From Actinomycetota bacterium (GTDB taxonomy: Bacteria > Actinomycetota > Acidimicrobiia > Acidimicrobiales > Ilumatobacteraceae), in the NCBI GenBank assembly GCA_009702045.1, contig WLIV01000005.1, positions 1 to 64,000 of the forward strand: a DNA stretch of 64,000 nt, given 5' to 3'. Below, one piece after another: positions 1 through 64,000 of this stretch. Position 1 is the stretch's first letter. Each line of letters begins with the position of its first letter. Made by a program: the position numbers and the translations under genes. The notes under the pieces are model-generated. The model ran no database searches. It saw only the letters and a program-made list of their open reading frames with translations, and was not told where the DNA came from.

Positions 1-646
1 CGGTGGTGCGGCTGTCGCCTTCGGAGGGTTTGCCGGCGACGTGGGAGATGGAGTTGAGGAACTGCCGGTTGGCGAGCACGGGTAGCACGACGGTGGTGGT
101 GACCATCCCGTCGAGCGGTCTGCCCGAACGCACGGCCCGTTGCTGTTGGCAGCGTTCTTCGAACTGTTCGGGTGTTTCGTTGCGGTGTGTGTCGCGCCAT
201 TTCTCGGCGGCGTCCTTGGCGTCGCGTGGGCCGGCGCCTTTGACCGCGTCCAGCAACGCGGCCAGATCAGCACCGTCGGGTGGGTTGGTGACCGCGTCGA
301 ACAACGACTCCGCGGAGGCGGCGGAGATGTGGCCGTTGTTGACCGCGTTTTTCAGTTCCGGCGACGCGTTGAACGCTTCACCCAACCGGACGCGCGAGGC
401 CGCGTCGCCATACGAGGTGTTGGTGCGCCCTGCCAGCCAGTCGGCCATGTTGCGTGCCCCGGTGCCTTCCCACACACGTTGCCGGTCGGCCTCGGCAACG
501 ACGACCGCGTGTAACGCGCGGACCCGATCGAGGTGCTGTTGCAACCCGAGCGCACCCGCTGCCAACGAGTCGCGCGACAGCGAGTGCACGTTGACCATCG
601 CGACTGCTGTTGCGCCGAGTTCGAGTAGTTCCAGGGATGTTTCCAC
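1..646 (-). CDS. DUF222/HNH endonuclease-like protein (13E12-type), 3' end outside window
   Basis: The frame read leftward from a GTG at 646-644 gives a protein closely matching the complete DUF222/HNH protein at 28164-29393. Shared blocks include NMADWLAGRTNTSYGDAASR, SAESLFDAVTNPPDG and SISHVAGKP. Only about 215 residues of the DUF222 part are inside the window; the C-terminal HNH domain would lie beyond base 1. The family resembles the mycobacterial 13E12-repeat proteins, thought to be DNA-acting nucleases, but the biochemical role is unproven. The GTG start was chosen because a -10-like hexamer lies 7 bases upstream and the protein aligns from there; an ATG at 600 is an alternative. An SOS box sits in the promoter spacer. 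Confidence 0.8.
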   Translation of the reverse strand, partial: METSLELLELGATAVAMVNVHSLSRDSLAAGALGLQQHLDRVRALHAVVVAEADRQRVWEGTGARNMADWLAGRTNTSYGDAASRVRLGEAFNASPELKNAVNNGHISAASAESLFDAVTNPPDGADLAALLDAVKGAGPRDAKDAAEKWRDTHRNETPEQFEERCQQQRAVRSGRPLDGMVTTTVVLPVLANRQFLNSISHVAGKPSEGDSRTT

Positions 647-653
647 AGTTCCC

Positions 654-682
654 GTATTATCGAACACCAGTTCGGACCACAA
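654..682 (-). promoter_or_regulatory. SOS-type promoter of the truncated DUF222/HNH gene
   Basis: On the minus strand, TTGTGG (682-677), a 17-base spacer and TAATAC (659-654) form a sigma-70-like promoter whose -10 ends 7 bases before the GTG start. The spacer contains CGAAC-N4-GTTCG (661-674), which fits the actinobacterial LexA box. LexA bound there would cover the core promoter. The placement is the same as at 28128-28156. Confidence 0.75.
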
Positions 683-783
683 CCCCGACCGAAAAGAATT
701 CTTCGAGGACCTGCATCGGCCGGTTCGACCGCTCAACTCGGTGTTCGGGCCAGACCTGTCCTGCGCTGAACGCCGACTTGGGG

Positions 784-2325
784 TCAGCGTTGCGACAGCA
801 CCTTCATTGCGGCGTTGCGGCCGCTGGCACCCCACACGCCGGCACCAGGGAACGTGGCCGCGCCGGTGATGTACAGACCCTTCACCGGTGTCTCATAGCG
901 GGTGAGTTCCGGGTTCTTGTTGCGTAGCGCAGCCAGCGGGCCGCCAGCGAACGAGGTGGCGTGGCCGTGGGGGAGATGGAACTCGCGCTCGTAGCGATCG
1001 GGCGTCATCGCCCGCCAGTCGATGATCGTGTCGCTGAAGCCCGGTTCGGCGAGCGACCCGAACAGGTCGAGCCAGCGTGAGGGTTCCTGGCTGCTGGCCC
1101 ACCCGCCGGGCAGACCGTACGGCGTGAACAGCGCTTCCAGCGACAGAATGTGGCGACCGTCGGGATCGAGCGCTGGGTCGATGACGCTGGGCACGTTCGC
1201 TAGGAGGCCTGGTGTGTCGAGTACCTGACCGGATGCCATCAGTTGATAGCCGCGGTGCATGTCGGCGAGCGACGGGGCAATGGCGTACGTGGCGCCGAGG
1301 TCGTCGGGCACACCGCCCTCGGCCGCAGCGCGCAGGTGCGGAACCCGCGTGAGAATCGCGTCGATCTTCGACTCGTAGCCGTCTTCGTGGGGGATGGCCT
1401 TCCAGCGCTGCACCATCGTGCGCGCCTGCGGCGGGGGATCGCGCAGCCAGCGCACGAAGGTGTCGTGCGGGTTGCACGCCGAGACGACGACCCCGGCGGT
1501 GATCTCGGTGCCGTCCTCCAGTGTGACGCCGCGTACACCTGACCCCTCGCACGTGATGGCGGTGACCTTCGTGCTGGTGCGCACATGACCACCGAACGAT
1601 TCGAACGCGTTCAAGATGGTGGTCGGCACCTGCCCGGCTCCGCCGACTGGACGTCCAACCTTGCCCACGTGCCGTAGCGCATACGTGAGCGCGCCCAAAC
1701 CGCTGCCCGGCAGTTCGGGGGAGATGCCCCACACCATCGGGCCGACCAGCATTCCGGGTGCCTGCAGCGCATCTGTGCTGAAGTACTCGCGCATGATGTC
1801 GGCTGCGCTGCGACGACTCCAGCGCAGCAGCGTGGCGAGTCCGGCGCCCCGCCTGTCGAGCACCTTGCGAGTGAGACCGCCGAGCGAAGGCGGGTCGTTG
1901 GCTGCATCGAACACCAGTCGCACGGCTGGCATCGCGGCCTTCACGTACTTGCGGTAGGCCTTGGCCTCGGCTGGGTAGTTGCGCCCGATCGACTCGATGG
2001 TTTCGTCGACGGAGTGGTGGCTGAACCACGCCGGCCCACCGCTCCAGGTCATGTTCACCTGCGCAGGATCGATCTCCAGGTACTTCAGACCGTGCTCGGC
2101 AAGTGAGAGCTCTTCGGCGACGGGTGTGGTGCGAAAAGTGATGTGGTCGCAGTTGCAGATGTTGACCATCGCTCCCGACCAGCGCTCGCTCGCCGCGGTG
2201 CCTCCTACCGCGTGGCGTGCCTCGATCAGCAGCGTCTTCATGCCAGCCTTCGCCAGGTAGGCGGCAGACACCAGGCCGTTGTGTCCACCCCCGATCACGA
2301 TTGCGTCGAAGTCGGGAGCCGCCAT
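784..2325 (-). CDS. FAD-dependent oxidoreductase, phytoene dehydrogenase-like
   Basis: A 513-residue protein opening with a Rossmann dinucleotide site (DAIVIGGGHNGL, residues about 6-17) and ending with the FAD-contact segment typical of the phytoene desaturase/amine oxidase superfamily (YITGAATFPGAG followed by GRNAA). These enzymes dehydrogenate or isomerise lipophilic substrates using FAD. No carotenoid genes are nearby, so the substrate is unknown. The reading frame stays open far upstream, but homology begins at the ATG at 2325; an in-frame ATG at 2334 adds three residues. It is divergent from the creatininase-like gene, with about 48 bases between them. Confidence 0.85.
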   Translation of the reverse strand: MAAPDFDAIVIGGGHNGLVSAAYLAKAGMKTLLIEARHAVGGTAASERWSGAMVNICNCDHITFRTTPVAEELSLAEHGLKYLEIDPAQVNMTWSGGPAWFSHHSVDETIESIGRNYPAEAKAYRKYVKAAMPAVRLVFDAANDPPSLGGLTRKVLDRRGAGLATLLRWSRRSAADIMREYFSTDALQAPGMLVGPMVWGISPELPGSGLGALTYALRHVGKVGRPVGGAGQVPTTILNAFESFGGHVRTSTKVTAITCEGSGVRGVTLEDGTEITAGVVVSACNPHDTFVRWLRDPPPQARTMVQRWKAIPHEDGYESKIDAILTRVPHLRAAAEGGVPDDLGATYAIAPSLADMHRGYQLMASGQVLDTPGLLANVPSVIDPALDPDGRHILSLEALFTPYGLPGGWASSQEPSRWLDLFGSLAEPGFSDTIIDWRAMTPDRYEREFHLPHGHATSFAGGPLAALRNKNPELTRYETPVKGLYITGAATFPGAGVWGASGRNAAMKVLSQR

Positions 2326-2373
2326 GTGCACCATTCTGCCGGGCGCTTCGTGAAGCGCGGATATCGTTTCCGT

Positions 2374-3159
2374 GTGACCGCACATATTCGCCGCTTTGCC
2401 GACCTCACCGGGCCCCAGGTGGCCGAGCTGCTGACCGACACGACGATCCTCGTGCAGCCACTTGGAGCGATCGAGCAGCACGGTCCGCACCTGCCACTCA
2501 GTACCGACAGCGTCGTTGCCACAGCAGTTGCCGAGGCGGCGGTGGCCCAAGTGGGTGAGGAACTCGATGTGTGGTTGCTCCCGACGCTGGACTACACGAA
2601 GAGCAACGAGCACGCCTGGTCGCCGGGAACCATCTGGCTGTCGGCCACCACGTTGCTGTCGGTGCTCGACGATCTCGGCCGGTGCATCGCCACCACGCCA
2701 GCCAAACGCCTCGTGTTCCTCAACGGCCACGGCGGAAACAGCGCGTTGTTGAACGTGGCAAACCGCGAACTGCGCCTGGCTCACGGCCTGATGACGTTCC
2801 TCACTCACCCGGGCGTGCCACCTGATCAGGGCGGTGTCTCGCCCGCCGATGAGTTGGGGATGGGTGTGCATGGCGGCACCGACGAGACCTCGATCATGTT
2901 GCACCTGGCCCCGCACCTGGTGGACATGAGCAAGGCAGAACGCCGGATCCCCGATGCAATCGCGCTGAACCACTACGTGCGGTTCGGTGGCAGGGTCAGC
3001 TTCGGCTGGATGAGCAACGACTTCTTCCCGGACGGCTACATCGGCGACCCCACTTCGGCCACCGCAGAGTTGGGTAAGACGTTGTTCGACGGCGCAGTTC
3101 GCGGGTTCTGCGAGGCGCTGCGCGAGATCAAGGCGTTCAACTTCGGGCGGCCCGCATGA
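2374..3159 (+). CDS. Creatininase family amidohydrolase
   Basis: A 261-residue protein with the creatininase metal-site signature: IEQHGPHLPLSTD (Glu34, His36, Asp45), NGHGGN (117-122) and HGGTDE (Glu171). The family hydrolyses cyclic amides such as creatinine or removes residues in cofactor maturation (MftE); no mycofactocin genes are nearby. The GTG at 2374 is preceded by TATCGT at six bases, a leaderless-type start. Its stop overlaps the next ATG by four bases. With the carbamoylase-like gene that follows, it suggests a ring-opening then N-carbamoyl cleavage pathway; that is inference. Confidence 0.88.
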   Translation: MTAHIRRFADLTGPQVAELLTDTTILVQPLGAIEQHGPHLPLSTDSVVATAVAEAAVAQVGEELDVWLLPTLDYTKSNEHAWSPGTIWLSATTLLSVLDDLGRCIATTPAKRLVFLNGHGGNSALLNVANRELRLAHGLMTFLTHPGVPPDQGGVSPADELGMGVHGGTDETSIMLHLAPHLVDMSKAERRIPDAIALNHYVRFGGRVSFGWMSNDFFPDGYIGDPTSATAELGKTLFDGAVRGFCEALREIKAFNFGRPA

Positions 3160-4418
3160 CCTGGCAAGCGCTGCGTGTCGACGGCGACCGGCTGTGGTCG
3201 CGGCTGGAGGCACTCGGTGAGATCGGTGCCGTGAAGGGGCCGAACGGCGAACAGGGCAATGCCCGCTTGGCACTCACCGACGCCGATCGCGAAGGCCGCG
3301 ACCTGGTGACTAGTTGGATGCACGATCTGGGGCTGCAGGTCGTGATCGATGCAGTTGGCAATGTGATCGGCACCCGCGCGGGCACCGACCCGAGTGCCGC
3401 GCCGGTGATGATCGGCTCGCACATCGACACCGTGCGTACCGGCGGTCGCTTCGACGGCAACCTCGGCGTGCTGGGTGGCCTCGAGGTGATCGAATTGCTC
3501 GAGCAGCATGGCGTGCGCACCACCCATCCCGTGAGCGTGGCGTTCTTCACCGATGAGGAGGGTGCCCGCTTCCAGCCCGACATGTTGGGCAGCCTGGTCT
3601 ATGTGGGCGGTATGGCGCTGGAGGACGCGCTCGATGTCTGTGCAGCGGACGATGGCGCCCGCCTCGGTGACGAACTCACCCGAATCGGATACGCCGGGCC
3701 CACGCCGTGCCCCGCCGCTGCTGCGCCCCATGCGTTCGTGGAACTGCACATCGAACAAGGTCCGGTGTTGGAGGACGAAGGGGTCACCATCGGTGCGGTC
3801 ACCGGAGTGCAGGGCATCTCCTGGACCGAACTGACCATCACCGGTCAGTCGGCGCACGCCGGCACCACGCCCATGCGACTGCGCCGCGATCCCGGTTACG
3901 TCGCTGCCGCGATCAACACCGGTGTGCGGGCACTCGCCAAGGAGATGGGCGCAAGTCAGGTCGCTACGGTCGGCCGGTGCGAGTTCAGCCCGAACCTGGT
4001 GAACGTCGTACCCGCGACGGTGACGATGACGGTCGATCTGCGCAACACGGATGAAGTGCTGCTCCAGCAGGCTGAGTCGGTGTTTGCGGCGTACACCGAT
4101 GCGCTTGCCGAGGAGGAGTGCGTCACCATCGAGCGGCGCACGCTCGCTCGTTTCGAGCCGGTCGAGTTCCACGCAGCGATGGTCGACCTCGTCGAATCCA
4201 CTGCGCAGCGGCTGGGTCATTCGACCATGCGGATGCCCAGCGGTGCCGGTCACGATGCGCAGATGCTGGCCCGTGTGTGTCCGACGGCGATGGTGTTCGT
4301 ACCCAGCGTCAACGGGCTGTCACACAACATTGCCGAGCACACATCTCTCGCCGATGTGACCGCCGGCGCCGATGTGCTGCTGCAGGTGGTGCTGGCGATC
4401 GCCGGCGTGACGAGCTGA
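3156..4418 (+). CDS. M20-family N-carbamoyl-L-amino acid hydrolase / allantoate amidohydrolase-like
   Basis: A 420-residue zinc amidohydrolase of the HyuC/AllC type. Metal-site motifs are GSHIDTV (His89, Asp91), GGRFDGNLGVLGG (Asp100), TDEEGARF (the Glu pair) and FVELHIEQGPVLE; a late GAGHDAQ motif supplies another ligand. The family cleaves a carbamoyl or ureido group from an amino acid to give CO2, ammonia and the amino acid. Length is normal. The start ATG overlaps the creatininase-like stop and the TGA overlaps the next ATG, so the three plus-strand genes are translationally coupled. The substrate could be an N-carbamoyl amino acid, a ureidopropionate or allantoate; the sequence does not decide. 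Confidence 0.88.
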   Translation: MTWQALRVDGDRLWSRLEALGEIGAVKGPNGEQGNARLALTDADREGRDLVTSWMHDLGLQVVIDAVGNVIGTRAGTDPSAAPVMIGSHIDTVRTGGRFDGNLGVLGGLEVIELLEQHGVRTTHPVSVAFFTDEEGARFQPDMLGSLVYVGGMALEDALDVCAADDGARLGDELTRIGYAGPTPCPAAAAPHAFVELHIEQGPVLEDEGVTIGAVTGVQGISWTELTITGQSAHAGTTPMRLRRDPGYVAAAINTGVRALAKEMGASQVATVGRCEFSPNLVNVVPATVTMTVDLRNTDEVLLQQAESVFAAYTDALAEEECVTIERRTLARFEPVEFHAAMVDLVESTAQRLGHSTMRMPSGAGHDAQMLARVCPTAMVFVPSVNGLSHNIAEHTSLADVTAGADVLLQVVLAIAGVTS

Positions 4419-4795
4419 TGGCGACGACGTTCGACCTCGTCACCATCGACACCCCATCGCCCGACGCGTTGTCGCGCTTCTGGTCCGCAGCGCTTGATCT
4501 GCGCGAGAGCGAACGCGAGGACGGCGGTCGCTGGATCGTCGTGAGTGATGTGCTGGGGGTTCGGCGTCTGGGGTTTCAGCGCGGTCCACACCGACCGGGC
4601 GGAACCCACCTCGACCTCACCTGCGGAGTCGACGAGTTCGCCGACGAGTTGGCGCGGCTGCAGAGTCTTGGCGCTCGGCTCGTGCACGAGCCGCGCTCAG
4701 AGCCATACGGCAGCATCGCCAACCTGGTGGACCCAGATGGCAACGCGTTCGATCTCTGTGCCTACCTGCCCGGGATCTCCGACTCGGGTCGCTGA
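4418..4795 (+). CDS. VOC/glyoxalase-like domain protein
   Basis: A 125-residue single-domain VOC protein: N-terminal VTIDTPSPDALSRFWSAAL, a central GGTHLDLTC strand and a C-terminal NLVDPDGNAFDL, the usual VOC metal-ligand segment. Many such proteins (Glyoxalase_6 type) have no known reaction. It starts on the stop codon of the carbamoylase-like gene (TGATG), so it is probably co-transcribed, and is followed by a bidirectional hairpin terminator. Confidence 0.75.
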   Translation: MATTFDLVTIDTPSPDALSRFWSAALDLRESEREDGGRWIVVSDVLGVRRLGFQRGPHRPGGTHLDLTCGVDEFADELARLQSLGARLVHEPRSEPYGSIANLVDPDGNAFDLCAYLPGISDSGR

Positions 4796-4837
4796 GGCTC
4801 GCAGCGCTCGGTCATTGCGTGTGCCCGGGTATGCGAA

Positions 4838-4865
4838 GAGGGCGCCGGCCGAAGCCGACGCCCTC
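4838..4865. terminator. Bidirectional hairpin between convergent operons
   Basis: GAGGGCG pairs with CGCCCTC and CGGC with GCCG around one mismatch, closing on a CGAA tetraloop. It lies between the stop of the VOC gene (4795) and the stop of the ABC substrate-binding protein (4898), so it can serve both strands. Confidence 0.75.
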
Positions 4866-4897
4866 TCACCACTACTTGCTACTGAATCCTCAGGGGA

Positions 4898-6052
4898 TTA
4901 CAGGTGGATCGACTTGTCGAGGAACTCGTTGGTGACGATGTCCTCGGCCTTCAGGCCTTCCTTCGGCGGGCTGTCCTGAGCGGTGTAGACCGGGATCGCC
5001 TTGGCGATCAGGTCGTTCACTCGGGCCAGGTCGAAGCTGCCCATGACACCGTCGGTGCCGTTGGCAACCAGGCCGTCCTTCTTGATGGTGGCCACGCCAT
5101 ATTCGGCGGCGCCGGCGGTGTAGTCCCAACCGAACGCGCTGCCGAACTGCTTGACGGCGTCGAGGATCACGGCGTTGCCGTTGGTCGGGGTGTTCACGTA
5201 GTCGACGCTGGCCTGCTGGATGATCGGGACGAGCTTCTTGAAGCAGTCCGAGTACTTGGCGATGTTCGCCGGCTTGGTGGCGATGGACTCGGCGTAGTTC
5301 TTCCAACCGATGTCGTTGATGTACTCGTACTTGACCGGCTTCTTCCAGCCTTCGATGACCTGCTCGTAGGTGTACGGCTCGGCGGAACCGAAGCCCTGCT
5401 GGGCTGCCTTACCTTCGTCGGTGACGAACAGGCTCGGGTCGCCCTGGTACGAGCCGTCGGTGTTGGCCTTGTCGAGCACGCCGGTGCTGGTGAGGAAGTC
5501 CATGTAGGCGGCGCCACCGAAGTAGCGCACCTTCACGCCGGCCTTACCGAGATCGGCGATGCCCTTCGCGTCGGGGTAGGTGGCCGGGTCCCACATGATC
5601 ATCTGCGGGTTCTTCTCGAAACCCGACTCGATGGCCACCGTGGGGAACGTCGCCGAGTTCTGGATGGCTTCGTCGGTGTAGACGTAGCCGAGCAGGACGT
5701 TGTCGTTCTGGTACATGATCGACGTAACGCTCTGGAAGTTCTGAGCGCCGCCACCCGACTGGACGGCGATCTTCACGCCGGTGTCGTTGCCCTTGCTGTC
5801 CACGAGCGGCCCGGTGACGATGGCCTTGGCCGTGTCGACGGTGTAGCCCTTGCCGACCATCTGGTACAGGAAGCCGTGCTCGGCTTCCGGCATCCAGTCG
5901 GTCTGGATGGTGACGGTCTCGGGGCAGATCTTGGCCAGGACGCCGACTCCGCCGGACGAGGAGTCCGACTTCTTGTCGTCGCCGCAGGCGGCAAGAACGA
6001 GGGCGGCAAGGACGGGAATCAGCAGCATTTGCTGACTGCGACGGTGTTGCAT
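4898..6052 (-). CDS. ABC transporter substrate-binding lipoprotein (NMT1/THI5-like)
   Basis: A 384-residue lipoprotein. The lipobox LVLAAC places the lipidated cysteine at residue 23 after a basic, hydrophobic signal peptide. The mature start (TIQTDWMPEAEHGFLYQMVG) resembles NMT1/THI5- and SsuA-type binding proteins that bind pyrimidines, riboflavin precursors, sulfonates or similar ligands. The ATG at 6052 has AAGGAG eight bases upstream; the open frame continues 37 codons further without a better start. It is the last gene of the minus-strand importer cluster and ends at the shared hairpin at 4838-4865. Confidence 0.85.
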   Translation of the reverse strand: MQHRRSQQMLLIPVLAALVLAACGDDKKSDSSSGGVGVLAKICPETVTIQTDWMPEAEHGFLYQMVGKGYTVDTAKAIVTGPLVDSKGNDTGVKIAVQSGGGAQNFQSVTSIMYQNDNVLLGYVYTDEAIQNSATFPTVAIESGFEKNPQMIMWDPATYPDAKGIADLGKAGVKVRYFGGAAYMDFLTSTGVLDKANTDGSYQGDPSLFVTDEGKAAQQGFGSAEPYTYEQVIEGWKKPVKYEYINDIGWKNYAESIATKPANIAKYSDCFKKLVPIIQQASVDYVNTPTNGNAVILDAVKQFGSAFGWDYTAGAAEYGVATIKKDGLVANGTDGVMGSFDLARVNDLIAKAIPVYTAQDSPPKEGLKAEDIVTNEFLDKSIHL

Positions 6053-6131
6053 TCTGGTGGCTCCTTGTGTTGGTGTGTTCACGCTGATTGAGAGATTGTG
6101 GGCAATCTCAGGGTGGATGGGACCTGTGGGC

Positions 6132-7019
6132 TCAACGGGTGGACTCGTGCCAATGGCCGACAACGACCTTGGTGAGCCAACCGAAGAACAAGAACACGGC
6201 GATACCGAGCGCAGCGACGAGCACGAGGCCGCCGTAGATCTGCGGGAAGCGGATCTTCTGGCGGTACTCCTCGATGACGATGCCGATACCGGGCATGCCG
6301 CCGGAGCGGAAGAACTGCTCGCCGACGACTGCGCCGATCACCGACAGACCGGCGGAGATACGAAAGCCGGTGAAGATCGCTGGCATCGCCGCCGGCAACT
6401 GCAGTTTGCGCAGCCGGGTGAAGCGCGAGGCTCCAGACAGGGTGAACAGGTCGTGCTGGCCGCTGTCTGCTGAGAGCAGACCGAACAACGTGTTGCTGGC
6501 CACCGGGAAGATGGAGATCATCACACACACGAACAGGCGGGGTCCGATGCCATCGGGGAAGACGGCGGCGATGACCGGCACGATGGCCAGCACCGGGGTG
6601 GCCTGCAGTGCGACGAGGTACGGATACACGGCGTGTTCAGCCCACTTGGCCCGAGCCATGATCATCGCCAAGGTCATACCCAGCACGATGGTGATGGCGA
6701 GACCGATGCTGGCAACGAGCGCCGTCCAGCCCAGGCCGTTGATCAGCTTGCCCCGCGCCTTTGCAGTGAGGAATGCCTGGTCGACCACCGTGACCGGTGA
6801 GGGCAACATGAAACCGGGTTTGTCGAAGAACGTGCGCATCCCCGATTCGTGCATGTACTGCCAGAACAGCAGGAACAGCACAAATGTGACGAGCGGGCCG
6901 ATGAGCGTGCTCCACTGGAACTTCGCATTGGGCGTGGGTGGCGCCGCATCGAGGATGTGGTGCTCGACAGCGCCGGCGTCTTCGCCCGGAACGATGAACG
7001 GGTTATGTAGGTCGCTCAT
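6132..7019 (-). CDS. ABC transporter permease, NitT/TauT type
   Basis: A 295-residue inner-membrane permease with a cytoplasmic N-terminus, a first membrane helix near residues 40-55, about five more hydrophobic segments and the BPD_transp_1 coupling loop (around TLSGASRFTRLRKLQLPAAM) that contacts the ATPase. It resembles SsuC/ThiX/RibX permeases. Its ATG overlaps the last codons of the ATPase gene by four bases. A gap of 79 bases separates it from the binding-protein gene, which has its own Shine-Dalgarno. Confidence 0.88.
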   Translation of the reverse strand: MSDLHNPFIVPGEDAGAVEHHILDAAPPTPNAKFQWSTLIGPLVTFVLFLLFWQYMHESGMRTFFDKPGFMLPSPVTVVDQAFLTAKARGKLINGLGWTALVASIGLAITIVLGMTLAMIMARAKWAEHAVYPYLVALQATPVLAIVPVIAAVFPDGIGPRLFVCVMISIFPVASNTLFGLLSADSGQHDLFTLSGASRFTRLRKLQLPAAMPAIFTGFRISAGLSVIGAVVGEQFFRSGGMPGIGIVIEEYRQKIRFPQIYGGLVLVAALGIAVFLFFGWLTKVVVGHWHESTR

Positions 7020-7816
7020 GCGTGCGCACCTCGCAGCGCGTGGGAGATCTCGCCGGAGATGCGTGCAAACTCTGGTTCGAAGCGCAGATCCGGCACGCGT
7101 GGGTACTCGAAAGGGATGTCGATCGAGGCGACGATGCGACCGGGGCGAGCGCTCATGACCATCACCTTGGTGGACAAGAACACGGCTTCGCTGATGCTGT
7201 GAGTGATGAACAGGGCTGCGAACCGTTGGCGTTCGAACAGGCTGATGACCTCATCGTTGAGGCGTTCGCGGGTGATCTCGTCGACCGCGCCGAATGGCTC
7301 GTCGAACAAGAACATGCTGGGGTCGAGCACCAGCGTGCGTGCCAGCGAGGCGCGCATCTTCATACCACCGGACAGTTGCTTCGGGTACTTGCGCTCGAAA
7401 CCGCCGAGGCCGACCATGTTGATCGCGTCGGTGGCCCGCTGTGCGCGCTCGGTCTTGGACACACCGGCCAGTTCGGCTAGGAGTTCCACGTTGTGTTGTA
7501 CGTTGCGCCACTGCAGCAAGGTGGCGTCCTGGAAGACGTATCCGACTTTCGTGCGGTCGACGGTGACCGACCCGGTGGTGGGGGCGTTGAGGCCGGACGC
7601 GATCTTGAGCAACGTGCTCTTCCCGCAGCCCGATGGGCCCACGACCGTGACGAACTCGCCAGGATGGACGTCGAAGGTGGTTTCGCCGAGGGCGTGCGTT
7701 CCATCGGGGTACACCATCGAGACCCCGTTGAAACTGAGCGCCGGTCGGGACACGGAGTCATTCATCCGGGTCACCATAGTGGGCGCGGGGGTTTCGGGCT
7801 GTGTCGAATCGTGCAT
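7016..7816 (-). CDS. ABC transporter ATP-binding protein, NitT/TauT type
   Basis: A 266-residue ATPase with Walker A GPSGCGKST, Q-loop VFQDATLLQW, signature LSGGMKMR, Walker B MFLFDEPFG and switch His in FITHSISEA. It energises the permease at 6132-7019. The ATG at 7816 is used because it overlaps the stop of the upstream SDR gene (TGATG), giving translational coupling; the longer frame upstream runs inside the SDR gene. Confidence 0.9.
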   Translation of the reverse strand: MHDSTQPETPAPTMVTRMNDSVSRPALSFNGVSMVYPDGTHALGETTFDVHPGEFVTVVGPSGCGKSTLLKIASGLNAPTTGSVTVDRTKVGYVFQDATLLQWRNVQHNVELLAELAGVSKTERAQRATDAINMVGLGGFERKYPKQLSGGMKMRASLARTLVLDPSMFLFDEPFGAVDEITRERLNDEVISLFERQRFAALFITHSISEAVFLSTKVMVMSARPGRIVASIDIPFEYPRVPDLRFEPEFARISGEISHALRGAHA

Positions 7817-8583
7817 CAGTGCATCACCATCCCGCCGCTGACATTCATCGCCTGACCGGTGCAGTAGCGCCCCTGATCGGAGCCGAGAAAGAGGGCCATG
7901 TCGGCCACTTCCTCGGGCTGCGCGCAACGTCCCAGCGGTGACAGCGACGACCACTGGGCCACCATCTCGGGCGTACGCGTGGCTGCCCCCATCTCCGTGA
8001 GCACGTAGCCCGGGCAGATGCAGTTGACGCGGATGCCGTGTGGGCCGAGTTCCATTGCCGAGACGCGGGTGAGGCTGATCACGGCCGCCTTCGACGCGGC
8101 GTAGTGGGCCTGAGTCGGTGCCCCGACCTTGCCTCCCATGCTGGCCATGTTGACGATCGAGCCGCCGGTGCTGGCGGTGATCATCGCCTTGGCCACCACC
8201 TGGGTGGTGAGGAGCATCGAGCGGACGTTGACGTCGAAGGTGCGGTCCCAGTCAGCGACCGTGATGTCCAGCAGCGGTGCAAACAGCAGGATTCCGGCGT
8301 TGTTCACCAGCACGTCGACACCGCCGAGCGAAGCGATCGCTTCGCTCGTGACCGACGTGGCGCTGACCGGATCGGAGAGGTCGACGGCGAACGAGGTGGC
8401 GTCGAGGCGGGCAGCCGTTCTGCGGCATTCGTCCCCATCGAGGTCGAGCAGCGCGAGTCGGGCACCCTGCTCAGCGAAGGTTGCAGCAATGGCGGCGCCG
8501 ATCCCGCGCGCCGCTCCGGTGATGATCACCCGCCGCCCAGCCAGTTGGCCGACCGGCGAGTTTGGGGTGGGAGCAGTCACCAT
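7816..8583 (-). CDS. Short-chain dehydrogenase/reductase
   Basis: A 255-residue classical SDR: cofactor motif TGAARGIG, LVNNAGI, catalytic Ser in NMASMGG, YxxxK in HYAAS K (Tyr/Lys) and the C-terminal VNCICPGYV. It would oxidise a hydroxyl or reduce a carbonyl with NAD(P). The substrate is presumably linked to what the adjacent importer brings in, but this is inferred from position only. The ATG at 8583 begins the conserved part; the frame is open 47 codons further upstream. Confidence 0.87.
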   Translation of the reverse strand: MVTAPTPNSPVGQLAGRRVIITGAARGIGAAIAATFAEQGARLALLDLDGDECRRTAARLDATSFAVDLSDPVSATSVTSEAIASLGGVDVLVNNAGILLFAPLLDITVADWDRTFDVNVRSMLLTTQVVAKAMITASTGGSIVNMASMGGKVGAPTQAHYAASKAAVISLTRVSAMELGPHGIRVNCICPGYVLTEMGAATRTPEMVAQWSSLSPLGRCAQPEEVADMALFLGSDQGRYCTGQAMNVSGGMVMH

Positions 8584-8647
8584 TGGAGCGAGATCGTACG
8601 ACACCGAAATGTCTGCTGAGCGCGCCTGGATGTGAACGCTCTGTTTC

Positions 8648-9889
8648 CTACCAACCGTCGACTCGCCGGCCACCGCGGATGACGATGCGACCAGCTGGTG
8701 CGAGGGCGATGGCCTCTCGCACACTGGCTGCTGGAATCAACACCAGGTCTGCGGTGGCGCCTGGCGAGACCGCTGCGGCGGGAAGCCCCATCAACCTGCG
8801 CACAGCGGCGCTGACGCTGTGGTACGCCTGTGCAGGCAGCTGATGGCCGGCCATCACCATCAGCGAGGCGGTCTCCAAGCAGTCGCCGCGTCCGACCGGG
8901 TTGAACGGGTCTTGCAGGTTGTCGGCACCGGCCGCCAGGTTCACACCGGCCTCGCGCAGCGCGCGGATCGCAGTGAGCGCTCGCGGCATTGCGTGTTGTT
9001 GGTCGCGACCTTGGAGGAACAGGTTGCTGCTGGGCAGGGCGATCACGCTGATCCCGGCAGCGGCTACCTTCTCGGCGACACGCCGTTGCACGGCCTCAGG
9101 CTGCATGCCCAGGCTGACGCAGTGGCTGGCGGCCACTCGGTGGGGGAACCCGGTGGCCAGCACTCGATCGGCGAGGTCTTCGAGCGCGAACCGTTCTGGC
9201 ACCAGCGTCTCGTCGGTGTGCAGGTCGACCGGCAGGCCGGACTCGGCGGCGATCGTGAGGAACAGGTCGTTGGCCGCCGCTGGATCGTCCTCCAGGTGCG
9301 GGCACCCGCCGATCCCGTCGACACCCATCGCCACTGCCTCGCGCAGCAGTGCTTGTTGCTCAGCGGCGGCGGGTCCGACAGACGGCCAGCCCGACAGTGC
9401 GATGACCTCGATGTGCACAAGGTCGCGTAAGCGGTCGCGCACGGCCAGTAGCGCCGTCAACGATGTGAACCCGTTGGCGGTGATGATGTCGGCATGAGTG
9501 CGGATCGCGGTCGCTCCGTTGGCGGCGATCAACCGTGCGGCCCGTTCTGCTCGCTCCTCGGTGTCGGCGAGGGTGATTCGGTCGCGCGCTGCGTCGATGG
9601 CGAGGATCGCCCCCATCAGGTCGCCGGTGGGGTTCGGCACGGTCTCGGCGAGGAATGCCTTGTCGAGGTGTGCGTGGGCTTCGGCCATCGCCGGCAGCAG
9701 CAGCCGGCCATCGGCATCGAGTACGTCGTCACCCGGCTGTGTCGGCGCGTCGATCGCGTGCACGAGCCCGTCCGCGAGTCGGACCGTCACGGTACGTCCG
9801 TCGGTCAGCAACGCGTTGGTGATCGACAGAGGGCGTGGTGCTGGTTCGGCGCGTTCGGTTACCATCGTCAGCGAGGGTAGATCACCCAT
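8648..9889 (-). CDS. Cytosine deaminase-like amidohydrolase
   Basis: A 413-residue amidohydrolase-superfamily protein. AEAHAHLDKAFL gives the first metal His pair, VDLHTDE and ASHCVSLG supply further His ligands, and GADNLQDPF-x-PxGRGD supplies the metal/active-site Asp; this set matches CodA-type deaminases. Members deaminate cytosine, isocytosine, creatinine or N-alkyl-triazines. The ATG at 9889 directly abuts the stop of the GDPD gene; an internal ATG at 9865 is possible. It sits upstream of the SDR and ABC importer genes, suggesting a pathway for an imported N-heterocycle. Confidence 0.82.
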   Translation of the reverse strand: MGDLPSLTMVTERAEPAPRPLSITNALLTDGRTVTVRLADGLVHAIDAPTQPGDDVLDADGRLLLPAMAEAHAHLDKAFLAETVPNPTGDLMGAILAIDAARDRITLADTEERAERAARLIAANGATAIRTHADIITANGFTSLTALLAVRDRLRDLVHIEVIALSGWPSVGPAAAEQQALLREAVAMGVDGIGGCPHLEDDPAAANDLFLTIAAESGLPVDLHTDETLVPERFALEDLADRVLATGFPHRVAASHCVSLGMQPEAVQRRVAEKVAAAGISVIALPSSNLFLQGRDQQHAMPRALTAIRALREAGVNLAAGADNLQDPFNPVGRGDCLETASLMVMAGHQLPAQAYHSVSAAVRRLMGLPAAAVSPGATADLVLIPAASVREAIALAPAGRIVIRGGRRVDGW

Positions 9890-10648
9890 TCAGTGCCAGA
9901 CGCCACGAGCTTCGAAGACCTCGCGCAGCACGTATGGCTTGTCGGTCATCACGCCGTCGACACCAAGGTCGAGGAGTCGCTGGATCTCGACCGGTTCGTC
10001 GATGGTCCAGACATGTACGGCGATGCCGAGTGCATGCGCCCGTTCAACGAACGCCGGCGTGGTCACATGCAGTGGACCTTGGCGCACCGGAACCTGTGCA
10101 GCGTTCCCTGCTGCCCGACGCGGTCGCCCATAGCGCAGCAGCGCCGTCTCGCGTGGGCCGAGCGCAGTGCAGAGCGCTTCGCCGAGGGTGCTGCGCAGGC
10201 GGGCGATCCGCGAGTCGCTGAAGGCGCCGACGCACACTCGGTCGAGGGCGTTGCACCGACGAAGGCCGGCCACGAGTGCGTCGACTGCAGCATCCGTCTT
10301 GCAATCGATGTTCACACGCAGTTCCGGCCAGGTGCCGAGTAGGTCTTCCAACAGCGGGATGGGTGCTGCGCCGTCAACCCGAGCGGAGCTGACGTCGCGC
10401 CATGGCAGATCGCTGATCCGCCCGGCGCGGCCGCAGGCGCGGCGCAGGTCGTTGTCGTGGAATGCCACCAGCACTCCGTCGGCGGTGACCTGCACATCCG
10501 TCTCGACGTAGCGGTACCCGGCATCGACCGCGTACTGGAACGCCGGCATCGTGTTCTCGGGGACATCGCTGGCTCCGCCGCGGTGAGCGAAGGCGATCGG
10601 CCCGTCCCAGTCCAGGTAGGGGTGGCGAGGATGGATCGAGGGCTTCAT
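9890..10648 (-). CDS. Glycerophosphodiester phosphodiesterase family protein
   Basis: A 252-residue GDPD domain: FAHRGGASDVPENT carries the catalytic His/Arg and Glu, followed by ETDVQVTADGVLVAFHD with the second His. It would hydrolyse glycerophosphodiesters to glycerol-3-phosphate and an alcohol. There is no signal peptide, so it is probably cytoplasmic. The ATG at 10648 was chosen; an upstream in-frame ATG would overlap the divergent aldehyde dehydrogenase start. It heads the minus-strand operon. Confidence 0.87.
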   Translation of the reverse strand: MKPSIHPRHPYLDWDGPIAFAHRGGASDVPENTMPAFQYAVDAGYRYVETDVQVTADGVLVAFHDNDLRRACGRAGRISDLPWRDVSSARVDGAAPIPLLEDLLGTWPELRVNIDCKTDAAVDALVAGLRRCNALDRVCVGAFSDSRIARLRSTLGEALCTALGPRETALLRYGRPRRAAGNAAQVPVRQGPLHVTTPAFVERAHALGIAVHVWTIDEPVEIQRLLDLGVDGVMTDKPYVLREVFEARGVWH

Positions 10649-10670
10649 CGGCCCCAGTATCGTCGGTCGC

Positions 10671-12050
10671 ATGTCCGCCGTGATCACTGTTCGTTCGCCC
10701 TACGACGATTCCGTCATCGGGGAGGTGCCAGCGCAGACGGCCGCCGACGTCGACCGTGCGGTCGCGATCGCCAAGCAGGCACTGCGCGTGAACCCACTTC
10801 CGCTGTGGAAGCGGGCAGAAATCCTCGACCGGGCCGCGCTGCGCCTCACTGAACGGCGTGAGGAGTTCGCCCAGATCATCGCCCGTGAGGCCGCCAAGCC
10901 GATCCGTACCGCGAGAGTCGAAGCCGAACGCGCCGCAGGCACGTTCCAGTTCGCCGCCGCGGAGGCCCGCACACTCAGTGGCGAGATGATTCCACTCGAC
11001 GCGATCCCGTCGGGCGAAGGCAAGCTCGGCTTCACGTTGCGTGTCCCAATCGGTGTCGTCGGGGCGATCGCGCCGTTCAACTTCCCGCTGAACCTGGTGG
11101 TGCACAAGGTTGGCCCGGCCATCGCTGCCGGCTGCCCGGTGGTGCTGAAACCGGCCAGTCAAACACCGTTCAGCAGCCTCGCGCTCGCTCGCATGTTGAT
11201 CGATGAGTGCGGCCTTCCGCCCGAGTACCTGCAGGTGGTCACCGGCGGGGGCGGCACTGTCGGCAACGCACTGGTCGATCACCCCGACGTCGCATTGATC
11301 ACGTTCACCGGCTCGCCCGATGTCGGTTGGAGTATCCGTGCTCGGGCGCCGCGCAAGCGCGTCGGTCTCGAGTTGGGCAACAACGCCCCGTGCATCATTC
11401 AGGCCGACGGCGATTGGCACAGTGCGGCCGCAAAGATCAAGGTCGCCGGATTCAGCCATGCTGGTCAGAGTTGTATCTCGACTCAGCGGGTCTTGGTCCA
11501 CCGTTCGATCGCTGCCGAGTTCACTGCCGAACTCGCCGCCCACGTTGACTCGCTGATCGTTGGCGACCCACTCGATGATGCCACCGAGGTGTCGGCGCTG
11601 ATCTCCACGGCTGAGCGCGACAGGGTCGTCGGTTGGATCGAGGAGGCCACGGCGGCTGGGGCGACGATCGCCGCCGGGGGAGTAGTGCAGGCCGACGGTG
11701 TGCTGCGTCCGACGCTCATCGTCAATGCCCGCCACGAGATGAAGGTCTGCTCGCAGGAGGTCTTCGGCCCGGTCGTGGCTGTGACTGCGTACGACACACT
11801 CGACGAGGCCATCGCGTTGGCCAACGACACCCGGTTCGGTCTGCAGGCCTCGATCTTCACGGCCGACATCACCGCCGCGCTCCACGCCGTGCGTTCGCTG
11901 GATTTCGGCGGCGTGTTGGTGAACGAGGTTCCTACCTGGCGTGCCGATCAGCAGCCCTATGGGGGTCTGCGCGACAGCGGTAATACCCGTGAGGGGCCGG
12001 CCTACAGCGTGCGCGAGATGACCGAGATCAAGATGGTCGTGCTGTCGTAG
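10671..12050 (+). CDS. Aldehyde dehydrogenase family protein
   Basis: A 459-residue NAD(P)-dependent aldehyde dehydrogenase. PFNFPLNL and KPASQTPFSS line the cofactor site, GLELGNNAP holds the general-base Glu and GQSCISTQR the catalytic Cys. The C-terminus (QPYGGLRDSG) is normal. TATCGT seven bases before the ATG indicates a leaderless transcript. The 3' end overlaps the diguanylate cyclase gene tail to tail by 23 bases. The substrate is unknown. Confidence 0.9.
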   Translation: MSAVITVRSPYDDSVIGEVPAQTAADVDRAVAIAKQALRVNPLPLWKRAEILDRAALRLTERREEFAQIIAREAAKPIRTARVEAERAAGTFQFAAAEARTLSGEMIPLDAIPSGEGKLGFTLRVPIGVVGAIAPFNFPLNLVVHKVGPAIAAGCPVVLKPASQTPFSSLALARMLIDECGLPPEYLQVVTGGGGTVGNALVDHPDVALITFTGSPDVGWSIRARAPRKRVGLELGNNAPCIIQADGDWHSAAAKIKVAGFSHAGQSCISTQRVLVHRSIAAEFTAELAAHVDSLIVGDPLDDATEVSALISTAERDRVVGWIEEATAAGATIAAGGVVQADGVLRPTLIVNARHEMKVCSQEVFGPVVAVTAYDTLDEAIALANDTRFGLQASIFTADITAALHAVRSLDFGGVLVNEVPTWRADQQPYGGLRDSGNTREGPAYSVREMTEIKMVVLS

Positions 12051-13341
12051 GCCAGACGCGGACTGTGTTGCGGCCCTCGTTCTTCGCGCGGTACAACGCA
12101 CGGTCCGCTGCTGCCAGCGCTTCGTCGAACCCGACGTCGTGGCGAAGCTCGGCCACGCCGAGCGATGCGGTGACGTGCAGTTGCTCCGGCCACGTGGCCG
12201 ACGACGCTCCCTCGAGGGCCGATCGGTAGCGCTCTGCGCACGCTGCAGCGTTCTTCGGCGATGTGTTCGGCAGCAGGACGATGAACTCGTCACCACCCCA
12301 CCGAGCGACGATGTCGCTGGAACGCATCTCATCGCGCAGGATCAGGCTGCACTTCTCCAAGACCTCGTCGCCGGCGATGTGGCCGTGGTTGTCGTTGGCT
12401 GCTTTGAAGCCATCGAGGTCGAGGAGGACCACGGCTGACGATTCGTGGTGGCTGCGCATTCGGGTGAGCTCGCCCGTCACCGCGGCGAGGAATGCGCGGC
12501 GGTTGAGAATCCCGGTCAGCGGGTCGTAGTTGGCCAGGTCGGTCGACTGCTCGAGCGCCGCCCCCAACTGCGTATTCACTTGCGTCAGCTGGTCGTGCTG
12601 CTGTTGCACTCGCTGGTGTAACTGCGTCACCCGGTCGAGCAGCGTCCGATTGATGATCTCCGAGCGCACGCTGCGGACGTTCTGTCGTTGCAGGTTGAGC
12701 GCATGCAGTGCGAGAACGCCCTGATAGATGGCAATGAACACCAGCGTTTGCGGCCGGTATTCGCTGTGATCGACGACAGCGCGCAGCGAGACGCTGATCC
12801 AGAAGGTGAACGTCACGACGGCCACCGTTCGCGGGCTGAAGGCGGTGGCGTGGACGATGACGTTCTCGACGCCGAACAGGGCGAGCAGCGCCAGCACGGA
12901 CGTGGGGTGCTCCAGCAACGGTGCTGGTGTGAGGAAGATGACGCACGACCAGCTGAGCGCGATCGCCGCCAGCCACAACTCCATCGTGGTGAGGTAACCG
13001 TCGCGAAGGGCCTCCACGACGCCCCGGCGTTGGACTCGGCGGATCAGCACCGCATTGCCGAGTACGGCCAGGAACCGTGCGACCACGAAGCACGCGACCT
13101 GCCACCACGGTGCGATCTGGCTGCACAGCCCGGCGATGATCACCGTGCTGATTAGACCGCTGGTGCGCCAGTCCTTGTCGTTGTAGGCCAAGCGCGTGAG
13201 GATGCCGGCTTGGACATCGTCGTCGGAGACCCGAATCAGTTCGCCGGTGATGTCGAACGTCTCATCGGGTTCGGACGTGGGCGTACGGGCGCCGTTGACT
13301 CGCTCTCGTCGTCTCGCGATCATCCACGCACCATGCGCCAT
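12028..13341 (-). CDS. Membrane-bound diguanylate cyclase (GGDEF)
   Basis: A 437-residue protein with roughly six hydrophobic helices between residues about 60 and 220, a coiled-coil linker rich in Gln (QLHQRVQQQHDQLTQVNTQL) and a C-terminal GGDEF domain. The active-site motif is intact (WGGDEF) and an inhibitory RxxD site (RSSD) lies exactly five residues before it, so product feedback by c-di-GMP is expected. It makes c-di-GMP from GTP; the membrane part may sense a signal. TACTGT six bases upstream of the ATG suggests a leaderless start. Another ATG at 13323 is possible. Confidence 0.9.
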   Translation of the reverse strand: MAHGAWMIARRRERVNGARTPTSEPDETFDITGELIRVSDDDVQAGILTRLAYNDKDWRTSGLISTVIIAGLCSQIAPWWQVACFVVARFLAVLGNAVLIRRVQRRGVVEALRDGYLTTMELWLAAIALSWSCVIFLTPAPLLEHPTSVLALLALFGVENVIVHATAFSPRTVAVVTFTFWISVSLRAVVDHSEYRPQTLVFIAIYQGVLALHALNLQRQNVRSVRSEIINRTLLDRVTQLHQRVQQQHDQLTQVNTQLGAALEQSTDLANYDPLTGILNRRAFLAAVTGELTRMRSHHESSAVVLLDLDGFKAANDNHGHIAGDEVLEKCSLILRDEMRSSDIVARWGGDEFIVLLPNTSPKNAAACAERYRSALEGASSATWPEQLHVTASLGVAELRHDVGFDEALAAADRALYRAKNEGRNTVRVWPTTARPS

Positions 13342-13396
13342 GCGCCCACAGTAGTGGTCGGCTCACGTTCGGAGAATGTCGAAGCGGAGCTTCCTG

Positions 13397-13828
13397 TCAC
13401 TTTTGCTGCTGGTAGACCCCCGGGTGGCTGAAGTCGCCGATCCAGGTGACGGCACCGAGGTCAAAGTCGGATGCATGTGTGATGGTGCCGTCAGGGTGGA
13501 ACAGATAGACATCGTCGCCGGGTTGAGGGGCGGCCCCGGTGTTGGTTGCCGCTGCGGTCACGGCCCCATGCGCATCGACTCTGACGAGCGCCGTGGGTGG
13601 GACGTGGACTGTGAGGGTCTGGCCGGGTTGCGGCGCGAGGGCGGGGGCAACTTCGGCCTGAGCGGCGAGCGCCGGGGCGGGTGATGCGTGCTGGCGGTCG
13701 GCTGCGGTGACCACGCCGACGACGGAGATCGTGCCAGCCGCCAGGGCGCATGTTCCGAGGAGGAGATGGTGGAGGCGCAAGGCGACTCGGCTCCGATCTC
13801 CGGTCCTACCAGGTGAACGGTTCGCCAA
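13397..13828 (-). CDS. Small exported protein of unknown function
   Basis: A 143-residue protein with a basic start, one hydrophobic segment (HHLLLGTCALAAGTISVVGV, residues about 20-39) and an Ala/Pro-rich extracytoplasmic part ending in DVYLFHPDGTITHASDF. It could be a signal-peptide-bearing or N-terminally anchored surface protein. The start is unsure: the frame begins with TTG and has no strong Shine-Dalgarno. I do not recognise the family. An exact inverted repeat at 13879-13895 lies about 50 bases upstream and may be its operator. Confidence 0.5.
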   Translation of the reverse strand: MANRSPGRTGDRSRVALRLHHLLLGTCALAAGTISVVGVVTAADRQHASPAPALAAQAEVAPALAPQPGQTLTVHVPPTALVRVDAHGAVTAAATNTGAAPQPGDDVYLFHPDGTITHASDFDLGAVTWIGDFSHPGVYQQQK

Positions 13829-13878
13829 GTCAGGCCGGTGTCATTACATCGGCGAACATGAACACGAGGTTAACTCAA

Positions 13879-13895
13879 GACATCTTCAAGATGTC
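13879..13895. promoter_or_regulatory. 17-bp inverted repeat, candidate operator
   Basis: GACATCTT-C-AAGATGTC is a perfect dyad with 8-base arms. It lies 51 bases upstream of the TTG start of the small exported protein. Its size fits the site of a dimeric repressor (MarR/ArsR-like), but no regulator gene is adjacent. Confidence 0.4.
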
Positions 13896-13941
13896 GAATG
13901 CCCCCTTTCGAGATGAACGGAGAGTGTCGCAACCCAGCCGT

Positions 13942-13989
13942 TCTGGTCACACGGTGGCCTCGGGAGCCCGCAATCGGTGCGTGACCAGA
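13942..13989. terminator. Long inverted repeat downstream of acyl-CoA synthetase gene
   Basis: TCTGGTCAC (13942-13950) and GTGACCAGA (13981-13989) are exact inverted copies around 30 bases, with further imperfect pairing outside. It lies directly after the stop of the minus-strand synthetase gene. There is no T-run, so termination is only likely. Confidence 0.4.
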
Positions 13990-14005
13990 GCCGGGCTGGA
14001 GGCTG

Positions 14006-15562
14006 TCAGATGGCTCGGCCGGCGGCGGCCCAGTACTCGTCCTTGAGCAGGCGCTTGTAGAGCTTGCCGGTGGCGTGCCGCGGAAGTTCCGGGCGGAAGT
14101 CGATGGTGCGCGGACACTTGATGTCGGCCAGTTGTGAGCGGCAGTAGGCGATCAGTTCGTGCGCGAGGGCCGCGGCCTCGTCGGCGTCGGCCGGCATTGT
14201 GGTTGGATGCACGACGGCCTTGACCTCTTCGCCGAAATCGTCGTTGGGCACCCCGAAGACAGCGACGTCGATCACCTTCGGGTGTGTGACCAGAACGTTC
14301 TCGGCTTCCTGCGGGTAGATGTTCACCCCGCCGGAGATGATCATGTACGCCTTGCGGTCGGTGAGATACAGGAAGTTGTCGGCGTCGAGGTAGCCGACAT
14401 CGCCGAGGGTGCTCCACGGCTGGCTGGGGTGTCGTGAGCCCTTCGTCTTCTCCGGGTCGTTGTGGTATTCGAACTCGGCGCCACCTTCGAAGTAGACGGT
14501 GCCCGACTCGCCGACCGGAAGCTCCTCACCTTCCTCGCCGCAGATGTGCAGTACGCAGTTGATCGGGGTCCCCACGGTGCCCTTGTGCGCCAGCCACATA
14601 TCGCTGTTGCAATACACGAAGCCGTTGCCCTCGGTACCCGCGTAGTACTCGTGGATCACTGGGCCGAACCACTCGATCATCTGTTCCTTGATGGGCACCG
14701 GGCAGGGCGCGGCGGCGTGGATGACGTACTGCAACGACGACACGTCGTACTTGGCGCGCACATCGGCGGGCAGCTTCAACAGGCGCACGAACATCGTCGG
14801 CACCACCTGGCTGTGGGTGGCGCCGTAGTGCTCAATCGCCTGCAGGTACTGCTCTGGGTCGAAGTGCTCCATCGCAATGACAGTGGCACCCAACTGATGG
14901 GCGGCGATGCAGAACCGCAGGGGAGCGGCGTGGTAGAGCGGAGCGGGGGAGAGGTACACGGTGTCGTTGGTGCCGCCGAACAGCAGCGCCAACAACCCCA
15001 TCACACCAGTGCCCGTGGTCTCCAACGGTTGCTCGACGAACGCCCGAGCAACACCCTTCGGCTTGCCGGTGGTGCCAGAGCTGTAGAGCATGTCGGTGCC
15101 AGCGAAACGCTGCTCGGGCAGGGCGGTGGCGGGTTGCGCCTCCACGGCGGCCTCGTAGCTCTCGTAGCCAGGAATGGTGCCGTCCAGCATCAGTCGCAGT
15201 TGCACGTTCGGCGTCTCGGGCAGCACTTCCGCCGCCTGGTCGGACTTGTACTTCGAGGTGAAGAACACCTTGGCGGCGGAGTCGTTGAGGATGTACGCGA
15301 GTTCGCTGCTCGTGAGCCGGCTGGAGCAGTTCGTGTACACCGCCCCGGCGTAGTAGCAGCCCCAGGTGATCTCGAAGTACCGGTCGTGGTTCTCCATGCA
15401 GATCGCCACATGATCGCCCGGCTGCACACCTGCTGCGCGTAGCAGATGGCTGACGCGGTTGGCGGCGGCATCGAGCTCGGCGAAGGTCTGAGTGAAGCCG
15501 CTACCGGCCATAATCACTGCAAGTTTGTCGGGGTGGGTTGTTACGAACGCGCCGGGATACAT
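14006..15562 (-). CDS. Acyl-CoA synthetase (AMP-dependent, FadD-like)
   Basis: A 518-residue ANL-superfamily ligase. P-loop YSSGTTGKPKG, adenine motif YYAGTEGNGF, LGDVGYLD with the ribose-binding Asp, hinge DRKAYMIISGG and the catalytic Lys near the end (HATGKLYKR) are all present. It activates a carboxylic acid to the acyl-AMP and then the CoA thioester. The ATG at 15562 (MYPGAF) is preferred; one at 15598 would overlap the divergent SirB1-like start. An acyl-CoA dehydrogenase lies two genes away, hinting at a shared beta-oxidation-type role. Confidence 0.88.
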   Translation of the reverse strand: MYPGAFVTTHPDKLAVIMAGSGFTQTFAELDAAANRVSHLLRAAGVQPGDHVAICMENHDRYFEITWGCYYAGAVYTNCSSRLTSSELAYILNDSAAKVFFTSKYKSDQAAEVLPETPNVQLRLMLDGTIPGYESYEAAVEAQPATALPEQRFAGTDMLYSSGTTGKPKGVARAFVEQPLETTGTGVMGLLALLFGGTNDTVYLSPAPLYHAAPLRFCIAAHQLGATVIAMEHFDPEQYLQAIEHYGATHSQVVPTMFVRLLKLPADVRAKYDVSSLQYVIHAAAPCPVPIKEQMIEWFGPVIHEYYAGTEGNGFVYCNSDMWLAHKGTVGTPINCVLHICGEEGEELPVGESGTVYFEGGAEFEYHNDPEKTKGSRHPSQPWSTLGDVGYLDADNFLYLTDRKAYMIISGGVNIYPQEAENVLVTHPKVIDVAVFGVPNDDFGEEVKAVVHPTTMPADADEAAALAHELIAYCRSQLADIKCPRTIDFRPELPRHATGKLYKRLLKDEYWAAAGRAI

Positions 15563-15596
15563 GCCGAGGAAACGTAGACGACGATACGTTGCCCAC

Positions 15597-16259
15597 ATGG
15601 AGTCGGCCGATCGATTCATCCAGTTGGTCAATCGACCAGCTGCCGAGGCGCATCTCGACCTCATGGCCGCACTCATCGGCGCGGCCTTCGAGCCGAGTGC
15701 CGACCCACCGTCGGTCATCCTCGATCTCGACCGATTGGCCGAGGAATGCGCGCCGAACTTCGACTCGGTGATGACCACGTTGTTCGCCTCGGGTCGCCTG
15801 CGCGGCAATCTCGGTGACTATGGCGATCCGCGCAACTCGTACCTGCATCAGGTGCTGCAGCGGGGTATCGGCATCCCGATCACGCTGTCGGTGTGCGCGA
15901 TCGAGGTCGGTCGCCGGCTGGATCTCGACATCAAGGGCGTCGGCCTGCCCGGCCACTTCTTGGTGGCGTGCGACGGTCGCTACGGCGACCCGTTCCATTC
16001 GGGCAAGGTGCTCGAGCACGACGAGGTTGAACCGGCGTGGCGCCGCAGCACCGGTCTACGTGATCCCTTCGACCCGCGCCTGCTGCACCCGACAAGCTCG
16101 CGCTCGATCCTGTTGCGGATACTCAACAACCTGAAGGCCACGCTGGTGGCGATGGACGATCCGGTGCCCTTGCGGGTACTCGCTCGCTTGCGGGGCGCGT
16201 TCCCCGAGTTGGCATCTGAACAGAAGGAGCACGCCCGATGGGTGAGGCATTGGAACTGA
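15597..16259 (+). CDS. SirB1-like transglutaminase-fold protein
   Basis: A 220-residue protein of the SirB1/Transglut_core2 family: DLDRLAEECAPNF, GNLGDYGDPRNSYLHQVL, GIPITLSVCAIEVGRRL (with the Cys) and GLPGHFLVACDG (with the His) are typical blocks. The family's biochemical role is not established; the fold is that of Cys proteases and transglutaminases. TACGTT six bases before the ATG gives a leaderless-type start. Its 3' end overlaps the hydrolase gene by 22 bases. Confidence 0.82.
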   Translation: MESADRFIQLVNRPAAEAHLDLMAALIGAAFEPSADPPSVILDLDRLAEECAPNFDSVMTTLFASGRLRGNLGDYGDPRNSYLHQVLQRGIGIPITLSVCAIEVGRRLDLDIKGVGLPGHFLVACDGRYGDPFHSGKVLEHDEVEPAWRRSTGLRDPFDPRLLHPTSSRSILLRILNNLKATLVAMDDPVPLRVLARLRGAFPELASEQKEHARWVRHWN

Positions 16260-17281
16260 CCGCCGGAGCGCCACTGGAAGCGCAGCGCTACCCGGTCGGC
16301 CGACGCAGCACCTTGGTGGTCGACCCCCAGCGGTCCGGCCGCATGCTCGGTGTGGAGATGTGGTACCCGGCGGCCGAGTCGGGTGAGCCGTACACCGCGT
16401 ATGAGCTGTTCCCTGGTGCCTCGTTCCAGTCGGCGGGTGCCCAGCATGAAGTCGTGGCACGGTCGGGGCAGTACCCGCTGATCGTGTTCTCGCACGGTCG
16501 CACGGGTATGCGATTCGCCTACGCGATGATCTGCGAGGCGCTTGCCGCTCGAGGTGCGGTGGTCGTGTCGTCGGATCATCCTGGCGACTCGCTGTTCGAC
16601 TGGCTGCTCGGTACCAACACCGACGACCGCACGAACGAGGTCAACCGGGTCGCCGATGCGCACCTGATTCTCGACACATTCCTGGCGCTGCCCGGCGATC
16701 TTGTGCCGATCGATGTGGCCAACGCCATCGACCACACCAAGGTCGCGCTCGCTGGTCACTCATACGGCGCGTTCACGGCGTTCGCCACTGCAGCCGGAAG
16801 CCGTGGTGTCGCGGCTCATCCGAAGGTGCAGGCAGTCGTCGGCATGCAGCCGTACACCAGCATCATGAGCGACGGCTTGCTCAGTGGTATCGATGTCCCG
16901 ACGCTGCTGATCATCAGCATGGACGACACGTCCACGCCGCCCGACAGCAACGCCGATCGGCCGTGGGCGTTGCTGCCCGGGAAACCGGTGTGGCGCCTCG
17001 ACATCGCTGGTGCCGCACACCAAGCCTGCAGCGATGTCCCGCTCTATGCCGAACTCGCGGGCCGCATTCCTGGCCTGCCAGCGATTGCCCGCGACTATCT
17101 GCAGTCATCGGCCATCGGCACCGCCGTGGTCGGCGATCGTTCGTGGCGGCAGGTGATGCAGGTGCACGTGGAGGCTGTCTGGGCATTCCTGCAGGTCGTG
17201 CTCGACCTTGATGTCGATGAGGGTCGTGCTGCGGCGGAGCGCCTCGAGCAGCTTCCCGGACTCGTGCTGCGCTGCAGGTGA
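16238..17281 (+). CDS. Alpha/beta hydrolase (PAF-acetylhydrolase/dienelactone hydrolase-like)
   Basis: A 347-residue serine hydrolase. The nucleophile elbow is GHSYGAF, with oxyanion strand PLIVFSHGRTG, likely acid in LIISMDDTSTPPDSN and catalytic His in GAAHQACSD. There is no signal peptide. The fold resembles bacterial platelet-activating-factor acetylhydrolase-like and chlorophyllase-like esterases; the substrate is unknown. It overlaps the 3' end of the SirB1-like gene, and the acyl-CoA dehydrogenase follows 19 bases downstream. Confidence 0.82.
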   Translation: MGEALELTAGAPLEAQRYPVGRRSTLVVDPQRSGRMLGVEMWYPAAESGEPYTAYELFPGASFQSAGAQHEVVARSGQYPLIVFSHGRTGMRFAYAMICEALAARGAVVVSSDHPGDSLFDWLLGTNTDDRTNEVNRVADAHLILDTFLALPGDLVPIDVANAIDHTKVALAGHSYGAFTAFATAAGSRGVAAHPKVQAVVGMQPYTSIMSDGLLSGIDVPTLLIISMDDTSTPPDSNADRPWALLPGKPVWRLDIAGAAHQACSDVPLYAELAGRIPGLPAIARDYLQSSAIGTAVVGDRSWRQVMQVHVEAVWAFLQVVLDLDVDEGRAAAERLEQLPGLVLRCR

Positions 17282-17300
17282 GCCGGTAACGTCCGTCGCT

Positions 17301-18491
17301 ATGAGCGCGGTCACAGATGAAGCACGGGTCAATGCACTGGTCGACGAGTTACTGGCGAACTTCCCTCCGAAGCAGGTCAGCACGATCGAGTTTCTGGGTG
17401 CCCAGTTCGATCGCGGTCTGGCCTGGGTGCACTTCGATGAGGGCCTCGGTGGCCTTGGGTTGAACCCGAAGTTGCAGAACGTCATCAACCAACGCATCTA
17501 CGCCGAGGGTGCGCCGAACCCGGTGTATCGCAACCCGATCGGCCACGGTATGTGTGGCCCGACGGTGCACACGTGGGGCAGCGTGGAGCAGAAGCAGCGC
17601 TACCTGCGTCCGCTGTTCACGGGTGAAGAAATCTGGTGCCAGCTGTTCAGCGAGCCGGGCAGCGGCTCGGACTTCGCTGGCTTGTCGTCACGCGGTGTGA
17701 AGGACGGCGACGAATGGATTGTCAACGGCCAGAAGGTGTGGACCACGCTGGCGCACCTGTCGCGTTGGGGTCTGCTGGTGGTGCGTACCAACCCGGAGGC
17801 TGTCAAGCACGCCGGACTCACCGCCTTCGTCGTCGACATGCATGCACCCGGTGTGGAGGTGCTGCCGCTGCGGCAGATGACCGGCGAAGCGGAGTTCAAC
17901 GAGGTGTTCTTCACCGACACCAGGGTTCCCGAGCGCGAGATGCTGGGAGCCCCCGGCGACGGTTGGCGCGTGTCGCTCACCACGTTGATGAACGAGCGTG
18001 TCTCCATCGGTGGCGTCATTCCGCAGCGCGGTTCTGGCGTGATCGCCCCGCTGATGAAGGCCTGGGCTGACGCTCCGGAGTTCCGCAAGGACGCATCCAC
18101 GCAGGACGATGTGATGAAGTTGTGGAGCCGCGCCGAGGTGCTGCGCCTCACCAACATGCGTGCCAACCAGAACCGCAAGATGGGCGATCCGGGTCCGGAA
18201 GGCTCGATCGGCAAGATGGCCTCGGCCACGCTCAACAAAGACATCTATGCAGCACTCGTCAACCTGATGGGTGCCGACGGGATGTTGTACGAGGAGTACA
18301 CGATGGTGCGCCCGGACAGCGCGATGGAGTACCACTACCCGCAGAAGGCATTCCTGCGTTCGCGGGCCAACTCCATTGAGGGCGGCACCACGGAAGTGAT
18401 GTTGAACATTCTCGGCGAACGTGTGCTCGGCCTACCTGGCGATGTGCGCGTGGACCGCGAAGTGCCGTGGACTCAGGTGCCGCGCAACTAG
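17301..18491 (+). CDS. Acyl-CoA dehydrogenase
   Basis: A 396-residue FAD-dependent acyl-CoA dehydrogenase: CQLFSEPGSGSDFAGL and DEWIVNGQKVWTT are the conserved FAD/substrate segments, and the C-terminal RSRANSIEGGTTEVMLNILG is the classical ending. It would introduce a trans-2 double bond into an acyl-CoA. The catalytic base is not obvious by eye. The ATG at 17301 begins the family alignment, with TAACGT eight bases upstream. It probably works with the acyl-CoA synthetase at 14006-15562. Confidence 0.9.
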   Translation: MSAVTDEARVNALVDELLANFPPKQVSTIEFLGAQFDRGLAWVHFDEGLGGLGLNPKLQNVINQRIYAEGAPNPVYRNPIGHGMCGPTVHTWGSVEQKQRYLRPLFTGEEIWCQLFSEPGSGSDFAGLSSRGVKDGDEWIVNGQKVWTTLAHLSRWGLLVVRTNPEAVKHAGLTAFVVDMHAPGVEVLPLRQMTGEAEFNEVFFTDTRVPEREMLGAPGDGWRVSLTTLMNERVSIGGVIPQRGSGVIAPLMKAWADAPEFRKDASTQDDVMKLWSRAEVLRLTNMRANQNRKMGDPGPEGSIGKMASATLNKDIYAALVNLMGADGMLYEEYTMVRPDSAMEYHYPQKAFLRSRANSIEGGTTEVMLNILGERVLGLPGDVRVDREVPWTQVPRN

Positions 18492-18579
18492 GTCTGCTGG
18501 GGCTGATCCGTCCCACAGCGATGTCTGGCCGGCGCGCCCCACTCCACTCCAACGTCTGTATCAGCTTGGTGCGCTCGAA

Positions 18580-18650
18580 CTGGGCAGTTTCGTTCCCGGA
18601 AGCCGGGACGAATCCCGCCCAGACGCCGATTTGGGACGATTCCTGCCCAG
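18580..18650. repeat. Three copies of an 18-bp element
   Basis: CTGGGCAGTTTCGTTCCC (18580-18597, plus), GGGACGAATCCCGCCCAG (18605-18622, minus copy) and GGGACGATTCCTGCCCAG (18633-18650, minus copy) are related 18-base units. Units one and two form a hairpin. The block sits between the convergent acyl-CoA dehydrogenase and membrane-protein genes, where it could end transcription or bind protein. The rest of this 200-base gap shows nothing further. Confidence 0.5.
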
Positions 18651-18692
18651 AAGCCGACACGAGACGAGAGCCCGATATGTGCGCTCGAGGCG

Positions 18693-19103
18693 TCAGGCGT
18701 ACTGGGTGATCAGCAGCCCGAGGAACAGTGCAGCGACAGAGAACACCGCACCCAGCGCGCCGCCGATGGCAAGCGCCGCCTTGCTCTTGCCACCCGCATG
18801 GATGGCAGCGGCAATACCGGCAATGACCGCGAAGGCGATCTTCAGCAGCACGGTGGTCTGAAAGGCGGACGACATCGTGGTGATGTCGATGTCCATCAGG
18901 CTCCACATGCCGGTGATCACCAGTACGCCGAATGCCGGCCATGCCACGCGAGCGAATCCTTGAGCGAGGGTCTTCAACGCCTCGGGGTGGGCGCGGCGCA
19001 TACCGGGCACGATTCCAGCAACCACGAACTGACCCCCCACCCAGATGGCGGCGGAGATGACGTGCAGGAACAGGCGGAAGGTTTCGGCGGTGGGCGAGAG
19101 CAT
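18693..19103 (-). CDS. CopD-like four-helix membrane protein
   Basis: A 136-residue integral membrane protein with four hydrophobic segments. The opening LFLHVISAAIWVGGQFVVAG, with a His and Trp in helix 1, resembles the CopD/PcoD copper-resistance and DUF2269 families. Copper transport is not demonstrated, and no copper genes surround it. It ends 12 bases before the ispH gene and lies on the same strand downstream of it, so it may be co-transcribed with ispH. Confidence 0.7.
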   Translation of the reverse strand: MLSPTAETFRLFLHVISAAIWVGGQFVVAGIVPGMRRAHPEALKTLAQGFARVAWPAFGVLVITGMWSLMDIDITTMSSAFQTTVLLKIAFAVIAGIAAAIHAGGKSKAALAIGGALGAVFSVAALFLGLLITQYA

Positions 19104-19114
19104 GGGGGCTCAGA

Positions 19115-20152
19115 CTACGAAGAGAGCAGCGTTGCCAGCACATCGCTGGCGGCCAGGCGGCGGTCGTCGAACATCAGCGAACGCTCTGCCGGGCCGCCAG
19201 ACATGGCTGCCGCAGCGAAACCGATCGCCGACTGCAGGTCGCGAATGTTGCGCGGCGGCGGGAAGTACTCGTCTTCCTCGGTGACCCGCAGATGCTCGAC
19301 GCCTTCGCGTGGGTTCAGGCGGGCGATGATCGCTTCCACCAGTTCCTCGGGTGCTGATGCGCCGGCGGTGACGCCGACCGTGCCGTGCAGATCGTCGGGC
19401 AGTTCCTCGGCGCCGTTCACTCGGAACACCTGCGGGCACCCGGCGGCAATCGCCAGCTTTTCGAGGGCCCGCGTGTTCGACGAATTGGCCGAGCCGATGA
19501 CGACGATCGCGTCGCAACGGGGGGCCATGGCCATCAGCGCCGATTGGCGGTTGGTGGTGGCGAAGCACAGGTCGCTGCGGCCCGGCGACCATACCGAGGG
19601 GTAGCGCTCGCGCACGGCGATGGCCACACCCTCCCAATCGCGGTGCGACAGGGTGGTCTGTGCGAGCAGGGCGACAGGTTCGTCGAAGTGGGGGAGCGCC
19701 GCCACCTCGGCGATGCTTTCGACCCGGCTGATCGAGTCGGGGGCGACGGCCATCGTGCCCACGGCTTCCTCGTGTCCTTCGTGGCCGACGTAGACGATGC
19801 GGTACCCCTTGCCGGCGCGCACCTTCACCTCGTGGTGCACTTTTGTCACCAGTGGGCACACCGAATCGACGACGTAGCTGCCGCGGGCGCGGGCGGCAGC
19901 AACCACTTCCGGCGCCGATCCGTGGGCGGAGAGCATGATCGGGCGACCTACGGGAACATCGGCGATCTCGTCGACGAAGACCACGCCCTGGGCCTCGAAA
20001 CGCTGCACGACGATCTTGTTGTGCACGATCTCGTGGTAGCAGTACACGGGCGGCTCGAAGCTGCGCACCATCCACGCCAAGGCCTTGATGGCCATCTCCA
20101 CGCCCGCGCAGAAGCCGCGAGGTTCTGCCAGGAGCACGCGGTCGACGGTCAC
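19115..20152 (-). CDS. ispH: 4-hydroxy-3-methylbut-2-enyl diphosphate reductase
   Basis: A 345-residue IspH/LytB, the final enzyme of the MEP isoprenoid pathway, reducing HMBPP to IPP and DMAPP with a [4Fe-4S] cluster. The three cluster cysteines are in EPRGFCAGV (Cys15), VDSVCPLVTKVH and SDLCFATTNRQ; the catalytic Glu/Thr segment and conserved histidines are present. The GTG at 20152 was chosen because the family begins there and TAGCCT lies eight bases upstream; a longer form from ATG 20206 would overlap the divergent start. Confidence 0.95.
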   Translation of the reverse strand: MTVDRVLLAEPRGFCAGVEMAIKALAWMVRSFEPPVYCYHEIVHNKIVVQRFEAQGVVFVDEIADVPVGRPIMLSAHGSAPEVVAAARARGSYVVDSVCPLVTKVHHEVKVRAGKGYRIVYVGHEGHEEAVGTMAVAPDSISRVESIAEVAALPHFDEPVALLAQTTLSHRDWEGVAIAVRERYPSVWSPGRSDLCFATTNRQSALMAMAPRCDAIVVIGSANSSNTRALEKLAIAAGCPQVFRVNGAEELPDDLHGTVGVTAGASAPEELVEAIIARLNPREGVEHLRVTEEDEYFPPPRNIRDLQSAIGFAAAAMSGGPAERSLMFDDRRLAASDVLATLLSS

Positions 20153-20204
20153 ATCACCGCAGGCTAGCGGCGGTCGACCGACCCCCGCGGTAGCCTGGAT
20201 GCCC

Positions 20205-21632
20205 ATGTCCTCGCCCGTCGTCGTCGCCGTTGCGCCAGGGTCCGCTGCAGCGCGGGCCGGCCTCGTCGTTGGCGACGTCGTGACCACGGTGAACGGCATC
20301 GTGCCACGTGACGTCATCGAATGGCGAATGGCCGTCGACGATGCCGAGGTCTCGCTGGAAGTGCAGCGCGGCGGTGTCGAAGTCACCCTGGAAGTCGACA
20401 AGCGTGCCGACGAACCGTTCGGCGCTGAGGTGTCCAGTGCAGTGTTCGACCGGGTGCGCACGTGCGATAACCACTGCGAGTTCTGCTTCATCTACCAGCT
20501 GCCCCCGGGCCTGCGCCGCAGCCTGTACCTCAAGGACGACGACTACCGCCTGTCGTTCTTGTACGGCAACTTCACCACGCTCACCCGCTTCACCGAGGCC
20601 GACCTCGAACGTGTCATCACCGAGCGCCTGTCGCCGCTGCACGTCAGCATTCATGCCACCGACCCCGAGGTGCGCAGCCGCATGTTGAAGAACCCTCGCG
20701 GCGGGATGAGCCTGCGCTGGTTGCGGGCGTTGCTGGATCACGGCATCGACGTGCGCGGTCAGGTTGTGCTGTGTCCGGGCGTCAACGACGGTGTCGTGTT
20801 CGAGCGCACGATGGCGGGTGTGCTCGACGAATACCCGGAACTGGAATCGGTGGCCGTCGTGCCGCTGGGGCTCAGTCGTTTCAACGCCGAGTCGGCGATG
20901 CGCGAGCACACCCTCGACGAGGCTCGGGCAATGGTCGCCAGCATCCACGACTGGCAGGAGATCTTCCTGCGCGTGCTCGGCAAGCGGATGGTGTTCGCCG
21001 CCGACGAGTATTATCTCATGGCTGATCTGCCGTTCCCCGAGGCCGAGGCCTACGAGGGATTCCCGATGCATGAAGACGGCATCGGTATGGCGCGTACGTT
21101 CGAGTTGGAGTTCACCGGTGCGGTTCAGCAACCCACCGGTCCGCGCAGTGGGTTCTTCGCCTCGGTCGACGGCGCACCCGCCGAGGGGTATCGGGCGCCG
21201 CGCAACCCTGCTGGCGACACCGGCCTGCGTGGCACGCACGACACCGGCGACGTGGTTGCCACCCCGGTGCGCCTGGCCCCGCGCCCCACTGCGCCGGTTG
21301 GCATCCTCACCGGCGCGTTCGGTGCCCGAGTGCTGGCCCCGATGATCGCCGCATTGGGCCGCACCGACGTGCGTCTGCTGCCCGTTCCTAATGAGTTCTT
21401 CGGTGGCAACACCGGCGTCACCGGTCTGATGGTGGGCGAAGACATCGCCCGCGTCCTGGCCACGCAGCCCGCCGGACATCGCTACCTGCTGCCCGATGTG
21501 TGTCTCAGCGAGGGTTTCTTCCTCGATGGCACCACACCTGCCGACCTGCCACATCCGGTGGAGGTCGTGCCCACCGATGGGATCGCGCTACGTCGCGCCC
21601 TCGATTTACGAGTCCTGGAGACCGTGTCATGA
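20205..21632 (+). CDS. DUF512 family radical-SAM-like protein with N-terminal PDZ
   Basis: A 475-residue protein. Residues 1-70 form a PDZ-like domain (GLVVGDVVTTVNGI). A CxxxCxxC cluster motif (TCDNHCEFC) follows near residue 90 in a radical-SAM-like context, then the DUF512 region with ADEYYLM and a C-terminal GDSL-free domain. Members are conserved in Actinobacteria and Cyanobacteria with no assigned reaction. The stop overlaps the der start (ATGA), linking it to ribosome-assembly GTPase expression. Confidence 0.85.
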   Translation: MSSPVVVAVAPGSAAARAGLVVGDVVTTVNGIVPRDVIEWRMAVDDAEVSLEVQRGGVEVTLEVDKRADEPFGAEVSSAVFDRVRTCDNHCEFCFIYQLPPGLRRSLYLKDDDYRLSFLYGNFTTLTRFTEADLERVITERLSPLHVSIHATDPEVRSRMLKNPRGGMSLRWLRALLDHGIDVRGQVVLCPGVNDGVVFERTMAGVLDEYPELESVAVVPLGLSRFNAESAMREHTLDEARAMVASIHDWQEIFLRVLGKRMVFAADEYYLMADLPFPEAEAYEGFPMHEDGIGMARTFELEFTGAVQQPTGPRSGFFASVDGAPAEGYRAPRNPAGDTGLRGTHDTGDVVATPVRLAPRPTAPVGILTGAFGARVLAPMIAALGRTDVRLLPVPNEFFGGNTGVTGLMVGEDIARVLATQPAGHRYLLPDVCLSEGFFLDGTTPADLPHPVEVVPTDGIALRRALDLRVLETVS

Positions 21633-22978
21633 GCCTGCCCACCGTTGTGATCGTCGGGCGCCCCAATGTGGGCAAGAGCACCCTGTTCAACCGTATTGTC
21701 GGCGAACAGATGGCCATCGTGGAGAACCGCCCCGGCGTCACCCGCGACCGCAAGGAAGTCGAAGCCGAATGGCTCGGCAACCACTTCAACCTCGTCGACA
21801 CGGGTGGCTGGCTGCCCGGCGGCAACGAACTCGACGAGAAGGTCAGCCGTCAGGTCGAGGCTGCGGTGAAGACCGCCGACGTCGTGTTGTTCGTGGTGGA
21901 TGCCTCGGTCGGGCTCACCGAGGACGACGAGTCGGTGGCGAACTGGCTGCGTCGGCTGGAGTCGCCCGTGCTGCTGGTCACCAACAAGGCCGACAACGAC
22001 CGCCGCGAGAACGATCGCTGGGAGTTCCTCGCCCTCGGCCTCGGTGAGCCGTTGGCGGTCAGTGCGTTGCACGGTCGCCGCGCTGGCGACCTGCTGGATG
22101 TAGTGGTCGCGAACTTCCCCGCCGGCACGGGTCAGCCCGACGACCCGGCCGACGCCATCCCCGTGGGTGACGACGGTGAGCGTCTGTGGAATCCGAACGA
22201 CATCGCCCCGCCGCGCGTGGCCATCGTCGGTCGCCCGAACGTGGGCAAGAGCACGTTGTTCAACCGTCTTGTCGGTGAAGACCGCTCGGTGGTGCACGAC
22301 ATGGCCGGCACCACTCGCGACGCGATCGACACTGTGGTGGAGACACCGGACGGCCCGATCGTGTTCGTCGACACTGCGGGTATGCGTCGCCGCAGTCGCA
22401 TCGACGACTCGGCCGAGTACTACTCGATGGTGCGTGCGCTGCGGGCCATCGACGCCGCCGACATCGCGCTGCTCGTCATCGACGCCACCGAGGGCGTCAC
22501 CAGCCAGGATCAACGCCTCGCCGAGCGCGTCGACGCCTCGGGTTGCCCGATTGTGGTGATGCTCAACAAGTGGGAGCTGATCGAGGATCCCGAGAAGCGC
22601 CTGGAAGTCAGCGCCGATGTGACGCGCAAGCTGTACTTCGTGGGCGATGCCCCGATCCTGAAGATCTCCGCACTCACCGGCAAGGGTGTGCACAAGCTGC
22701 GCCCCGTGCTGCAGGACGCGATCGAGCAGTACCACCGCCGAGTGCCCACCCGCGATGTGAACCGCGTGATTGCCGCTGCCCAGCAGCGTCAGCCTGCAGG
22801 CCATGGTGTGAAGGTGATGTACGCCCTGCAGGGCGCTACCGACCCGCCCACGTTCACGTTGTTCGTGAACCGTGAGCTGCCGCACACCTACCTGCGGTAC
22901 CTCGAGCGCTCGATCCGTGAAGCATTCGAGTTCGGTTCCACGCCGATCAAGCTGCGCGTCCGCAAGCGCAGCGAATAG
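21629..22978 (+). CDS. der: Ribosome-associated GTPase Der (EngA)
   Basis: A 449-residue GTPase with two tandem G domains, each with GRPNVGKSTLFNR (near residues 9 and 200), a DTGGW or DTAGMRRR G3 motif and NKAD or NKWE G4 motif, then the C-terminal KH-like domain ending in KLRVRKRSE. Der acts in 50S subunit maturation. In many actinobacteria it is fused to or follows cytidylate kinase; here it follows the DUF512 gene instead. SD and start overlap that gene's 3' end. Confidence 0.96.
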   Translation: MSLPTVVIVGRPNVGKSTLFNRIVGEQMAIVENRPGVTRDRKEVEAEWLGNHFNLVDTGGWLPGGNELDEKVSRQVEAAVKTADVVLFVVDASVGLTEDDESVANWLRRLESPVLLVTNKADNDRRENDRWEFLALGLGEPLAVSALHGRRAGDLLDVVVANFPAGTGQPDDPADAIPVGDDGERLWNPNDIAPPRVAIVGRPNVGKSTLFNRLVGEDRSVVHDMAGTTRDAIDTVVETPDGPIVFVDTAGMRRRSRIDDSAEYYSMVRALRAIDAADIALLVIDATEGVTSQDQRLAERVDASGCPIVVMLNKWELIEDPEKRLEVSADVTRKLYFVGDAPILKISALTGKGVHKLRPVLQDAIEQYHRRVPTRDVNRVIAAAQQRQPAGHGVKVMYALQGATDPPTFTLFVNRELPHTYLRYLERSIREAFEFGSTPIKLRVRKRSE

Positions 22979-22987
22979 GAGCTGGTC

Positions 22988-23236
22988 GTGCCCTGGTGTG
23001 AGGACTGCGCCAAGTACTGGACGCCCTCGGCGATGAACGACGACGGCACCTGTCCGACGTGTGGTCGAGCGGTGGCGGCGCAGCAGCCGATCACTGCCAA
23101 GAACATCAACCTGCGCAAACTGGCTGCGGGGGAGGGCGCCGACGACGCCGAAGCGAAGGCCCCGTGGCATTTCAAGGTGTTGATGGTGATGCTGGCCGCG
23201 TATCTCGGCTGGCGGGTGGTGCAGTTGTTCGTCTGA
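22988..23236 (+). CDS. Small zinc-ribbon membrane protein
   Basis: An 82-residue protein. Two CxxC pairs (WCEDCAKYW and CPTCGRA) form a zinc ribbon in residues 1-30; a linker precedes one C-terminal membrane helix (VLMVMLAAYLGWRVVQLFV). The GTG start has AGGAG at a good distance, nine bases after the der stop, so it is probably the last gene of the DUF512-der operon. The function is unknown. Confidence 0.8.
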   Translation: MPWCEDCAKYWTPSAMNDDGTCPTCGRAVAAQQPITAKNINLRKLAAGEGADDAEAKAPWHFKVLMVMLAAYLGWRVVQLFV

Positions 23237-23260
23237 CGGATAGAGTCGACCGTCGACATA

Positions 23261-23335
23261 CGGGCTGTGGCGCAGCTTGGTTAGCGCGCTTGTCTGGGGG
23301 ACAAGAGGTCGTGGGTTCGAATCCCGCCAGCCCGA
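23261..23335 (+). tRNA. tRNA-Pro(GGG)
   Basis: A 75-nt cloverleaf: acceptor CGGGCTG pairs with CAGCCCG, D-arm GCGC...GCGC, anticodon stem CTTGT/ACAAG with loop CTGGGGG (anticodon GGG at 23296-23298), T-arm GTGGG-TTCGAAT-CCCGC, discriminator A. CCA is not encoded. A strong terminator follows at 23352. Confidence 0.96.
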
Positions 23336-23351
23336 CACAAAGAAGCAGGTC

Positions 23352-23377
23352 AGAGCCGGTCCGAAAGGGCCGGCTCT
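23352..23377 (+). terminator. Hairpin after tRNA-Pro
   Basis: AGAGCCGGTCC-GAAA-GGGCCGGCTCT is an 11-bp stem, with one G-T pair, closed by a GAAA tetraloop 17 bases after the tRNA. From here to 23494 I see no gene and no repeat of the tRNA end. Confidence 0.8.
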
Positions 23378-23494
23378 CTGCATTCAGGGGTCGTGGGGGC
23401 TACCGGGAAGCTACGCAACGAACACACGAAGGGGATTCCAGTTGGTTCGACCAGGCGCTCGGGCTGTCGCCGCCCACGCGCTGATTCCACGGTT

Positions 23495-23526
23495 CGGCCC
23501 GCGTCACCTTCGGGTGGCGCGGGCCG
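23495..23526 (-). terminator. Hairpin after first array gene
   Basis: CGGCCCGCG/CGCGGGCCG arms continue through TCACC/GGTGG to a TTCG loop, a 14-bp stem just downstream of the minus-strand gene ending at 23541. No T-run follows. Confidence 0.6.
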
Positions 23527-23540
23527 TCGCCGTTTTCGGG

Positions 23541-24008
23541 TCAGCCTGGCTTGAGGACGCCGCCGCCGAGCACCCAGCCCGTCCGCAGTGCGTACGGTAC
23601 GCCAATGATGCCGAGGTAGAAGCCACTGAGGTAGGCGCCGCTGAGGTAGGCGCCGGTCAGGTCGGCGCCGGTCAGGTCGGTGCAGGTGAGGTTGGCGTTT
23701 GTGAGGTTGGCGTTTGTGAGGTAGGCGCGGTTGAGGTGGGCGTCGGTGAGGTAGGCGCCGGTCAGGTTGGCGTCGGTGAGGCGGGCGCCGGTCAGGTTGG
23801 CGCCGGTCAGGTTGGCCCCCGGGCACTGTGTTACCGGTCCGATGTCGCAGCCGTTGATGATCAAGCCGGAGCGGCTGCCGCCCGAGACCGTGATCGCAAC
23901 AACGGTGCCGGTGATGGCAAGCACCGCGGCGACCGCGACGGCGATCAGGTTGCGGCGTCGGCGCCGGCTGCGGGGACTGGTTTCAGGTACGTCGAGGTTC
24001 GGGAGCAT
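23541..24008 (-). CDS. Membrane-anchored pentapeptide-repeat protein, array copy 1
   Basis: 155 residues. RRRRRN (about 15-20) precedes one membrane helix ([20 protein letters not shown]), giving a predicted N-in/C-out topology. A linker with GCDIGPVTQC carries two cysteines. About 13 pentapeptides of the A(N/D)LTx type follow, several with Tyr (AYLT, AYLS). The tail is IGVPYALRTGWVL-GGGVLKPG. Pentapeptide repeats fold as a right-handed beta-helix; here it would face outside the membrane, unlike cytosolic Qnr/MfpA. The function is unknown. It is the last copy before tRNA-Pro. Confidence 0.82.
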   Translation of the reverse strand: MLPNLDVPETSPRSRRRRRNLIAVAVAAVLAITGTVVAITVSGGSRSGLIINGCDIGPVTQCPGANLTGANLTGARLTDANLTGAYLTDAHLNRAYLTNANLTNANLTCTDLTGADLTGAYLSGAYLSGFYLGIIGVPYALRTGWVLGGGVLKPG

Positions 24009-24035
24009 CGGGCACCCTAACTGTCAACTGTCCTA
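24009..24035 (-). promoter_or_regulatory. Conserved promoter box, array copy 1
   Basis: On the minus strand the box reads TAGGACAGTTGACAGT, then TAGGGT and GCCCG before the ATG. The TANNNT hexamer ends five bases before the start codon, implying a near-leaderless mRNA. The consensus over all copies is TAGGACAGTTNNNGGT-TANNGT-GC. Confidence 0.65.
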
Positions 24036-24085
24036 CACGGTGATGGCGCCCTGGGCCACGAGCGCGAGCCGTAGCCGCGTTCGGG

Positions 24086-24574
24086 TCAGCCTGGCCGGAG
24101 GACACCGTCGGCGGTTACCAACCAACCTGTCGGCAGTGCCCTCGGCGTGCCTTTGACGCCGCGGTAGATGCCGCTGAGGTAGGCGCCGGGCATGTCGGCG
24201 CCGGCCAGGTCGGCGCCGTGGAGGCTGGCGCCGGTGAGGTCGGCGTAGTCGAGGTGGGCGTTGGAGAGGTCGGCGCCGCGGAGGTCGGCGTTGGAGAGGT
24301 CGGCGCTGCTGAGGTAGGCGGCGCCGGAGAGGTTGGCGCTGCGGAGGTTGGCGCCGGTGAGGTCGGCGCCGGTGAGGTTGGCCCCCGGGCACTGTGCGCC
24401 CGGGACGAGGTTGCAGCCGTTAATGATCGTGCCGGAGCGGCTGCCGCCTGAGACCGTGATCGCGACAACGGTGCCGGTGATGGCGAGCACCGCGGCGACC
24501 GCGACGGCGATCAGGTTGCGGCGTCGGCGCCGGCTGCGGGGACTGGCATCGGGCACGTCAGTGTTGGGAAGCAT
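24086..24574 (-). CDS. Membrane-anchored pentapeptide-repeat protein, array copy 2
   Basis: 162 residues. The N-terminus [20 protein letters not shown] and the helix that follows are nearly the same as in copy 1. The Cys pair is in [10 protein letters not shown]. Roughly 15 repeats follow ([16 protein letters not shown] type) with an AAYL irregularity near the first third. The tail is [22 protein letters not shown]. It shares its Cys-linker sequence with copy 5, which suggests sequence exchange between non-adjacent copies. Confidence 0.82.
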
Positions 24575-24603
24575 CGGGCACAGTAACCGCGAACTGTCCT
24601 ACC
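24575..24603 (-). promoter_or_regulatory. Conserved promoter box, array copy 2
   Basis: TAGGACAGTTCGCGGT followed by TACTGT, five bases from the ATG at 24574. The central three bases differ from copy 1 but the spacing is kept. Confidence 0.62.
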
Positions 24604-24607
24604 GGTT

Positions 24608-24629
24608 CGGCCCGCGTCGGCGCGGGCCG
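24608..24629 (-). terminator. Hairpin after array copy 3
   Basis: CGGCCCGCG-TCGG-CGCGGGCCG is a perfect 9-bp stem downstream of the stop at 24644 and upstream of the copy 2 promoter box, so it insulates the two genes. Confidence 0.6.
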
Positions 24630-24643
24630 TTGCCGTTTTCGGG

Positions 24644-25297
24644 TCAGCCTGGCTTGAGGACGCCGTTGACGAGCACCCAGCCCGTCGGTAGTGCGGCCGG
24701 TGTGAAGACGATGCCCCCTGAGGCCACGCCGGAGAGCTTTGCGCCGGTGAGGTCGGCGCCGTAGAGGTTGGCGCCGTAGAGGTTGGCGCCAGTGAAGTTA
24801 ACGCCTTGGGTGAGGTCGGCGCCGCGGAGGTTGGCGACGGCGAGATACGCGAAGATGAGGCTGGCACCTGTGAGGTTGGCACCCGTGAGGTTGGCACCCC
24901 TGAGGTCGGCGCCGTCGAGCCTTGCGCCGGAGAGGTCGGCGCCGGTGAGGTCGGCACCGTGGAGGTCGGCGCCCGCGAGGTTGGCGTGGCCGAGGTCGGT
25001 GCCGGTGAGGTTGGCGCCGAGGAGGTTGGCGCCGCTGAGGTTGGCGTCCCAGAGGTCGGCGCGGGTGAGGTCGGCACCCGCGAGGTTGGCGCCGTGGAGG
25101 TTGGCCTGCGGGCATTGACCATTCGGGCCGATGTCGCAGCCGTTGATGATCGTGCCGGAGCGACTGCCGCCGGAGACCGTGATCGCGACAACGGTGCCGG
25201 TGATGGCGAGCACTGCGACGACCGCGGCGGCGATCAGGTTGCGGCGTCGACGGCGGCTGCGCTGACTGGTTTCGGGCACGTCAGCGTTCGCAAGCAT
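24644..25297 (-). CDS. Membrane-anchored pentapeptide-repeat protein, array copy 3
   Basis: 217 residues, the second longest. The N-terminus ([20 protein letters not shown]) differs slightly and the helix has AAAVVAV. The linker is GCDIGPNGQCPQA. About 25 pentapeptides follow, mostly A(N/D)L(T/H/S)GA, interrupted by SLIFAYLAVANL and by VNFTGANLYG. The tail is GGIVFTPAALPTGW-VLVNGVLKPG. The LPTGW segment is a phrase I recall from other actinobacterial pentapeptide proteins. It is bounded by its own promoter box and hairpin. Confidence 0.82.
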   Translation of the reverse strand: MLANADVPETSQRSRRRRRNLIAAAVVAVLAITGTVVAITVSGGSRSGTIINGCDIGPNGQCPQANLHGANLAGADLTRADLWDANLSGANLLGANLTGTDLGHANLAGADLHGADLTGADLSGARLDGADLRGANLTGANLTGASLIFAYLAVANLRGADLTQGVNFTGANLYGANLYGADLTGAKLSGVASGGIVFTPAALPTGWVLVNGVLKPG

Positions 25298-25325
25298 CGG
25301 GCACCCTAACCGTGAACTGTCCTAC
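25298..25325 (-). promoter_or_regulatory. Conserved promoter box, array copy 3
   Basis: TAGGACAGTTCACGGT then TAGGGT, with GCCCG before the ATG at 25297. Confidence 0.62.
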
Positions 25326-25330
25326 CGGTT

Positions 25331-25352
25331 CGGCCCGCGTCGGAGCGGGCCG
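25331..25352 (-). terminator. Hairpin after array copy 4
   Basis: CGGCCCGC-GTCGGA-GCGGGCCG, an 8-bp stem between the stop at 25367 and the copy 3 promoter box; it is a variant of the hairpin at 24608. Confidence 0.55.
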
Positions 25353-25366
25353 TTGCCGTTTTCGGG

Positions 25367-25915
25367 TCAGCCTGGCTGGAGGACGTGGTCGACGAGTACC
25401 CAGCCCGTCGGGAGCGCCTTCGGAGTGCCGTATATTTGGAGCGTTGGTCGAATACCCGTGAGTTTGGCGGTACCGAGGTCGGCGCCTCCGAGATTGACAT
25501 TCACCAAGGTGGAGTTGTTGAAGACGGCGTTTGTGAGGATGGCGCTGCTGAGGTTGGTAGCTACGCCGCCACCCTCAAGGTTGGCGGAGTCGAAGCTCGC
25601 GCCGGTGAGGTCAGCGCCACTGAGGTTGGCCTGTGCAAGGCTGGCACCGTTGAAAATGGCGCCTCTGAGGTTGGCACCTTTGAGGTTGGCGTTGGCCAGG
25701 TTGGCGTTGGTGAAGTCGACGTCCGGGCATTGTGTTCGCGGTCCGATGGTGCAGCCGTTGATGATCGTGCCGGAGCGGCTGCCTCCCGAGACCGTGATCG
25801 CGACAACGGTGCCGGTGATGGCCAGCACCGCGACGACAGCGACGGCGATCAGGTTGCGGCGTCGGCGGCGGCTGCGGGGACTTGTGGTTTCGGGTACGTC
25901 GACGTTCGGGAGCAT
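25367..25915 (-). CDS. Membrane-anchored pentapeptide-repeat protein, array copy 4
   Basis: 182 residues. [20 protein letters not shown] leads into the helix; the linker is GCTIGPRTQCPDV. The pentapeptide part is more diverged than in other copies (FTNANLANANLKGANLRGAI, then NLEGGGVATNLSSAILTNAV, which breaks the pattern). The tail is IYGTPKALPTGWVLV-DHVLQPG. The irregular centre may mean a shorter, interrupted helix or relaxed constraint. The N-terminal coding block is almost the same as in copy 5. Confidence 0.8.
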   Translation of the reverse strand: MLPNVDVPETTSPRSRRRRRNLIAVAVVAVLAITGTVVAITVSGGSRSGTIINGCTIGPRTQCPDVDFTNANLANANLKGANLRGAIFNGASLAQANLSGADLTGASFDSANLEGGGVATNLSSAILTNAVFNNSTLVNVNLGGADLGTAKLTGIRPTLQIYGTPKALPTGWVLVDHVLQPG

Positions 25916-25943
25916 CGCGCACCCTAACCGTCAACTGTCCTGC
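25916..25943 (-). promoter_or_regulatory. Conserved promoter box, array copy 4
   Basis: Starts CAGGACAGTTGACGGT (first T changed to C), then TAGGGT and GCGCG before the ATG at 25915. Confidence 0.6.
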
Positions 25944-25992
25944 ACCGTGATGGGTCACGCTGCCACGAGCGCGGGCCGTAGCCGCTTTGGGG

Positions 25993-26481
25993 TCAGGCTG
26001 GCCGGAGGACGCTGCTGCTGAGGAGTATCCAGCCGGTCGGGAGCTTGGCCGGTGTGCCGATGATGTCGAGGTACCCGCCGCTGAGGTAGGCGTTCGTCAG
26101 GTTGGCCCCGTTCAGGTTGGCGTTGTGGAGGATGGTGCCTACGAGGAAGGCACTGCCGAGAGATGCGCCGGTCAGGTCGGCGCCATTCAAGTTGGCGCCC
26201 GAGAGGTCGGCGCCGAGGAGGTTGGCCCCGCTCAGGTTGGCCCCGCTCAGGTTGGCGCCGGTGAGGTCGGCGCCTTCGAGGTTGGCCCCCGGGCACTGTG
26301 CGCCCGGGACGAGGTTGCAGCCGTTAATGATCGTGCCGGAGCGGCTGCCGCCTGAGACCGTGATCGCGACAACGGTGCCGGTGATGGCGAGCACCGCGGC
26401 GACGGCGACGGCGATCAGGTTGCGGCGTCGACGGCGGCTGCGGGGACTTGTGGTTTCGGGTACGTCGACGTTCGGGAGCAT
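25993..26481 (-). CDS. Membrane-anchored pentapeptide-repeat protein, array copy 5
   Basis: 162 residues. The anchor matches copy 4 and the linker [13 protein letters not shown] matches copy 2, so this copy looks like a recombinant. About 16 regular repeats follow ([20 protein letters not shown]), then [14 protein letters not shown] and the tail [24 protein letters not shown]. The repeat face is rich in Asn/Asp and Gly and low in charge. Confidence 0.82.
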
Positions 26482-26509
26482 CGCGCACCCTAACCGTCAA
26501 CCGTCCTGC
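26482..26509 (-). promoter_or_regulatory. Conserved promoter box, array copy 5
   Basis: CAGGACGGTTGACGGT then TAGGGT, GCGCG, ATG at 26481. One more change (ACAG to ACGG) than copy 4. Beyond it, 26511-26652 carries no gene but includes a short relic of the anchor-coding block near 26536-26560. Confidence 0.58.
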
Positions 26510-26652
26510 ACGGTGGTGGCTCCCTGGGCCACGAGCGTGGCCGGTGATGGCAAGCACGGCAGCGACAGGGGCGAGGCATAACAGCGTGCGGTCACACTCG
26601 TGGCGCTGATCGGGCCGGGCGACATGACCGTCGAGGACGTCGACGGCGTGGG

Positions 26653-27264
26653 TCAGTTGTGTAGGGCGCCGTTGTTGGCTACCCAACTGACCGGCAAAGG
26701 AGAGGCTGGATAGCCGATGATGCCGCTGTACCAGCCGTAGAGGTGGGCGGTACTCATGTACGCGCCGGTGAGGTTGGCGCTGTGGAGGTTGGCGCCGGTG
26801 AGGTTGGCGCCCAAGAGGGTGACGCCGGTGAGGTTGGCGCCGTAGAGGTTGGCGCCGTAGAGGTCGGCGTTGGTGAGGTTGGCGTTGTCGGTGCGGTAGG
26901 TCGTCGAGTGGCCGAACTGGGTGCCGGTGAGGTTGGCAAGGCCGAGGTTGGCGTCGGTGAGGTCGGCTCCTTGGAGGTTGGCGCCGGTGAGGTTCGCTCC
27001 GCTGAGGTTGGCGCCACGGAGATTGGCGCTACCGAGGTCGACGCTGGCGAGGTTCGCGCCGCGGAGGTCGGCGCCGGGACACTGTGCGCTGGGGCCAATG
27101 TCGCAGGTGCCGACGAGCGTTCCGGAGCGACTGCCGCCGGAGACCGTGATCGCGACAACGGTGCCGGTGATGGCCAGCACTGCGGTGATGGCGGCGGCGA
27201 TCAGGGTGCGGCGGCGGCGGCGACTGCGGGGACTGGCGTCGAGTACGTCGAGGTTCGGGAGCAT
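26653..27264 (-). CDS. Membrane-anchored pentapeptide-repeat protein, array copy 6
   Basis: 203 residues. The N-terminus [20 protein letters not shown] precedes an anchor with more Ala/Ile changes; the linker [14 protein letters not shown] has the Cys pair shifted into a GTLVGTC context, shared with the plus-strand copy at 49769. About 22 repeats are interrupted by [20 protein letters not shown], a loop-like insertion. The tail is [20 protein letters not shown], diverged and shortened. Confidence 0.8.
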
Positions 27265-27293
27265 CGGGCACCCTAACCGTCAACTGTCCTGCA
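27265..27293 (-). promoter_or_regulatory. Conserved promoter box, array copy 6
   Basis: CAGGACAGTTGACGGT, TAGGGT, GCCCG, ATG at 27264. Confidence 0.6.
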
Positions 27294-27340
27294 CCGTGGT
27301 GGCTCACGCAGTCACAAGCGCGGCCGGTGCCGGCGTCGGG

Positions 27341-28033
27341 TCAGCCTGGCTGGAGGTTGCCGTTGACGATTGCCCAGCCTGCCGGTAGCGCGGCCGGTGT
27401 GCCGAGGACGCCGAGGTAGATGCCACTGAGCTCGGCGCCGGTGAGGTAAGCACCGGTGAGGTCGGCGCCGATCAGGTTGGCCTCGTGGAGGTCGGCGCCG
27501 GTGAGGTCGGCGCCGGTCAGGTTGGCGTTGCCGAGGTTGGCGCCGGTCAGGTTGGCGCTGCGGAGGTCGGCGTAGTTGAGGTTGGTGCGACGGATGCTGG
27601 CGTCGCTGAGGTTGGCGTTCCTGAGGCTGGCGCCGGTGAGGTTGGCACCGTCGAGGTTGGCCTGGTGGAGGTTGGTGCCGGTGAGATCCGCGCTGACGAG
27701 CTTGGTGTCGGTGAGGCTGGCGCCCATCAGGCTGGCGCCGGCGAGGCTTGCACGGTAGAGGTTGGCCTCGGAGAGGTCCGTTCCGCCGAAGTCCGCGCCG
27801 GTGAGGTCGGCATACCGAAGGTTGGCCTGGTACAGGTCGGCATTGGAGCACTCTGCTCCTGGTCCGATATCGCACCGACCGATGATCGTGCCGGACCGGC
27901 TGCCGCCTGAGGCTGTAACCGCGATCACGGTGCCGGTGATGGCGAGCACCGCGGCGACCGCGACGGCGATCAGGTTGCGGCGTCGACGGCGGCTGCGGGG
28001 ACTGGTGTCGAGCAGATCGGTGTTCGGAAGCAC
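27341..28033 (-). CDS. Membrane-anchored pentapeptide-repeat protein, array copy 7
   Basis: 230 residues, the longest. It starts with GTG ([20 protein letters not shown]). The linker is [14 protein letters not shown], keeping both cysteines. About 29 repeats follow with more varied residues ([20 protein letters not shown]), then the tail [23 protein letters not shown]. It is the most upstream array gene and is divergent from the SOS-promoter HNH gene, sharing 130 bases of upstream DNA with it. Confidence 0.82.
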
Positions 28034-28060
28034 GCCAAACGTTAACTGTGAACGTCCTAC
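28034..28060 (-). promoter_or_regulatory. Diverged promoter box, array copy 7
   Basis: TAGGACGTTCACAGT then TAACGT, five bases before the GTG at 28033. It is one base shorter than the consensus, but the TANNNT hexamer keeps its position. Confidence 0.5.
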
Positions 28061-28127
28061 ACGGCAGCAGTTTCATCGGCCACGGGCGCGGCCGGTACGG
28101 ACTTGTGGAAGTTCTTCTGTCCAGGTG

Positions 28128-28156
28128 TTGACAGACGAACAGACGTTCGCTATCCT
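28128..28156 (+). promoter_or_regulatory. Consensus SOS-type promoter of DUF222/HNH gene
   Basis: TTGACA (28128-28133), a 17-base spacer and TATCCT (28151-28156), then seven bases to the ATG at 28164: a near-ideal sigma-70 promoter giving a leaderless transcript. The spacer contains CGAACAGACGTTCG (28136-28149), matching the CGAAC-N4-GTTCG LexA box. LexA would block the core promoter until DNA damage. Confidence 0.85.
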
Positions 28157-28163
28157 TCTCTAC

Positions 28164-29393
28164 ATGGACGATGCCCTCGCACTCCTGGACCTGGCGATCA
28201 GCGGTGTTGCCATGTTCCCGGCGGCAGGGTTGTTGGACGATGATCTGCGATCGGGTGTGGTTGCTGTGCAACGTCATATCGACCGGTTGAAGGTGTTGCA
28301 CGCAGGCATGGTGCACGAAGCCGACCGACGCCGGGTGTGGCAGGCCTCGGGTTCGCGTGACATGGCCGACTGGTTGGCTGGGGTCACGAAGACCTCGAAG
28401 GGTGATGCCAGCTCGCGGGTGAAGTTGGGGGCTGCGTTGGGGGCGTCGGATGCGTTGAAGCAGGCGGCGGAGAAGGGCGATGTGTCGGCCGCTACCGCGG
28501 AGTCGTTGTTCGATGCGGTTACCTCGCCGCCCGATGGCGCATCGGAAGCCGATGTCGCTCAACTGGTCGACGATTGCATGGGTGCCGATCCTCGTGATGC
28601 GCAGGACGCGGCCGAGGGCTGGAAGCGCACGTTCAGCGGGGAAACCCCCCAGCAGGCCGAAGCACGCCGCTATGCGAAGCGGTCGCTGCGCACCCGCAAC
28701 TTGGGCGACGGTATGGGGCAGTTGACTGCGATCCTGCCGCTGGTCGACCTCCGCCAGGTCACCAACAGCATCTCCCACGTCGCCGGCAAGCCGTGCAAGG
28801 ACGACCCACGCACGACTGAGCAGCGCCTGTCTGACGGTCTGGTGCAACTGTGTATCGCGTACGCAAAAGGCGAAGTGACCGGTGGGCGCGAGAAGCCAAC
28901 CATTCTCATCAACATCGACGCCGACGACTTCACCGGCCGCAGCGATGGCGACGGGTTCACCGCACACGGCGATCGGGTGCCGGCGCATATGGTGCGGTTC
29001 CTCGCCGAACAGGCACTGGTGCAGCGAGTCCTCACCGCCGGCAGCCACATCCTGAACGTGGGACGCGCCGAGCGCTACGCCACCGAGGCCCAGTTCAAGG
29101 CGTTGGTCGTACGCGACGGCGGCTGCCGGGTTCCCGGCTGCCATATCCCCGCAGCATGGTGCGATATCGACCACCTGCTCGCGTGGGAAGACGGCGGCTC
29201 CACTGATCTGGACAACCTGGTCATGTGGTGCCGACACCACCACACCGTCAAACACCTCCCCGGTGTGCAGGTGCTCGGCGGGGTCGACGACCTCCAACTC
29301 CAGTTGGCCGACGGCACCATCATCAACTGCCCACCCAAAGGGCGAGTGGCCCAGCGGGCACGTACTCGACCACGAACCCAGGCGGCGGCCTGA
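28164..29393 (+). CDS. DUF222 and HNH endonuclease domain protein (13E12-type)
   Basis: A 409-residue protein. Residues about 1-300 are the helical DUF222 region (NMADWLAG-equivalent block, SISHVAGKP, LVQLCIAYAKGEVTGG); residues about 318-365 hold the HNH motif (CRVPGCHIPAAWCDIDH then DLDNLVMWCRHHH) with metal-site His/Asn/His and paired cysteines. Mycobacterial 13E12 relatives are multicopy, and several are reported in the LexA regulon. The promoter here carries a consensus SOS box, so DNA-damage induction is expected. Whether it cuts DNA is unproven. It starts 130 bases from divergent array copy 7. Confidence 0.9.
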   Translation: MDDALALLDLAISGVAMFPAAGLLDDDLRSGVVAVQRHIDRLKVLHAGMVHEADRRRVWQASGSRDMADWLAGVTKTSKGDASSRVKLGAALGASDALKQAAEKGDVSAATAESLFDAVTSPPDGASEADVAQLVDDCMGADPRDAQDAAEGWKRTFSGETPQQAEARRYAKRSLRTRNLGDGMGQLTAILPLVDLRQVTNSISHVAGKPCKDDPRTTEQRLSDGLVQLCIAYAKGEVTGGREKPTILINIDADDFTGRSDGDGFTAHGDRVPAHMVRFLAEQALVQRVLTAGSHILNVGRAERYATEAQFKALVVRDGGCRVPGCHIPAAWCDIDHLLAWEDGGSTDLDNLVMWCRHHHTVKHLPGVQVLGGVDDLQLQLADGTIINCPPKGRVAQRARTRPRTQAAA

Positions 29394-29523
29394 CGCCCGA
29401 AGCCTGATACACGAAGCGCTGGATCGCTGGCGCGCAGCACCTTTCGTCGGCAAACCGGCATGGGCGCGCCACTCGCAGAGGTGATGCAGTACTGAGACAG
29501 GGCGTGGCGGCCACTATGAGTGC

Positions 29524-29545
29524 TTCGGAAAGAAATTTCTCCGAA
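29524..29545. promoter_or_regulatory. Dyad TTCGGA-N10-TCCGAA
   Basis: Exact 6-base arms around AAGAAATTTC, which with flanking bases holds the palindrome AGAAATTTCT. It is the most AT-rich patch in the region and lies about 80 bases upstream of the HTH-like membrane protein gene. It could be an operator or part of a promoter. The preceding bases (29394-29519) show no gene. Confidence 0.35.
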
Positions 29546-29590
29546 AATGGTCAAGTCGCTTCACAGAGTGACGATGAAAGGTGCACACTA

Positions 29591-29603
29591 TGTCCGTAGG
29601 ACA
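29591..29603. promoter_or_regulatory. Dyad TGTCC-GTA-GGACA
   Basis: A 13-base perfect inverted repeat 24 bases before the ATG at 29628, between a TATG-type hexamer and the Shine-Dalgarno. It is placed where a repressor could block transcription or translation. Confidence 0.35.
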
Positions 29604-29627
29604 CGTGGGTTCTACGAGGAGTACACC

Positions 29628-30452
29628 ATGGCTGACGTGCCCACAATCGACATCACGAGCCCGGCATTCGCCCTCCGATTGGCGAACCTGCTGGTAGCCA
29701 GCCGTGAAGCGAACAGTCAAGGTCGCCTCGCGGTGTCTCGCTCTAGCCAGGGACGCTTCAGCTACCGAGATCTGCGCGAGTTCGAAAAGGCCAGCCGCGC
29801 GCTCGACGAAATCACGATCGACGAGTTGGCGCAGTTGTACGGCTGCGACCTCGGCGCCATCTTGCCCCCGCGGCTGCCGGTCACCGTCGTCGACGATGCA
29901 ATCATCGCCGGTGGTGTGCGCCAGAGCTTCCAGCCCGAAGAGCCCGACGCGTTGCTGTTGGCCTACCTGGAACTGGTGCGCACGCTGCGTCGCCAGAAGC
30001 GCACACCTGTCGTGGCATTGCGCCGCGACGACCTCGAAGTGCTCGCCAGCCACCTGCACGAACCGCGTGAAACGGTGCTGCACCGCCTGGCCACCCTGAT
30101 GAACGCCACACAGCGCAAGCGTGCGGCGATGACCGGTGTGCTGGCGACTGGTGCGGTGGTCATTGGTCTCGTGGGTGCGGCGGCCGCGCTCAACACCGGC
30201 TCGGGTCAGAGCGACACCACGCCCACCACCGTGGTCACCACGGTCACCACCGATCTCACCAGCACGACGATCAGCACCACGGTCACCACCACCGGCGACA
30301 CGACGCTGGTCACCGACCCGGTGACGGTGCTGCCGACGGTGCCGCCCACCATCCGGGTCACCACCACCAAGCCGCCGATGGTCGATATCAACCTGCCGAC
30401 CACCACCGACCCGACCACGTCGGTCGACGGGGGCCCTCCGCCGATCCCCTGA
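29628..30452 (+). CDS. HTH-like membrane protein with Thr-rich extracellular tail
   Basis: A 274-residue protein. Residues about 10-75 look like an XRE-type helix-turn-helix (LRLANLLVASREANSQG ... TIDELAQLYGCDLGAIL). A helical linker follows, then one membrane helix near residues 170-190 (GVLATGAVVIGLVGAAAAL), then some 85 residues almost wholly Thr, Val and Pro. The plan is RodZ-like: cytoplasmic DNA-binding-fold head, one span, outside tail. AGGAG precedes the ATG at 29628; the frame is open 36 codons upstream but without a Shine-Dalgarno. Two dyads lie upstream. The role is unknown. Confidence 0.7.
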   Translation: MADVPTIDITSPAFALRLANLLVASREANSQGRLAVSRSSQGRFSYRDLREFEKASRALDEITIDELAQLYGCDLGAILPPRLPVTVVDDAIIAGGVRQSFQPEEPDALLLAYLELVRTLRRQKRTPVVALRRDDLEVLASHLHEPRETVLHRLATLMNATQRKRAAMTGVLATGAVVIGLVGAAAALNTGSGQSDTTPTTVVTTVTTDLTSTTISTTVTTTGDTTLVTDPVTVLPTVPPTIRVTTTKPPMVDINLPTTTDPTTSVDGGPPPIP

Positions 30453-30507
30453 TCGCTGACGCCCAGCGCGCTGCGAGTCAGTGTGCGCAGCGGATACGGT
30501 CGGCGAG

Positions 30508-31215
30508 GTGTGCGGTCGTTACGTCTCGTCCAGTACCCCTGCAGCCATCGCCGAGTTCTTCGGCGCGGCGGTTGACGGCGAGCCACTAGCTCCCAGCTTC
30601 AACGTCGCGCCCACCAACGACGTGTACGCAATCGTCGCCGCCAGCGATGGCGCACGGCGGGTGCAGACCTACCGCTGGGGTCTGGTGCCGTCATGGGCCA
30701 AGGATGTGCGCATCGGCTCGAAGATGATCAACGCCCGCGCCGAGACGCTGGGCGAGAAGCCGTCGTTCAAGGGGTTGTTCCGCACGCACCGACTGCTCGT
30801 GCCGATGGACGGTTTCTACGAATGGCAGCAGGGCACCGGGCTCACCGCCGCGGGCAAGCCGGCGAAGACGCCGATGTTCATCCATCGCGCTGATGGCGCA
30901 CCCTTGGCGGCCGCTGGACTGTGGGCCGCGTGGCGCGAACCCGGTGCCGACCCCAGTGATCCGTGGCTGCACACGCTCACCGTCATCACCACGTCGGCGA
31001 ACGCCACCATGGCACCCGTGCACGACCGCATGCCGGTGCTCATGGAGAAGGCCGACTGGGCGGAATGGCTGGACAACAGCCATCAGGATCTCGCGGCGCT
31101 GCAACGGCTGCTGGTGCCAGCACCCGAGGGTGTACTCACGATGCACGCGGTCAGCACAGCGGTGAACGCGGTGCGCAACAAGGGGCCGGAACTCGTGGAA
31201 CCCGTTGGCCGTTAG
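30508..31215 (+). CDS. SOS response-associated peptidase (SRAP, YedK/HMCES type)
   Basis: A 235-residue SRAP protein. Starting at the GTG at 30508 puts the catalytic Cys at position 2 (MCGRYV), where it crosslinks abasic sites in single-stranded DNA after Met removal. APTND, MINARAETL, VPMDGFYEW with the Glu, and MAPVHDRMPV with the His are conserved. A start 27 bases upstream would bury the Cys and is rejected. TACGGT seven bases before the GTG suggests a leaderless mRNA. No SOS box is seen. The last four bases overlap the convergent HIT gene. Confidence 0.93.
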   Translation: MCGRYVSSSTPAAIAEFFGAAVDGEPLAPSFNVAPTNDVYAIVAASDGARRVQTYRWGLVPSWAKDVRIGSKMINARAETLGEKPSFKGLFRTHRLLVPMDGFYEWQQGTGLTAAGKPAKTPMFIHRADGAPLAAAGLWAAWREPGADPSDPWLHTLTVITTSANATMAPVHDRMPVLMEKADWAEWLDNSHQDLAALQRLLVPAPEGVLTMHAVSTAVNAVRNKGPELVEPVGR

Positions 31216-31616
31216 TCCAGGTTGCTGAGCGCCGTGCGGATCGCGTCGGCAGCCGAGTCGAGCGAGTCGCGGCTGGCCGATGCCGCCGCGTTGGCGAAGT
31301 TCAACTGGCCCATGTGCTCGGTGGGCACCACGTGCAGATGGGTGTGTGGCACCTCGTAACCGGCGATGATCAGGCCGACCCGCTCGCAGGGGAACGCCTG
31401 CTGTTGCGCCCGCCCGATGCGGTGAGCGACGGCGAACAGATGGGCGGCGAGGTCGGGGGAGAGGTCGACCCACTGATCGATTTCCGCGATCGGCACCACC
31501 AACGTGTGGCCGTGGGCCAACGGGTTGATCGAGAGGAACGCAACACACTGATCGTCGCGATACACGAACGTGCCGGGGATCTCGCCGGCGATGATGCGGG
31601 TGAAGATCGTGGGCAT
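31212..31616 (-). CDS. HIT family hydrolase
   Basis: A 134-residue histidine-triad protein: CVAFLSINPLAHGHTLVVP in the N-terminal half and the triad HTHLHVVP with nucleophilic His near residue 93. It would hydrolyse nucleoside phosphoramidates or dinucleoside polyphosphates. The ATG overlaps the stop of the upstream SDR gene, so the two are coupled. Confidence 0.9.
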   Translation of the reverse strand: MPTIFTRIIAGEIPGTFVYRDDQCVAFLSINPLAHGHTLVVPIAEIDQWVDLSPDLAAHLFAVAHRIGRAQQQAFPCERVGLIIAGYEVPHTHLHVVPTEHMGQLNFANAAASASRDSLDSAADAIRTALSNLD

Positions 31617-32452
31617 CAGGACACCCCTCCGGACGAGGAGAACACGTCTCCGTTGCAGTAGCTACTCTCCGGCCCAGCGAGGAAGCGCACGAGCTCGGCG
31701 AGTTCTTCGGGTTGGGCCATGCGGCCGGCGGGTACCTGGGCGACGATCGCACCCATCACGATCGGGTCCATCTGGTGCAGCAGTGGGGTGTCTACCCAGC
31801 CGGGGCACACAGCGTTGACGCGCACCCCGAACGCGGCGACCTCCTGGCCGATCGACTTGGTGAGCGCAATGATGCCCGCCTTGGCCGCCGCGTAGTGCAG
31901 TGGTCCGGCCATCGGGCGCAGGCCGAGCACCGAGGAGATGTTGACGATGCTGCCGGTACGGGCTGGGGTCATGTGCCGCAGCGCAGCGCGTATGCCGTGG
32001 AACGTGCCGTACAGGTGCACCTTGATCATCCGGTCCCAGTCGGCGTCGCTGAGTTCGATCGTGGTGTTCGATGGCACAAGATCGCTCATGCGCCCTTCCA
32101 TCCGCGCGATCTGGTTCTCGATCATCTGCTGGGTCTTCGTCGCGTCGGAGGGCGGTGCGATGCCGGCGTTGTTGACCACGATGTCGAGGCGGCCGTGCCG
32201 CGCCACGGTGGCATCGATAGCTGCGTCGAACGCTGCGGAATCCACCACGTCGAGCGTGATCGCCTCGCCAGCGATCTCTGCCGCAACCGTGGCGGCGCCC
32301 TCGCCGTTGATGTCGGTGACGACGACGTGCGCTCCGTCGGCCGCAAGTCGGCGGGCGAAGGCGGCGCCCATCCCCGAACCGGCGCCGGTGATGAACGCGA
32401 CGGTGCCCGAGAGCGAACCAGGTGAGCCGGTGGTGGTGAGTGCCTGCGTCAT
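31616..32452 (-). CDS. Short-chain dehydrogenase/reductase
   Basis: A 278-residue classical SDR: TGAGSGMG cofactor loop, DINGEGA acidic residue favouring NAD, NNAGIAPPSD, Ser in NISSVLG, YAAAK catalytic pair, and VNAVCPGWVDTPLL. An insertion of about 25 residues (TKTQQMIENQIARMEGRMSD) after the NNAG motif is longer than usual. The ATG at 32452 has TACGAT seven bases upstream (leaderless type). It is divergent from the phosphatidyltransferase gene and followed by the HIT gene. Confidence 0.87.
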   Translation of the reverse strand: MTQALTTTGSPGSLSGTVAFITGAGSGMGAAFARRLAADGAHVVVTDINGEGAATVAAEIAGEAITLDVVDSAAFDAAIDATVARHGRLDIVVNNAGIAPPSDATKTQQMIENQIARMEGRMSDLVPSNTTIELSDADWDRMIKVHLYGTFHGIRAALRHMTPARTGSIVNISSVLGLRPMAGPLHYAAAKAGIIALTKSIGQEVAAFGVRVNAVCPGWVDTPLLHQMDPIVMGAIVAQVPAGRMAQPEELAELVRFLAGPESSYCNGDVFSSSGGVS

Positions 32453-32500
32453 GACGGGCATCGTACGCATGCCGGGTGCGCTCACTTGTACGCTCCGTGC

Positions 32501-33100
32501 GTGACTGAACCCGACTCGCAACTGTCGACGCACAAGTTGCTCACTGCACCGAACCTGTTCACGCTGGTCCGGCTGTGCTGTATCCCGCTCTTTCTGTGGA
32601 TGCTGTTCGGTCGCGACAACCGCGCCGGTGCGGCCTGGCTGTTGGGCGGTCTTGGTGCCACCGACTGGGTGGATGGGTGGCTGGCTCGCCGCTTCAACCA
32701 GGTCAGCGAGTTCGGCAAGATGTTCGACCCCACTGCCGATCGACTGCTGTTCATCGTCGGCATCACCGGCATCATGATCGACGGGTCGGCGCCGCTGTGG
32801 TTCTGCTGGGTGGTGCTCGTTCGCGAGGTGGTGGTGGGTGGCACCATCGCGATCGCCACCGTGGCCTTCAAGATGGAGCGCTTCGACGTCACCTGGTGGG
32901 GGAAGACGGCGACGTTCCTGCTGATGTTCGCGTTCCCCGGTTTCATGCTGGGCGCCAGCGACTTCTTCGCGCACACTGGCTTCCAGATCGCGGCGTGGCT
33001 GGTGGGCATCCCCGGTTTGGTACTCAGCTACTACACGGCGTTCGGCTATGTGCCCACGATCCGCGCCAGCCTGCGGTCCGGGCGAGCGCGGCGCGGCTAG
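32501..33100 (+). CDS. CDP-alcohol phosphatidyltransferase (PgsA-like)
   Basis: A 199-residue integral membrane enzyme. The CDP-alcohol motif is complete: DWVDGWLARR with the DxxDG and AR, then FGKMFDPTADR with GxxxDxxxD. About five or six hydrophobic helices follow. It transfers a phosphatidyl group from CDP-diacylglycerol to an alcohol, most likely glycerol-3-phosphate or a related headgroup. The GTG start has TACGCT six bases upstream. A second family member is at 48081. Confidence 0.88.
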   Translation: MTEPDSQLSTHKLLTAPNLFTLVRLCCIPLFLWMLFGRDNRAGAAWLLGGLGATDWVDGWLARRFNQVSEFGKMFDPTADRLLFIVGITGIMIDGSAPLWFCWVVLVREVVVGGTIAIATVAFKMERFDVTWWGKTATFLLMFAFPGFMLGASDFFAHTGFQIAAWLVGIPGLVLSYYTAFGYVPTIRASLRSGRARRG

Positions 33101-33110
33101 CCTCGCAAGC

Positions 33111-33491
33111 ATGCAGGTTCCGCAGGATCTCCGTTACAGCAGCGACCACGAGTGGGTGGCCCTTGAAGGGACCCGTGCGAAGATCGGAATTACCGACTAC
33201 GCGCAGGACGCCCTGGGCGATGTCGTGTACGTGCAGGTGCCCGCAGTGGGCGCGATCGTGAAGGCTGGCGACAGTTTCGGCGAGGTCGAAAGCACGAAGT
33301 CGGTCAGCGACATCTACGCACCAATGTCGGGCACCGTCGTCGCCATCAACGCCGCGCTGGCGGATTCGCCCGAGTTGCTGAACAGCGATCCGTACGGCGC
33401 TGGTTGGCTGTGCGAGATCGAATGCACCGATCCCGCAGAAATCGGCGCCCTTCTGGATGCGCTGGCCTATCAGGGTCTCATCGACGGTTAG
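33111..33491 (+). CDS. gcvH: Glycine cleavage system H protein
   Basis: A 126-residue lipoyl carrier: YSSDHEWV at the start, ALGDVVYVQVP, and the lipoylation site GEVESTKSVSD with the Lys near residue 63. It shuttles the aminomethyl group between the P, T and L proteins. TAGCCT seven bases before the ATG (leaderless). It is the first gene of the conserved actinobacterial gcvH-FHA-MerR-DUF151-MerR cluster. Confidence 0.95.
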   Translation: MQVPQDLRYSSDHEWVALEGTRAKIGITDYAQDALGDVVYVQVPAVGAIVKAGDSFGEVESTKSVSDIYAPMSGTVVAINAALADSPELLNSDPYGAGWLCEIECTDPAEIGALLDALAYQGLIDG

Positions 33492-33502
33492 TGTTGCTGG
33501 CG

Positions 33503-33985
33503 ATGGACCATGTGTTCTGCAACCAGTGCGGTCACCGCAATCCGCAGGAATCCAGCTTCTGCTCCGCGTGCGGAGCGGTGCTGGACAACATCGACGACCA
33601 CACGGTCACCCTGGCCAAGGTGGATCCGTTGCAGGACGCACCCGGTGCCGCTGACGATGTCATCGTGCACATCGGCGATCTTCCGGCCAGTGCGTCACTC
33701 GTCGTGCGCAACGGTTCACAGGCCGGTTCGGCGTTGGCGCTCGATGCGCCGGTCACGCGTCTCGGCCGCCACCCGGACAGCGAGGTCAGCCTCGACGACA
33801 TCACGGTGTCGCGGCGCCACGCCGAGATCGTTCGCGGCGACAGCGGGTACACCGTGCGCGACGCTGGCTCGTTGAACGGCACCTACGTGAACGGCGTGCG
33901 CATCGACGAGGCACTGTTGCACCAGGGTGACGAGTTGCAGGTGGGCAAGTTTCGCCTCGTGTTCTTCGAGAAGGTGAACGGCTGA
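33503..33985 (+). CDS. FHA-domain signalling protein (GarA/OdhI-type) with zinc ribbon
   Basis: A 160-residue protein. Residues 1-30 form a zinc ribbon (FCNQCGHRN, FCSACGAVL). A Thr-bearing stretch (DDHTVTLAKVDP) is where GarA/OdhI carries its regulatory phospho-threonines. The FHA domain is complete: RLGRHPDSEVSLDD, TVSRRHAEI, SLNGTYVNG. Actinobacterial relatives regulate 2-oxoglutarate dehydrogenase and glutamate metabolism after PknG/PknB phosphorylation. The neighbours gcvH and ftsR-like match that synteny; the zinc ribbon is an addition to the classical GarA. Confidence 0.88.
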   Translation: MDHVFCNQCGHRNPQESSFCSACGAVLDNIDDHTVTLAKVDPLQDAPGAADDVIVHIGDLPASASLVVRNGSQAGSALALDAPVTRLGRHPDSEVSLDDITVSRRHAEIVRGDSGYTVRDAGSLNGTYVNGVRIDEALLHQGDELQVGKFRLVFFEKVNG

Positions 33986-33987
33986 CC

Positions 33988-34902
33988 GTGTCGGAACGCC
34001 CCTATCTGTCGATCGGTGAAGTGCTCGGGATGTTGCTCGAGGAGTTCCCCGATGTCACCATTTCCAAGATCCGTTTCCTGGAGAGTCAGGGCCTGATCGA
34101 CCCTGAGCGCACGGCATCGGGTTATCGAAAGTTCTACGACGCCGATGTCGATCGACTGCGCGTCATCCTGCGCGAACAACGTGAGAACTTCCTGCCGCTG
34201 CGCGTCATCCGCGACCGACTCGAGAGCGGCCAGATCGACGACTCGGGTGCGCTCACTCCGCCGCGCGGTATCCGCAACGTGACGGTGCTCGAAGCCGAGT
34301 TCGACGAGACCGGCGAACTCATCATCCCCGAGGGCACACCCGTCCCCACCGGCCACCACCCGGCAGCGCAGGCACGTGTGCCACAAGCGGCCGCACGGGT
34401 GATGCCCTACGCGGGGCCAGCGCTCGAGTCGGCGCCACCGCCCGCGGCGCCACCGTTGAACCCTGCAGCAGCGTTCTTCCAGGGCAGCGGCGGCGTGTCG
34501 CCGTCGGTGCCAACAGCGGTGCCGGAGAACTACAACGCCAACGAGTTGTGCATCCACGCCAACATCACCGGTCGCCAACTCACCGAACTCGAGTCGTTCG
34601 GGCTGATCACACCTCGCGGAACCGGCACGTCTGCGCTGTACACGAACTCCGACTTGGGGATCGCTCGCGCATGTAAAGGTTTCCTCGAACGTGGCGTCGA
34701 GCCGCGGCACCTTCGTGCGTGGCGGCAGGCCGCCGACCGCGAGGCGGCGTTGTTCGAACAACTGGTCACGCCGCTCATCCGTCAGCGCAACCCGCAGAGC
34801 CGACAGCAGGCCGTGCAGACGTTGCAGCAGCTGTCGCGGCTCGGCGGCGACCTGCGCGAAGCGATGTTGAACGCTGCGTTGCAACATCATCTCGAGCCCT
34901 GA
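33988..34902 (+). CDS. MerR family regulator, FtsR-like
   Basis: A 304-residue regulator starting at GTG two bases after the FHA gene. The N-terminal winged helix is MerR type (YLSIGEVLGMLL, ISKIRFLESQGLIDPERT, YRKFY). A Pro/Ala-rich linker (about residues 110-185) leads to a second helical domain with another HTH-like block (LTELESFGLITPRG). This two-domain form, next to a garA-type gene, matches FtsR, which activates ftsZ in corynebacteria. The regulatory target here is inferred. Confidence 0.85.
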   Translation: MSERPYLSIGEVLGMLLEEFPDVTISKIRFLESQGLIDPERTASGYRKFYDADVDRLRVILREQRENFLPLRVIRDRLESGQIDDSGALTPPRGIRNVTVLEAEFDETGELIIPEGTPVPTGHHPAAQARVPQAAARVMPYAGPALESAPPPAAPPLNPAAAFFQGSGGVSPSVPTAVPENYNANELCIHANITGRQLTELESFGLITPRGTGTSALYTNSDLGIARACKGFLERGVEPRHLRAWRQAADREAALFEQLVTPLIRQRNPQSRQQAVQTLQQLSRLGGDLREAMLNAALQHHLEP

Positions 34903-34947
34903 AGCTTCCCGCTGCGGTCTCGACCACCTCGGGGTACCATCATCCCC

Positions 34948-35442
34948 GTGGTACGTATGCAGCTCTTAGGGGTACGCGTTGAGTTGCCGGCGAATACGCC
35001 GGTCGTGATGCTGCGCGAGGTGGACGGCGACCGCGGCCGCGTGTTGCCGATCTTGATCGGCATTCACGAGGGGTCGGCGATCCACACGGCGATGGAAGGA
35101 ATCACTCCGCCTCGCCCACTGACCCACGACCTGCTGGCGATCATGATGCGAACGCTCGGCGCCACACTCGACAAGGTGATCATCACCGAGGTTCGTGAGC
35201 ACACGTTCTACGCCGAACTGCATCTCGTCACTGCTGGCGGCACGCACGTCGTGTCGTGTCGGCCCAGCGACGCGATCGCGCTCGCGGTGCGTGTCGATGC
35301 TCCGATCTTCGCCAGCGAAGCGTTGCTCGACGAGGCTGCCGTCGAGGTTCCCGAGGGCAATGAGGAAGGCGATGAGGAAGCGATCCTCGACGAGTTCCGC
35401 GATTTCCTCGACGACGTCAGCCCGGAAGACTTCGCCGGCTGA
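34948..35442 (+). CDS. Bifunctional nuclease family protein (DUF151)
   Basis: A 164-residue DUF151 protein: VMLREVDGDRGRVLPILIG, EGSAI, HDLLAIMM and SCRPSDAIALAVR are the conserved blocks. Relatives show RNase/DNase activity, but the role in Actinobacteria is unclear. TACCAT seven bases before the GTG supports leaderless transcription. It lies between two MerR genes, as in many actinobacteria. Confidence 0.9.
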   Translation: MVRMQLLGVRVELPANTPVVMLREVDGDRGRVLPILIGIHEGSAIHTAMEGITPPRPLTHDLLAIMMRTLGATLDKVIITEVREHTFYAELHLVTAGGTHVVSCRPSDAIALAVRVDAPIFASEALLDEAAVEVPEGNEEGDEEAILDEFRDFLDDVSPEDFAG

Positions 35443-35467
35443 CTGGCCGGAGCACTCCTTCGCTCGT

Positions 35468-35484
35468 TCGCGCGCAACGCGCGA
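35468..35484. terminator. GC hairpin after DUF151 gene
   Basis: TCGCGCG-CAA-CGCGCGA, a 7-bp perfect stem 26 bases after the DUF151 stop, followed by a second palindrome TTCGCGCGAA at 35488-35497. There is no T-run. Confidence 0.45.
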
Positions 35485-35504
35485 GTCATTCGCGCGAAGA
35501 GTGC

Positions 35505-35571
35505 TTGACCTCGCGCGACCGCTCCCGTACCATGACAACCCGGTGACACGCCTGTAGTTACTGGCGTGTCA
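35505..35571 (+). promoter_or_regulatory. Promoter with 5'-UTR inverted repeat upstream of MerR gene
   Basis: TTGACC (35505-35510), 17 bases, TACCAT (35528-35533). Just past the expected start site is TGACACGCC (35544-35552), repeated inverted as GGCGTGTCA (35563-35571), followed by a GGAGG Shine-Dalgarno at 35579. The dyad may be an autoregulatory operator or a transcript hairpin. Confidence 0.6.
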
Positions 35572-35589
35572 TCCCATTGGAGGTTCGAG

Positions 35590-36075
35590 ATGAACGAGAC
35601 GACCGAGACCACGGAACTTGGCTTCAGTGGCACGAAGGCCGCCGGTGTGGTGGGGATCTCCTATCGTCAGCTCGACTATTGGGCGCGTACCGACCTGGTG
35701 CGCCCGTCGCTGTGCGACGCCACCGGCAGCGGCAGTCGCCGTCTGTACAGCTATCGCGACTTGCTGGAACTGCGGGTCATCAAGAGCCTGCTCGACGCCG
35801 GTATCAAGCTCGAATCTGTGCGCAAGGCGTTCGGGTATCTGCGAGCCAACGTGGATGTCGACATCTCTGCGGCGACGTTGGTGATCAGCGGTGCCGACGT
35901 GCTGTTGTGCGATGGCGACACGCTCATCGACATCGTGCGTCGCGGCGGTCAGGGTGTGCTGAACGTTCTGGCAATCGGTGGCGTCAAGTCCGACCTCGAT
36001 GCCTCGCTCGTGCAACTTGCCGAGCACGGTGTGCCGGCCACACCTGCCGCTGCCGTCACCGCTCGGGCCGTCTGA
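35590..36075 (+). CDS. MerR family transcriptional regulator (second, HspR-like)
   Basis: A 161-residue regulator: GFSGTKAAGVVGISYRQLDY and WARTDLVRPSL form the winged helix; LYSYRDLLELRVIKSLLDAG is the adjacent helix pair; the C-terminal part (SGADVLLCDGDTLIDIVRRG) may be a small sensor or dimer domain. No Cys cluster for metal binding is seen. Unlike its neighbours it has a proper 5' UTR with GGAGG at six bases. The gcvT gene follows nine bases downstream. Confidence 0.87.
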   Translation: MNETTETTELGFSGTKAAGVVGISYRQLDYWARTDLVRPSLCDATGSGSRRLYSYRDLLELRVIKSLLDAGIKLESVRKAFGYLRANVDVDISAATLVISGADVLLCDGDTLIDIVRRGGQGVLNVLAIGGVKSDLDASLVQLAEHGVPATPAAAVTARAV

Positions 36076-36083
36076 GGCCTGGG

Positions 36084-37139
36084 GTGTCCGACTACGAAGT
36101 CAGCCCGCTCGATTCCTTCCACCGTGCCCTCGGCGCGAAGATGGTGCCCTTCGGCGGCTGGGAGATGCCAGTCGCCTACCCATCGGGCACGATCAACGAG
36201 CATCTTGCCTGCCGACGCGATGCCGTCGTGTTCGATGTGTCGCACCTCGGCACCGTGCGGGTGCATGGCCCTGACGCGTTCGATCTCTTGCAGCAAGCGT
36301 TCACCAACGATCTGGCGAAAGTGGGGCCCGGTCGGGCGCAATACACGCACTTGCTCGACGAGGCCGATGCCTCGGTGCTCGACGACATCATCGTGTGGTG
36401 GGTGCGCGACGACGTCTTCGACGTGATGCCGAACGCCTCGAACACCGATGCGGTGCGCGCCGCAATCGGTGGCATCGAGACCACCCGCGATCGAGCGGTG
36501 CTGGCGGTACAGGGCCCTCGGGCCAAAGAACGCCTCGTCGGTGTGTTCCCTGAAGCCGCTGAGGTGGGCCGCTTCCGCGTGCAGGAACTGATGTGGCGCG
36601 GCGTGCCGTGTGTGGTGGCGGGCACCGGCTACACCGGTGAGGCCGGTGTGGAGATCGCCGTTCCGATCGCTGCCTCAGCAGACCTGTGGACCGCGTTGCT
36701 CGATGCCGGTATCACGCCTGCAGGCCTGGGGGCGCGCGACACGTTGCGGCTCGAAGCCGGACTGCCGCTGCACGGTCACGAACTGGGTGCCGAGATCACC
36801 ACGTTGCAAGCCGGCCTCGGCTGGGTTGTGGCATGGAACAAGCCCATGTTTCGCGGTAGGGCTGCGCTGGCAGCAGAACGTGAACGGGGTGTGGCCCGCG
36901 TGCTGCGCGGTATCGCCACCGAGGGACGTCGTCCGCCGCGGGCCGACTGTGCGGTGTTGCTGGACGGACAGCCAATCGGCGTCACCACCAGCGGCAACTT
37001 CTCACCGGTGCTCGAACACGGCATTGCGCTCGCGTTCCTGTCACCTTCGACCGCCGAGGGCGCGGTGGTCACTGTGGATGTGCGCGGGTCGCAACTTGCT
37101 GGCCGAGTCGTGCCGCTGCCGTTCGTGGCCAAGCACTGA
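36084..37139 (+). CDS. gcvT: Glycine cleavage system T protein (aminomethyltransferase)
   Basis: A 351-residue GcvT: FHRALGAKMVPFGGWEMPV, VFDVSHLGTVRVHGPDA, GTGYTGEAGVEI and LGARDTLRLEAGLPLHGHEL are diagnostic, including the active-site Asp. It transfers methylene from the H-protein-bound aminomethyl to tetrahydrofolate, releasing ammonia. The GTG at 36084 begins the homologous part. The P protein is not in this window, so the system is split. Confidence 0.92.
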   Translation: MSDYEVSPLDSFHRALGAKMVPFGGWEMPVAYPSGTINEHLACRRDAVVFDVSHLGTVRVHGPDAFDLLQQAFTNDLAKVGPGRAQYTHLLDEADASVLDDIIVWWVRDDVFDVMPNASNTDAVRAAIGGIETTRDRAVLAVQGPRAKERLVGVFPEAAEVGRFRVQELMWRGVPCVVAGTGYTGEAGVEIAVPIAASADLWTALLDAGITPAGLGARDTLRLEAGLPLHGHELGAEITTLQAGLGWVVAWNKPMFRGRAALAAERERGVARVLRGIATEGRRPPRADCAVLLDGQPIGVTTSGNFSPVLEHGIALAFLSPSTAEGAVVTVDVRGSQLAGRVVPLPFVAKH

Positions 37140-37159
37140 GTTCGGGCACTCTGCGCTCC

Positions 37160-37714
37160 TCAGCGGGCGGGGTTCTTGGTGGCAACTTTCTTCACGGGAG
37201 CGGGCTTGCTCGGCACCTTGCGCGGCGCGGCCTTCTTCACCGGGGCTTTCTTGCTCGTGGTGCTCTTCGCTGGGGCTGGGGCTGGGTCGGGGTCGGCGGC
37301 GACAGGTTCCGGCTGGGGCCGTAGGTTGCCCCCGCGCAGCGCCGCCAACGACATCAGCACCGGGCTGGACAGCGTCTCGGCGAAACGGGTGAGCGTCGGG
37401 CCGATCTTCTCCACCGGTCCGGAGAGTTGTTCGACGAGTGAATCGGCGGCGCGAATGGTGCGCGTCAACTGCGGTACGAACGCCTTGACCGGCGCTTCGA
37501 CGGTGTCGAGCATGCCATTGAGCCGTGTGGCGACGCCGTTCAACTGATCCATTGTGTCGTTGAACTTCTCGACGCTCTCGAGGAACTGGGAGACGCCCTT
37601 CTGAAACTGGGCGATCGATTTGCTGATCCCGGAAAGCGGGTTGCTGCCCCCCAACAGTCCGAGGAGGTCGCCGAGACCAGGTCCGGAGGAGGTGGAACTG
37701 CTGCTGTCTGCCAT
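37160..37714 (-). CDS. Hypothetical protein with Lys/Ala/Pro-rich C-terminus
   Basis: A 184-residue protein. Residues about 1-30 are Ser/Gly-rich; 35-115 form an amphipathic helical region (ISKSIAQFQKGVSQFLESVE, then LNGVATRLNGMLDTVEAPVK) resembling phasin or apolipoprotein helices; the last 45 residues are Lys/Ala/Pro repeats (SKKAPVKKAAPRKVPSK) like histone H1-type tails. It could bind nucleic acid, a membrane or granule surface. TACCGT six bases upstream of the ATG; this hexamer is half of the palindrome TACCGTGACGGTA at 37714-37726. It is divergent from the PimA-like gene. Confidence 0.6.
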   Translation of the reverse strand: MADSSSSTSSGPGLGDLLGLLGGSNPLSGISKSIAQFQKGVSQFLESVEKFNDTMDQLNGVATRLNGMLDTVEAPVKAFVPQLTRTIRAADSLVEQLSGPVEKIGPTLTRFAETLSSPVLMSLAALRGGNLRPQPEPVAADPDPAPAPAKSTTSKKAPVKKAAPRKVPSKPAPVKKVATKNPAR

Positions 37715-37762
37715 ACCGTGACGGTAGCGCAGGCCGTTCGCTCGGCCGATAAGGTGCCCGGA

Positions 37763-38935
37763 ATGGCGTCGACTGATCGTGTGCTGCGCGTTGGCATGAT
37801 CTGCCCATACAGCCTGTCGGTGCCGGGTGGTGTGCAGGCCCAGGTGTTGGGCCTCAGTCGACAGTTGCGGCGAATGGGTATGGAGGTGCGGGTGCTCGGG
37901 CCCTGCGACGGCCCACCCCCGGACACGTTCGTGACGCCGTTGGGCAACAGCCTGCCCACCGCGTCGAACGGCTCGATCGCCCCGCTGGCCCCCGATCCGG
38001 CGTGTGCGCTGCGCACCATGCGCGTGCTGTTCGACGAGCAGTTCGACGTACTCCACATGCATGAACCGTTCGCACCCGGGCCGACGATGACGGCCACCTT
38101 GCTGCACCCCGCGCCGATCGTGGCCACGTTCCACGCGGCCGGCGAAAGCGCGAGCTACAAGTACGGCTCGGCCCCCATGCGTTCCGCGGCGAAGAACATC
38201 GGCCACCGCGTCGTGGTCTCCAAGGACGCGCTCGCGTTGGTGCTACCTGCCGTGCCGGGGGAGTACGAGACACTGTTCAACGGTGTGGAGCTCGACGTGT
38301 ACCGCGAGTCCGTCGAGTACCACACGACCGGGCCGACGATCTTCTTCTGTGGCCGCCACGAGGAGCGCAAGGGTCTCGACGTGTTGCTCGATGCGATGGC
38401 GCAGATGGGGCCCGAGGTCACGTTGTGGGTGGCCAGTTCCGGCCCAGACACCGAGCGCCTCCGCGCACGCACCGCGGCCGACCAGCGCATCGTGTGGCTG
38501 GGTCGTATCAGCGATGAGGAGAAGGTCGCCCGACTGAAGGGTGCCCATGTGTTCTGCGCGCCTTCATTGCACGGCGAGTCGTTCGGCGTGGTGTTGATCG
38601 AGGCGATGGCGGCCAGCACGTGCATCGTGGCCAGCTCGCTCGGCGGCTACCGCAACGTGGCCACCGACGACGTCGACTCACTGTTGGTGCCGCCTGGCGA
38701 TGCTGCGGCGCTGGCCGCCGCGCTGCAGCGGGTGTTGGCTGACGATCAGTTGGTGGCGCGGCTCACCGCTGCTGGCGACCGTCGGGCCGACGACTTCTCG
38801 ATGTCGGCACTCGCCGAGCGCTACGCCGAGATTTATCGCATGTTGGCGCCGACCCGGGTGTATCAGGGCCCGCCGCTGTCGCCATGGCTGCTGTCACCCC
38901 GGCGCACCCGCCACACCCGTATGATGAGGCGGTAG
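37763..38935 (+). CDS. GT4 glycosyltransferase, PimA-like (phosphatidylinositol mannosyltransferase)
   Basis: A 390-residue GT-B enzyme. YSLSVPGGVQAQVLGLSRQL is the N-terminal acceptor/donor loop of PimA-type enzymes; VLHMHEPFAPG and the C-terminal APSLHGESFGVVLIEAMAA (EX7E motif) bind GDP-mannose. It would mannosylate phosphatidylinositol on the cytoplasmic face. The TAAGGT seven bases before the ATG suggests leaderless transcription. The PI-phosphate synthase and PatA-like genes lie about 10 kb downstream rather than adjacent. Confidence 0.85.
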   Translation: MASTDRVLRVGMICPYSLSVPGGVQAQVLGLSRQLRRMGMEVRVLGPCDGPPPDTFVTPLGNSLPTASNGSIAPLAPDPACALRTMRVLFDEQFDVLHMHEPFAPGPTMTATLLHPAPIVATFHAAGESASYKYGSAPMRSAAKNIGHRVVVSKDALALVLPAVPGEYETLFNGVELDVYRESVEYHTTGPTIFFCGRHEERKGLDVLLDAMAQMGPEVTLWVASSGPDTERLRARTAADQRIVWLGRISDEEKVARLKGAHVFCAPSLHGESFGVVLIEAMAASTCIVASSLGGYRNVATDDVDSLLVPPGDAAALAAALQRVLADDQLVARLTAAGDRRADDFSMSALAERYAEIYRMLAPTRVYQGPPLSPWLLSPRRTRHTRMMRR

Positions 38936-38975
38936 CACGCCGTCCGGCGCTGCCCGACCTTTCGGAGTCACTCCA

Positions 38976-39527
38976 ATGATCTGGATCATCGTCTTGGTCG
39001 TCGTCGTACTGCTCGCGCTGTTCGCCGTCGCCGCCTATAACGGTCTCGTCCGCCGCCGCAACCAGGTGGACAACGCCTGGTCGCAAATCGACGTGCAGTT
39101 GAAGCGTCGTATCGACCTCATCCCCAACCTCGTCGAGACCGTGAAGGGCTATGCCGCTCACGAGAAGACCACACTCGAGGCCGTCATCAACGCCCGCAAT
39201 GCCGGGATGAGCGCCGCCAACACGCCCGGAGCGCAGGCCGCAGCGGACAACCAGATCACGGGTGCGCTGCGCCAGTTGTTTGCCCTCAGCGAGTCGTATC
39301 CCGACCTCAAGGCCAACCAGAACTTCCTTGCGCTGCAGGAAGAACTCACCGCCACTGAGGGGCGCGTCTCGTATGCCCGGCAGTTCTACAACGACAGCGT
39401 CTTGGGCTACAACAACAAGCTGCAGACCTTCCCCACGATGATCTTCGCGGGCATGATGCACTTCACCAAGCGCGAGTATTTCGAGACCGACGCGGCCAGC
39501 CGCGAGGTGCCCAAGGTTCAGTTCTGA
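38976..39527 (+). CDS. LemA family protein
   Basis: A 183-residue protein: N-terminal membrane helix (residues 1-21), then coiled-coil LemA blocks (NAWSQIDVQLKRRIDLIPNL, ARQFYNDSVLGYNNKLQTFP). LemA proteins often pair with membrane metalloproteases, as here with HtpX eight bases downstream. The exact role is not settled. Confidence 0.9.
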   Translation: MIWIIVLVVVVLLALFAVAAYNGLVRRRNQVDNAWSQIDVQLKRRIDLIPNLVETVKGYAAHEKTTLEAVINARNAGMSAANTPGAQAAADNQITGALRQLFALSESYPDLKANQNFLALQEELTATEGRVSYARQFYNDSVLGYNNKLQTFPTMIFAGMMHFTKREYFETDAASREVPKVQF

Positions 39528-39534
39528 ACCCGTC

Positions 39535-40440
39535 ATGCTGGAACTGATCAGATCGAACAAGCGGCGTAGCGTCGCGCTCATCGCCGCATTCGTGGGCATC
39601 CTGTGCCTCGTCGGCGCAGCCTTCGGGCTGTGGATGGGCAACGGGATCCTCGGCACTGCCATTGCCCTGGTGGTCTCGGGGGCATTGGCCTTCGGGTCGT
39701 ACTGGAAGGCCGATGCAATCGCGCTTGCCGTCAGCCGCGCCAAGCCGGCCGACCCGCAGCAGTACCAGCGGCTCCACAACGTGGTGGAGGGGTTGTGCAT
39801 CGCCAGCGGCCTCCCCAAGCCGCGGGTGTACATCGTCGAAGATGCGGCCCCGAACGCGTTTGCCACTGGCCGCAACCCGAAGCACGCGGCGATCGCGGTC
39901 ACCACCGGGTTGCTCGAGAAGATGAACCGGGTCGAGCTCGAAGGTGTGGTGGCCCACGAGCTGTCGCACATCCGCAACTACGACATTCTGGTCAACACGC
40001 TGGCGGTCACGCTGGTGGGCGCGGTGGCGCTGCTGGCCAACATGGGCATTCGCCTGATGTGGTGGAACGGTGGCCGCTCGCGCCGCTCGGGCGACCGTAA
40101 CGACTCGGGCAACGTGTTGGCGATCTTCGGCTTTGCGCTGCTGATCTTCGCCCCGATCATCGCCAAGGCGATGCAGGCTACGATCAGTCGCAAGCGTGAG
40201 ACGCTGGCCGACGTGTCGGCATGTCAGCTGACTCGCTACCCGCCGGGGCTGATTTCGGCGCTGGAGAAGCTGCGCGAGGACAGCACGGTCACCCATTCGG
40301 CCACGACTGCCACGGCGCACATGTGGATCGAGCAGCCAATGTCCGGTGTGGGCGACGGCGGCAAGCTGGCGTGGTTCAACAAGTTGTTCAACACTCACCC
40401 GCCGCTCGAAGAGCGCATCGCGCTCCTCCGCGAGCTCTGA
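39535..40440 (+). CDS. htpX: M48 family membrane metalloprotease HtpX-like
   Basis: A 301-residue protease with two N-terminal membrane helices (about residues 13-55), zinc site HELSHIRNYD (HExxH), a second helix pair, and ETLADVSACQLTRYPPGL supplying the third Glu ligand. It degrades misfolded membrane proteins. It is likely co-transcribed with the lemA-like gene. Confidence 0.92.
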   Translation: MLELIRSNKRRSVALIAAFVGILCLVGAAFGLWMGNGILGTAIALVVSGALAFGSYWKADAIALAVSRAKPADPQQYQRLHNVVEGLCIASGLPKPRVYIVEDAAPNAFATGRNPKHAAIAVTTGLLEKMNRVELEGVVAHELSHIRNYDILVNTLAVTLVGAVALLANMGIRLMWWNGGRSRRSGDRNDSGNVLAIFGFALLIFAPIIAKAMQATISRKRETLADVSACQLTRYPPGLISALEKLREDSTVTHSATTATAHMWIEQPMSGVGDGGKLAWFNKLFNTHPPLEERIALLREL

Positions 40441-40515
40441 CCTGGCACGTCAACCCGACTCGCAGCGTCGGGAAATCCTGGGTTGCCGACGGCCCGGTAA
40501 CGGTACGCTGCACTC

Positions 40516-41412
40516 ATGAATTCGACGCCGTCTTCTACGCGAGCCACAGGCACCATGCAGGTCAAGCGAGGCCTGGCTGAGATGTTGAAGGGTGGCGTCA
40601 TCATGGATGTCGTCAACCCCGAGCAGGCCAAGATCGCCGAGGACGCAGGTGCGTGCGCCGTGATGGCGCTCGAGCGAGTGCCCGCCGACATCCGTCGCGA
40701 CGGCGGTGTCTCGCGCATGAGCGATCCAGAAATGATCGAGGGCATCAAGGCCGTCACCACCATCCCGGTGATGGCCAAGGCTCGTATCGGCCACTTCGTG
40801 GAGGCGCAGATCCTGCAGGCCCTCGGGGTCGACTACGTGGACGAGAGCGAAGTGCTCACCCCGGCCGACGAGGCCCACCACATCGACAAGTACGCGTTCA
40901 CCGTGCCCTTCGTGTGCGGCGCCACCAACCTCGGTGAGGCGCTGCGTCGCATCAGCGAAGGTGCCTGCATGATCCGCAGCAAGGGTGAGGCTGGCACTGG
41001 CAACATCGTCGAGGCCGTGCGCCACCTGCGCAGCATCCTGGGCGATATCCGCAAGATCACTCAGGCCGACTCCGCCGAACTGTTCCAGTGGGCCAAGGTG
41101 CTGCAGGCGCCGCTGCCGCTGGTGCAGGAGATCGCCGAGACGGGCAAGCTGCAGGTGCCGCTGTTCTGCGCCGGTGGCATCGCCACCCCGGCCGACGCGG
41201 CGCTCGCGATGCAGTTGGGTGCCGAGGCCGTGTTCGTCGGTTCTGGCATCTTCAAGAGCAACGATCCGGCGCCTCGCGCCAGGGCGATTGTCGAGGCCAC
41301 CACTCACTTCCGTGATGCCGACATCCTTGCCAAGGTCAGCCGTGGCCTCGGTGCCCCGATGACCGGTATCGGCATGGACGACACCACCAAGTTCGCCGAG
41401 CGCGGTTGGTGA
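40516..41412 (+). CDS. pdxS: Pyridoxal 5'-phosphate synthase subunit PdxS
   Basis: A 298-residue TIM-barrel PLP synthase: [31 protein letters not shown], with catalytic lysines ([22 protein letters not shown]). It condenses ribose-5-phosphate, glyceraldehyde-3-phosphate and ammonia to PLP. TACGCT six bases before the ATG (leaderless). pdxT follows 35 bases later. Confidence 0.97.
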
Positions 41413-41447
41413 GGACAACCCGTGCTGCGTAGTGCGGAGCCTCCAGG

Positions 41448-42032
41448 GTGTCAGCCTCGATCGTCGGTGTCCTTGCACTGCAAGGCGCGTTCGTCGCGCA
41501 CGAGCGCGCTCTCCGTTCAGTAGGCGCCTCCACGCTGCAGGTGCGCATTTCTGCGGATCTGGACAAGGTGCAGGCCCTGGTGATGCCCGGCGGCGAGAGC
41601 ACCACGATGTCGAAGTTGCTGGTCTCGTCGGGGTTGTTCGACGTGCTGGCGGATCGGTTGCATGACGGCCTACCTGTGTTCGGTACCTGTGCCGGAATGA
41701 TCCTGCTGGCCACCGAAGTGCTCGACGGCCGCGAGGACCAACGCAGCCTGGGTGCCATCGACGTGTCCGTCCGGCGCAACGGTTACGGCCGTCAGGTCGA
41801 CAGCTTCGAGACCGACATCCCGGTGACGGGCTTATCGAACCCGTTCCACGCCGTGTTCATCCGCGCACCCAAGGTGGAACGCCTCGGCGCTGGTGTCGAG
41901 GTGCTCGCCGAATGCGAAGGTGTGCCGGTGCTGGCCCGCGAGGGTTCGGTCACGGTGGCATCATTCCATCCAGAACTCACACCCGACGCGCGGCTGCACG
42001 AGCAGTTCCTGCGTCACCACCACATCATCTGA
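41448..42032 (+). CDS. pdxT: Pyridoxal 5'-phosphate synthase glutaminase PdxT
   Basis: A 194-residue class-I glutaminase: VGVLALQGAF, MPGGESTTMSKL, catalytic Cys in FGTCAGMI, His-x-Glu in FHPELT. It supplies ammonia to PdxS. The GTG start lacks a strong Shine-Dalgarno. YebC follows after 22 bases, a common actinobacterial order. Confidence 0.96.
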   Translation: MSASIVGVLALQGAFVAHERALRSVGASTLQVRISADLDKVQALVMPGGESTTMSKLLVSSGLFDVLADRLHDGLPVFGTCAGMILLATEVLDGREDQRSLGAIDVSVRRNGYGRQVDSFETDIPVTGLSNPFHAVFIRAPKVERLGAGVEVLAECEGVPVLAREGSVTVASFHPELTPDARLHEQFLRHHHII

Positions 42033-42054
42033 CACATCGACGAAGGAGTATCCG

Positions 42055-42804
42055 ATGTCCGGCCATTCCAAATGGGCAACGATCAAGCACAAGAAGGGTG
42101 CGGCCGACAAGGCCCGCGCCAAGGTCTTTAACAAGATCGCCCGACTGCTCGAGGTCGCGGCGCGCGAAGGCGGCGCCGACCCCTCGTCGAACGCCTCGTT
42201 GCGTTCCGTGATGCAGAAGGCCAAAGCGGCGCAGATGACCAACGACGCCATCGACCGTGCGGTGAAGCGCGGCGCAGGTCTGGCAGGCGGCGGCAACTAC
42301 GAAGCGATCACCTACGAGGGTTATGCCCCAGGCGGTGTGGCGATGCTGGTGGATGTGCTCACCGACAACCGCAACCGCAGCGGCGGCGATGTGCGCAACA
42401 TCTTCTCCAAGCTCGGCGGTTCGCTGGCCGAGCCGGGCGCGGTTGGCTGGCAGTTCAGCCGCCGTGGCGTGCTGCTGGTGAACGGCGGCGATGAGGAGTC
42501 GCTGATGATGTTGGCGCTCGAAGTTGGTGCCGACGATGTGGCCGACGACGGTGACGGCGCCTGGCGTATCACCTGCGATCCGCACCTCGTGTTCGATGTA
42601 CGCGATGCGCTGCTGGCCGCCGGGCTGGAAGTTGTCTCGGCAGAGAGCACGATGGTGTCCAGTCTCACGGTGGAGGTCACCGACGCAGCCGACGCTCGCC
42701 AGATCCTGCGTATCATCGACGCGTTGGAGGACAACGACGATGTGCAGGATGTGTTCAGCAACTTCGACATCAGCGAAGCACTGATGGAAGCGGTCAGCGA
42801 ATGA
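42055..42804 (+). CDS. YebC/TACO1 family protein
   Basis: A 249-residue protein: MSGHSKWATIKHKKGAADKA start, RNRSGGDVRNIF and GSLAEPGAVGWQF conserved blocks. Members act as regulators of translation (polyproline) or transcription. AAGGAG precedes the ATG at six bases. It ends in ATGA overlap with the peroxiredoxin gene. In many actinobacteria ruvC follows yebC directly; here two genes intervene. Confidence 0.94.
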   Translation: MSGHSKWATIKHKKGAADKARAKVFNKIARLLEVAAREGGADPSSNASLRSVMQKAKAAQMTNDAIDRAVKRGAGLAGGGNYEAITYEGYAPGGVAMLVDVLTDNRNRSGGDVRNIFSKLGGSLAEPGAVGWQFSRRGVLLVNGGDEESLMMLALEVGADDVADDGDGAWRITCDPHLVFDVRDALLAAGLEVVSAESTMVSSLTVEVTDAADARQILRIIDALEDNDDVQDVFSNFDISEALMEAVSE

Positions 42805-43256
42805 GTATCTCGATCGGCGACGTGGCACCGGCGTTTTCGCTGGCTTCCAACTCTGGCGAAACCGTGTCACTGGCCGATTTCAGCGGCCGGCCCGTCGTCG
42901 TGGTGTTCTACCCCGGCGACGACACTCCCGTGTGCACCCGTCAGCTCAACACCTACAACGACGACCTCTCGCAGTTCGAAGCACTGAACTCGCAGGTGCT
43001 GGCGATCTCCGCGCAGAGCGTCGACAGCCATCAGCGGTTCAGCACCAAGCATGGGTTCAAGTTCCCGCTGCTGGCCGACACCGACAAGTCGGTTGCCGGT
43101 GCATACGGCACACTCGGGCCGCTCGGGTTCCCGCGGCGCAGCATCTTCATCATTGACGGCGATGGCATCGTCCGATACGTGCATCGCGCGATTGCCGGGC
43201 TGACGTTCCGTCCGGTCAGCGAACTGGTGGAAGTGCTGGCCAGCCTCAGCCGCTGA
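42801..43256 (+). CDS. Peroxiredoxin (AhpC/TSA, BCP/AhpE-like)
   Basis: A 151-residue peroxiredoxin. The peroxidatic Cys lies in FYPGDDTPVCTRQL with the PxxxT/S-C and downstream Arg. The resolving Cys of the BCP subfamily five residues later is absent, so it is probably a one-Cys AhpE-like enzyme. It reduces peroxides with an external thiol. The 3' end overlaps that of the convergent lipoprotein gene by 11 bases. Confidence 0.9.
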   Translation: MSISIGDVAPAFSLASNSGETVSLADFSGRPVVVVFYPGDDTPVCTRQLNTYNDDLSQFEALNSQVLAISAQSVDSHQRFSTKHGFKFPLLADTDKSVAGAYGTLGPLGFPRRSIFIIDGDGIVRYVHRAIAGLTFRPVSELVEVLASLSR

Positions 43257-45264
43257 GCACGGTGCTGGTGCAGGCCAGCCCGCCGCACACGAACGCGGGC
43301 GTGCCGGTGAACAAGAACGTGAACGCCTCCTGCAACACCTTGGGTTCGCGCGAGCCAGCACCGTGTGGGTCCTGGCCGTACTCGGGTTCGGTAGGGGGCA
43401 GGTTCACCGTGGGCGGAGCCGGGGTGCCGAAGTCCCACATCTCCAGCAGGGCAGTGATCGGTGCGTCGGCCGTGTAGCCGGGTAGGCCCCATTGTGGGAC
43501 GACGTCCTTGCTGCGGCCGCTCGCCAACGTGGGTTGCAGAGCAGCCGCACCCAGCGTGCGAGCCAGCACCTCGGTGGACACGTTGGCCACCTGGTGATCG
43601 CCAAACGCCTCGATCATCAGCACCTGCTTGGCGGGAATGCCGGGGTACGGGTCGCTGGTGAGGTGCTGCGCGTAGCCGTTGTTCTCGCCGCGGTCCCAGA
43701 GCAACTGGATGAGTTGCATCGCCAGCAGACGATCGGCGGGATCGGGGTATGCCTGCTCGAACACGCTGGCGAACTGCGGCCAGTCGCTGGAGCGGGGGAG
43801 CAGCAGCGAGTAGGTGATGCCGGGCACGCCGAGCACGACACGGCTCCACTCGGTGGAAATCGCGCTGGCGGCACCGCCGAGGATGCCGCCCTGGCTGTTG
43901 CCAACGAACTGGGTGGCGCCGTTGGCGACCAACGGATGGCCATCGCCGGACTGGAACGCGGAATCGGTGACGAACCCGGTGGGGGAGTTCAGTAGACGAC
44001 CGAGGAGTTGTTGGTTCAACAACCCCTGTTGCATGCGGTCGGCTTGCTCGGGGAAGTGCGAAAGATTGCCGAGCACAGTGACCAGGTTCGGGAGGTCGGT
44101 GCTGCTCATGCCGATCTCGTCGGTCGCACATGCGGCGGCGAGGCCAGCGGCTGCAGCGAATGACAGCGCGCCCACCTCGTCGAGTGTGCCCATCAGACCG
44201 TGTCCGTACACGATCGCTGGCACGGGTGTCGCTGCGCCCAGCGGCAGCACGCAGCGGAACGGGACGTGCAGCACGGGTGTGTCGGTGTTCTGTCGCGGAA
44301 GGCCGTCGGGCCCGAGATCGAACTTGTTGCCGGGTGACCCGTCTCCGGTGAGGTAGTTCGGCACGTCGTACGTTCCATCCACTGTGCGCACGGTGCCGTC
44401 GTCGGTGGCGGTGGTGACTGCGAAGGCCGGTGCTCCGTTGCCGAGCCCGTCGTAGGTCTCGGCGCGCATATGCAACAGACGGCCGCTGAGGCTGTCGGCG
44501 CTGGCCACGGTGAAGTCCCATGCCAGGTACAGCCCGGGCGTACTGATGCCGGCGGTGTCGAGCGCTGCGAAAAGATCGCGGAAGGGGTAGGCCCGCTGCG
44601 GGGGTTCGGGCGCTCCGTCGAGCATCGATTGGAACGCCGGTGTGCGCTGAATGGCCCGACCGTCGGTGTCCACCAGGTTGCGCAGGGCGACGATGAAGTG
44701 GTGGCCCTCGGCAAGCGCCTCCGCTGGGTGCACGATCAGCACTTGGTCGTCGACCGGCCCGGTGGCGTCGAGTTCGGCCCAATAGGCAACCCGTGTGCCG
44801 GCGTCGGTGTCGAGGATCACGATCGGTGCGTCGTCGTTCAGCGAGGCGGCGATGTTGGTGCTGGGGGCGATGCCGGTGCGCTCGACATCGAGCATCGGCA
44901 CGAACGCCAGGATCGACGACCCAGGGGAGAAGCCGTCTGCCCGGTTCTGATCGGTGAGGTCGATGGGCACGCCGTCGACGTTCTGCGGCGCAGCGCCGTC
45001 GAGGATGTCCAACCGGCGGCCGGTGGGCGTGGTGTCGTCGGGGCGGGTGAATGCATCGTTCGGCCAGGGCAGCAGGCACGCCCGCTCGTCGAGTGGGTCG
45101 CAGAACAGCGGTTCGAGCATTGCAGTGTCGCCGGGGGCGAGTGTGTCGGTGGTGGCGACACCCGAATCGCCGCCATTCGAATCCGATCCGCTGCAACCGA
45201 CGGCGAGGGTGGCGACCGTGAGGAGGGCGACCCAACGGCCGGTGATGCGAACGGCATGAGGCAT
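43246..45264 (-). CDS. Large secreted lipoprotein with alpha/beta-hydrolase signature
   Basis: A 672-residue protein. The N-terminal signal ends in a lipobox-like LAVGC (Cys about residue 24) followed by a Ser/Gly/Asp linker. Further in are PAIVYGHGLMGTLDE (oxyanion-type strand) and a nucleophile elbow FVGNSQGGILGG, with MIEAFGDHQVAN as a possible acid/His pair. So it is likely a cell-surface esterase or lipase-like enzyme; the substrate is unknown. The protein is much longer than core hydrolases, with about 330 extra N-terminal residues. It is divergent from ruvC, 59 bases apart. Confidence 0.72.
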   Translation of the reverse strand: MPHAVRITGRWVALLTVATLAVGCSGSDSNGGDSGVATTDTLAPGDTAMLEPLFCDPLDERACLLPWPNDAFTRPDDTTPTGRRLDILDGAAPQNVDGVPIDLTDQNRADGFSPGSSILAFVPMLDVERTGIAPSTNIAASLNDDAPIVILDTDAGTRVAYWAELDATGPVDDQVLIVHPAEALAEGHHFIVALRNLVDTDGRAIQRTPAFQSMLDGAPEPPQRAYPFRDLFAALDTAGISTPGLYLAWDFTVASADSLSGRLLHMRAETYDGLGNGAPAFAVTTATDDGTVRTVDGTYDVPNYLTGDGSPGNKFDLGPDGLPRQNTDTPVLHVPFRCVLPLGAATPVPAIVYGHGLMGTLDEVGALSFAAAAGLAAACATDEIGMSSTDLPNLVTVLGNLSHFPEQADRMQQGLLNQQLLGRLLNSPTGFVTDSAFQSGDGHPLVANGATQFVGNSQGGILGGAASAISTEWSRVVLGVPGITYSLLLPRSSDWPQFASVFEQAYPDPADRLLAMQLIQLLWDRGENNGYAQHLTSDPYPGIPAKQVLMIEAFGDHQVANVSTEVLARTLGAAALQPTLASGRSKDVVPQWGLPGYTADAPITALLEMWDFGTPAPPTVNLPPTEPEYGQDPHGAGSREPKVLQEAFTFLFTGTPAFVCGGLACTSTVLSG

Positions 45265-45316
45265 CCCCTAAGGGTGCCACAGGATCCGCACCCCATGGGG
45301 TCGCAGCCGCTACGCT

Positions 45317-45330
45317 CGTACACGTGTTCG
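45317..45330 (+). promoter_or_regulatory. SOS-like box overlapping ruvC start
   Basis: CGTACACGTGTTCG differs by one base from CGAAC-N4-GTTCG. It begins right after a TACGCT -10 hexamer (45311-45316) that is seven bases from the GTG start, so LexA here would sit on the transcription start. Confidence 0.5.
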
Positions 45331-45860
45331 CTCCCGGAATCCCCGTCCAACAGGGCCTGGTAGTCCTCGGTATCGACCCCGGTCTCACGCGTTGTGGCTA
45401 CGCCGTGCTGCAGTCCGTGGGGCGTGAGGTCAAGACACTCAGCCTCGGTGTCATCCGTACGCCCCCCACCGACGCATTGCCGCAACGTCTGGCCGAACTC
45501 AAAGCCGAACTGGTGGCGTTGCTGCACGAGTTCCGCCCGCACGGTGTTGCTGTCGAGCAGGTGTTCTTCCAGAACAACGTGCGCACCGCAATGAGCGTGG
45601 GGCAGGCCAGTGGTCTGGCCCTCGCCGAAGCCGCCACGTTCGGGTGCGATGTCATGCAGTTCACACCCAACCAGGTGAAGGACTCCGTGTGCGGTTGGGG
45701 TGGGGCCGACAAGGCACAGGTGCAAAAGATGGTGCAGGCCCGGCTGGGGCTGTCCACGCCGCCCAAGCCTGCGGATGCTGCCGATGCGGCCGCACTGGCG
45801 CTGTGCTATCTGGCGGCGGCGCCGATGCGTCGTCGGGTCGATCAGGCGGTGGGTCGATGA
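45324..45860 (+). CDS. ruvC: Holliday junction resolvase RuvC
   Basis: A 178-residue resolvase with the acidic catalytic residues in GIDPGLTRCGY, VEQVFFQNN and DAADAAALALCY. It cuts Holliday junctions brought by RuvAB. The GTG at 45324 is leaderless-type (TACGCT seven bases upstream) and lies inside an SOS-like box. The stop overlaps ruvA (ATGA). Confidence 0.95.
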   Translation: MFAPGIPVQQGLVVLGIDPGLTRCGYAVLQSVGREVKTLSLGVIRTPPTDALPQRLAELKAELVALLHEFRPHGVAVEQVFFQNNVRTAMSVGQASGLALAEAATFGCDVMQFTPNQVKDSVCGWGGADKAQVQKMVQARLGLSTPPKPADAADAAALALCYLAAAPMRRRVDQAVGR

Positions 45861-46450
45861 TCGGCTCGCTGCGCGGTGTCGTGCTCGAGCGCACCGAAGA
45901 TGCCAACGCTCTCATCGAGGTCGCCGGTGTCGGCTATCTGGTCGCGGTCACTCCGCGCACGCTCGCCGAACTGGAACCGGGTTCGCCGGCGTTCTTGTAC
46001 GTGCACCATCACATTCGTGAAGACGCGCAGACACTGTTCGGCTTTCTGCATCGCGATGAGCGCACCACGTTCCAGGTGCTCATCGCCACACACGGCATTG
46101 GTCCGGCACTCGCACTCGCGATTCTGGGCACACACTCGCCGTCGGCCTTGGTCGACATCATCGCCTCCAGCGACCTCGGGGCGCTCACGTTGGTGCCCGG
46201 TGTTGGCAAGAAGACAGCCGAGCGTCTGCTGATCGAACTACGCAACAAACTGTCGTTGCCGATGCTCGACCCCCTGCCTTCGGTGGGTGGCGCGAAGCAC
46301 TCTGTCATCGGCGATGTGCGCGAAGCGCTCGCCGGTCTCGGCTATGGGCCAGAGGAGATTCGCGAGGCGCTGCGCGAAGTACCCTCCGACAGCGACGCCG
46401 GCTCGATGCTGCGCGACGCACTGAAACTGTTGGGAGCCAAGCGTGCGTGA
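45857..46450 (+). CDS. ruvA: Holliday junction branch migration protein RuvA
   Basis: A 197-residue RuvA: N-terminal OB fold ([12 protein letters not shown]), tandem helix-hairpin-helix ([26 protein letters not shown]) and the C-terminal RuvB-binding domain ([12 protein letters not shown]). It tetramerises on four-way junctions. It overlaps ruvC by four bases and ruvB by eight. Confidence 0.95.
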
Positions 46451-47471
46451 CGAATTTCTCGACCCTGCACCGGTTGGCTCTCAAGAAGAGTCCGATGAGG
46501 TCGGCCTGCGGCCGAAGCGGCTCAGTGAATTCGTCGGCCAACGGGAGCTGAAAGAGCACCTCTCGATCGTGCTCGAGGCCGCCAAGCGTCGCGGCCATCC
46601 AGCCGATCATCTGCTGCTCGCTGGGCCCCCCGGCCTCGGTAAGACGAGTATGGCCGCCATCGTGGCTGCCGAGATGGGCGTGCATCTGCACATCACGTCC
46701 GGCCCGGCGCTGGAACGGGCCGGCGATCTGGCAGCCATCCTCACCAAGCTCGAAGAGGGCGACGTGTTGTTCATCGACGAGATCCACCGCCTGTCACGGG
46801 CGGTGGAGGAGATTCTCTACCCCGCGATGGAAGACTTCATGCTCGACATCGTCGTCGGTAAGGGTCCCTCGGCGTCCAGTATCCGGCTCACGCTGCCGCG
46901 CTTCACGTTGGTCGGTGCCACCACCCGCACGGGCATGATCACCGGCCCACTGCGCGACCGCTTCGGTCTGGTGGCCCGGCTCGACTACTACGCCGACGAC
47001 GAACTCGAGGCCATCGTTCGCCGCACCGCAGGCATTCTTCATGTGCAGACCTCATCCGAGGGTGCCTGGGAGATTGCTCGCCGTTCGCGCGGCACGCCGC
47101 GTATCGCCAACCGTCTGCTGCGCCGTGTGCGCGACTTCGCCGAAGTGCGCGGCGATGGCACCATCAACGAGGACACGGCACGTGCAGGGTTGAAGGTCTT
47201 CGGAGTCGACGAACGCGGCCTCGACAAGGTTGACCGCGCCATCCTCAATGCCATCTGCGTGCAGTTCGCCGGCGGCCCGGTGGGGCTCAGCACGGTGGCC
47301 ATCAGCGTGGGGGAGCAGCCGGAAACGGTGGAGGATATGTACGAGCCGTTCCTCATTCAGCAGGGTCTTCTCGCTCGGACCCCTCGCGGTCGTATCGCCA
47401 TGCCGGCCGCCTACGCGCACATCGGGCTGCCCGTTCCGTCGGTCGAGCGGCCCACTGGCCTGTTCGACTGA
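46443..47471 (+). CDS. ruvB: Holliday junction branch migration helicase RuvB
   Basis: A 342-residue AAA+ motor: Walker [10 protein letters not shown], Walker B LFIDEIHR, sensor 1 GATTRTG, arginine finger region GPLRDRFG, and the C-terminal winged helix ([17 protein letters not shown]). GTG start inside the ruvA 3' end, so ruvCAB is one coupled operon. Confidence 0.96.
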
Positions 47472-47499
47472 GCCGCGTGCGCATTAGCCTGTTCCACGC

Positions 47500-48009
47500 A
47501 TGAGCGACGCCCCCAACATCCGTGCCGATGACGATCTGCGCGACGTACTCCCCGACGACCTGAACGCGGTCGAGCACACCCTGAACTACGAGTTCCCCGA
47601 CAACAGTCGGCGGCGCAAGCCCGGCATCCTCTATCTCACGGTTGCACTGCTGTGCCTGGTGCTGTGGCTGGTGAAGCGCAACGACTCGGCGATGGTCAAC
47701 AGCGGTTTCCTGTGGGCAGCGATCCTGCTCGGTGTCGTGGGCCTGTTCTCGATCTCCTCGGGTTGGCGGATGAAGTTCGACGAGCAGCAGGCACTCGTGG
47801 CTGCGCAGGGCGCCGTCGGCTTCGCCGTGGGTCATGCCTCGGCGCAGCAGGTGTGGCGCGGGCTGCGCAGCCGGCCCACGTGGCGGGTGCTGTGCTACTC
47901 GGCCGAAGAGCCGCCGCGCCGCCGTGGTTTGGTGCTGGTGGACGCAGTCAACGGCCGTGTCGTCGAGCACCTCGTGCAGGACAACCCGCTCGAGGACTGG
48001 GACGTCTGA
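47500..48009 (+). CDS. Membrane protein of unknown function
   Basis: A 169-residue protein: acidic N-terminus, two hydrophobic helices (ILYLTVALLCLVLWLV and FLWAAILLGVVGLFSISSGW, about residues 48-90) and a cytoplasmic-looking C-terminal domain (WRGLRSRPTWRVLCYSAEEP). I do not recognise the family. It lies between ruvB and the PI-phosphate synthase gene. Confidence 0.7.
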   Translation: MSDAPNIRADDDLRDVLPDDLNAVEHTLNYEFPDNSRRRKPGILYLTVALLCLVLWLVKRNDSAMVNSGFLWAAILLGVVGLFSISSGWRMKFDEQQALVAAQGAVGFAVGHASAQQVWRGLRSRPTWRVLCYSAEEPPRRRGLVLVDAVNGRVVEHLVQDNPLEDWDV

Positions 48010-48080
48010 TTCGTCTGCGTTGACGTGCGGCTTTGCGGCGCGCACGAAACGGTGTGCCGTCGCCGGGTAACCTCAATGCA

Positions 48081-48788
48081 ATGTTCGACGGAAAGTTCCG
48101 CGCCCCGGTCGACAAGGCCGTCAAGCCGCTGGGCAATGGCCTGCGCAAGACAGGGCTGACGCCCGACCACCTCACGGCGATTGGTCTGCTCGTGGCCATC
48201 GGTGCTGCCGTCGCGATCGGCTTCGGTCAGCTGCGCCTCGGTTTGCTCCTCGTGGTGCTCGCCGCGCTGCCCGATCTACTCGACGGTGCGTTGGCCAAGG
48301 CGTCGGGTTCGTCCAGCCAACGTGGCGCGTTCTTCGACTCCACCATCGATCGCTTTGCGGATGCGCTGCTGTTCGGTGGCGTGGCGTGGCACTTCGCCAG
48401 CACCGAGGATCCGCACTTGGCGCTGCTGCCGTTCGCCGTGATGGCGCTCAGTTCGGTCATCAGCTACATGCGCGCCAAGGCCGAGTCGCTGGGTCTGGAT
48501 GCCAAGGGCGGTCTGATGGAGCGCGCAGAGCGGATCATCGCCCTGTGCCTCGGCCTGCTGTTCCCGCTGCTGCTCATCCCGATCCTGTGGATCACACTCG
48601 GCCTTACCTTCATCACTGCTGTGCAACGGTTCGTGAAGGTCTGGAAGCAGGCTGCGGTTGCCCCGGTGACCGCCGAGCGCATCGAACTGCGCCGCAGCCG
48701 TCGCCAGAGTCGGCGGGTGGTACGCACCGAGCGTCGGCGCACTCGCATCACGCGGGCCACGGGTCGCCAGTCGTTCCGCCGTGACTGA
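48081..48788 (+). CDS. CDP-alcohol phosphatidyltransferase, phosphatidylinositol-phosphate synthase-like
   Basis: A 235-residue membrane enzyme with the CDP-alcohol motif (DLLDGALAKASG ... GAFFDSTIDRFAD), six hydrophobic helices and a strongly basic C-terminus. The pairing with a PatA-like acyltransferase eight bases overlapping matches the actinobacterial PIM locus (pgsA1-patA), so inositol-1-phosphate is the likely acceptor. TAACCT seven bases before the ATG. Confidence 0.85.
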   Translation: MFDGKFRAPVDKAVKPLGNGLRKTGLTPDHLTAIGLLVAIGAAVAIGFGQLRLGLLLVVLAALPDLLDGALAKASGSSSQRGAFFDSTIDRFADALLFGGVAWHFASTEDPHLALLPFAVMALSSVISYMRAKAESLGLDAKGGLMERAERIIALCLGLLFPLLLIPILWITLGLTFITAVQRFVKVWKQAAVAPVTAERIELRRSRRQSRRVVRTERRRTRITRATGRQSFRRD

Positions 48789-49701
48789 ACCCGGTGAGCG
48801 TTCCGCCCGCAGCCGATTCAACGACGCGGCGATCGTCGGCACCTACAAGTTCGGCGCCCTCGCGGCGAAGCTGATCCCCGGCCCCATTGCTTCGGCGACG
48901 GCCACCGGCCTGGGTATCGGCTCCAATCTCACCAGCCCGGCCAAGCGGGCGATGATCGAGCGCCATCTGCAGCGGGTCAATCCGAACCTGCGCGGGGCCT
49001 CGTTGCGTGTCGCTGCGCAGCAGGCATTCGACAGCTATGCCCGCTACTACGTGGAGAGCTTTCGGCTGCCCTCGCTGAGTAAGAAGGTCGTCAACAAGAC
49101 GATGTCGGTGGAGAACTTCCACCACATCACCGACGCGTTGGCGCTGGGCAAGGGGTGCATCTTCGCCTTGCCGCACCTCGGCGGCTGGGAGTGGGCCGGA
49201 CGCTGGATGACCGACCAGGGGTACCCGATGACGGTAGTCGTCGAGGCGCTGCAGCCACCTGAGTTGTTCGAGTGGTTCGCTGATCTGCGTAAGGAACTCG
49301 GGATGACCGTGATTCCCACCGGGCAGGGTGCCGGTGCCGCGGTGATGGCCGCGTTGAAGAAGAACGAGATCGTGTGTTTGCTATCGGATCGCGACATCGA
49401 CCGCAGCGGAGTCGAGGTGGAGTTCTTCGGTGAGCGCACCACGTTGCCCGCCGGCCCGGCGACGTTGGGCATCCGTCTCGGCACCCCGGTACTGCCGGTC
49501 GGGTGCTACTTCACACCGCAGTACAACGGGCACTACGCCATCGTGCGCCCGCCGCTGTCGATGGAACGACGAGGTGGCCTGCGCGCCGACGTGCAGCGCG
49601 TCACGCAGAACCTGGCCCACGAGCTGGAGTTCCTCATCCGTCGGGCCCCCGAGCAGTGGCATATGTTCCAGCCCAACTGGCCCAGCGACCCGGGCTACTA
49701 G
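48781..49701 (+). CDS. LPLAT acyltransferase, PatA-like (PIM acyltransferase)
   Basis: A 306-residue acyltransferase of the HtrB/LpxL-PatA family. FALPHLGGWEWAG holds the HX4E catalytic pair; DRDIDRSGVEVEFFGE and the C-terminal APEQWHMFQPNW are conserved. In mycobacteria the enzyme acylates mannose of PIM1/PIM2 at the inner membrane. GTG start within the synthase 3' end. Confidence 0.85.
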   Translation: MTEPGERSARSRFNDAAIVGTYKFGALAAKLIPGPIASATATGLGIGSNLTSPAKRAMIERHLQRVNPNLRGASLRVAAQQAFDSYARYYVESFRLPSLSKKVVNKTMSVENFHHITDALALGKGCIFALPHLGGWEWAGRWMTDQGYPMTVVVEALQPPELFEWFADLRKELGMTVIPTGQGAGAAVMAALKKNEIVCLLSDRDIDRSGVEVEFFGERTTLPAGPATLGIRLGTPVLPVGCYFTPQYNGHYAIVRPPLSMERRGGLRADVQRVTQNLAHELEFLIRRAPEQWHMFQPNWPSDPGY

Positions 49702-49740
49702 CTCCGGCGCAGTTCAGCCCGGTGGCCGAGCCATCACCGT

Positions 49741-49768
49741 GTAGGACAGTTGACGGTTAGGGTGCCGG
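49741..49768 (+). promoter_or_regulatory. Conserved pentapeptide-gene promoter box, eighth copy
   Basis: GTAGGACAGTTGACGGT, TAGGGT, GCCGG, ATG: an exact consensus copy of the array box 22 kb away, on the opposite strand. Confidence 0.65.
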
Positions 49769-50185
49769 ATGCTCCCGAAGGTCGACGCGCCCGAAACCAC
49801 CAGTCCCCGTAGCCGTCGCCGCCGCCGCAACCTGATCGCCGTCGCGGTCGCCGCGGTGCTGGCCATCACCGGCACCGTTGTCGCGATCACAGCCTCAGGC
49901 GGCAGTCGCTCCGGCGCGCTCGTCGGCACCTGCGACATCGGCCCGAACGCTCAATGTCCGGGCGCCCACCTCACCGGCGCCGACCTCACCGGCGCCAACC
50001 TCACCCGCGCCAACCTCACCCGCGCCGATCTCACCGGCGCCACCGTCACCGGCGCCTACCTCACCGACGCCAACCTCGCCAGCGTGAGCTCGAGCGGCAT
50101 CATTGGCACGCCAAAGACACTCCCGATCGGCTCAGCGGCCAGACGGCTCGACACAGCGTTGGCGGTCGAGAGTCACACGATCTAG
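49769..50185 (+). CDS. Pentapeptide-repeat protein with anchor, shortened outlying copy
   Basis: A 138-residue relative of the array proteins: the same RRRRRN anchor and helix, and a GTCDIGPNAQC linker closest to array copy 6. Only about nine pentapeptides follow ([20 protein letters not shown]). The tail begins IIGTPKTLPIGS but then departs from the family (AARRLDTALAVESHTI), so the last 22 residues look rebuilt by recombination. It may still be expressed. Confidence 0.75.
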   Translation: MLPKVDAPETTSPRSRRRRRNLIAVAVAAVLAITGTVVAITASGGSRSGALVGTCDIGPNAQCPGAHLTGADLTGANLTRANLTRADLTGATVTGAYLTDANLASVSSSGIIGTPKTLPIGSAARRLDTALAVESHTI

Positions 50186-50209
50186 GACAGTTCATGGTTA
50201 ATGTGCACC
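50183..50209 (+). promoter_or_regulatory. Promoter box before anchor-only ORF 1
   Basis: TAGGACAGTTCATGGT, TAATGT, GCACC, ATG. The TAATGT hexamer is the best -10 match of the family. The box overlaps the stop codon of the preceding gene. Confidence 0.6.
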
Positions 50210-50362
50210 ATGCTTCCGAACACTGATCAGCCCGCCACAGGCCGTCGCAGCCATCGCCGTCGCATGGTCGGCTGGTCCATCGTGGCGGTGATCACGGTTC
50301 TCGCAGTCGCGATCCTGATCGCGTTCGCCACTGGGACGATTGGCCGTTCCGGCGCGTTCTGA
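50210..50362 (+). CDS. Anchor-only paralogue 1 (no pentapeptides)
   Basis: A 50-residue ORF: MLPNTDQPATGRRSHRRRM, then a membrane helix (SIVAVITVLAVAILIAFATG) and TIGRSGAF before TGA. It keeps the family's N-terminus, basic stretch and helix but has no Cys linker or repeats. It could be a tiny membrane protein or a truncated remnant. Confidence 0.5.
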   Translation: MLPNTDQPATGRRSHRRRMVGWSIVAVITVLAVAILIAFATGTIGRSGAF

Positions 50363-50429
50363 AATGGTCTGACCCTGGAATCGCGCGTTCGGCGGTAGTT
50401 GAATCTCGGGCACTGATGAGGAGGTCATC

Positions 50430-50636
50430 GTGCCAAGGAGATGCCCGGTCGAGCTCCGTCGCAATGTGCTCGATCTGACCGAGGCCGGCAAGCCGGTCGC
50501 AGAGATCGCCGTGCCACTCGGGATCACTGCTCAGACGGTTTACAACTGGCGAAACCAGGATCAGATCGATCGCGGGCTTCGCGTCGGGATGTCGACGAGT
50601 GAGTCCCGCGCGCGGAGGGTGAGTCCCACCACGTGA
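50430..50636 (+). pseudogene. IS3-family OrfA-like transposase fragment
   Basis: A 68-residue frame: MPRRCPVELRRNVLDLTEAG and GITAQTVYNWRNQDQIDRGL are the HTH of IS3-type OrfA; the family pattern is lost after GMSTSES. A GTG with AGGAGG upstream is the original start. TGACCCTGGAATCGCG at 50370-50385 may be the left terminal repeat. No OrfB or right end is present, so it is a relic. Confidence 0.65.
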
Positions 50637-50683
50637 CTGAGGTCGGCACACCGGCAGCGTTGGCGGCCGAGGGTCCCACGATC

Positions 50684-50710
50684 TAGGACAGTTCATGGTT
50701 ACTGTGCACC
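50684..50710 (+). promoter_or_regulatory. Promoter box before anchor-only ORF 2
   Basis: TAGGACAGTTCATGGT, TACTGT, GCACC, ATG: same as box 50183 apart from the -10 centre. Confidence 0.6.
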
Positions 50711-50869
50711 ATGCTTCCGACCACTGATCAGTCCACTGACGGCCACCGCAGCCAACGCCATCGCCGTCGCATGGTCGGCTGGTCCATCGTGGCGGTGATC
50801 GTGGTCATCGCAGTCGCGATCCTGATCGCGTTCGCCACCGGAACAATTGGCCGTTCCGGCATGGTCTGA
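50711..50869 (+). CDS. Anchor-only paralogue 2 (no pentapeptides)
   Basis: A 52-residue ORF: MLPTTDQSTDGHRSQRHRRR, helix SIVAVIVVIAVAILIAFATG, then TIGRSGMV. It differs from paralogue 1 at about a dozen residues yet stays open, and several changes are conservative, which hints at some selection. The 157 bases after it hold no gene. Confidence 0.5.
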   Translation: MLPTTDQSTDGHRSQRHRRRMVGWSIVAVIVVIAVAILIAFATGTIGRSGMV

Positions 50870-51026
50870 AACGACTCGACAATGCGCGGCGGGCAATCAC
50901 CTCGTTGAGTGAACGAGTCCACGCGTTACGTGAGAAACCAGGAGAAACCGACTGTCGTTAGCCCCTGGGTTCTGACTCACCACGCGCTCACGCTGACGCG
51001 TAACTCCTTACTACGAGGTGGTCGGC

Positions 51027-52109
51027 ATGCGCTCTCGATTGATTCTCTCCACTCTTGGTGTCACTGCCTTGGTGCTCCTCTCCACGGCAGGGACGAGAAC
51101 CGTTCAGGCCGCGAACCGAGATGTCGATGTCGACTGCTTTGCCAATGAAGGTGATCATGACTGGTTCGTCGCCACCGGCGACACGATCACCTTCACCCTC
51201 ACGAACTGTGATCAGTTCCAGATCGCCGACTTCGATGGAGCCATCTTGGACAGCGGCACCATTGTTGCGCCGATCGTGGTGAATGCAGGAGAGGTTGCCA
51301 CGTTCACCGATACCGGCACATCAACGCAACACGCAGCCTCGGTCACTGCGCTGTCACCCGAACACGTCCCGGCCGGTGTCCTGAATGTGACGTCATCCGT
51401 CACCATCCCGGCGGTCGCACCGGAACTGGATCTGAGTTCCGACAACTTAGGCAATGGCGACCATTACGTGGGCGACTCCGACAGCAGTTGCGCAGTCACC
51501 GCTGGAATGCATGTGTACGGGGCCTTGGCGGTCACCATCGACCAGGCCGGCACGTTCACATTCCGCGCGGTGGAATCGGACCCTGTCAGTCGGGCTGTGG
51601 ACCCTCTTGCAGCCTTCGCTCCGGTGCTCGATCCGATGCTGGCGCTGTACTCGACATTCGACCCCGCCATCCCGGACAACGGTGTCGTGGGCTGAAATGA
51701 CGACCTCGACACCCAGTTCGACTATCCGAGCGCCGTCGGCCCTGTCGCGGAGGCATTGTCCGGTGGACGCGTCATGGCCGATGTCTTCCCCTACTTCGTC
51801 GCCGACCTACAGCCGGGTGCCTACACGTTGGTGCTGCTCACCTACTCGGACGTCAGCGCTGAGGAGTGGGCGACAGGCGACAGTCTTGCCGGAATGTTCA
51901 CCCCTGGGGCCGAGACCGTGACGTTCGAGATGTGTGGCCCGCAAGGTTCCGTGTCCGTGTGCACGACTGCCTGCACGCCGATCATCATCCCAGACGTGTT
52001 GCCGCCCACTGGCGCCAACACGGCGTCGGCGTTCTTTGCGGCCGCTGCGGTCATGTTCGGTGGTGCCCTCGTCATCGGGTCGCGTCGCCGTCGGATCAGG
52101 ACCCGCTGA
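51027..52109 (+). pseudogene. LPXTG cell-wall surface protein, interrupted by in-frame TGA
   Basis: One frame spans 51027-52109 (360 codons) with a single internal TGA at 51693-51695. Part 1: signal peptide (LSTLGVTALVLLSTAG), then beta-rich domains. Part 2 continues in the same frame (NDDLDTQFDYPSAVGPVAE ... YFVADLQPGAYTLVLLTYS) to a sorting signal: LPPTG, membrane helix, basic RRRR tail. So it was a sortase-anchored surface protein. The codon replaced is probably Cys or Trp, going by VVG-x-NDD. It is either a nonsense mutation or, less likely, recoded. A restart at ATG 51774 is possible but would lack a signal peptide. Confidence 0.7.
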
Positions 52110-52132
52110 CCCACACCGACGCTCACCCCATT

Positions 52133-52169
52133 CTGAGTCACCGCCCAGACGTTGTGGGCGGTGACTCAG
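52133..52169 (+). terminator. 15-bp perfect hairpin after LPXTG gene
   Basis: CTGAGTCACCGCCCA and its exact inverse around GACGTTG, 24 bases after the LPXTG stop. It is the longest perfect stem in the window and suggests this unit was recently functional. Confidence 0.75.
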
Positions 52170-52235
52170 AGGCGTCCGAGGAGGCGTCCGGGACCCGGTC
52201 GGGGGTGGTCGGCGACCGGGGTAGGCTCCTGGCCC

Positions 52236-52577
52236 ATGGTGATCGAGGAGCGAGACGGATACCGCTTGTGGGTGGGTGGTCCGGTGCCCAAGGGTGCCGA
52301 CGGCTTCACGCTGGGGTCGCTGGTCATCGTGCGCCGCGGTGCCGACACGGCGTACCTCCTGCGCCACGAACAGGTGCATGTCCGGCAATGGCGGCGCTTC
52401 GGCGCCGTCGGCTTCATCCGTCGCTACGTCGGGCACTACGTGCTGTGGCGTCTGCGCGGGAAGGATCACCAGGGTGCGTACCGTCGCATTCCGATGGAGA
52501 TCGAGGCCGACTGGGTGGCTCGTCGTCAGCTCGCGACTGCCGTGCGCGACGAACTTTCCCACAGCGTCGCGTCGTAG
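52236..52577 (+). CDS. Small HExxH-containing protein (DUF4157-like)
   Basis: A 113-residue protein with LLRHEQVHVRQW (a HEQVH zinc-protease-type motif, residues about 49-53) and MEIEADWVARRQ downstream, placing a Glu that could be a third zinc ligand. Short proteins of this type are common near actinobacterial genes of unknown role; catalytic activity is unproven. TAGGCT lies eight bases before the ATG. Confidence 0.65.
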   Translation: MVIEERDGYRLWVGGPVPKGADGFTLGSLVIVRRGADTAYLLRHEQVHVRQWRRFGAVGFIRRYVGHYVLWRLRGKDHQGAYRRIPMEIEADWVARRQLATAVRDELSHSVAS

Positions 52578-52661
52578 CTATCCACCGGGCCGATATGTTC
52601 GGCCACGGCTTCCTCCAGTCGTTCGCTCGGGCTTCATGCCCGCGTCGTCCTGGGAGTCATC

Positions 52662-53354
52662 GTGTCCGAGATGCCCGATCGGCCTGTGCCGCCACGCTCG
52701 TTGCGTGAGCGTGTAGAACAGTGGGTGCAGTGGGTTGGGCCCGGTCGCTTGGTGGGCTCGGCGGCCGTCGTGCTGTCAGTGCTCGCCGGTGCGTACTGGC
52801 TCGTGCGGCCACCCGTGGCCACCACCGAGTCGCAGCTGCCGATGGCCGGCTCACCATCAGCCAGCACGTCGAGCACGTTGAGCGACGCGCCGCCGGCACG
52901 GGCGACGACTACCACCACGAGCATCGCAGCGCAGGTGGTGGTCTACGTCGCTGGCGCAGTGGTCCACCCCGGCGTGTACACGTTGCCGCAGGGTGCACGG
53001 GCGAACGATGCGGTCCGCGCCGCTGGCGGGTTCAGCGTGCAAGCCAACGCCGACGCAGTGAACCTGGCCGCCATCGTGGCCGACGGACAGCGCGTGTACG
53101 TGCCACGGGTGGGGGAGGCCATCGTTGTTGAGCCTGCGGGCGGTACATCGGCCACGCCCAGCGAGCCGGTGAACCTCAACACCGCGACCGCCGATGAGCT
53201 CGATGTGTTGCCGGGTGTCGGCCCTGCAACGGCGGCCTCGATCATTGCCTTTCGCGACCAGCACGGGCCGTTCAGTTCCGTCGAACAGCTGAGCCAAGTC
53301 CGTGGCATCGGCCCGGCCAAACTCGATGCCATCCGCGGGTTGGTGACCCTGTGA
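52662..53354 (+). CDS. comEA: ComEA-like DNA-binding protein (SLBB and HhH)
   Basis: A 230-residue protein: membrane helix (about residues 30-46), a Ser/Thr-rich linker, an SLBB-like domain (VYVAGAVVHPGVYTLPQGA) and a C-terminal helix-hairpin-helix pair (NLNTATADELDVLPGVGPAT). ComEA binds incoming DNA outside the membrane. It precedes comEC across one short oppositely oriented gene. Confidence 0.88.
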   Translation: MSEMPDRPVPPRSLRERVEQWVQWVGPGRLVGSAAVVLSVLAGAYWLVRPPVATTESQLPMAGSPSASTSSTLSDAPPARATTTTTSIAAQVVVYVAGAVVHPGVYTLPQGARANDAVRAAGGFSVQANADAVNLAAIVADGQRVYVPRVGEAIVVEPAGGTSATPSEPVNLNTATADELDVLPGVGPATAASIIAFRDQHGPFSSVEQLSQVRGIGPAKLDAIRGLVTL

Positions 53355-53357
53355 CCA

Positions 53358-53795
53358 CTAGAGAAACGCTTGACCCAGCAACACATCTGCGGCGAGCACT
53401 GCGCCGATCACGCCGATCCACACACCTGCGGCGAGCCACAGGTACTCACGCCAGAAGTCGCGCCAGTCGGCGGCCGGGCGGCGCGTGGCCCGGCGGGCAG
53501 CGATGGCGCCCAGCGCCATCCACACCGCTGCGCTGGCGAGGGTTGCCAGCGTGTACACGGTGCCGCCCGTGGCGAGCGGCGCACCGGCCACCAAGAGGCC
53601 GGGCGCAGCGAACAGCGCGCTGGCAAATCCCAGCACTCCAGCGGTGCTGGAACCCCAGTGCAGCGCCAACAGCGCGAACACACCCAACGCAGCCGGTGGC
53701 GCCAAGGCAGCGAGCGCGCCGAACGTGCGCAACTGTCGCCGATAGGCCACCGGGCCGTACGGCACCGGTGCGGCGTCGGCCGGGTGAGAACGCAT
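53358..53795 (-). CDS. Membrane protein of unknown function
   Basis: A 145-residue protein with four hydrophobic helices (first FGALAALAPPAALGVFALLAL, last LAAGVWIGVIGAVLAADVLL). It lies between comEA and comEC on the opposite strand, and its ATG shares the CATG of the comEC start. TACGCT six bases upstream supports a leaderless start. Its 3' end is three bases from the comEA stop. The family is not recognised; coding is supported by length and TM pattern. Confidence 0.65.
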   Translation of the reverse strand: MRSHPADAAPVPYGPVAYRRQLRTFGALAALAPPAALGVFALLALHWGSSTAGVLGFASALFAAPGLLVAGAPLATGGTVYTLATLASAAVWMALGAIAARRATRRPAADWRDFWREYLWLAAGVWIGVIGAVLAADVLLGQAFL

Positions 53796-55227
53796 GAGGC
53801 GAGCGTACGGCCTCGACGCCGCCCGCCCCGGGCACCACATCACTGATGCGCAGGTGGCACTGGTGGCGTTCTGCCTGGTGTCGGGCGTGTGGCTGGGTGT
53901 GGGCTCCACCCTCGGTGTCGCGGTGCTCGCACTCGTTGGCACCGTGCTCATCGCAGGAGGGCACGTGCTGACGGCGATGGTGACCATTGCCGCGCTCGTC
54001 GGCGGCGCGGTACGCAGCGATCGCGACTGGGCCGGAGCCCACCTTCGGCATGCCGATAGCTACACGGGGTGGGCGCAGGTGGTGGCCGACCCGGCGGTCT
54101 ACGGGTCTGGACTGCGGCTGACAGTGGAGATCGACGGTGAGCGCCTCGACACCTGGCTGTACGGCGCTCTGCGGAACCGGCCCAGTCAGGTGCAGTCGGG
54201 GGAGTACGTGTGGGTGCAGGGTGATCGCCGGCCGATGCGCAGCGGGGCCCGCCGTGCGGCGCTCCGCCATGTCATGGGTCGCCTGCAGGCCGACGTCGTT
54301 GCCGACGTCGACCCCGGTTCGGCGCTCACCCGAGCCTCGAACCGCTTGCGCAGGCGACTCCGTGGCGCAGCAGAGGCGGCGATGCCCGCCGCGGACTCTG
54401 CGTTGTTCACCGGGCTCGTGTTGGGCGACGACGCTCGTGAACCGGTGTGGCTGGTGGACGACTTTCGCCGCTCGGGGCTGTCGCACCTCACCGCCGTCTC
54501 CGGACAGAACGTGGGGTTCTTGTTGCTCGCAGCAATGCCGCTGCTGCGCCGTCTACGCCCCTGGTGGCGCTGGGCCGCCACGGTGGGGCTGATCGGATGG
54601 TTCATGGCGCTCACCCGCTTCGAACCGTCCGTGCTGCGCGCTGGGGTGATGGCGGTGCTGGCCGCGACGGCACATGTGCGCGGTCGCCAGGCCACTCCCG
54701 TACGCCTGCTGTCGCTGGCCGTGGGGTGGCTCGTGCTCGTCGACCCGTTCCTCGTGTGGTCGGTGGGGTTCTGGCTGTCGGTGGCCGCAACGGCAGGCGT
54801 CTGCCTGGCGGGGCCATGGCTCTTCTCCCGTCTACCGGGCCCCGCGTGGCTGCGACTGCCGCTCTCGATCACGCTTGGCGCGCAAGCCGGTGTGGCGCTG
54901 CCAAGTTTGCTGGTGTTCCATCGCCTCCCGCTGGTGACAGTGCCGGCCAACATCGCTGCCGTGCCGGTCGCCGGACTGGTGATGCTGTACGGCATACCGT
55001 CAGCGCTGATCGCACCGGTGCTGCCGTCTGCGCTCGGCCGTCTGCTGATGCTGCCCAACGTGGTGGGCACGCGCTGGGTGGCCACGGTGGCGCAAGTGGC
55101 CGGGCAGTTGGAACCGTCGCCCGGCTGGGGTGCCCTCGGCTGGGGGTCGCTCACCGCAGGTGTGTGTGTCCACTACCTCGTCGTGCGCCGACGCTCGCGG
55201 ACCGGCCGTGCAGGTGTGCCATTCTGA
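53794..55227 (+). CDS. ComEC/Rec2 family competence channel protein, no nuclease domain
   Basis: A 477-residue protein. The N-terminal part includes the OB-like DUF4131 region (WAQVVADPAVYGSGLRLTVE) and the competence domain (FTGLVLGDDAREP, FRRSGLSHLTAVSGQNVGF) with about eight helices. Typical ComEC is over 700 residues with a C-terminal metallo-beta-lactamase nuclease; here the protein ends after the channel part. It would form the DNA-uptake channel. The start at ATG 53794 has no clear Shine-Dalgarno. Confidence 0.85.
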   Translation: MRRAYGLDAARPGHHITDAQVALVAFCLVSGVWLGVGSTLGVAVLALVGTVLIAGGHVLTAMVTIAALVGGAVRSDRDWAGAHLRHADSYTGWAQVVADPAVYGSGLRLTVEIDGERLDTWLYGALRNRPSQVQSGEYVWVQGDRRPMRSGARRAALRHVMGRLQADVVADVDPGSALTRASNRLRRRLRGAAEAAMPAADSALFTGLVLGDDAREPVWLVDDFRRSGLSHLTAVSGQNVGFLLLAAMPLLRRLRPWWRWAATVGLIGWFMALTRFEPSVLRAGVMAVLAATAHVRGRQATPVRLLSLAVGWLVLVDPFLVWSVGFWLSVAATAGVCLAGPWLFSRLPGPAWLRLPLSITLGAQAGVALPSLLVFHRLPLVTVPANIAAVPVAGLVMLYGIPSALIAPVLPSALGRLLMLPNVVGTRWVATVAQVAGQLEPSPGWGALGWGSLTAGVCVHYLVVRRRSRTGRAGVPF

Positions 55228-55234
55228 CAACACC

Positions 55235-56212
55235 ATGGCGTGCTACCTCATCACCGGCGACGACGAATCGCTCATGCTGTCCGCGATCGGCGACCTCGTG
55301 AAGAAGTTGGTCGGTGACGGTGACCGCACGCTGATGGTGGACGACTTCGACGGTGAGGCCTACGAACTGCGGGCCGTCGTCGACTCGGCACAGACTCCTC
55401 CGTTCCTCACCGACAAGCGAGTGGTCGTCGCCCGCGGGATTGGTCGTTTCGTCGCCGACGATGTCGCCCCGCTGGTGGCGTACTTGTCCGACCCGCTGCC
55501 CAGCACCGATCTGGTGCTGGTTGCCGGTGGAGGGCGCGTCCCCAAGTCGCTCACCGATGCGTTGAAGGCGGCCGCCGCCACCACGATCGCCACCGCACCT
55601 CCCAGCCGCGGGCGCGAGCGATCCGGATGGTTCGACGAGCAGATCCGAGCCATGGGTCTCAAGCTCGATGCTCAGGCAGTGCAACTGCTCACCACCTGGT
55701 TGGGCGAAGACGCCGGGCGCCTGCAGGGCATTCTCGAGACGCTGCACTCCACGTACGGCGCAGGTGCCACGCTGCGCAGGGACGAGGTGGCACCGTTCCT
55801 GGGAGACGCCGGTGGGGTGCCACCGTGGGATCTCACCGACGCGATCGACCGCGGCGACACCACGGTGTCGTTGCAGTTGCTGCAGCGGATGATGCGCGCT
55901 GGTGAACGCCACCCACTGCAAGTGATGTCGATTCTGCACAGCCATTACTCGAAGCTGCTTGCGCTCGATGGTGTGAACGCTCGCGACGAGACGGCCGCTG
56001 CTGCGGCGATGGGCATCAAGCCAGGGTTCCCGGCCCGTAAGGCACTGGATCAATACCGCAAACTTGGCGGCGGCGCCGTCACCCGCTCGATCGGGTTGCT
56101 GGCACAGGCCGACCTCGATCTACGCGGCGCCAAGGAGTGGCCCGAAGATCTCGTGATGGAAGTGCTGGTCGCCCGCCTGTCGAAACTGGGCGGCGCCACC
56201 GGTCGTCGCTGA
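55235..56212 (+). CDS. holA: DNA polymerase III subunit delta
   Basis: A 325-residue Hol[21 protein letters not shown] start, [44 protein letters not shown] and [20 protein letters not shown] are conserved. It opens the beta clamp in the clamp loader. It follows comEC by seven bases, as in many actinobacteria. Confidence 0.92.
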
Positions 56213-56234
56213 CAACCGGCGGAGGGACGCGAAA

Positions 56235-56259
56235 AGGCCCGGGCGTTCGGCCCGGGCCT
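56235..56259 (-). terminator. Rho-independent terminator of rpsT
   Basis: AGGCCCGGGC/GCCCGGGCCT 10-bp stem with a five-base loop; on the minus strand it is followed by TTTT. It lies 24 bases past the rpsT stop. Confidence 0.85.
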
Positions 56260-56282
56260 GTTCAAGATCTGTGTGCAGCGTC

Positions 56283-56537
56283 TCAGCCGGAGGCGTTGAT
56301 CTTCTTCATCAGGCGGCTCTTGCGGCGAGCGGCCTGGTTCTTGTGAATGACGCCCTTGGCAGCGGCCATGTCGAGGCGCTTGACTGCCAGACGCAGCGAA
56401 TCCTCGCCGGTCTCGCTGCCCGAAGCAGCGACAGCGTTCTTCACGCGGGTCTTCAGTTCGCTCTTCACGGCCTTGTTGCGCTCGGCGCTCTTGGCGTTCG
56501 TGAGGATGCGCTTCTTCTGACTCTTGATATTGGCCAC
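56283..56537 (-). CDS. rpsT: 30S ribosomal protein S20
   Basis: 84 residues, highly basic: [20 protein letters not shown] and [20 protein letters not shown] match bS20. GTG start. It is divergent from lepA; the 126-base gap carries both promoters. Confidence 0.96.
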
Positions 56538-56663
56538 GTGATGAACCCTTTGACACTGAGGGCGCCGAACGCGCCCGATTACGGCTTCACAAGGCTAACA
56601 GCGATGGCCGCACGGACCCAACCTCCTCAGGGCCATCTCGCCGGTAGGATCGGGCGACTGGCC

Positions 56664-58448
<1,785 letters not shown>

Positions 58449-58458
58449 TCAGCGTGGG

Positions 58459-60207
58459 TCAGGTCTTCGCGTCGGACCAAGCGTGCACGACGGACACATC
58501 AGCGACGAAGCGGACACCAGCGCCCTGCTGCCATCTCGATGATGCCTCGTGCAGACAGTCGACGAGCAACTGAGCGACGGCAACGCCGTTGTGCTCGGGG
58601 CAGTGCACCAAAAGTTCGTCGTGCAGGCACAACACGATTCGTGCTCCGAGGTCTGCCCCGCGGGCGCGCACGGTGACGGCCCATACCTTGAACAGCTCTG
58701 CGGCTGCGCCCTGTACGAGGGCGTTACGCGCGAAGCGGCCCCGTGCTGCCGCCGCTGCCCGATAGTCGCCGGCGGACTCGATGTCCCACATTCGGATACG
58801 CCGTCCGCCGAACGTGCGCAGATCGCGGCCCTCGGCACCAGCGGTTGCTGCGTCGCTGAGAAACTTCATCGCCACCGGATACGCCGACTCCATACCGCGC
58901 AACGCCTGACCGGCAGTGCCGCTCGTCTGTCCGTACATCGCCGCCAGCACAGCGATCTTCGCCGTCGGCCGGTCGACACCGAGCCGCTTGGCGACCGGCG
59001 CGTAGAGATCGTCCTCATGAGCAGCGGCGCACAGTGCCGAGTCGCGTGACACCGCGGCCAGCACCCGTGGTTCGATCTGGCCGAGATCGGCGCGTACGAA
59101 CACATGGCCCTGCCCGGCATGCACCGCTGGGCGCATCTCGGCGGGCAGATTGTGCAATCCGGCCTGGGCGGTCATCCGCCCTGCCGCGCCGTCGCTGCCC
59201 GACCACTCGCCGCGCAGCCGACCGTCTGCCCCGACGTTGGTGTCGAGCCATCCGTAGCCGAAGGTGGTGGCCACACGCTCAGCCTTGCGCCAGAGCAGCA
59301 GCGCGTCGACGACGGGGTGCTGTTCGCGCATCGCTTCCAGCCGCCAGGCGCGGGTGTCGGGAACGTCGATTCCCACTCGGCGCAGCATCGCTTTGACATC
59401 CGCCGGATTGCGCAGGTCGACGCCCGTCGGCATGGTGAGGTGGCGCAGCACCTCGGCGTCTCGTCGTGCGCGCCCGGCGGCGGCGTCGGCCTCATTCGCT
59501 GGGCGTGGGCCGATCAGCGCTCCGATGATTCCTTCGGCGACATCAATGTCCACCGGAAGTCCATCGGCGGCCATTTCGGCGCACAACAGTTCGGTGGTGG
59601 ATTCCGAACGTGCCATCGCCTCGGGATCACCAGCGACAGTGCCATCACGTCGGAATCCGGCCAGCAGGTGCGCCTGGAGCGACTGGGCAGTGAGTGCCGT
59701 CGCCGCCCACTCTGCGGCGTGGGCGGGGGAGTGGCGCCACCCGCCCTCGACCCATTCCGGCCGCAGATAGCCGTCGGGCCGGATGGCCTGGTCGGGGTCT
59801 CCGTCGTCGCCGCCAGCGCCGAGCAGATCGAGTTGGCCCGCGACCGGAGCGCGGTGGTGGTCGAGATCGTGTAGTTGGCACCAGATACGCACTGGGTCGG
59901 CGCGCCAACCGCCGTACAGGATGCGATGAACGGCCAGGAGATCCCAGGCTCTGGAGAGGCGCACACCCTGCGGAATCAAGGCTGCGGCAGTCGCCCCGGA
60001 CCAGCAGACCCAGCGCGGTCGCAGCGCATCGTCCACAGCGGCGATGCACTCGGCGCCACCGTGGGCCAACGCGAGCCGTAGATCACCCACCGCCAACGCC
60101 ACCAGTCCGTGAGGGGCGGCCACCACGGCGAGATGCGTCCCCGGCCCCACACCCGCGTGTCGACAGGCTTCGACCACCTCGTCGGGAGTTCCATTCTGGG
60201 ACAACAC
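58459..60207 (-). CDS. Bifunctional 3'-5' exonuclease/DNA polymerase-like, family A
   Basis: A 582-residue protein. The C-terminal polymerase has motif A (VRADLGQIEPRVLAAVSRDS), motif B (RFARNALVQGAAAELFK) and motif C (LCLHDELLVH). The N-terminal half resembles a 3'-5' exonuclease fold but without easily seen DEDD acidic residues, and there is no 5' nuclease domain. A mycobacterial-type extra PolA-like protein is the closest comparison; its role in repair is uncertain. GTG start; it ends ten bases from lepA, tail to tail. Confidence 0.8.
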   Translation of the reverse strand: MLSQNGTPDEVVEACRHAGVGPGTHLAVVAAPHGLVALAVGDLRLALAHGGAECIAAVDDALRPRWVCWSGATAAALIPQGVRLSRAWDLLAVHRILYGGWRADPVRIWCQLHDLDHHRAPVAGQLDLLGAGGDDGDPDQAIRPDGYLRPEWVEGGWRHSPAHAAEWAATALTAQSLQAHLLAGFRRDGTVAGDPEAMARSESTTELLCAEMAADGLPVDIDVAEGIIGALIGPRPANEADAAAGRARRDAEVLRHLTMPTGVDLRNPADVKAMLRRVGIDVPDTRAWRLEAMREQHPVVDALLLWRKAERVATTFGYGWLDTNVGADGRLRGEWSGSDGAAGRMTAQAGLHNLPAEMRPAVHAGQGHVFVRADLGQIEPRVLAAVSRDSALCAAAHEDDLYAPVAKRLGVDRPTAKIAVLAAMYGQTSGTAGQALRGMESAYPVAMKFLSDAATAGAEGRDLRTFGGRRIRMWDIESAGDYRAAAAARGRFARNALVQGAAAELFKVWAVTVRARGADLGARIVLCLHDELLVHCPEHNGVAVAQLLVDCLHEASSRWQQGAGVRFVADVSVVHAWSDAKT

Positions 60208-60277
60208 CCGTCCATCCTGCCGTGTCGTCCGCCCCGAACCCTTCCATCGTCGGCGACAGCAGATAGAAAGGTCTCCG

Positions 60278-61519
60278 ATGGCTCAGTCGCAGATGTTCCA
60301 GTCGTTGCGCCATCGCAATGCGCGGCTGTTCTTCGTCGGGCTCCTCGTCAGCACGGTGGGCACCTGGATACAGATGACGGCGATGGCGCTGCTGGTGTAC
60401 CAGCTCACCGGAAACGCCACCGACGTTGGTGTAACGATGTTCTGCCAGTTCCTGCCGATGCTGTTGCTCGGTGTGTACGCCGGGGTGGTTGCCGATCGGC
60501 GAGACAAGCGCCGGATGACGTTGCTGACCCAGTCGCTGCAGGCGCTCCAAGCGTTCGTACTTGGGTTCCTCTATCTGATCGACAAAGTCAATCTGCCGGT
60601 GTTGTACGGCCTCAGCCTGGTGCTGGGGTTCATCAACGCGTTCGACAATCCAGCCCGTCGCGGCTTCGTCACCGAACTCGTCGAGCCACACGAGATCCCG
60701 AACGCAGTGTCGTTGAACACAGCAGTCATGACCGGCTCGCGCATCATCGGCCCGGCGATCGCGGCGGCGCTCAAGGGACCGCTCGGCGTGGGCTGGTTGT
60801 TCATCGCCAACGGCGTGTCGTTCACCGCCATCCTGTGGCCGCTGATGGCCATCGATCGCTCGGAGCTGCACTTGTCGCCGCATGCCAGGCGCGGTGGCAC
60901 CCCTGTTCGTGACGCAATTCGATTCGTGTTTCGCGACCCGCGGATGCGAGTGGTGTTCGTGGTGTTCACCGTGGTGGGAACGTTCGCGTTCAACTACAAC
61001 GTGTCGTTGTTGAAGCTGGCCGACCGGCGCTTCGGCAGCGAAACCATGTTCGGCATCCTGCTGGCATCAACCGGCCTGGGCAGCATGATCGGTTCGTTGC
61101 TGACTGCCGCGCGGCCACGGGTCACGACCCGCTGGTTCTTCGGGAACGGGCTACTGCTCGGTGTCTCCGGCCTGTGCCTGGCATGGGCACCATCCGGATG
61201 GATTGCCGTGCTGCTGGGAATTCCGGTGGGGTTGGGCGGCGCCGCCTTCATCGCTGGGCAGAACGCGATCACCCAACAGGAGTCTCCCCCCGATATGCGC
61301 GGGCGCATCCTCGCGCTCGGTGCGGTGGCATTCCTCGGCAGTACGCCGATCGGGGCTCCGATCACCGGTTGGGTGGCGGATCACGTGAGTGCAGAATGGA
61401 GCCTTGGGTATGGCGCGGTCCTTACGCTGGTCGCCGTGGTAGTGGGCTACACGCTGAGACGACGCGCGCAACTCGGCGAGGCGAACGCTTCCGGTCTCGG
61501 TGCGGGGGTTACCGCATGA
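60278..61519 (+). CDS. MFS transporter (EntS/enterobactin exporter-like fold)
   Basis: A 413-residue, roughly 12-helix MFS protein. FFVGLLVSTVGTWIQMTAMA and VVADRRDKRRMTLLTQ (the loop 2-3 signature), and NAFDNPARRGFVTEL, are typical of the MFS_3/EntS group. It may export a siderophore or drug; no biosynthesis genes are near. Its stop overlaps the photolyase ATG. Confidence 0.85.
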   Translation: MAQSQMFQSLRHRNARLFFVGLLVSTVGTWIQMTAMALLVYQLTGNATDVGVTMFCQFLPMLLLGVYAGVVADRRDKRRMTLLTQSLQALQAFVLGFLYLIDKVNLPVLYGLSLVLGFINAFDNPARRGFVTELVEPHEIPNAVSLNTAVMTGSRIIGPAIAAALKGPLGVGWLFIANGVSFTAILWPLMAIDRSELHLSPHARRGGTPVRDAIRFVFRDPRMRVVFVVFTVVGTFAFNYNVSLLKLADRRFGSETMFGILLASTGLGSMIGSLLTAARPRVTTRWFFGNGLLLGVSGLCLAWAPSGWIAVLLGIPVGLGGAAFIAGQNAITQQESPPDMRGRILALGAVAFLGSTPIGAPITGWVADHVSAEWSLGYGAVLTLVAVVVGYTLRRRAQLGEANASGLGAGVTA

Positions 61520-62865
61520 GTCGCACGGTGGTGATGTGGTTCCGGCGCGATCTTCGGCTGGCGGACCATCGGGCGATCGAGGCGGCAGCAGCGGACGGCG
61601 CCCGGGTGGTGCCGCTGTTCGTGGTCGACCCTGCATTCGCCGTCAGTGGTGCGCCGCGCAGGGCGTTCATGGCGGCAGCGCTGCGGTCGCTCGACGACGC
61701 CATCGGCGGCGAGTTGGTGTATCGCCACGGCAACCCCAGCACAGTGCTGCCGTCCTTGGCAGCCGAAGTTGGGGCCGCCGCGGTGTATGTCACTGCCGAT
61801 CACGGGGCGTACGGGCAGTCGCGCGACGACGCCGTCGCCGCTGCACTCTCTGCGAGTGGCGTGCGCCTGGTGTCGATCGACAGCAACTACGCCGTGGCAC
61901 CAGGAACGGTGAACAAAGGCGACGGTTCGCCGTACGCGGTGTTCACGCCGTTCTGCAAGGCGTGGCGCGCTCGTGGATGGAGCGCGCCGGCACCGGAAGC
62001 GGACGTTCGTTGGTGGGGCGCGACACAGCTGTCCAGTGACGGTCCGCCGCCAGTGGCGAACACCACGATCTCGCTCTCCGGCGCGAGCGAAGTTGCTGCG
62101 CACGACCGGTGGCAGATGTTCTTGCCGAACGCGCAGCACTACCGCGATCGCCGCGATCTGCCCGCCGTGGATGGCACCAGTCGGTTGTCTGCTGCTCTGC
62201 GCTGGGGTCTGGTGCACCCGCGTCAACTGCTGGCCGATCTGGAACCGTCGCCGGGCCACGACACGTTCGGTAACGAGCTCGGCTGGCGGGAGTTCTACGC
62301 CGATGTGCTGTACCGCCGACCCGAGTCGGCATGGCACAACCTCAACCGGAAGATGGACGCGATGCCCGTCGATGAAGACGCTGCCGCACGGGCACGCTTC
62401 GAACGCTGGGCTGCGGGCACCACCGGATACCCGATCATCGACGCCGGGATGCGCCAGCTGGCGGCCACCGGGTGGATGCACAACCGGGTACGGATGCTGG
62501 TCGGCAGCTTCCTGGTGAAAGATCTGCACGTGCCGTGGCAGTGGGGCGCCCGCCACTTCTTGCGGCATCTGATCGATGGCGATCTCGCATCGAACAACCA
62601 TGGTTGGCAATGGGTTGCCGGTACGGGCACCGATGCGTCACCGTACTTTCGCATCTTCAATCCGACCACACAGGCGCTGCGTTTCGATGCCGAGGGCGAC
62701 TACGTACGCCGGTGGGTGCCCGAACTGGCGGGCCTGAGTGGTTCGATCGTGCACGATCCCGGTCTGCTCCGTCCCGCCGCCTACCCCGAGCCGATGGTCG
62801 ACCATGCGACCGAGCGTGACGAGGCGATGGCGAGATATCGCTCCGCGCGGGCTGGCAGTCGGTAG
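61516..62865 (+). CDS. phr: Deoxyribodipyrimidine photolyase
   Basis: A 449-residue photolyase/cryptochrome: MWFRRDLRLADH, antenna-domain Rossmann part, ELGWREFYADVLYRRP, GYPIIDAGMRQLAATGWMHN and WQWGARHF FAD-site residues including the NNHGWQW segment. It repairs UV-induced pyrimidine dimers with blue light. Class I type. It may be co-transcribed with the MFS gene. Confidence 0.92.
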   Translation: MSRTVVMWFRRDLRLADHRAIEAAAADGARVVPLFVVDPAFAVSGAPRRAFMAAALRSLDDAIGGELVYRHGNPSTVLPSLAAEVGAAAVYVTADHGAYGQSRDDAVAAALSASGVRLVSIDSNYAVAPGTVNKGDGSPYAVFTPFCKAWRARGWSAPAPEADVRWWGATQLSSDGPPPVANTTISLSGASEVAAHDRWQMFLPNAQHYRDRRDLPAVDGTSRLSAALRWGLVHPRQLLADLEPSPGHDTFGNELGWREFYADVLYRRPESAWHNLNRKMDAMPVDEDAAARARFERWAAGTTGYPIIDAGMRQLAATGWMHNRVRMLVGSFLVKDLHVPWQWGARHFLRHLIDGDLASNNHGWQWVAGTGTDASPYFRIFNPTTQALRFDAEGDYVRRWVPELAGLSGSIVHDPGLLRPAAYPEPMVDHATERDEAMARYRSARAGSR

Positions 62866-62878
62866 CCTGGACTGCTAA
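62852..62878 (+). promoter_or_regulatory. CIRCE-like operator of hrcA
   Basis: CTGGCAGTC-N9-GACTGCTAA has the CIRCE layout (TTAGCACTC-N9-GAGTGCTAA) with a compensating C/G swap at the same position in both arms. A TAGCCT -10 hexamer (62863-62868) lies in the spacer. GCAGTC half-sites recur at 62880-62885 and 62894-62899. Confidence 0.65.
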
Positions 62879-62922
62879 AGCAGTCGCCAACCAGCAGTCC
62901 TGCTGTGTGCCCGAGGACCGTG

Positions 62923-63933
62923 ATGCTCGACGAACGCAAGACAGCAATCCTGAGAGCGGTGGTGCAGGAATACATCACCACTGCGCAACCAGTGGGCTCC
63001 ACCCATGTCGCCAATGCGGCCGGTGTGATGGTCAGCTCGGCCACGGTTCGCAATGAGATGGCGGTGCTCGAGCAGGAGGGGTATCTGGCGCAGCCGCATA
63101 CGTCGGCAGGCCGCATCCCCACGGACAAGGGCTATCGCTTCTTCGTCGATCACATGGCTCCGCCCGGCCGCCTCGACCAGCAAGCGTCCGAGCGGGTCGG
63201 CAACTTCTTCGACACCACGCACGGACGGCTCGAAGAGTTGCTGCATCAGACCACCAACCTGCTTGCGCAACTGACGCATCACGCCGCAGTGGTCGTGGGA
63301 CCCAAGGCGGAATCGGCAATGGTGCGGTCGGTGCAGGTGGTGGGTCTGGGCTCGCGGCATGCCACCGTCGTGGCAGTGCTGTCGAACGGTTCGGTGGAGA
63401 GCGAGACGGTCGAGTGCAGCAGCGATATCTCAGAGATGAAGCTGGCCGCAGCATCGGCGCATCTGCACAAGTTCCTGGGTGGCCGGTCGCTGGAGAATGT
63501 GCGCCCGGTGCCATCCACTGGCGACGTCGACGTGGACGCGGTGTGCGAGTTGGCCACCACTGCGCTGGGTGCGGTGGCCTCCGGACAGCCGGTCTTCGTT
63601 GGTGGTGCATCGTCGATGGCGCAAGCGTTCGACACCGTGGAGACGGTGCGCTCGGTGCTGCACACGCTCGAGCAGCAGTACGTGATGGTGTCGTTGGTTC
63701 GCGATGTCCTGCACAGTGGGCTGTCGGTGGCGATTGGTGCCGAACACGGTGTGGAGCCGCTGGTGTCGTGCTCGGTAATCGTCAAGCCGATCATCGTCGA
63801 GGGCGAGCACGTGGGCACGGTGGGCGTCCTCGGGCCGACGCGGATGGATTATCCGCAGGCCCTCGCTACCGTCGAAGTGGTCAGTGATCGATTGGGACGC
63901 CGTCTCGGCGACGGTGGGGGAGCCAATGTCTGA
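62923..63933 (+). CDS. hrcA: Heat-inducible transcription repressor HrcA
   Basis: A 336-residue HrcA: MLDERKTAILRAVVQEYITT and QPVGSTHVANAAGVMVSSAT (winged helix), GYLAQPHTSAGRIPTDKGYR, and C-terminal GPTRMDYPQALATVE. It represses groEL/dnaK-type operons through CIRCE. The ATG at 62923 is used; an in-frame GTG at 62905 lacks homology. GAGG precedes it. dnaJ overlaps its end by eight bases. Confidence 0.95.
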   Translation: MLDERKTAILRAVVQEYITTAQPVGSTHVANAAGVMVSSATVRNEMAVLEQEGYLAQPHTSAGRIPTDKGYRFFVDHMAPPGRLDQQASERVGNFFDTTHGRLEELLHQTTNLLAQLTHHAAVVVGPKAESAMVRSVQVVGLGSRHATVVAVLSNGSVESETVECSSDISEMKLAAASAHLHKFLGGRSLENVRPVPSTGDVDVDAVCELATTALGAVASGQPVFVGGASSMAQAFDTVETVRSVLHTLEQQYVMVSLVRDVLHSGLSVAIGAEHGVEPLVSCSVIVKPIIVEGEHVGTVGVLGPTRMDYPQALATVEVVSDRLGRRLGDGGGANV

Positions 63934-64000
63934 GTATTACGAGCTGCTCGGGGTGTCGCGAGATGCAACGTCCGACCAGTTGAAGAAGGCGTACCGACAG
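63926..64000 (+). CDS. dnaJ: Chaperone protein DnaJ, 5' end only
   Basis: Only 25 codons are inside the window: MSEYYELLGVSRDATSDQLK and KAYRQ, the start of the J domain. The HPD motif would follow beyond base 64000. GGGGGAG precedes the ATG inside the hrcA 3' end. Confidence 0.93.
   Translation, partial: MSEYYELLGVSRDATSDQLKKAYRQ

Follow-up and report, generated by a model that had tools for sequence, protein, structure and literature searches.

We examined a 64,000-nt stretch of DNA from an Actinomycetota bacterium of the Ilumatobacteraceae (contig WLIV01000005.1, positions 1 to 64,000; here called the window) and found a gene for an LPPTG surface protein that is interrupted by one in-frame TGA. 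The best reading, to which we assign a probability of about 0.82, is a single nonsense change that struck a conserved cysteine codon and left a recent pseudogene or null allele. The frame runs from position 51027 to 52109 on the plus strand, with the TGA at 51693 to 51695 as its only interruption. The stop lies in the context GGC-TGA-AAT (51690 to 51698), in phase with the ATG at 51027 (or a GTG at 51018), and the frame ends with a TGA at 52107 to 52109. The gene thus falls into three parts:

51027 to 51692, plus strand: head of the surface-protein gene, 222 codons, homologous to proteins of the genomes G011, G044, and G045
51693 to 51695, plus strand: in-frame TGA, in a column that holds Cys in three of three relatives
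51696 to 52109, plus strand: tail of the surface-protein gene, 137 codons plus the terminal TGA

An initial annotation, made from the sequence alone, had reported an in-frame TGA inside an LPXTG surface-protein gene at this site, and both the frame and the homology of the tail confirm it. The 138 codons it counted past the TGA are correct if the terminal TGA is included, the number of sense codons being 137. By eye, the head begins with a signal-peptide-like N terminus. The tail contains LPPTG (51999 to 52013), followed by a hydrophobic segment and then by RRRRIRTR. When the protein was searched with an X at the stop, it passed the cut-off of the NCBIfam model LPXTG_anchor (TIGR01167; 16.8 versus 15.9 bits, E = 0.0083) and fell narrowly under that of Pfam Gram_pos_anchor (PF00746; 19.1 versus 20 bits). 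The description of the tail as coherent protein ending in LPPTG, a helix, and arginines therefore holds, both by this match and by homology to intact relatives. The sorting signal is recognized solely through the frame 3' of the TGA, and its predicted loss if the stop is not read through stands, with LPPTG lying 3' of the stop. Since four sortase matches (PF04203) above the cut-off were found in the same genome, the wall anchor of the surface protein could have been used. Among 2,000 mononucleotide shuffles of the tail, 80 were also open; the open tail on its own is weak evidence for coding, and homology is strong evidence.

A comparison with relatives, as proposed in the initial annotation, showed GCNDD in all three that cover the site (G011, G044, and G045), where the window has G-stop-NDD; the three are partly dependent, G044 and G045 belonging to the same genus and being 72% identical to each other. 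The homologues in G044 (L024, JAFMEI010000077.1, an Ilumatobacteraceae bacterium metagenome-assembled genome [MAG]) and G045 (L025, CAIYHK010000016.1, an uncultured actinobacterium MAG) have the same length and architecture as the window gene, at 37% and about 35% identity, and share with it the signal-like start, the GxNDD stretch, and the LPPTG-helix-basic end. In contrast to the window gene, both are full-length with no stops, have Cys at the stop column, and remain open from end to end across the site. Identity of the tail to these two intact relatives is 54/130 (41.5%) and 49/130 (37.7%), compared with 74/216 (34.3%) and 66/218 (30.3%) for the head 5' of the stop. The Cys in the relatives, together with the homology of the tail, indicates that the tail is real protein and that the expected residue is Cys rather than Trp, so that of the earlier expectation of "Cys or Trp" at VVG-x-NDD only Cys is borne out.

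Homologues of the gene are sparsely distributed. A second copy was not found in the genome itself, where two other LPXTG proteins match in the sorting-signal region only. Of the 14 other genomes of the genus, 2 gave a match: G011 holds a homologous copy, and G012 matches in the sorting-signal region only, which leaves a homologue beyond the sorting signal in 1 of the 14, where it is shortened. Across the family, at least 4 of 221 genomes match at an E value of 1e-5 or better, namely, the genome under study (G000), G011, G044, and G045. Scans of genome contigs for further relatives found none with a single protein and, with an alignment, only the G044 and G045 genes that were already known. At the level of the order (397 genomes) and of the class (395 genomes), both sampled from larger groups, profile searches added nothing new but a short C-terminal match in G256. 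In the family, order, and class searches, first-look candidates were scored in part for some genomes, and distant relatives may be missed.

Under the preferred reading, a single nonsense change would have hit the conserved Cys codon, and translation would end after residue 222. The product would be an exported, unanchored fragment that lacks half of its beta-sandwich and is probably degraded. Possible in-frame restart codons 3' of the stop are ATG at 51774 and TTG at 51756, either of which would give a product without a signal peptide. As in a nonsense pseudogene, the stop lies inside a frame that is spanned by the open homologues of G044 and G045. The lesion appears recent because the tail carries no second stop or frameshift, and loss of the gene appears tolerated because the gene is so sparsely distributed. 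However, a base-call error, or a frame still under selection, would leave the tail free of a second lesion just as well. Conservation of the tail, which is no lower than that of the head, counts against a pseudogene, yet most of it dates from before the lesion. As a broken gene, the locus is of small import: it adds another case in which a lineage has lost a surface protein of sparse distribution.

To assess what the truncation removes, a three-row alignment was used to model an intact relative; the mean pLDDT was 56.7, rising to 86 to 88 in the best ten-residue blocks. In this predicted model, the stop column corresponds to residue 226 of the relative, the last residue of the strand 223 to 226, and further strands follow 3' of it at 257 to 262, 265 to 273, 298 to 306, and 311 to 313. 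Structural matches were mostly beta-sandwiches and covered model residues of about 115 to 315. They include pre-peptidase C-terminal (PPC) and collagen-binding-type domains (1nqj, Z = 7.5 over 91 residues; 5sv5, Z = 7.2 over 90). The two top-ranked matches, 7n6g (Z = 9.3) and 9ev7 (Z = 8.1), have names that point to no relationship. Foldseek returned one match, 5wtb (SdrE), with an E value of 9.7e-4 and a TM-score of 0.14 to 0.15. Sequence searches gave no convincing solved structure (best E = 0.11) and no Pfam domain around the stop site, and NF038127 reached 14.3 versus 29 bits (E = 0.04) in one relative. The predicted jelly-roll around the site thus resembles PPC/collagen-binding-type beta-sandwiches, but the window protein differs from PPC-type domains in having no Pfam match, and the Z values are middling on a weak model. 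We therefore withhold a domain-family name, as a model with a pLDDT of 56.7 built from three sequences, and Z values that name no family, do not support one. Judged from the model, the truncated product would lose the anchor and about half of a beta-sandwich domain.

A TGA facing cysteine in homologues is the signature of selenoproteins, and the window gene shares with bacterial selenoproteins that have Cys homologues exactly this likeness. Selenocysteine insertion, which the initial annotation had left open, was therefore assessed by searching the machinery in the genome, which is 99.45% complete. No match was found for selA. None of 11 selB matches exceeded the cut-off, and we take the best two of them, one of which is truncated at the edge of a contig, to be EF-Tu. 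Both selD matches were below the cut-off, the better one presumably being a HypE-like protein. None of the 13 matches to the Rfam tRNA-Sec (selC) model reached the gathering score: the highest, at 44 versus 47 bits, is typed by ARAGORN as tRNA-Gly and the second-best as tRNA-Leu. Among 14 control genomes, the cut-offs were passed in 1 (selA), 2 (selB), 5 (selC), and 2 (selD). Detection of tRNA-Sec by Secmarker is described in one benchmark as a perfect marker of selenoprotein genomes (PMC5330540); the search here used the Rfam model instead of Secmarker. Folding of three stretches after the stop was not notable (z = 0.81, -0.33, and -0.64; general folding, not a SECIS program), and Rfam models over 51000 to 52300 gave only one chance-level match (RF01333 at 52009 to 52042, E = 2.8). 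The checks that the initial annotation had suggested, for a SECIS and for selA, selB, and selC, thus turned up no notable fold and nothing above the cut-offs. Unlike bacterial selenoproteins, the gene has no notable hairpin downstream of the stop, and its genome has no machinery above the cut-offs. With selA unmatched and selB, selC, and selD nowhere above their family cut-offs, selenocysteine at this TGA is rejected as far as the assembly goes, and we regard it as extremely improbable. The gene illustrates cleanly why, where TGA faces Cys, the machinery should be checked before claiming a selenoprotein. Organism-wide reading of TGA as a sense codon would likewise open the frame, but its probability is negligible: TGA closes 45 of 60 complete open reading frames (ORFs) in the window, TAG 13, and TAA 2. 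These 60 are rough picks by composition score, among them the ORF closed by the stop in question, the tail counted as a separate ORF, and some doubtful ORFs. With the stop in question set aside, 44 of 59 end in TGA, and the surface-protein gene itself does so. The genome has 46 tRNA-family matches, 45 of them above the cut-off and all 45 with an anticodon assigned by ARAGORN; the remaining match falls below the cut-off and does not correspond to an ARAGORN gene. None of the 45 anticodons is UCA, tRNA-Trp having CCA and tRNA-Cys GCA. A suppressor tRNA or a code change was therefore rejected, TGA being the commonest stop and a UCA anticodon being absent. With Cys in three of three relatives and selenocysteine rejected, the view that a single nonsense change is the simplest reading gains support.

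Two further explanations leave the protein, or some of it, intact. Functional readthrough, in which near-cognate tRNA-Trp or tRNA-Cys would read part of the UGA and thus yield released and wall-anchored forms, is in line with the intact tail and with published reports. UGA is described as the leakiest bacterial stop, with rates in E. coli and Salmonella of 1e-2 to 1e-3 (PMC4989110); in E. coli, its decoding is described as inserting Trp for the most part but Cys as well, with up to 14% reported under one condition (PMC11126739). Given these reports, some full-length protein may arise by chance; support for a role was not found. A conserved stop is given as the criterion that separates readthrough genes from pseudogenes (PMC1914089), and the stop is conserved in none of the three relatives, although species-specific readthrough escapes that method and would evade the test here. 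The same source describes readthrough with canonical amino acids as quite rare in prokaryotes (PMC1914089), and no notable structure follows the stop, so functional readthrough is distinctly unlikely. There is also a slim prospect that the organism tolerates the TGA as a leaky stop, where the majority of the protein would be released and a minority, with Cys or Trp inserted by a near-cognate tRNA, anchored to the wall, the extent of anchoring varying with growth conditions. If readthrough were useful, the gene would be unusual among bacteria in having a stop codon fix the balance between released and anchored surface protein. The main rival is that the assembly has a wrong consensus or base call here and that the gene is intact in the organism. 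In favour of this, the frame is unbroken but for one difference of the substitution type, the tail is conserved, and the assembly consists of 56 contigs. Errors of a single base that create stops would, however, be rare if this is a deep short-read assembly, and loss of the gene is credible on other grounds, given its sparse distribution and the shortened copy in the sister species. We consider an assembly error improbable, with a small but real chance of being right, and retain a nonsense mutation as the best reading.

Downstream of the surface-protein gene, one further feature was identified:

52132 to 52170, plus strand: perfect inverted repeat with 16-bp arms (52132 to 52147 and 52155 to 52170) and a 7-nt loop

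This hairpin folds strongly (z = -6.04 versus shuffles), and the flank that contains it aligns to G011. It had been described as a perfect 15-bp terminator; the perfect repeat and the strong fold are upheld, but the arms measure 16 bp, no T-run follows, and a terminator scan has no entry for it. The repeat is a possible terminator.

Upstream of the gene, the window contains the following:

49769 to 50185, plus strand: gene for a pentapeptide-repeat protein of 138 amino acids (Pfam Pentapeptide, E = 3.7e-13)
50210 to 50362, plus strand: stub of 50 codons that resembles the start of the pentapeptide gene only (by eye, by repeats D2, D3, and D5, and by a 37-nt element)
50430 to 50636, plus strand: transposase-like helix-turn-helix fragment of 68 amino acids (HTH_23, 28.5 bits; HTH_Tnp_1, 26.5 bits)
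50711 to 50869, plus strand: second stub, 52 codons (by eye, by repeats, and by a 37-nt element)

On the helix-turn-helix fragment, Terminase_5 (23.3 bits) is above its cut-off, as are HTH_23 and HTH_Tnp_1. The G011 copy of the surface-protein gene (L012/L017) lies at the same chromosomal place between the same flanking genes and has GCNDD at the site. The stop is absent there, but the gene is shortened: it has the start of the pentapeptide gene and lacks an inner stretch as well as the C-terminal part with the sorting signal. At positions 973 to 1728 of L012, a single open frame of 252 amino acids runs from the pentapeptide start into the surface-protein gene, a fusion that possibly reflects domain exchange or an assembly artefact (about 510 contigs). 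Four flanking genes, one of them compared in part, differ from those of G011 by dS values of 0.11 to 0.38 and dN values of 0.005 to 0.055, versus a dN of 0.28 and a dS of 0.86 for the surface-protein gene (177 codons). For the 51 codons directly 5' of the stop, dN is 0.12 and dS is 1.20, a pattern that, as judged from these substitution rates, shows purifying selection on the stretch adjoining the stop before the presumed lesion. The locus seems to hold old divergent alleles, as if alleles had been exchanged, instead of plain vertical copies. With stub duplicates, a transposase-like fragment, and the shortened G011 copy, the surroundings look rearranged, which agrees with a locus that is rearranging and decaying and is not proof of one.

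The two stubs belong to two short membrane-protein units (50176 to 50871) that are 88% alike, each consisting of the 37-nt element and a membrane segment without pentapeptide repeats. The unit has eight matches in the genome, including the query, with weaker ones on contigs C7 and C56 (L035, L037, L039, and L040). On C56, a weak tRNA-like remnant (116796 to 116857, L085; 27.1 bits, below the cut-off and not an ARAGORN gene) is flanked on either side by a weak match to the short unit. The 37-nt element abuts the start codon and occurs nine times in the window with at most three mismatches (0 expected from 100 shuffles): six times on the minus strand within 23999 to 27291 and, on the plus strand, at 49742 to 49778, 50183 to 50219, and 50684 to 50720. 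It heads pentapeptide-repeat membrane-type proteins; two of the six minus-strand ORFs were translated, and both have repeats, one of them confirmed by Pfam. A TANNNT-like motif near the ATG suggests leaderless transcription.
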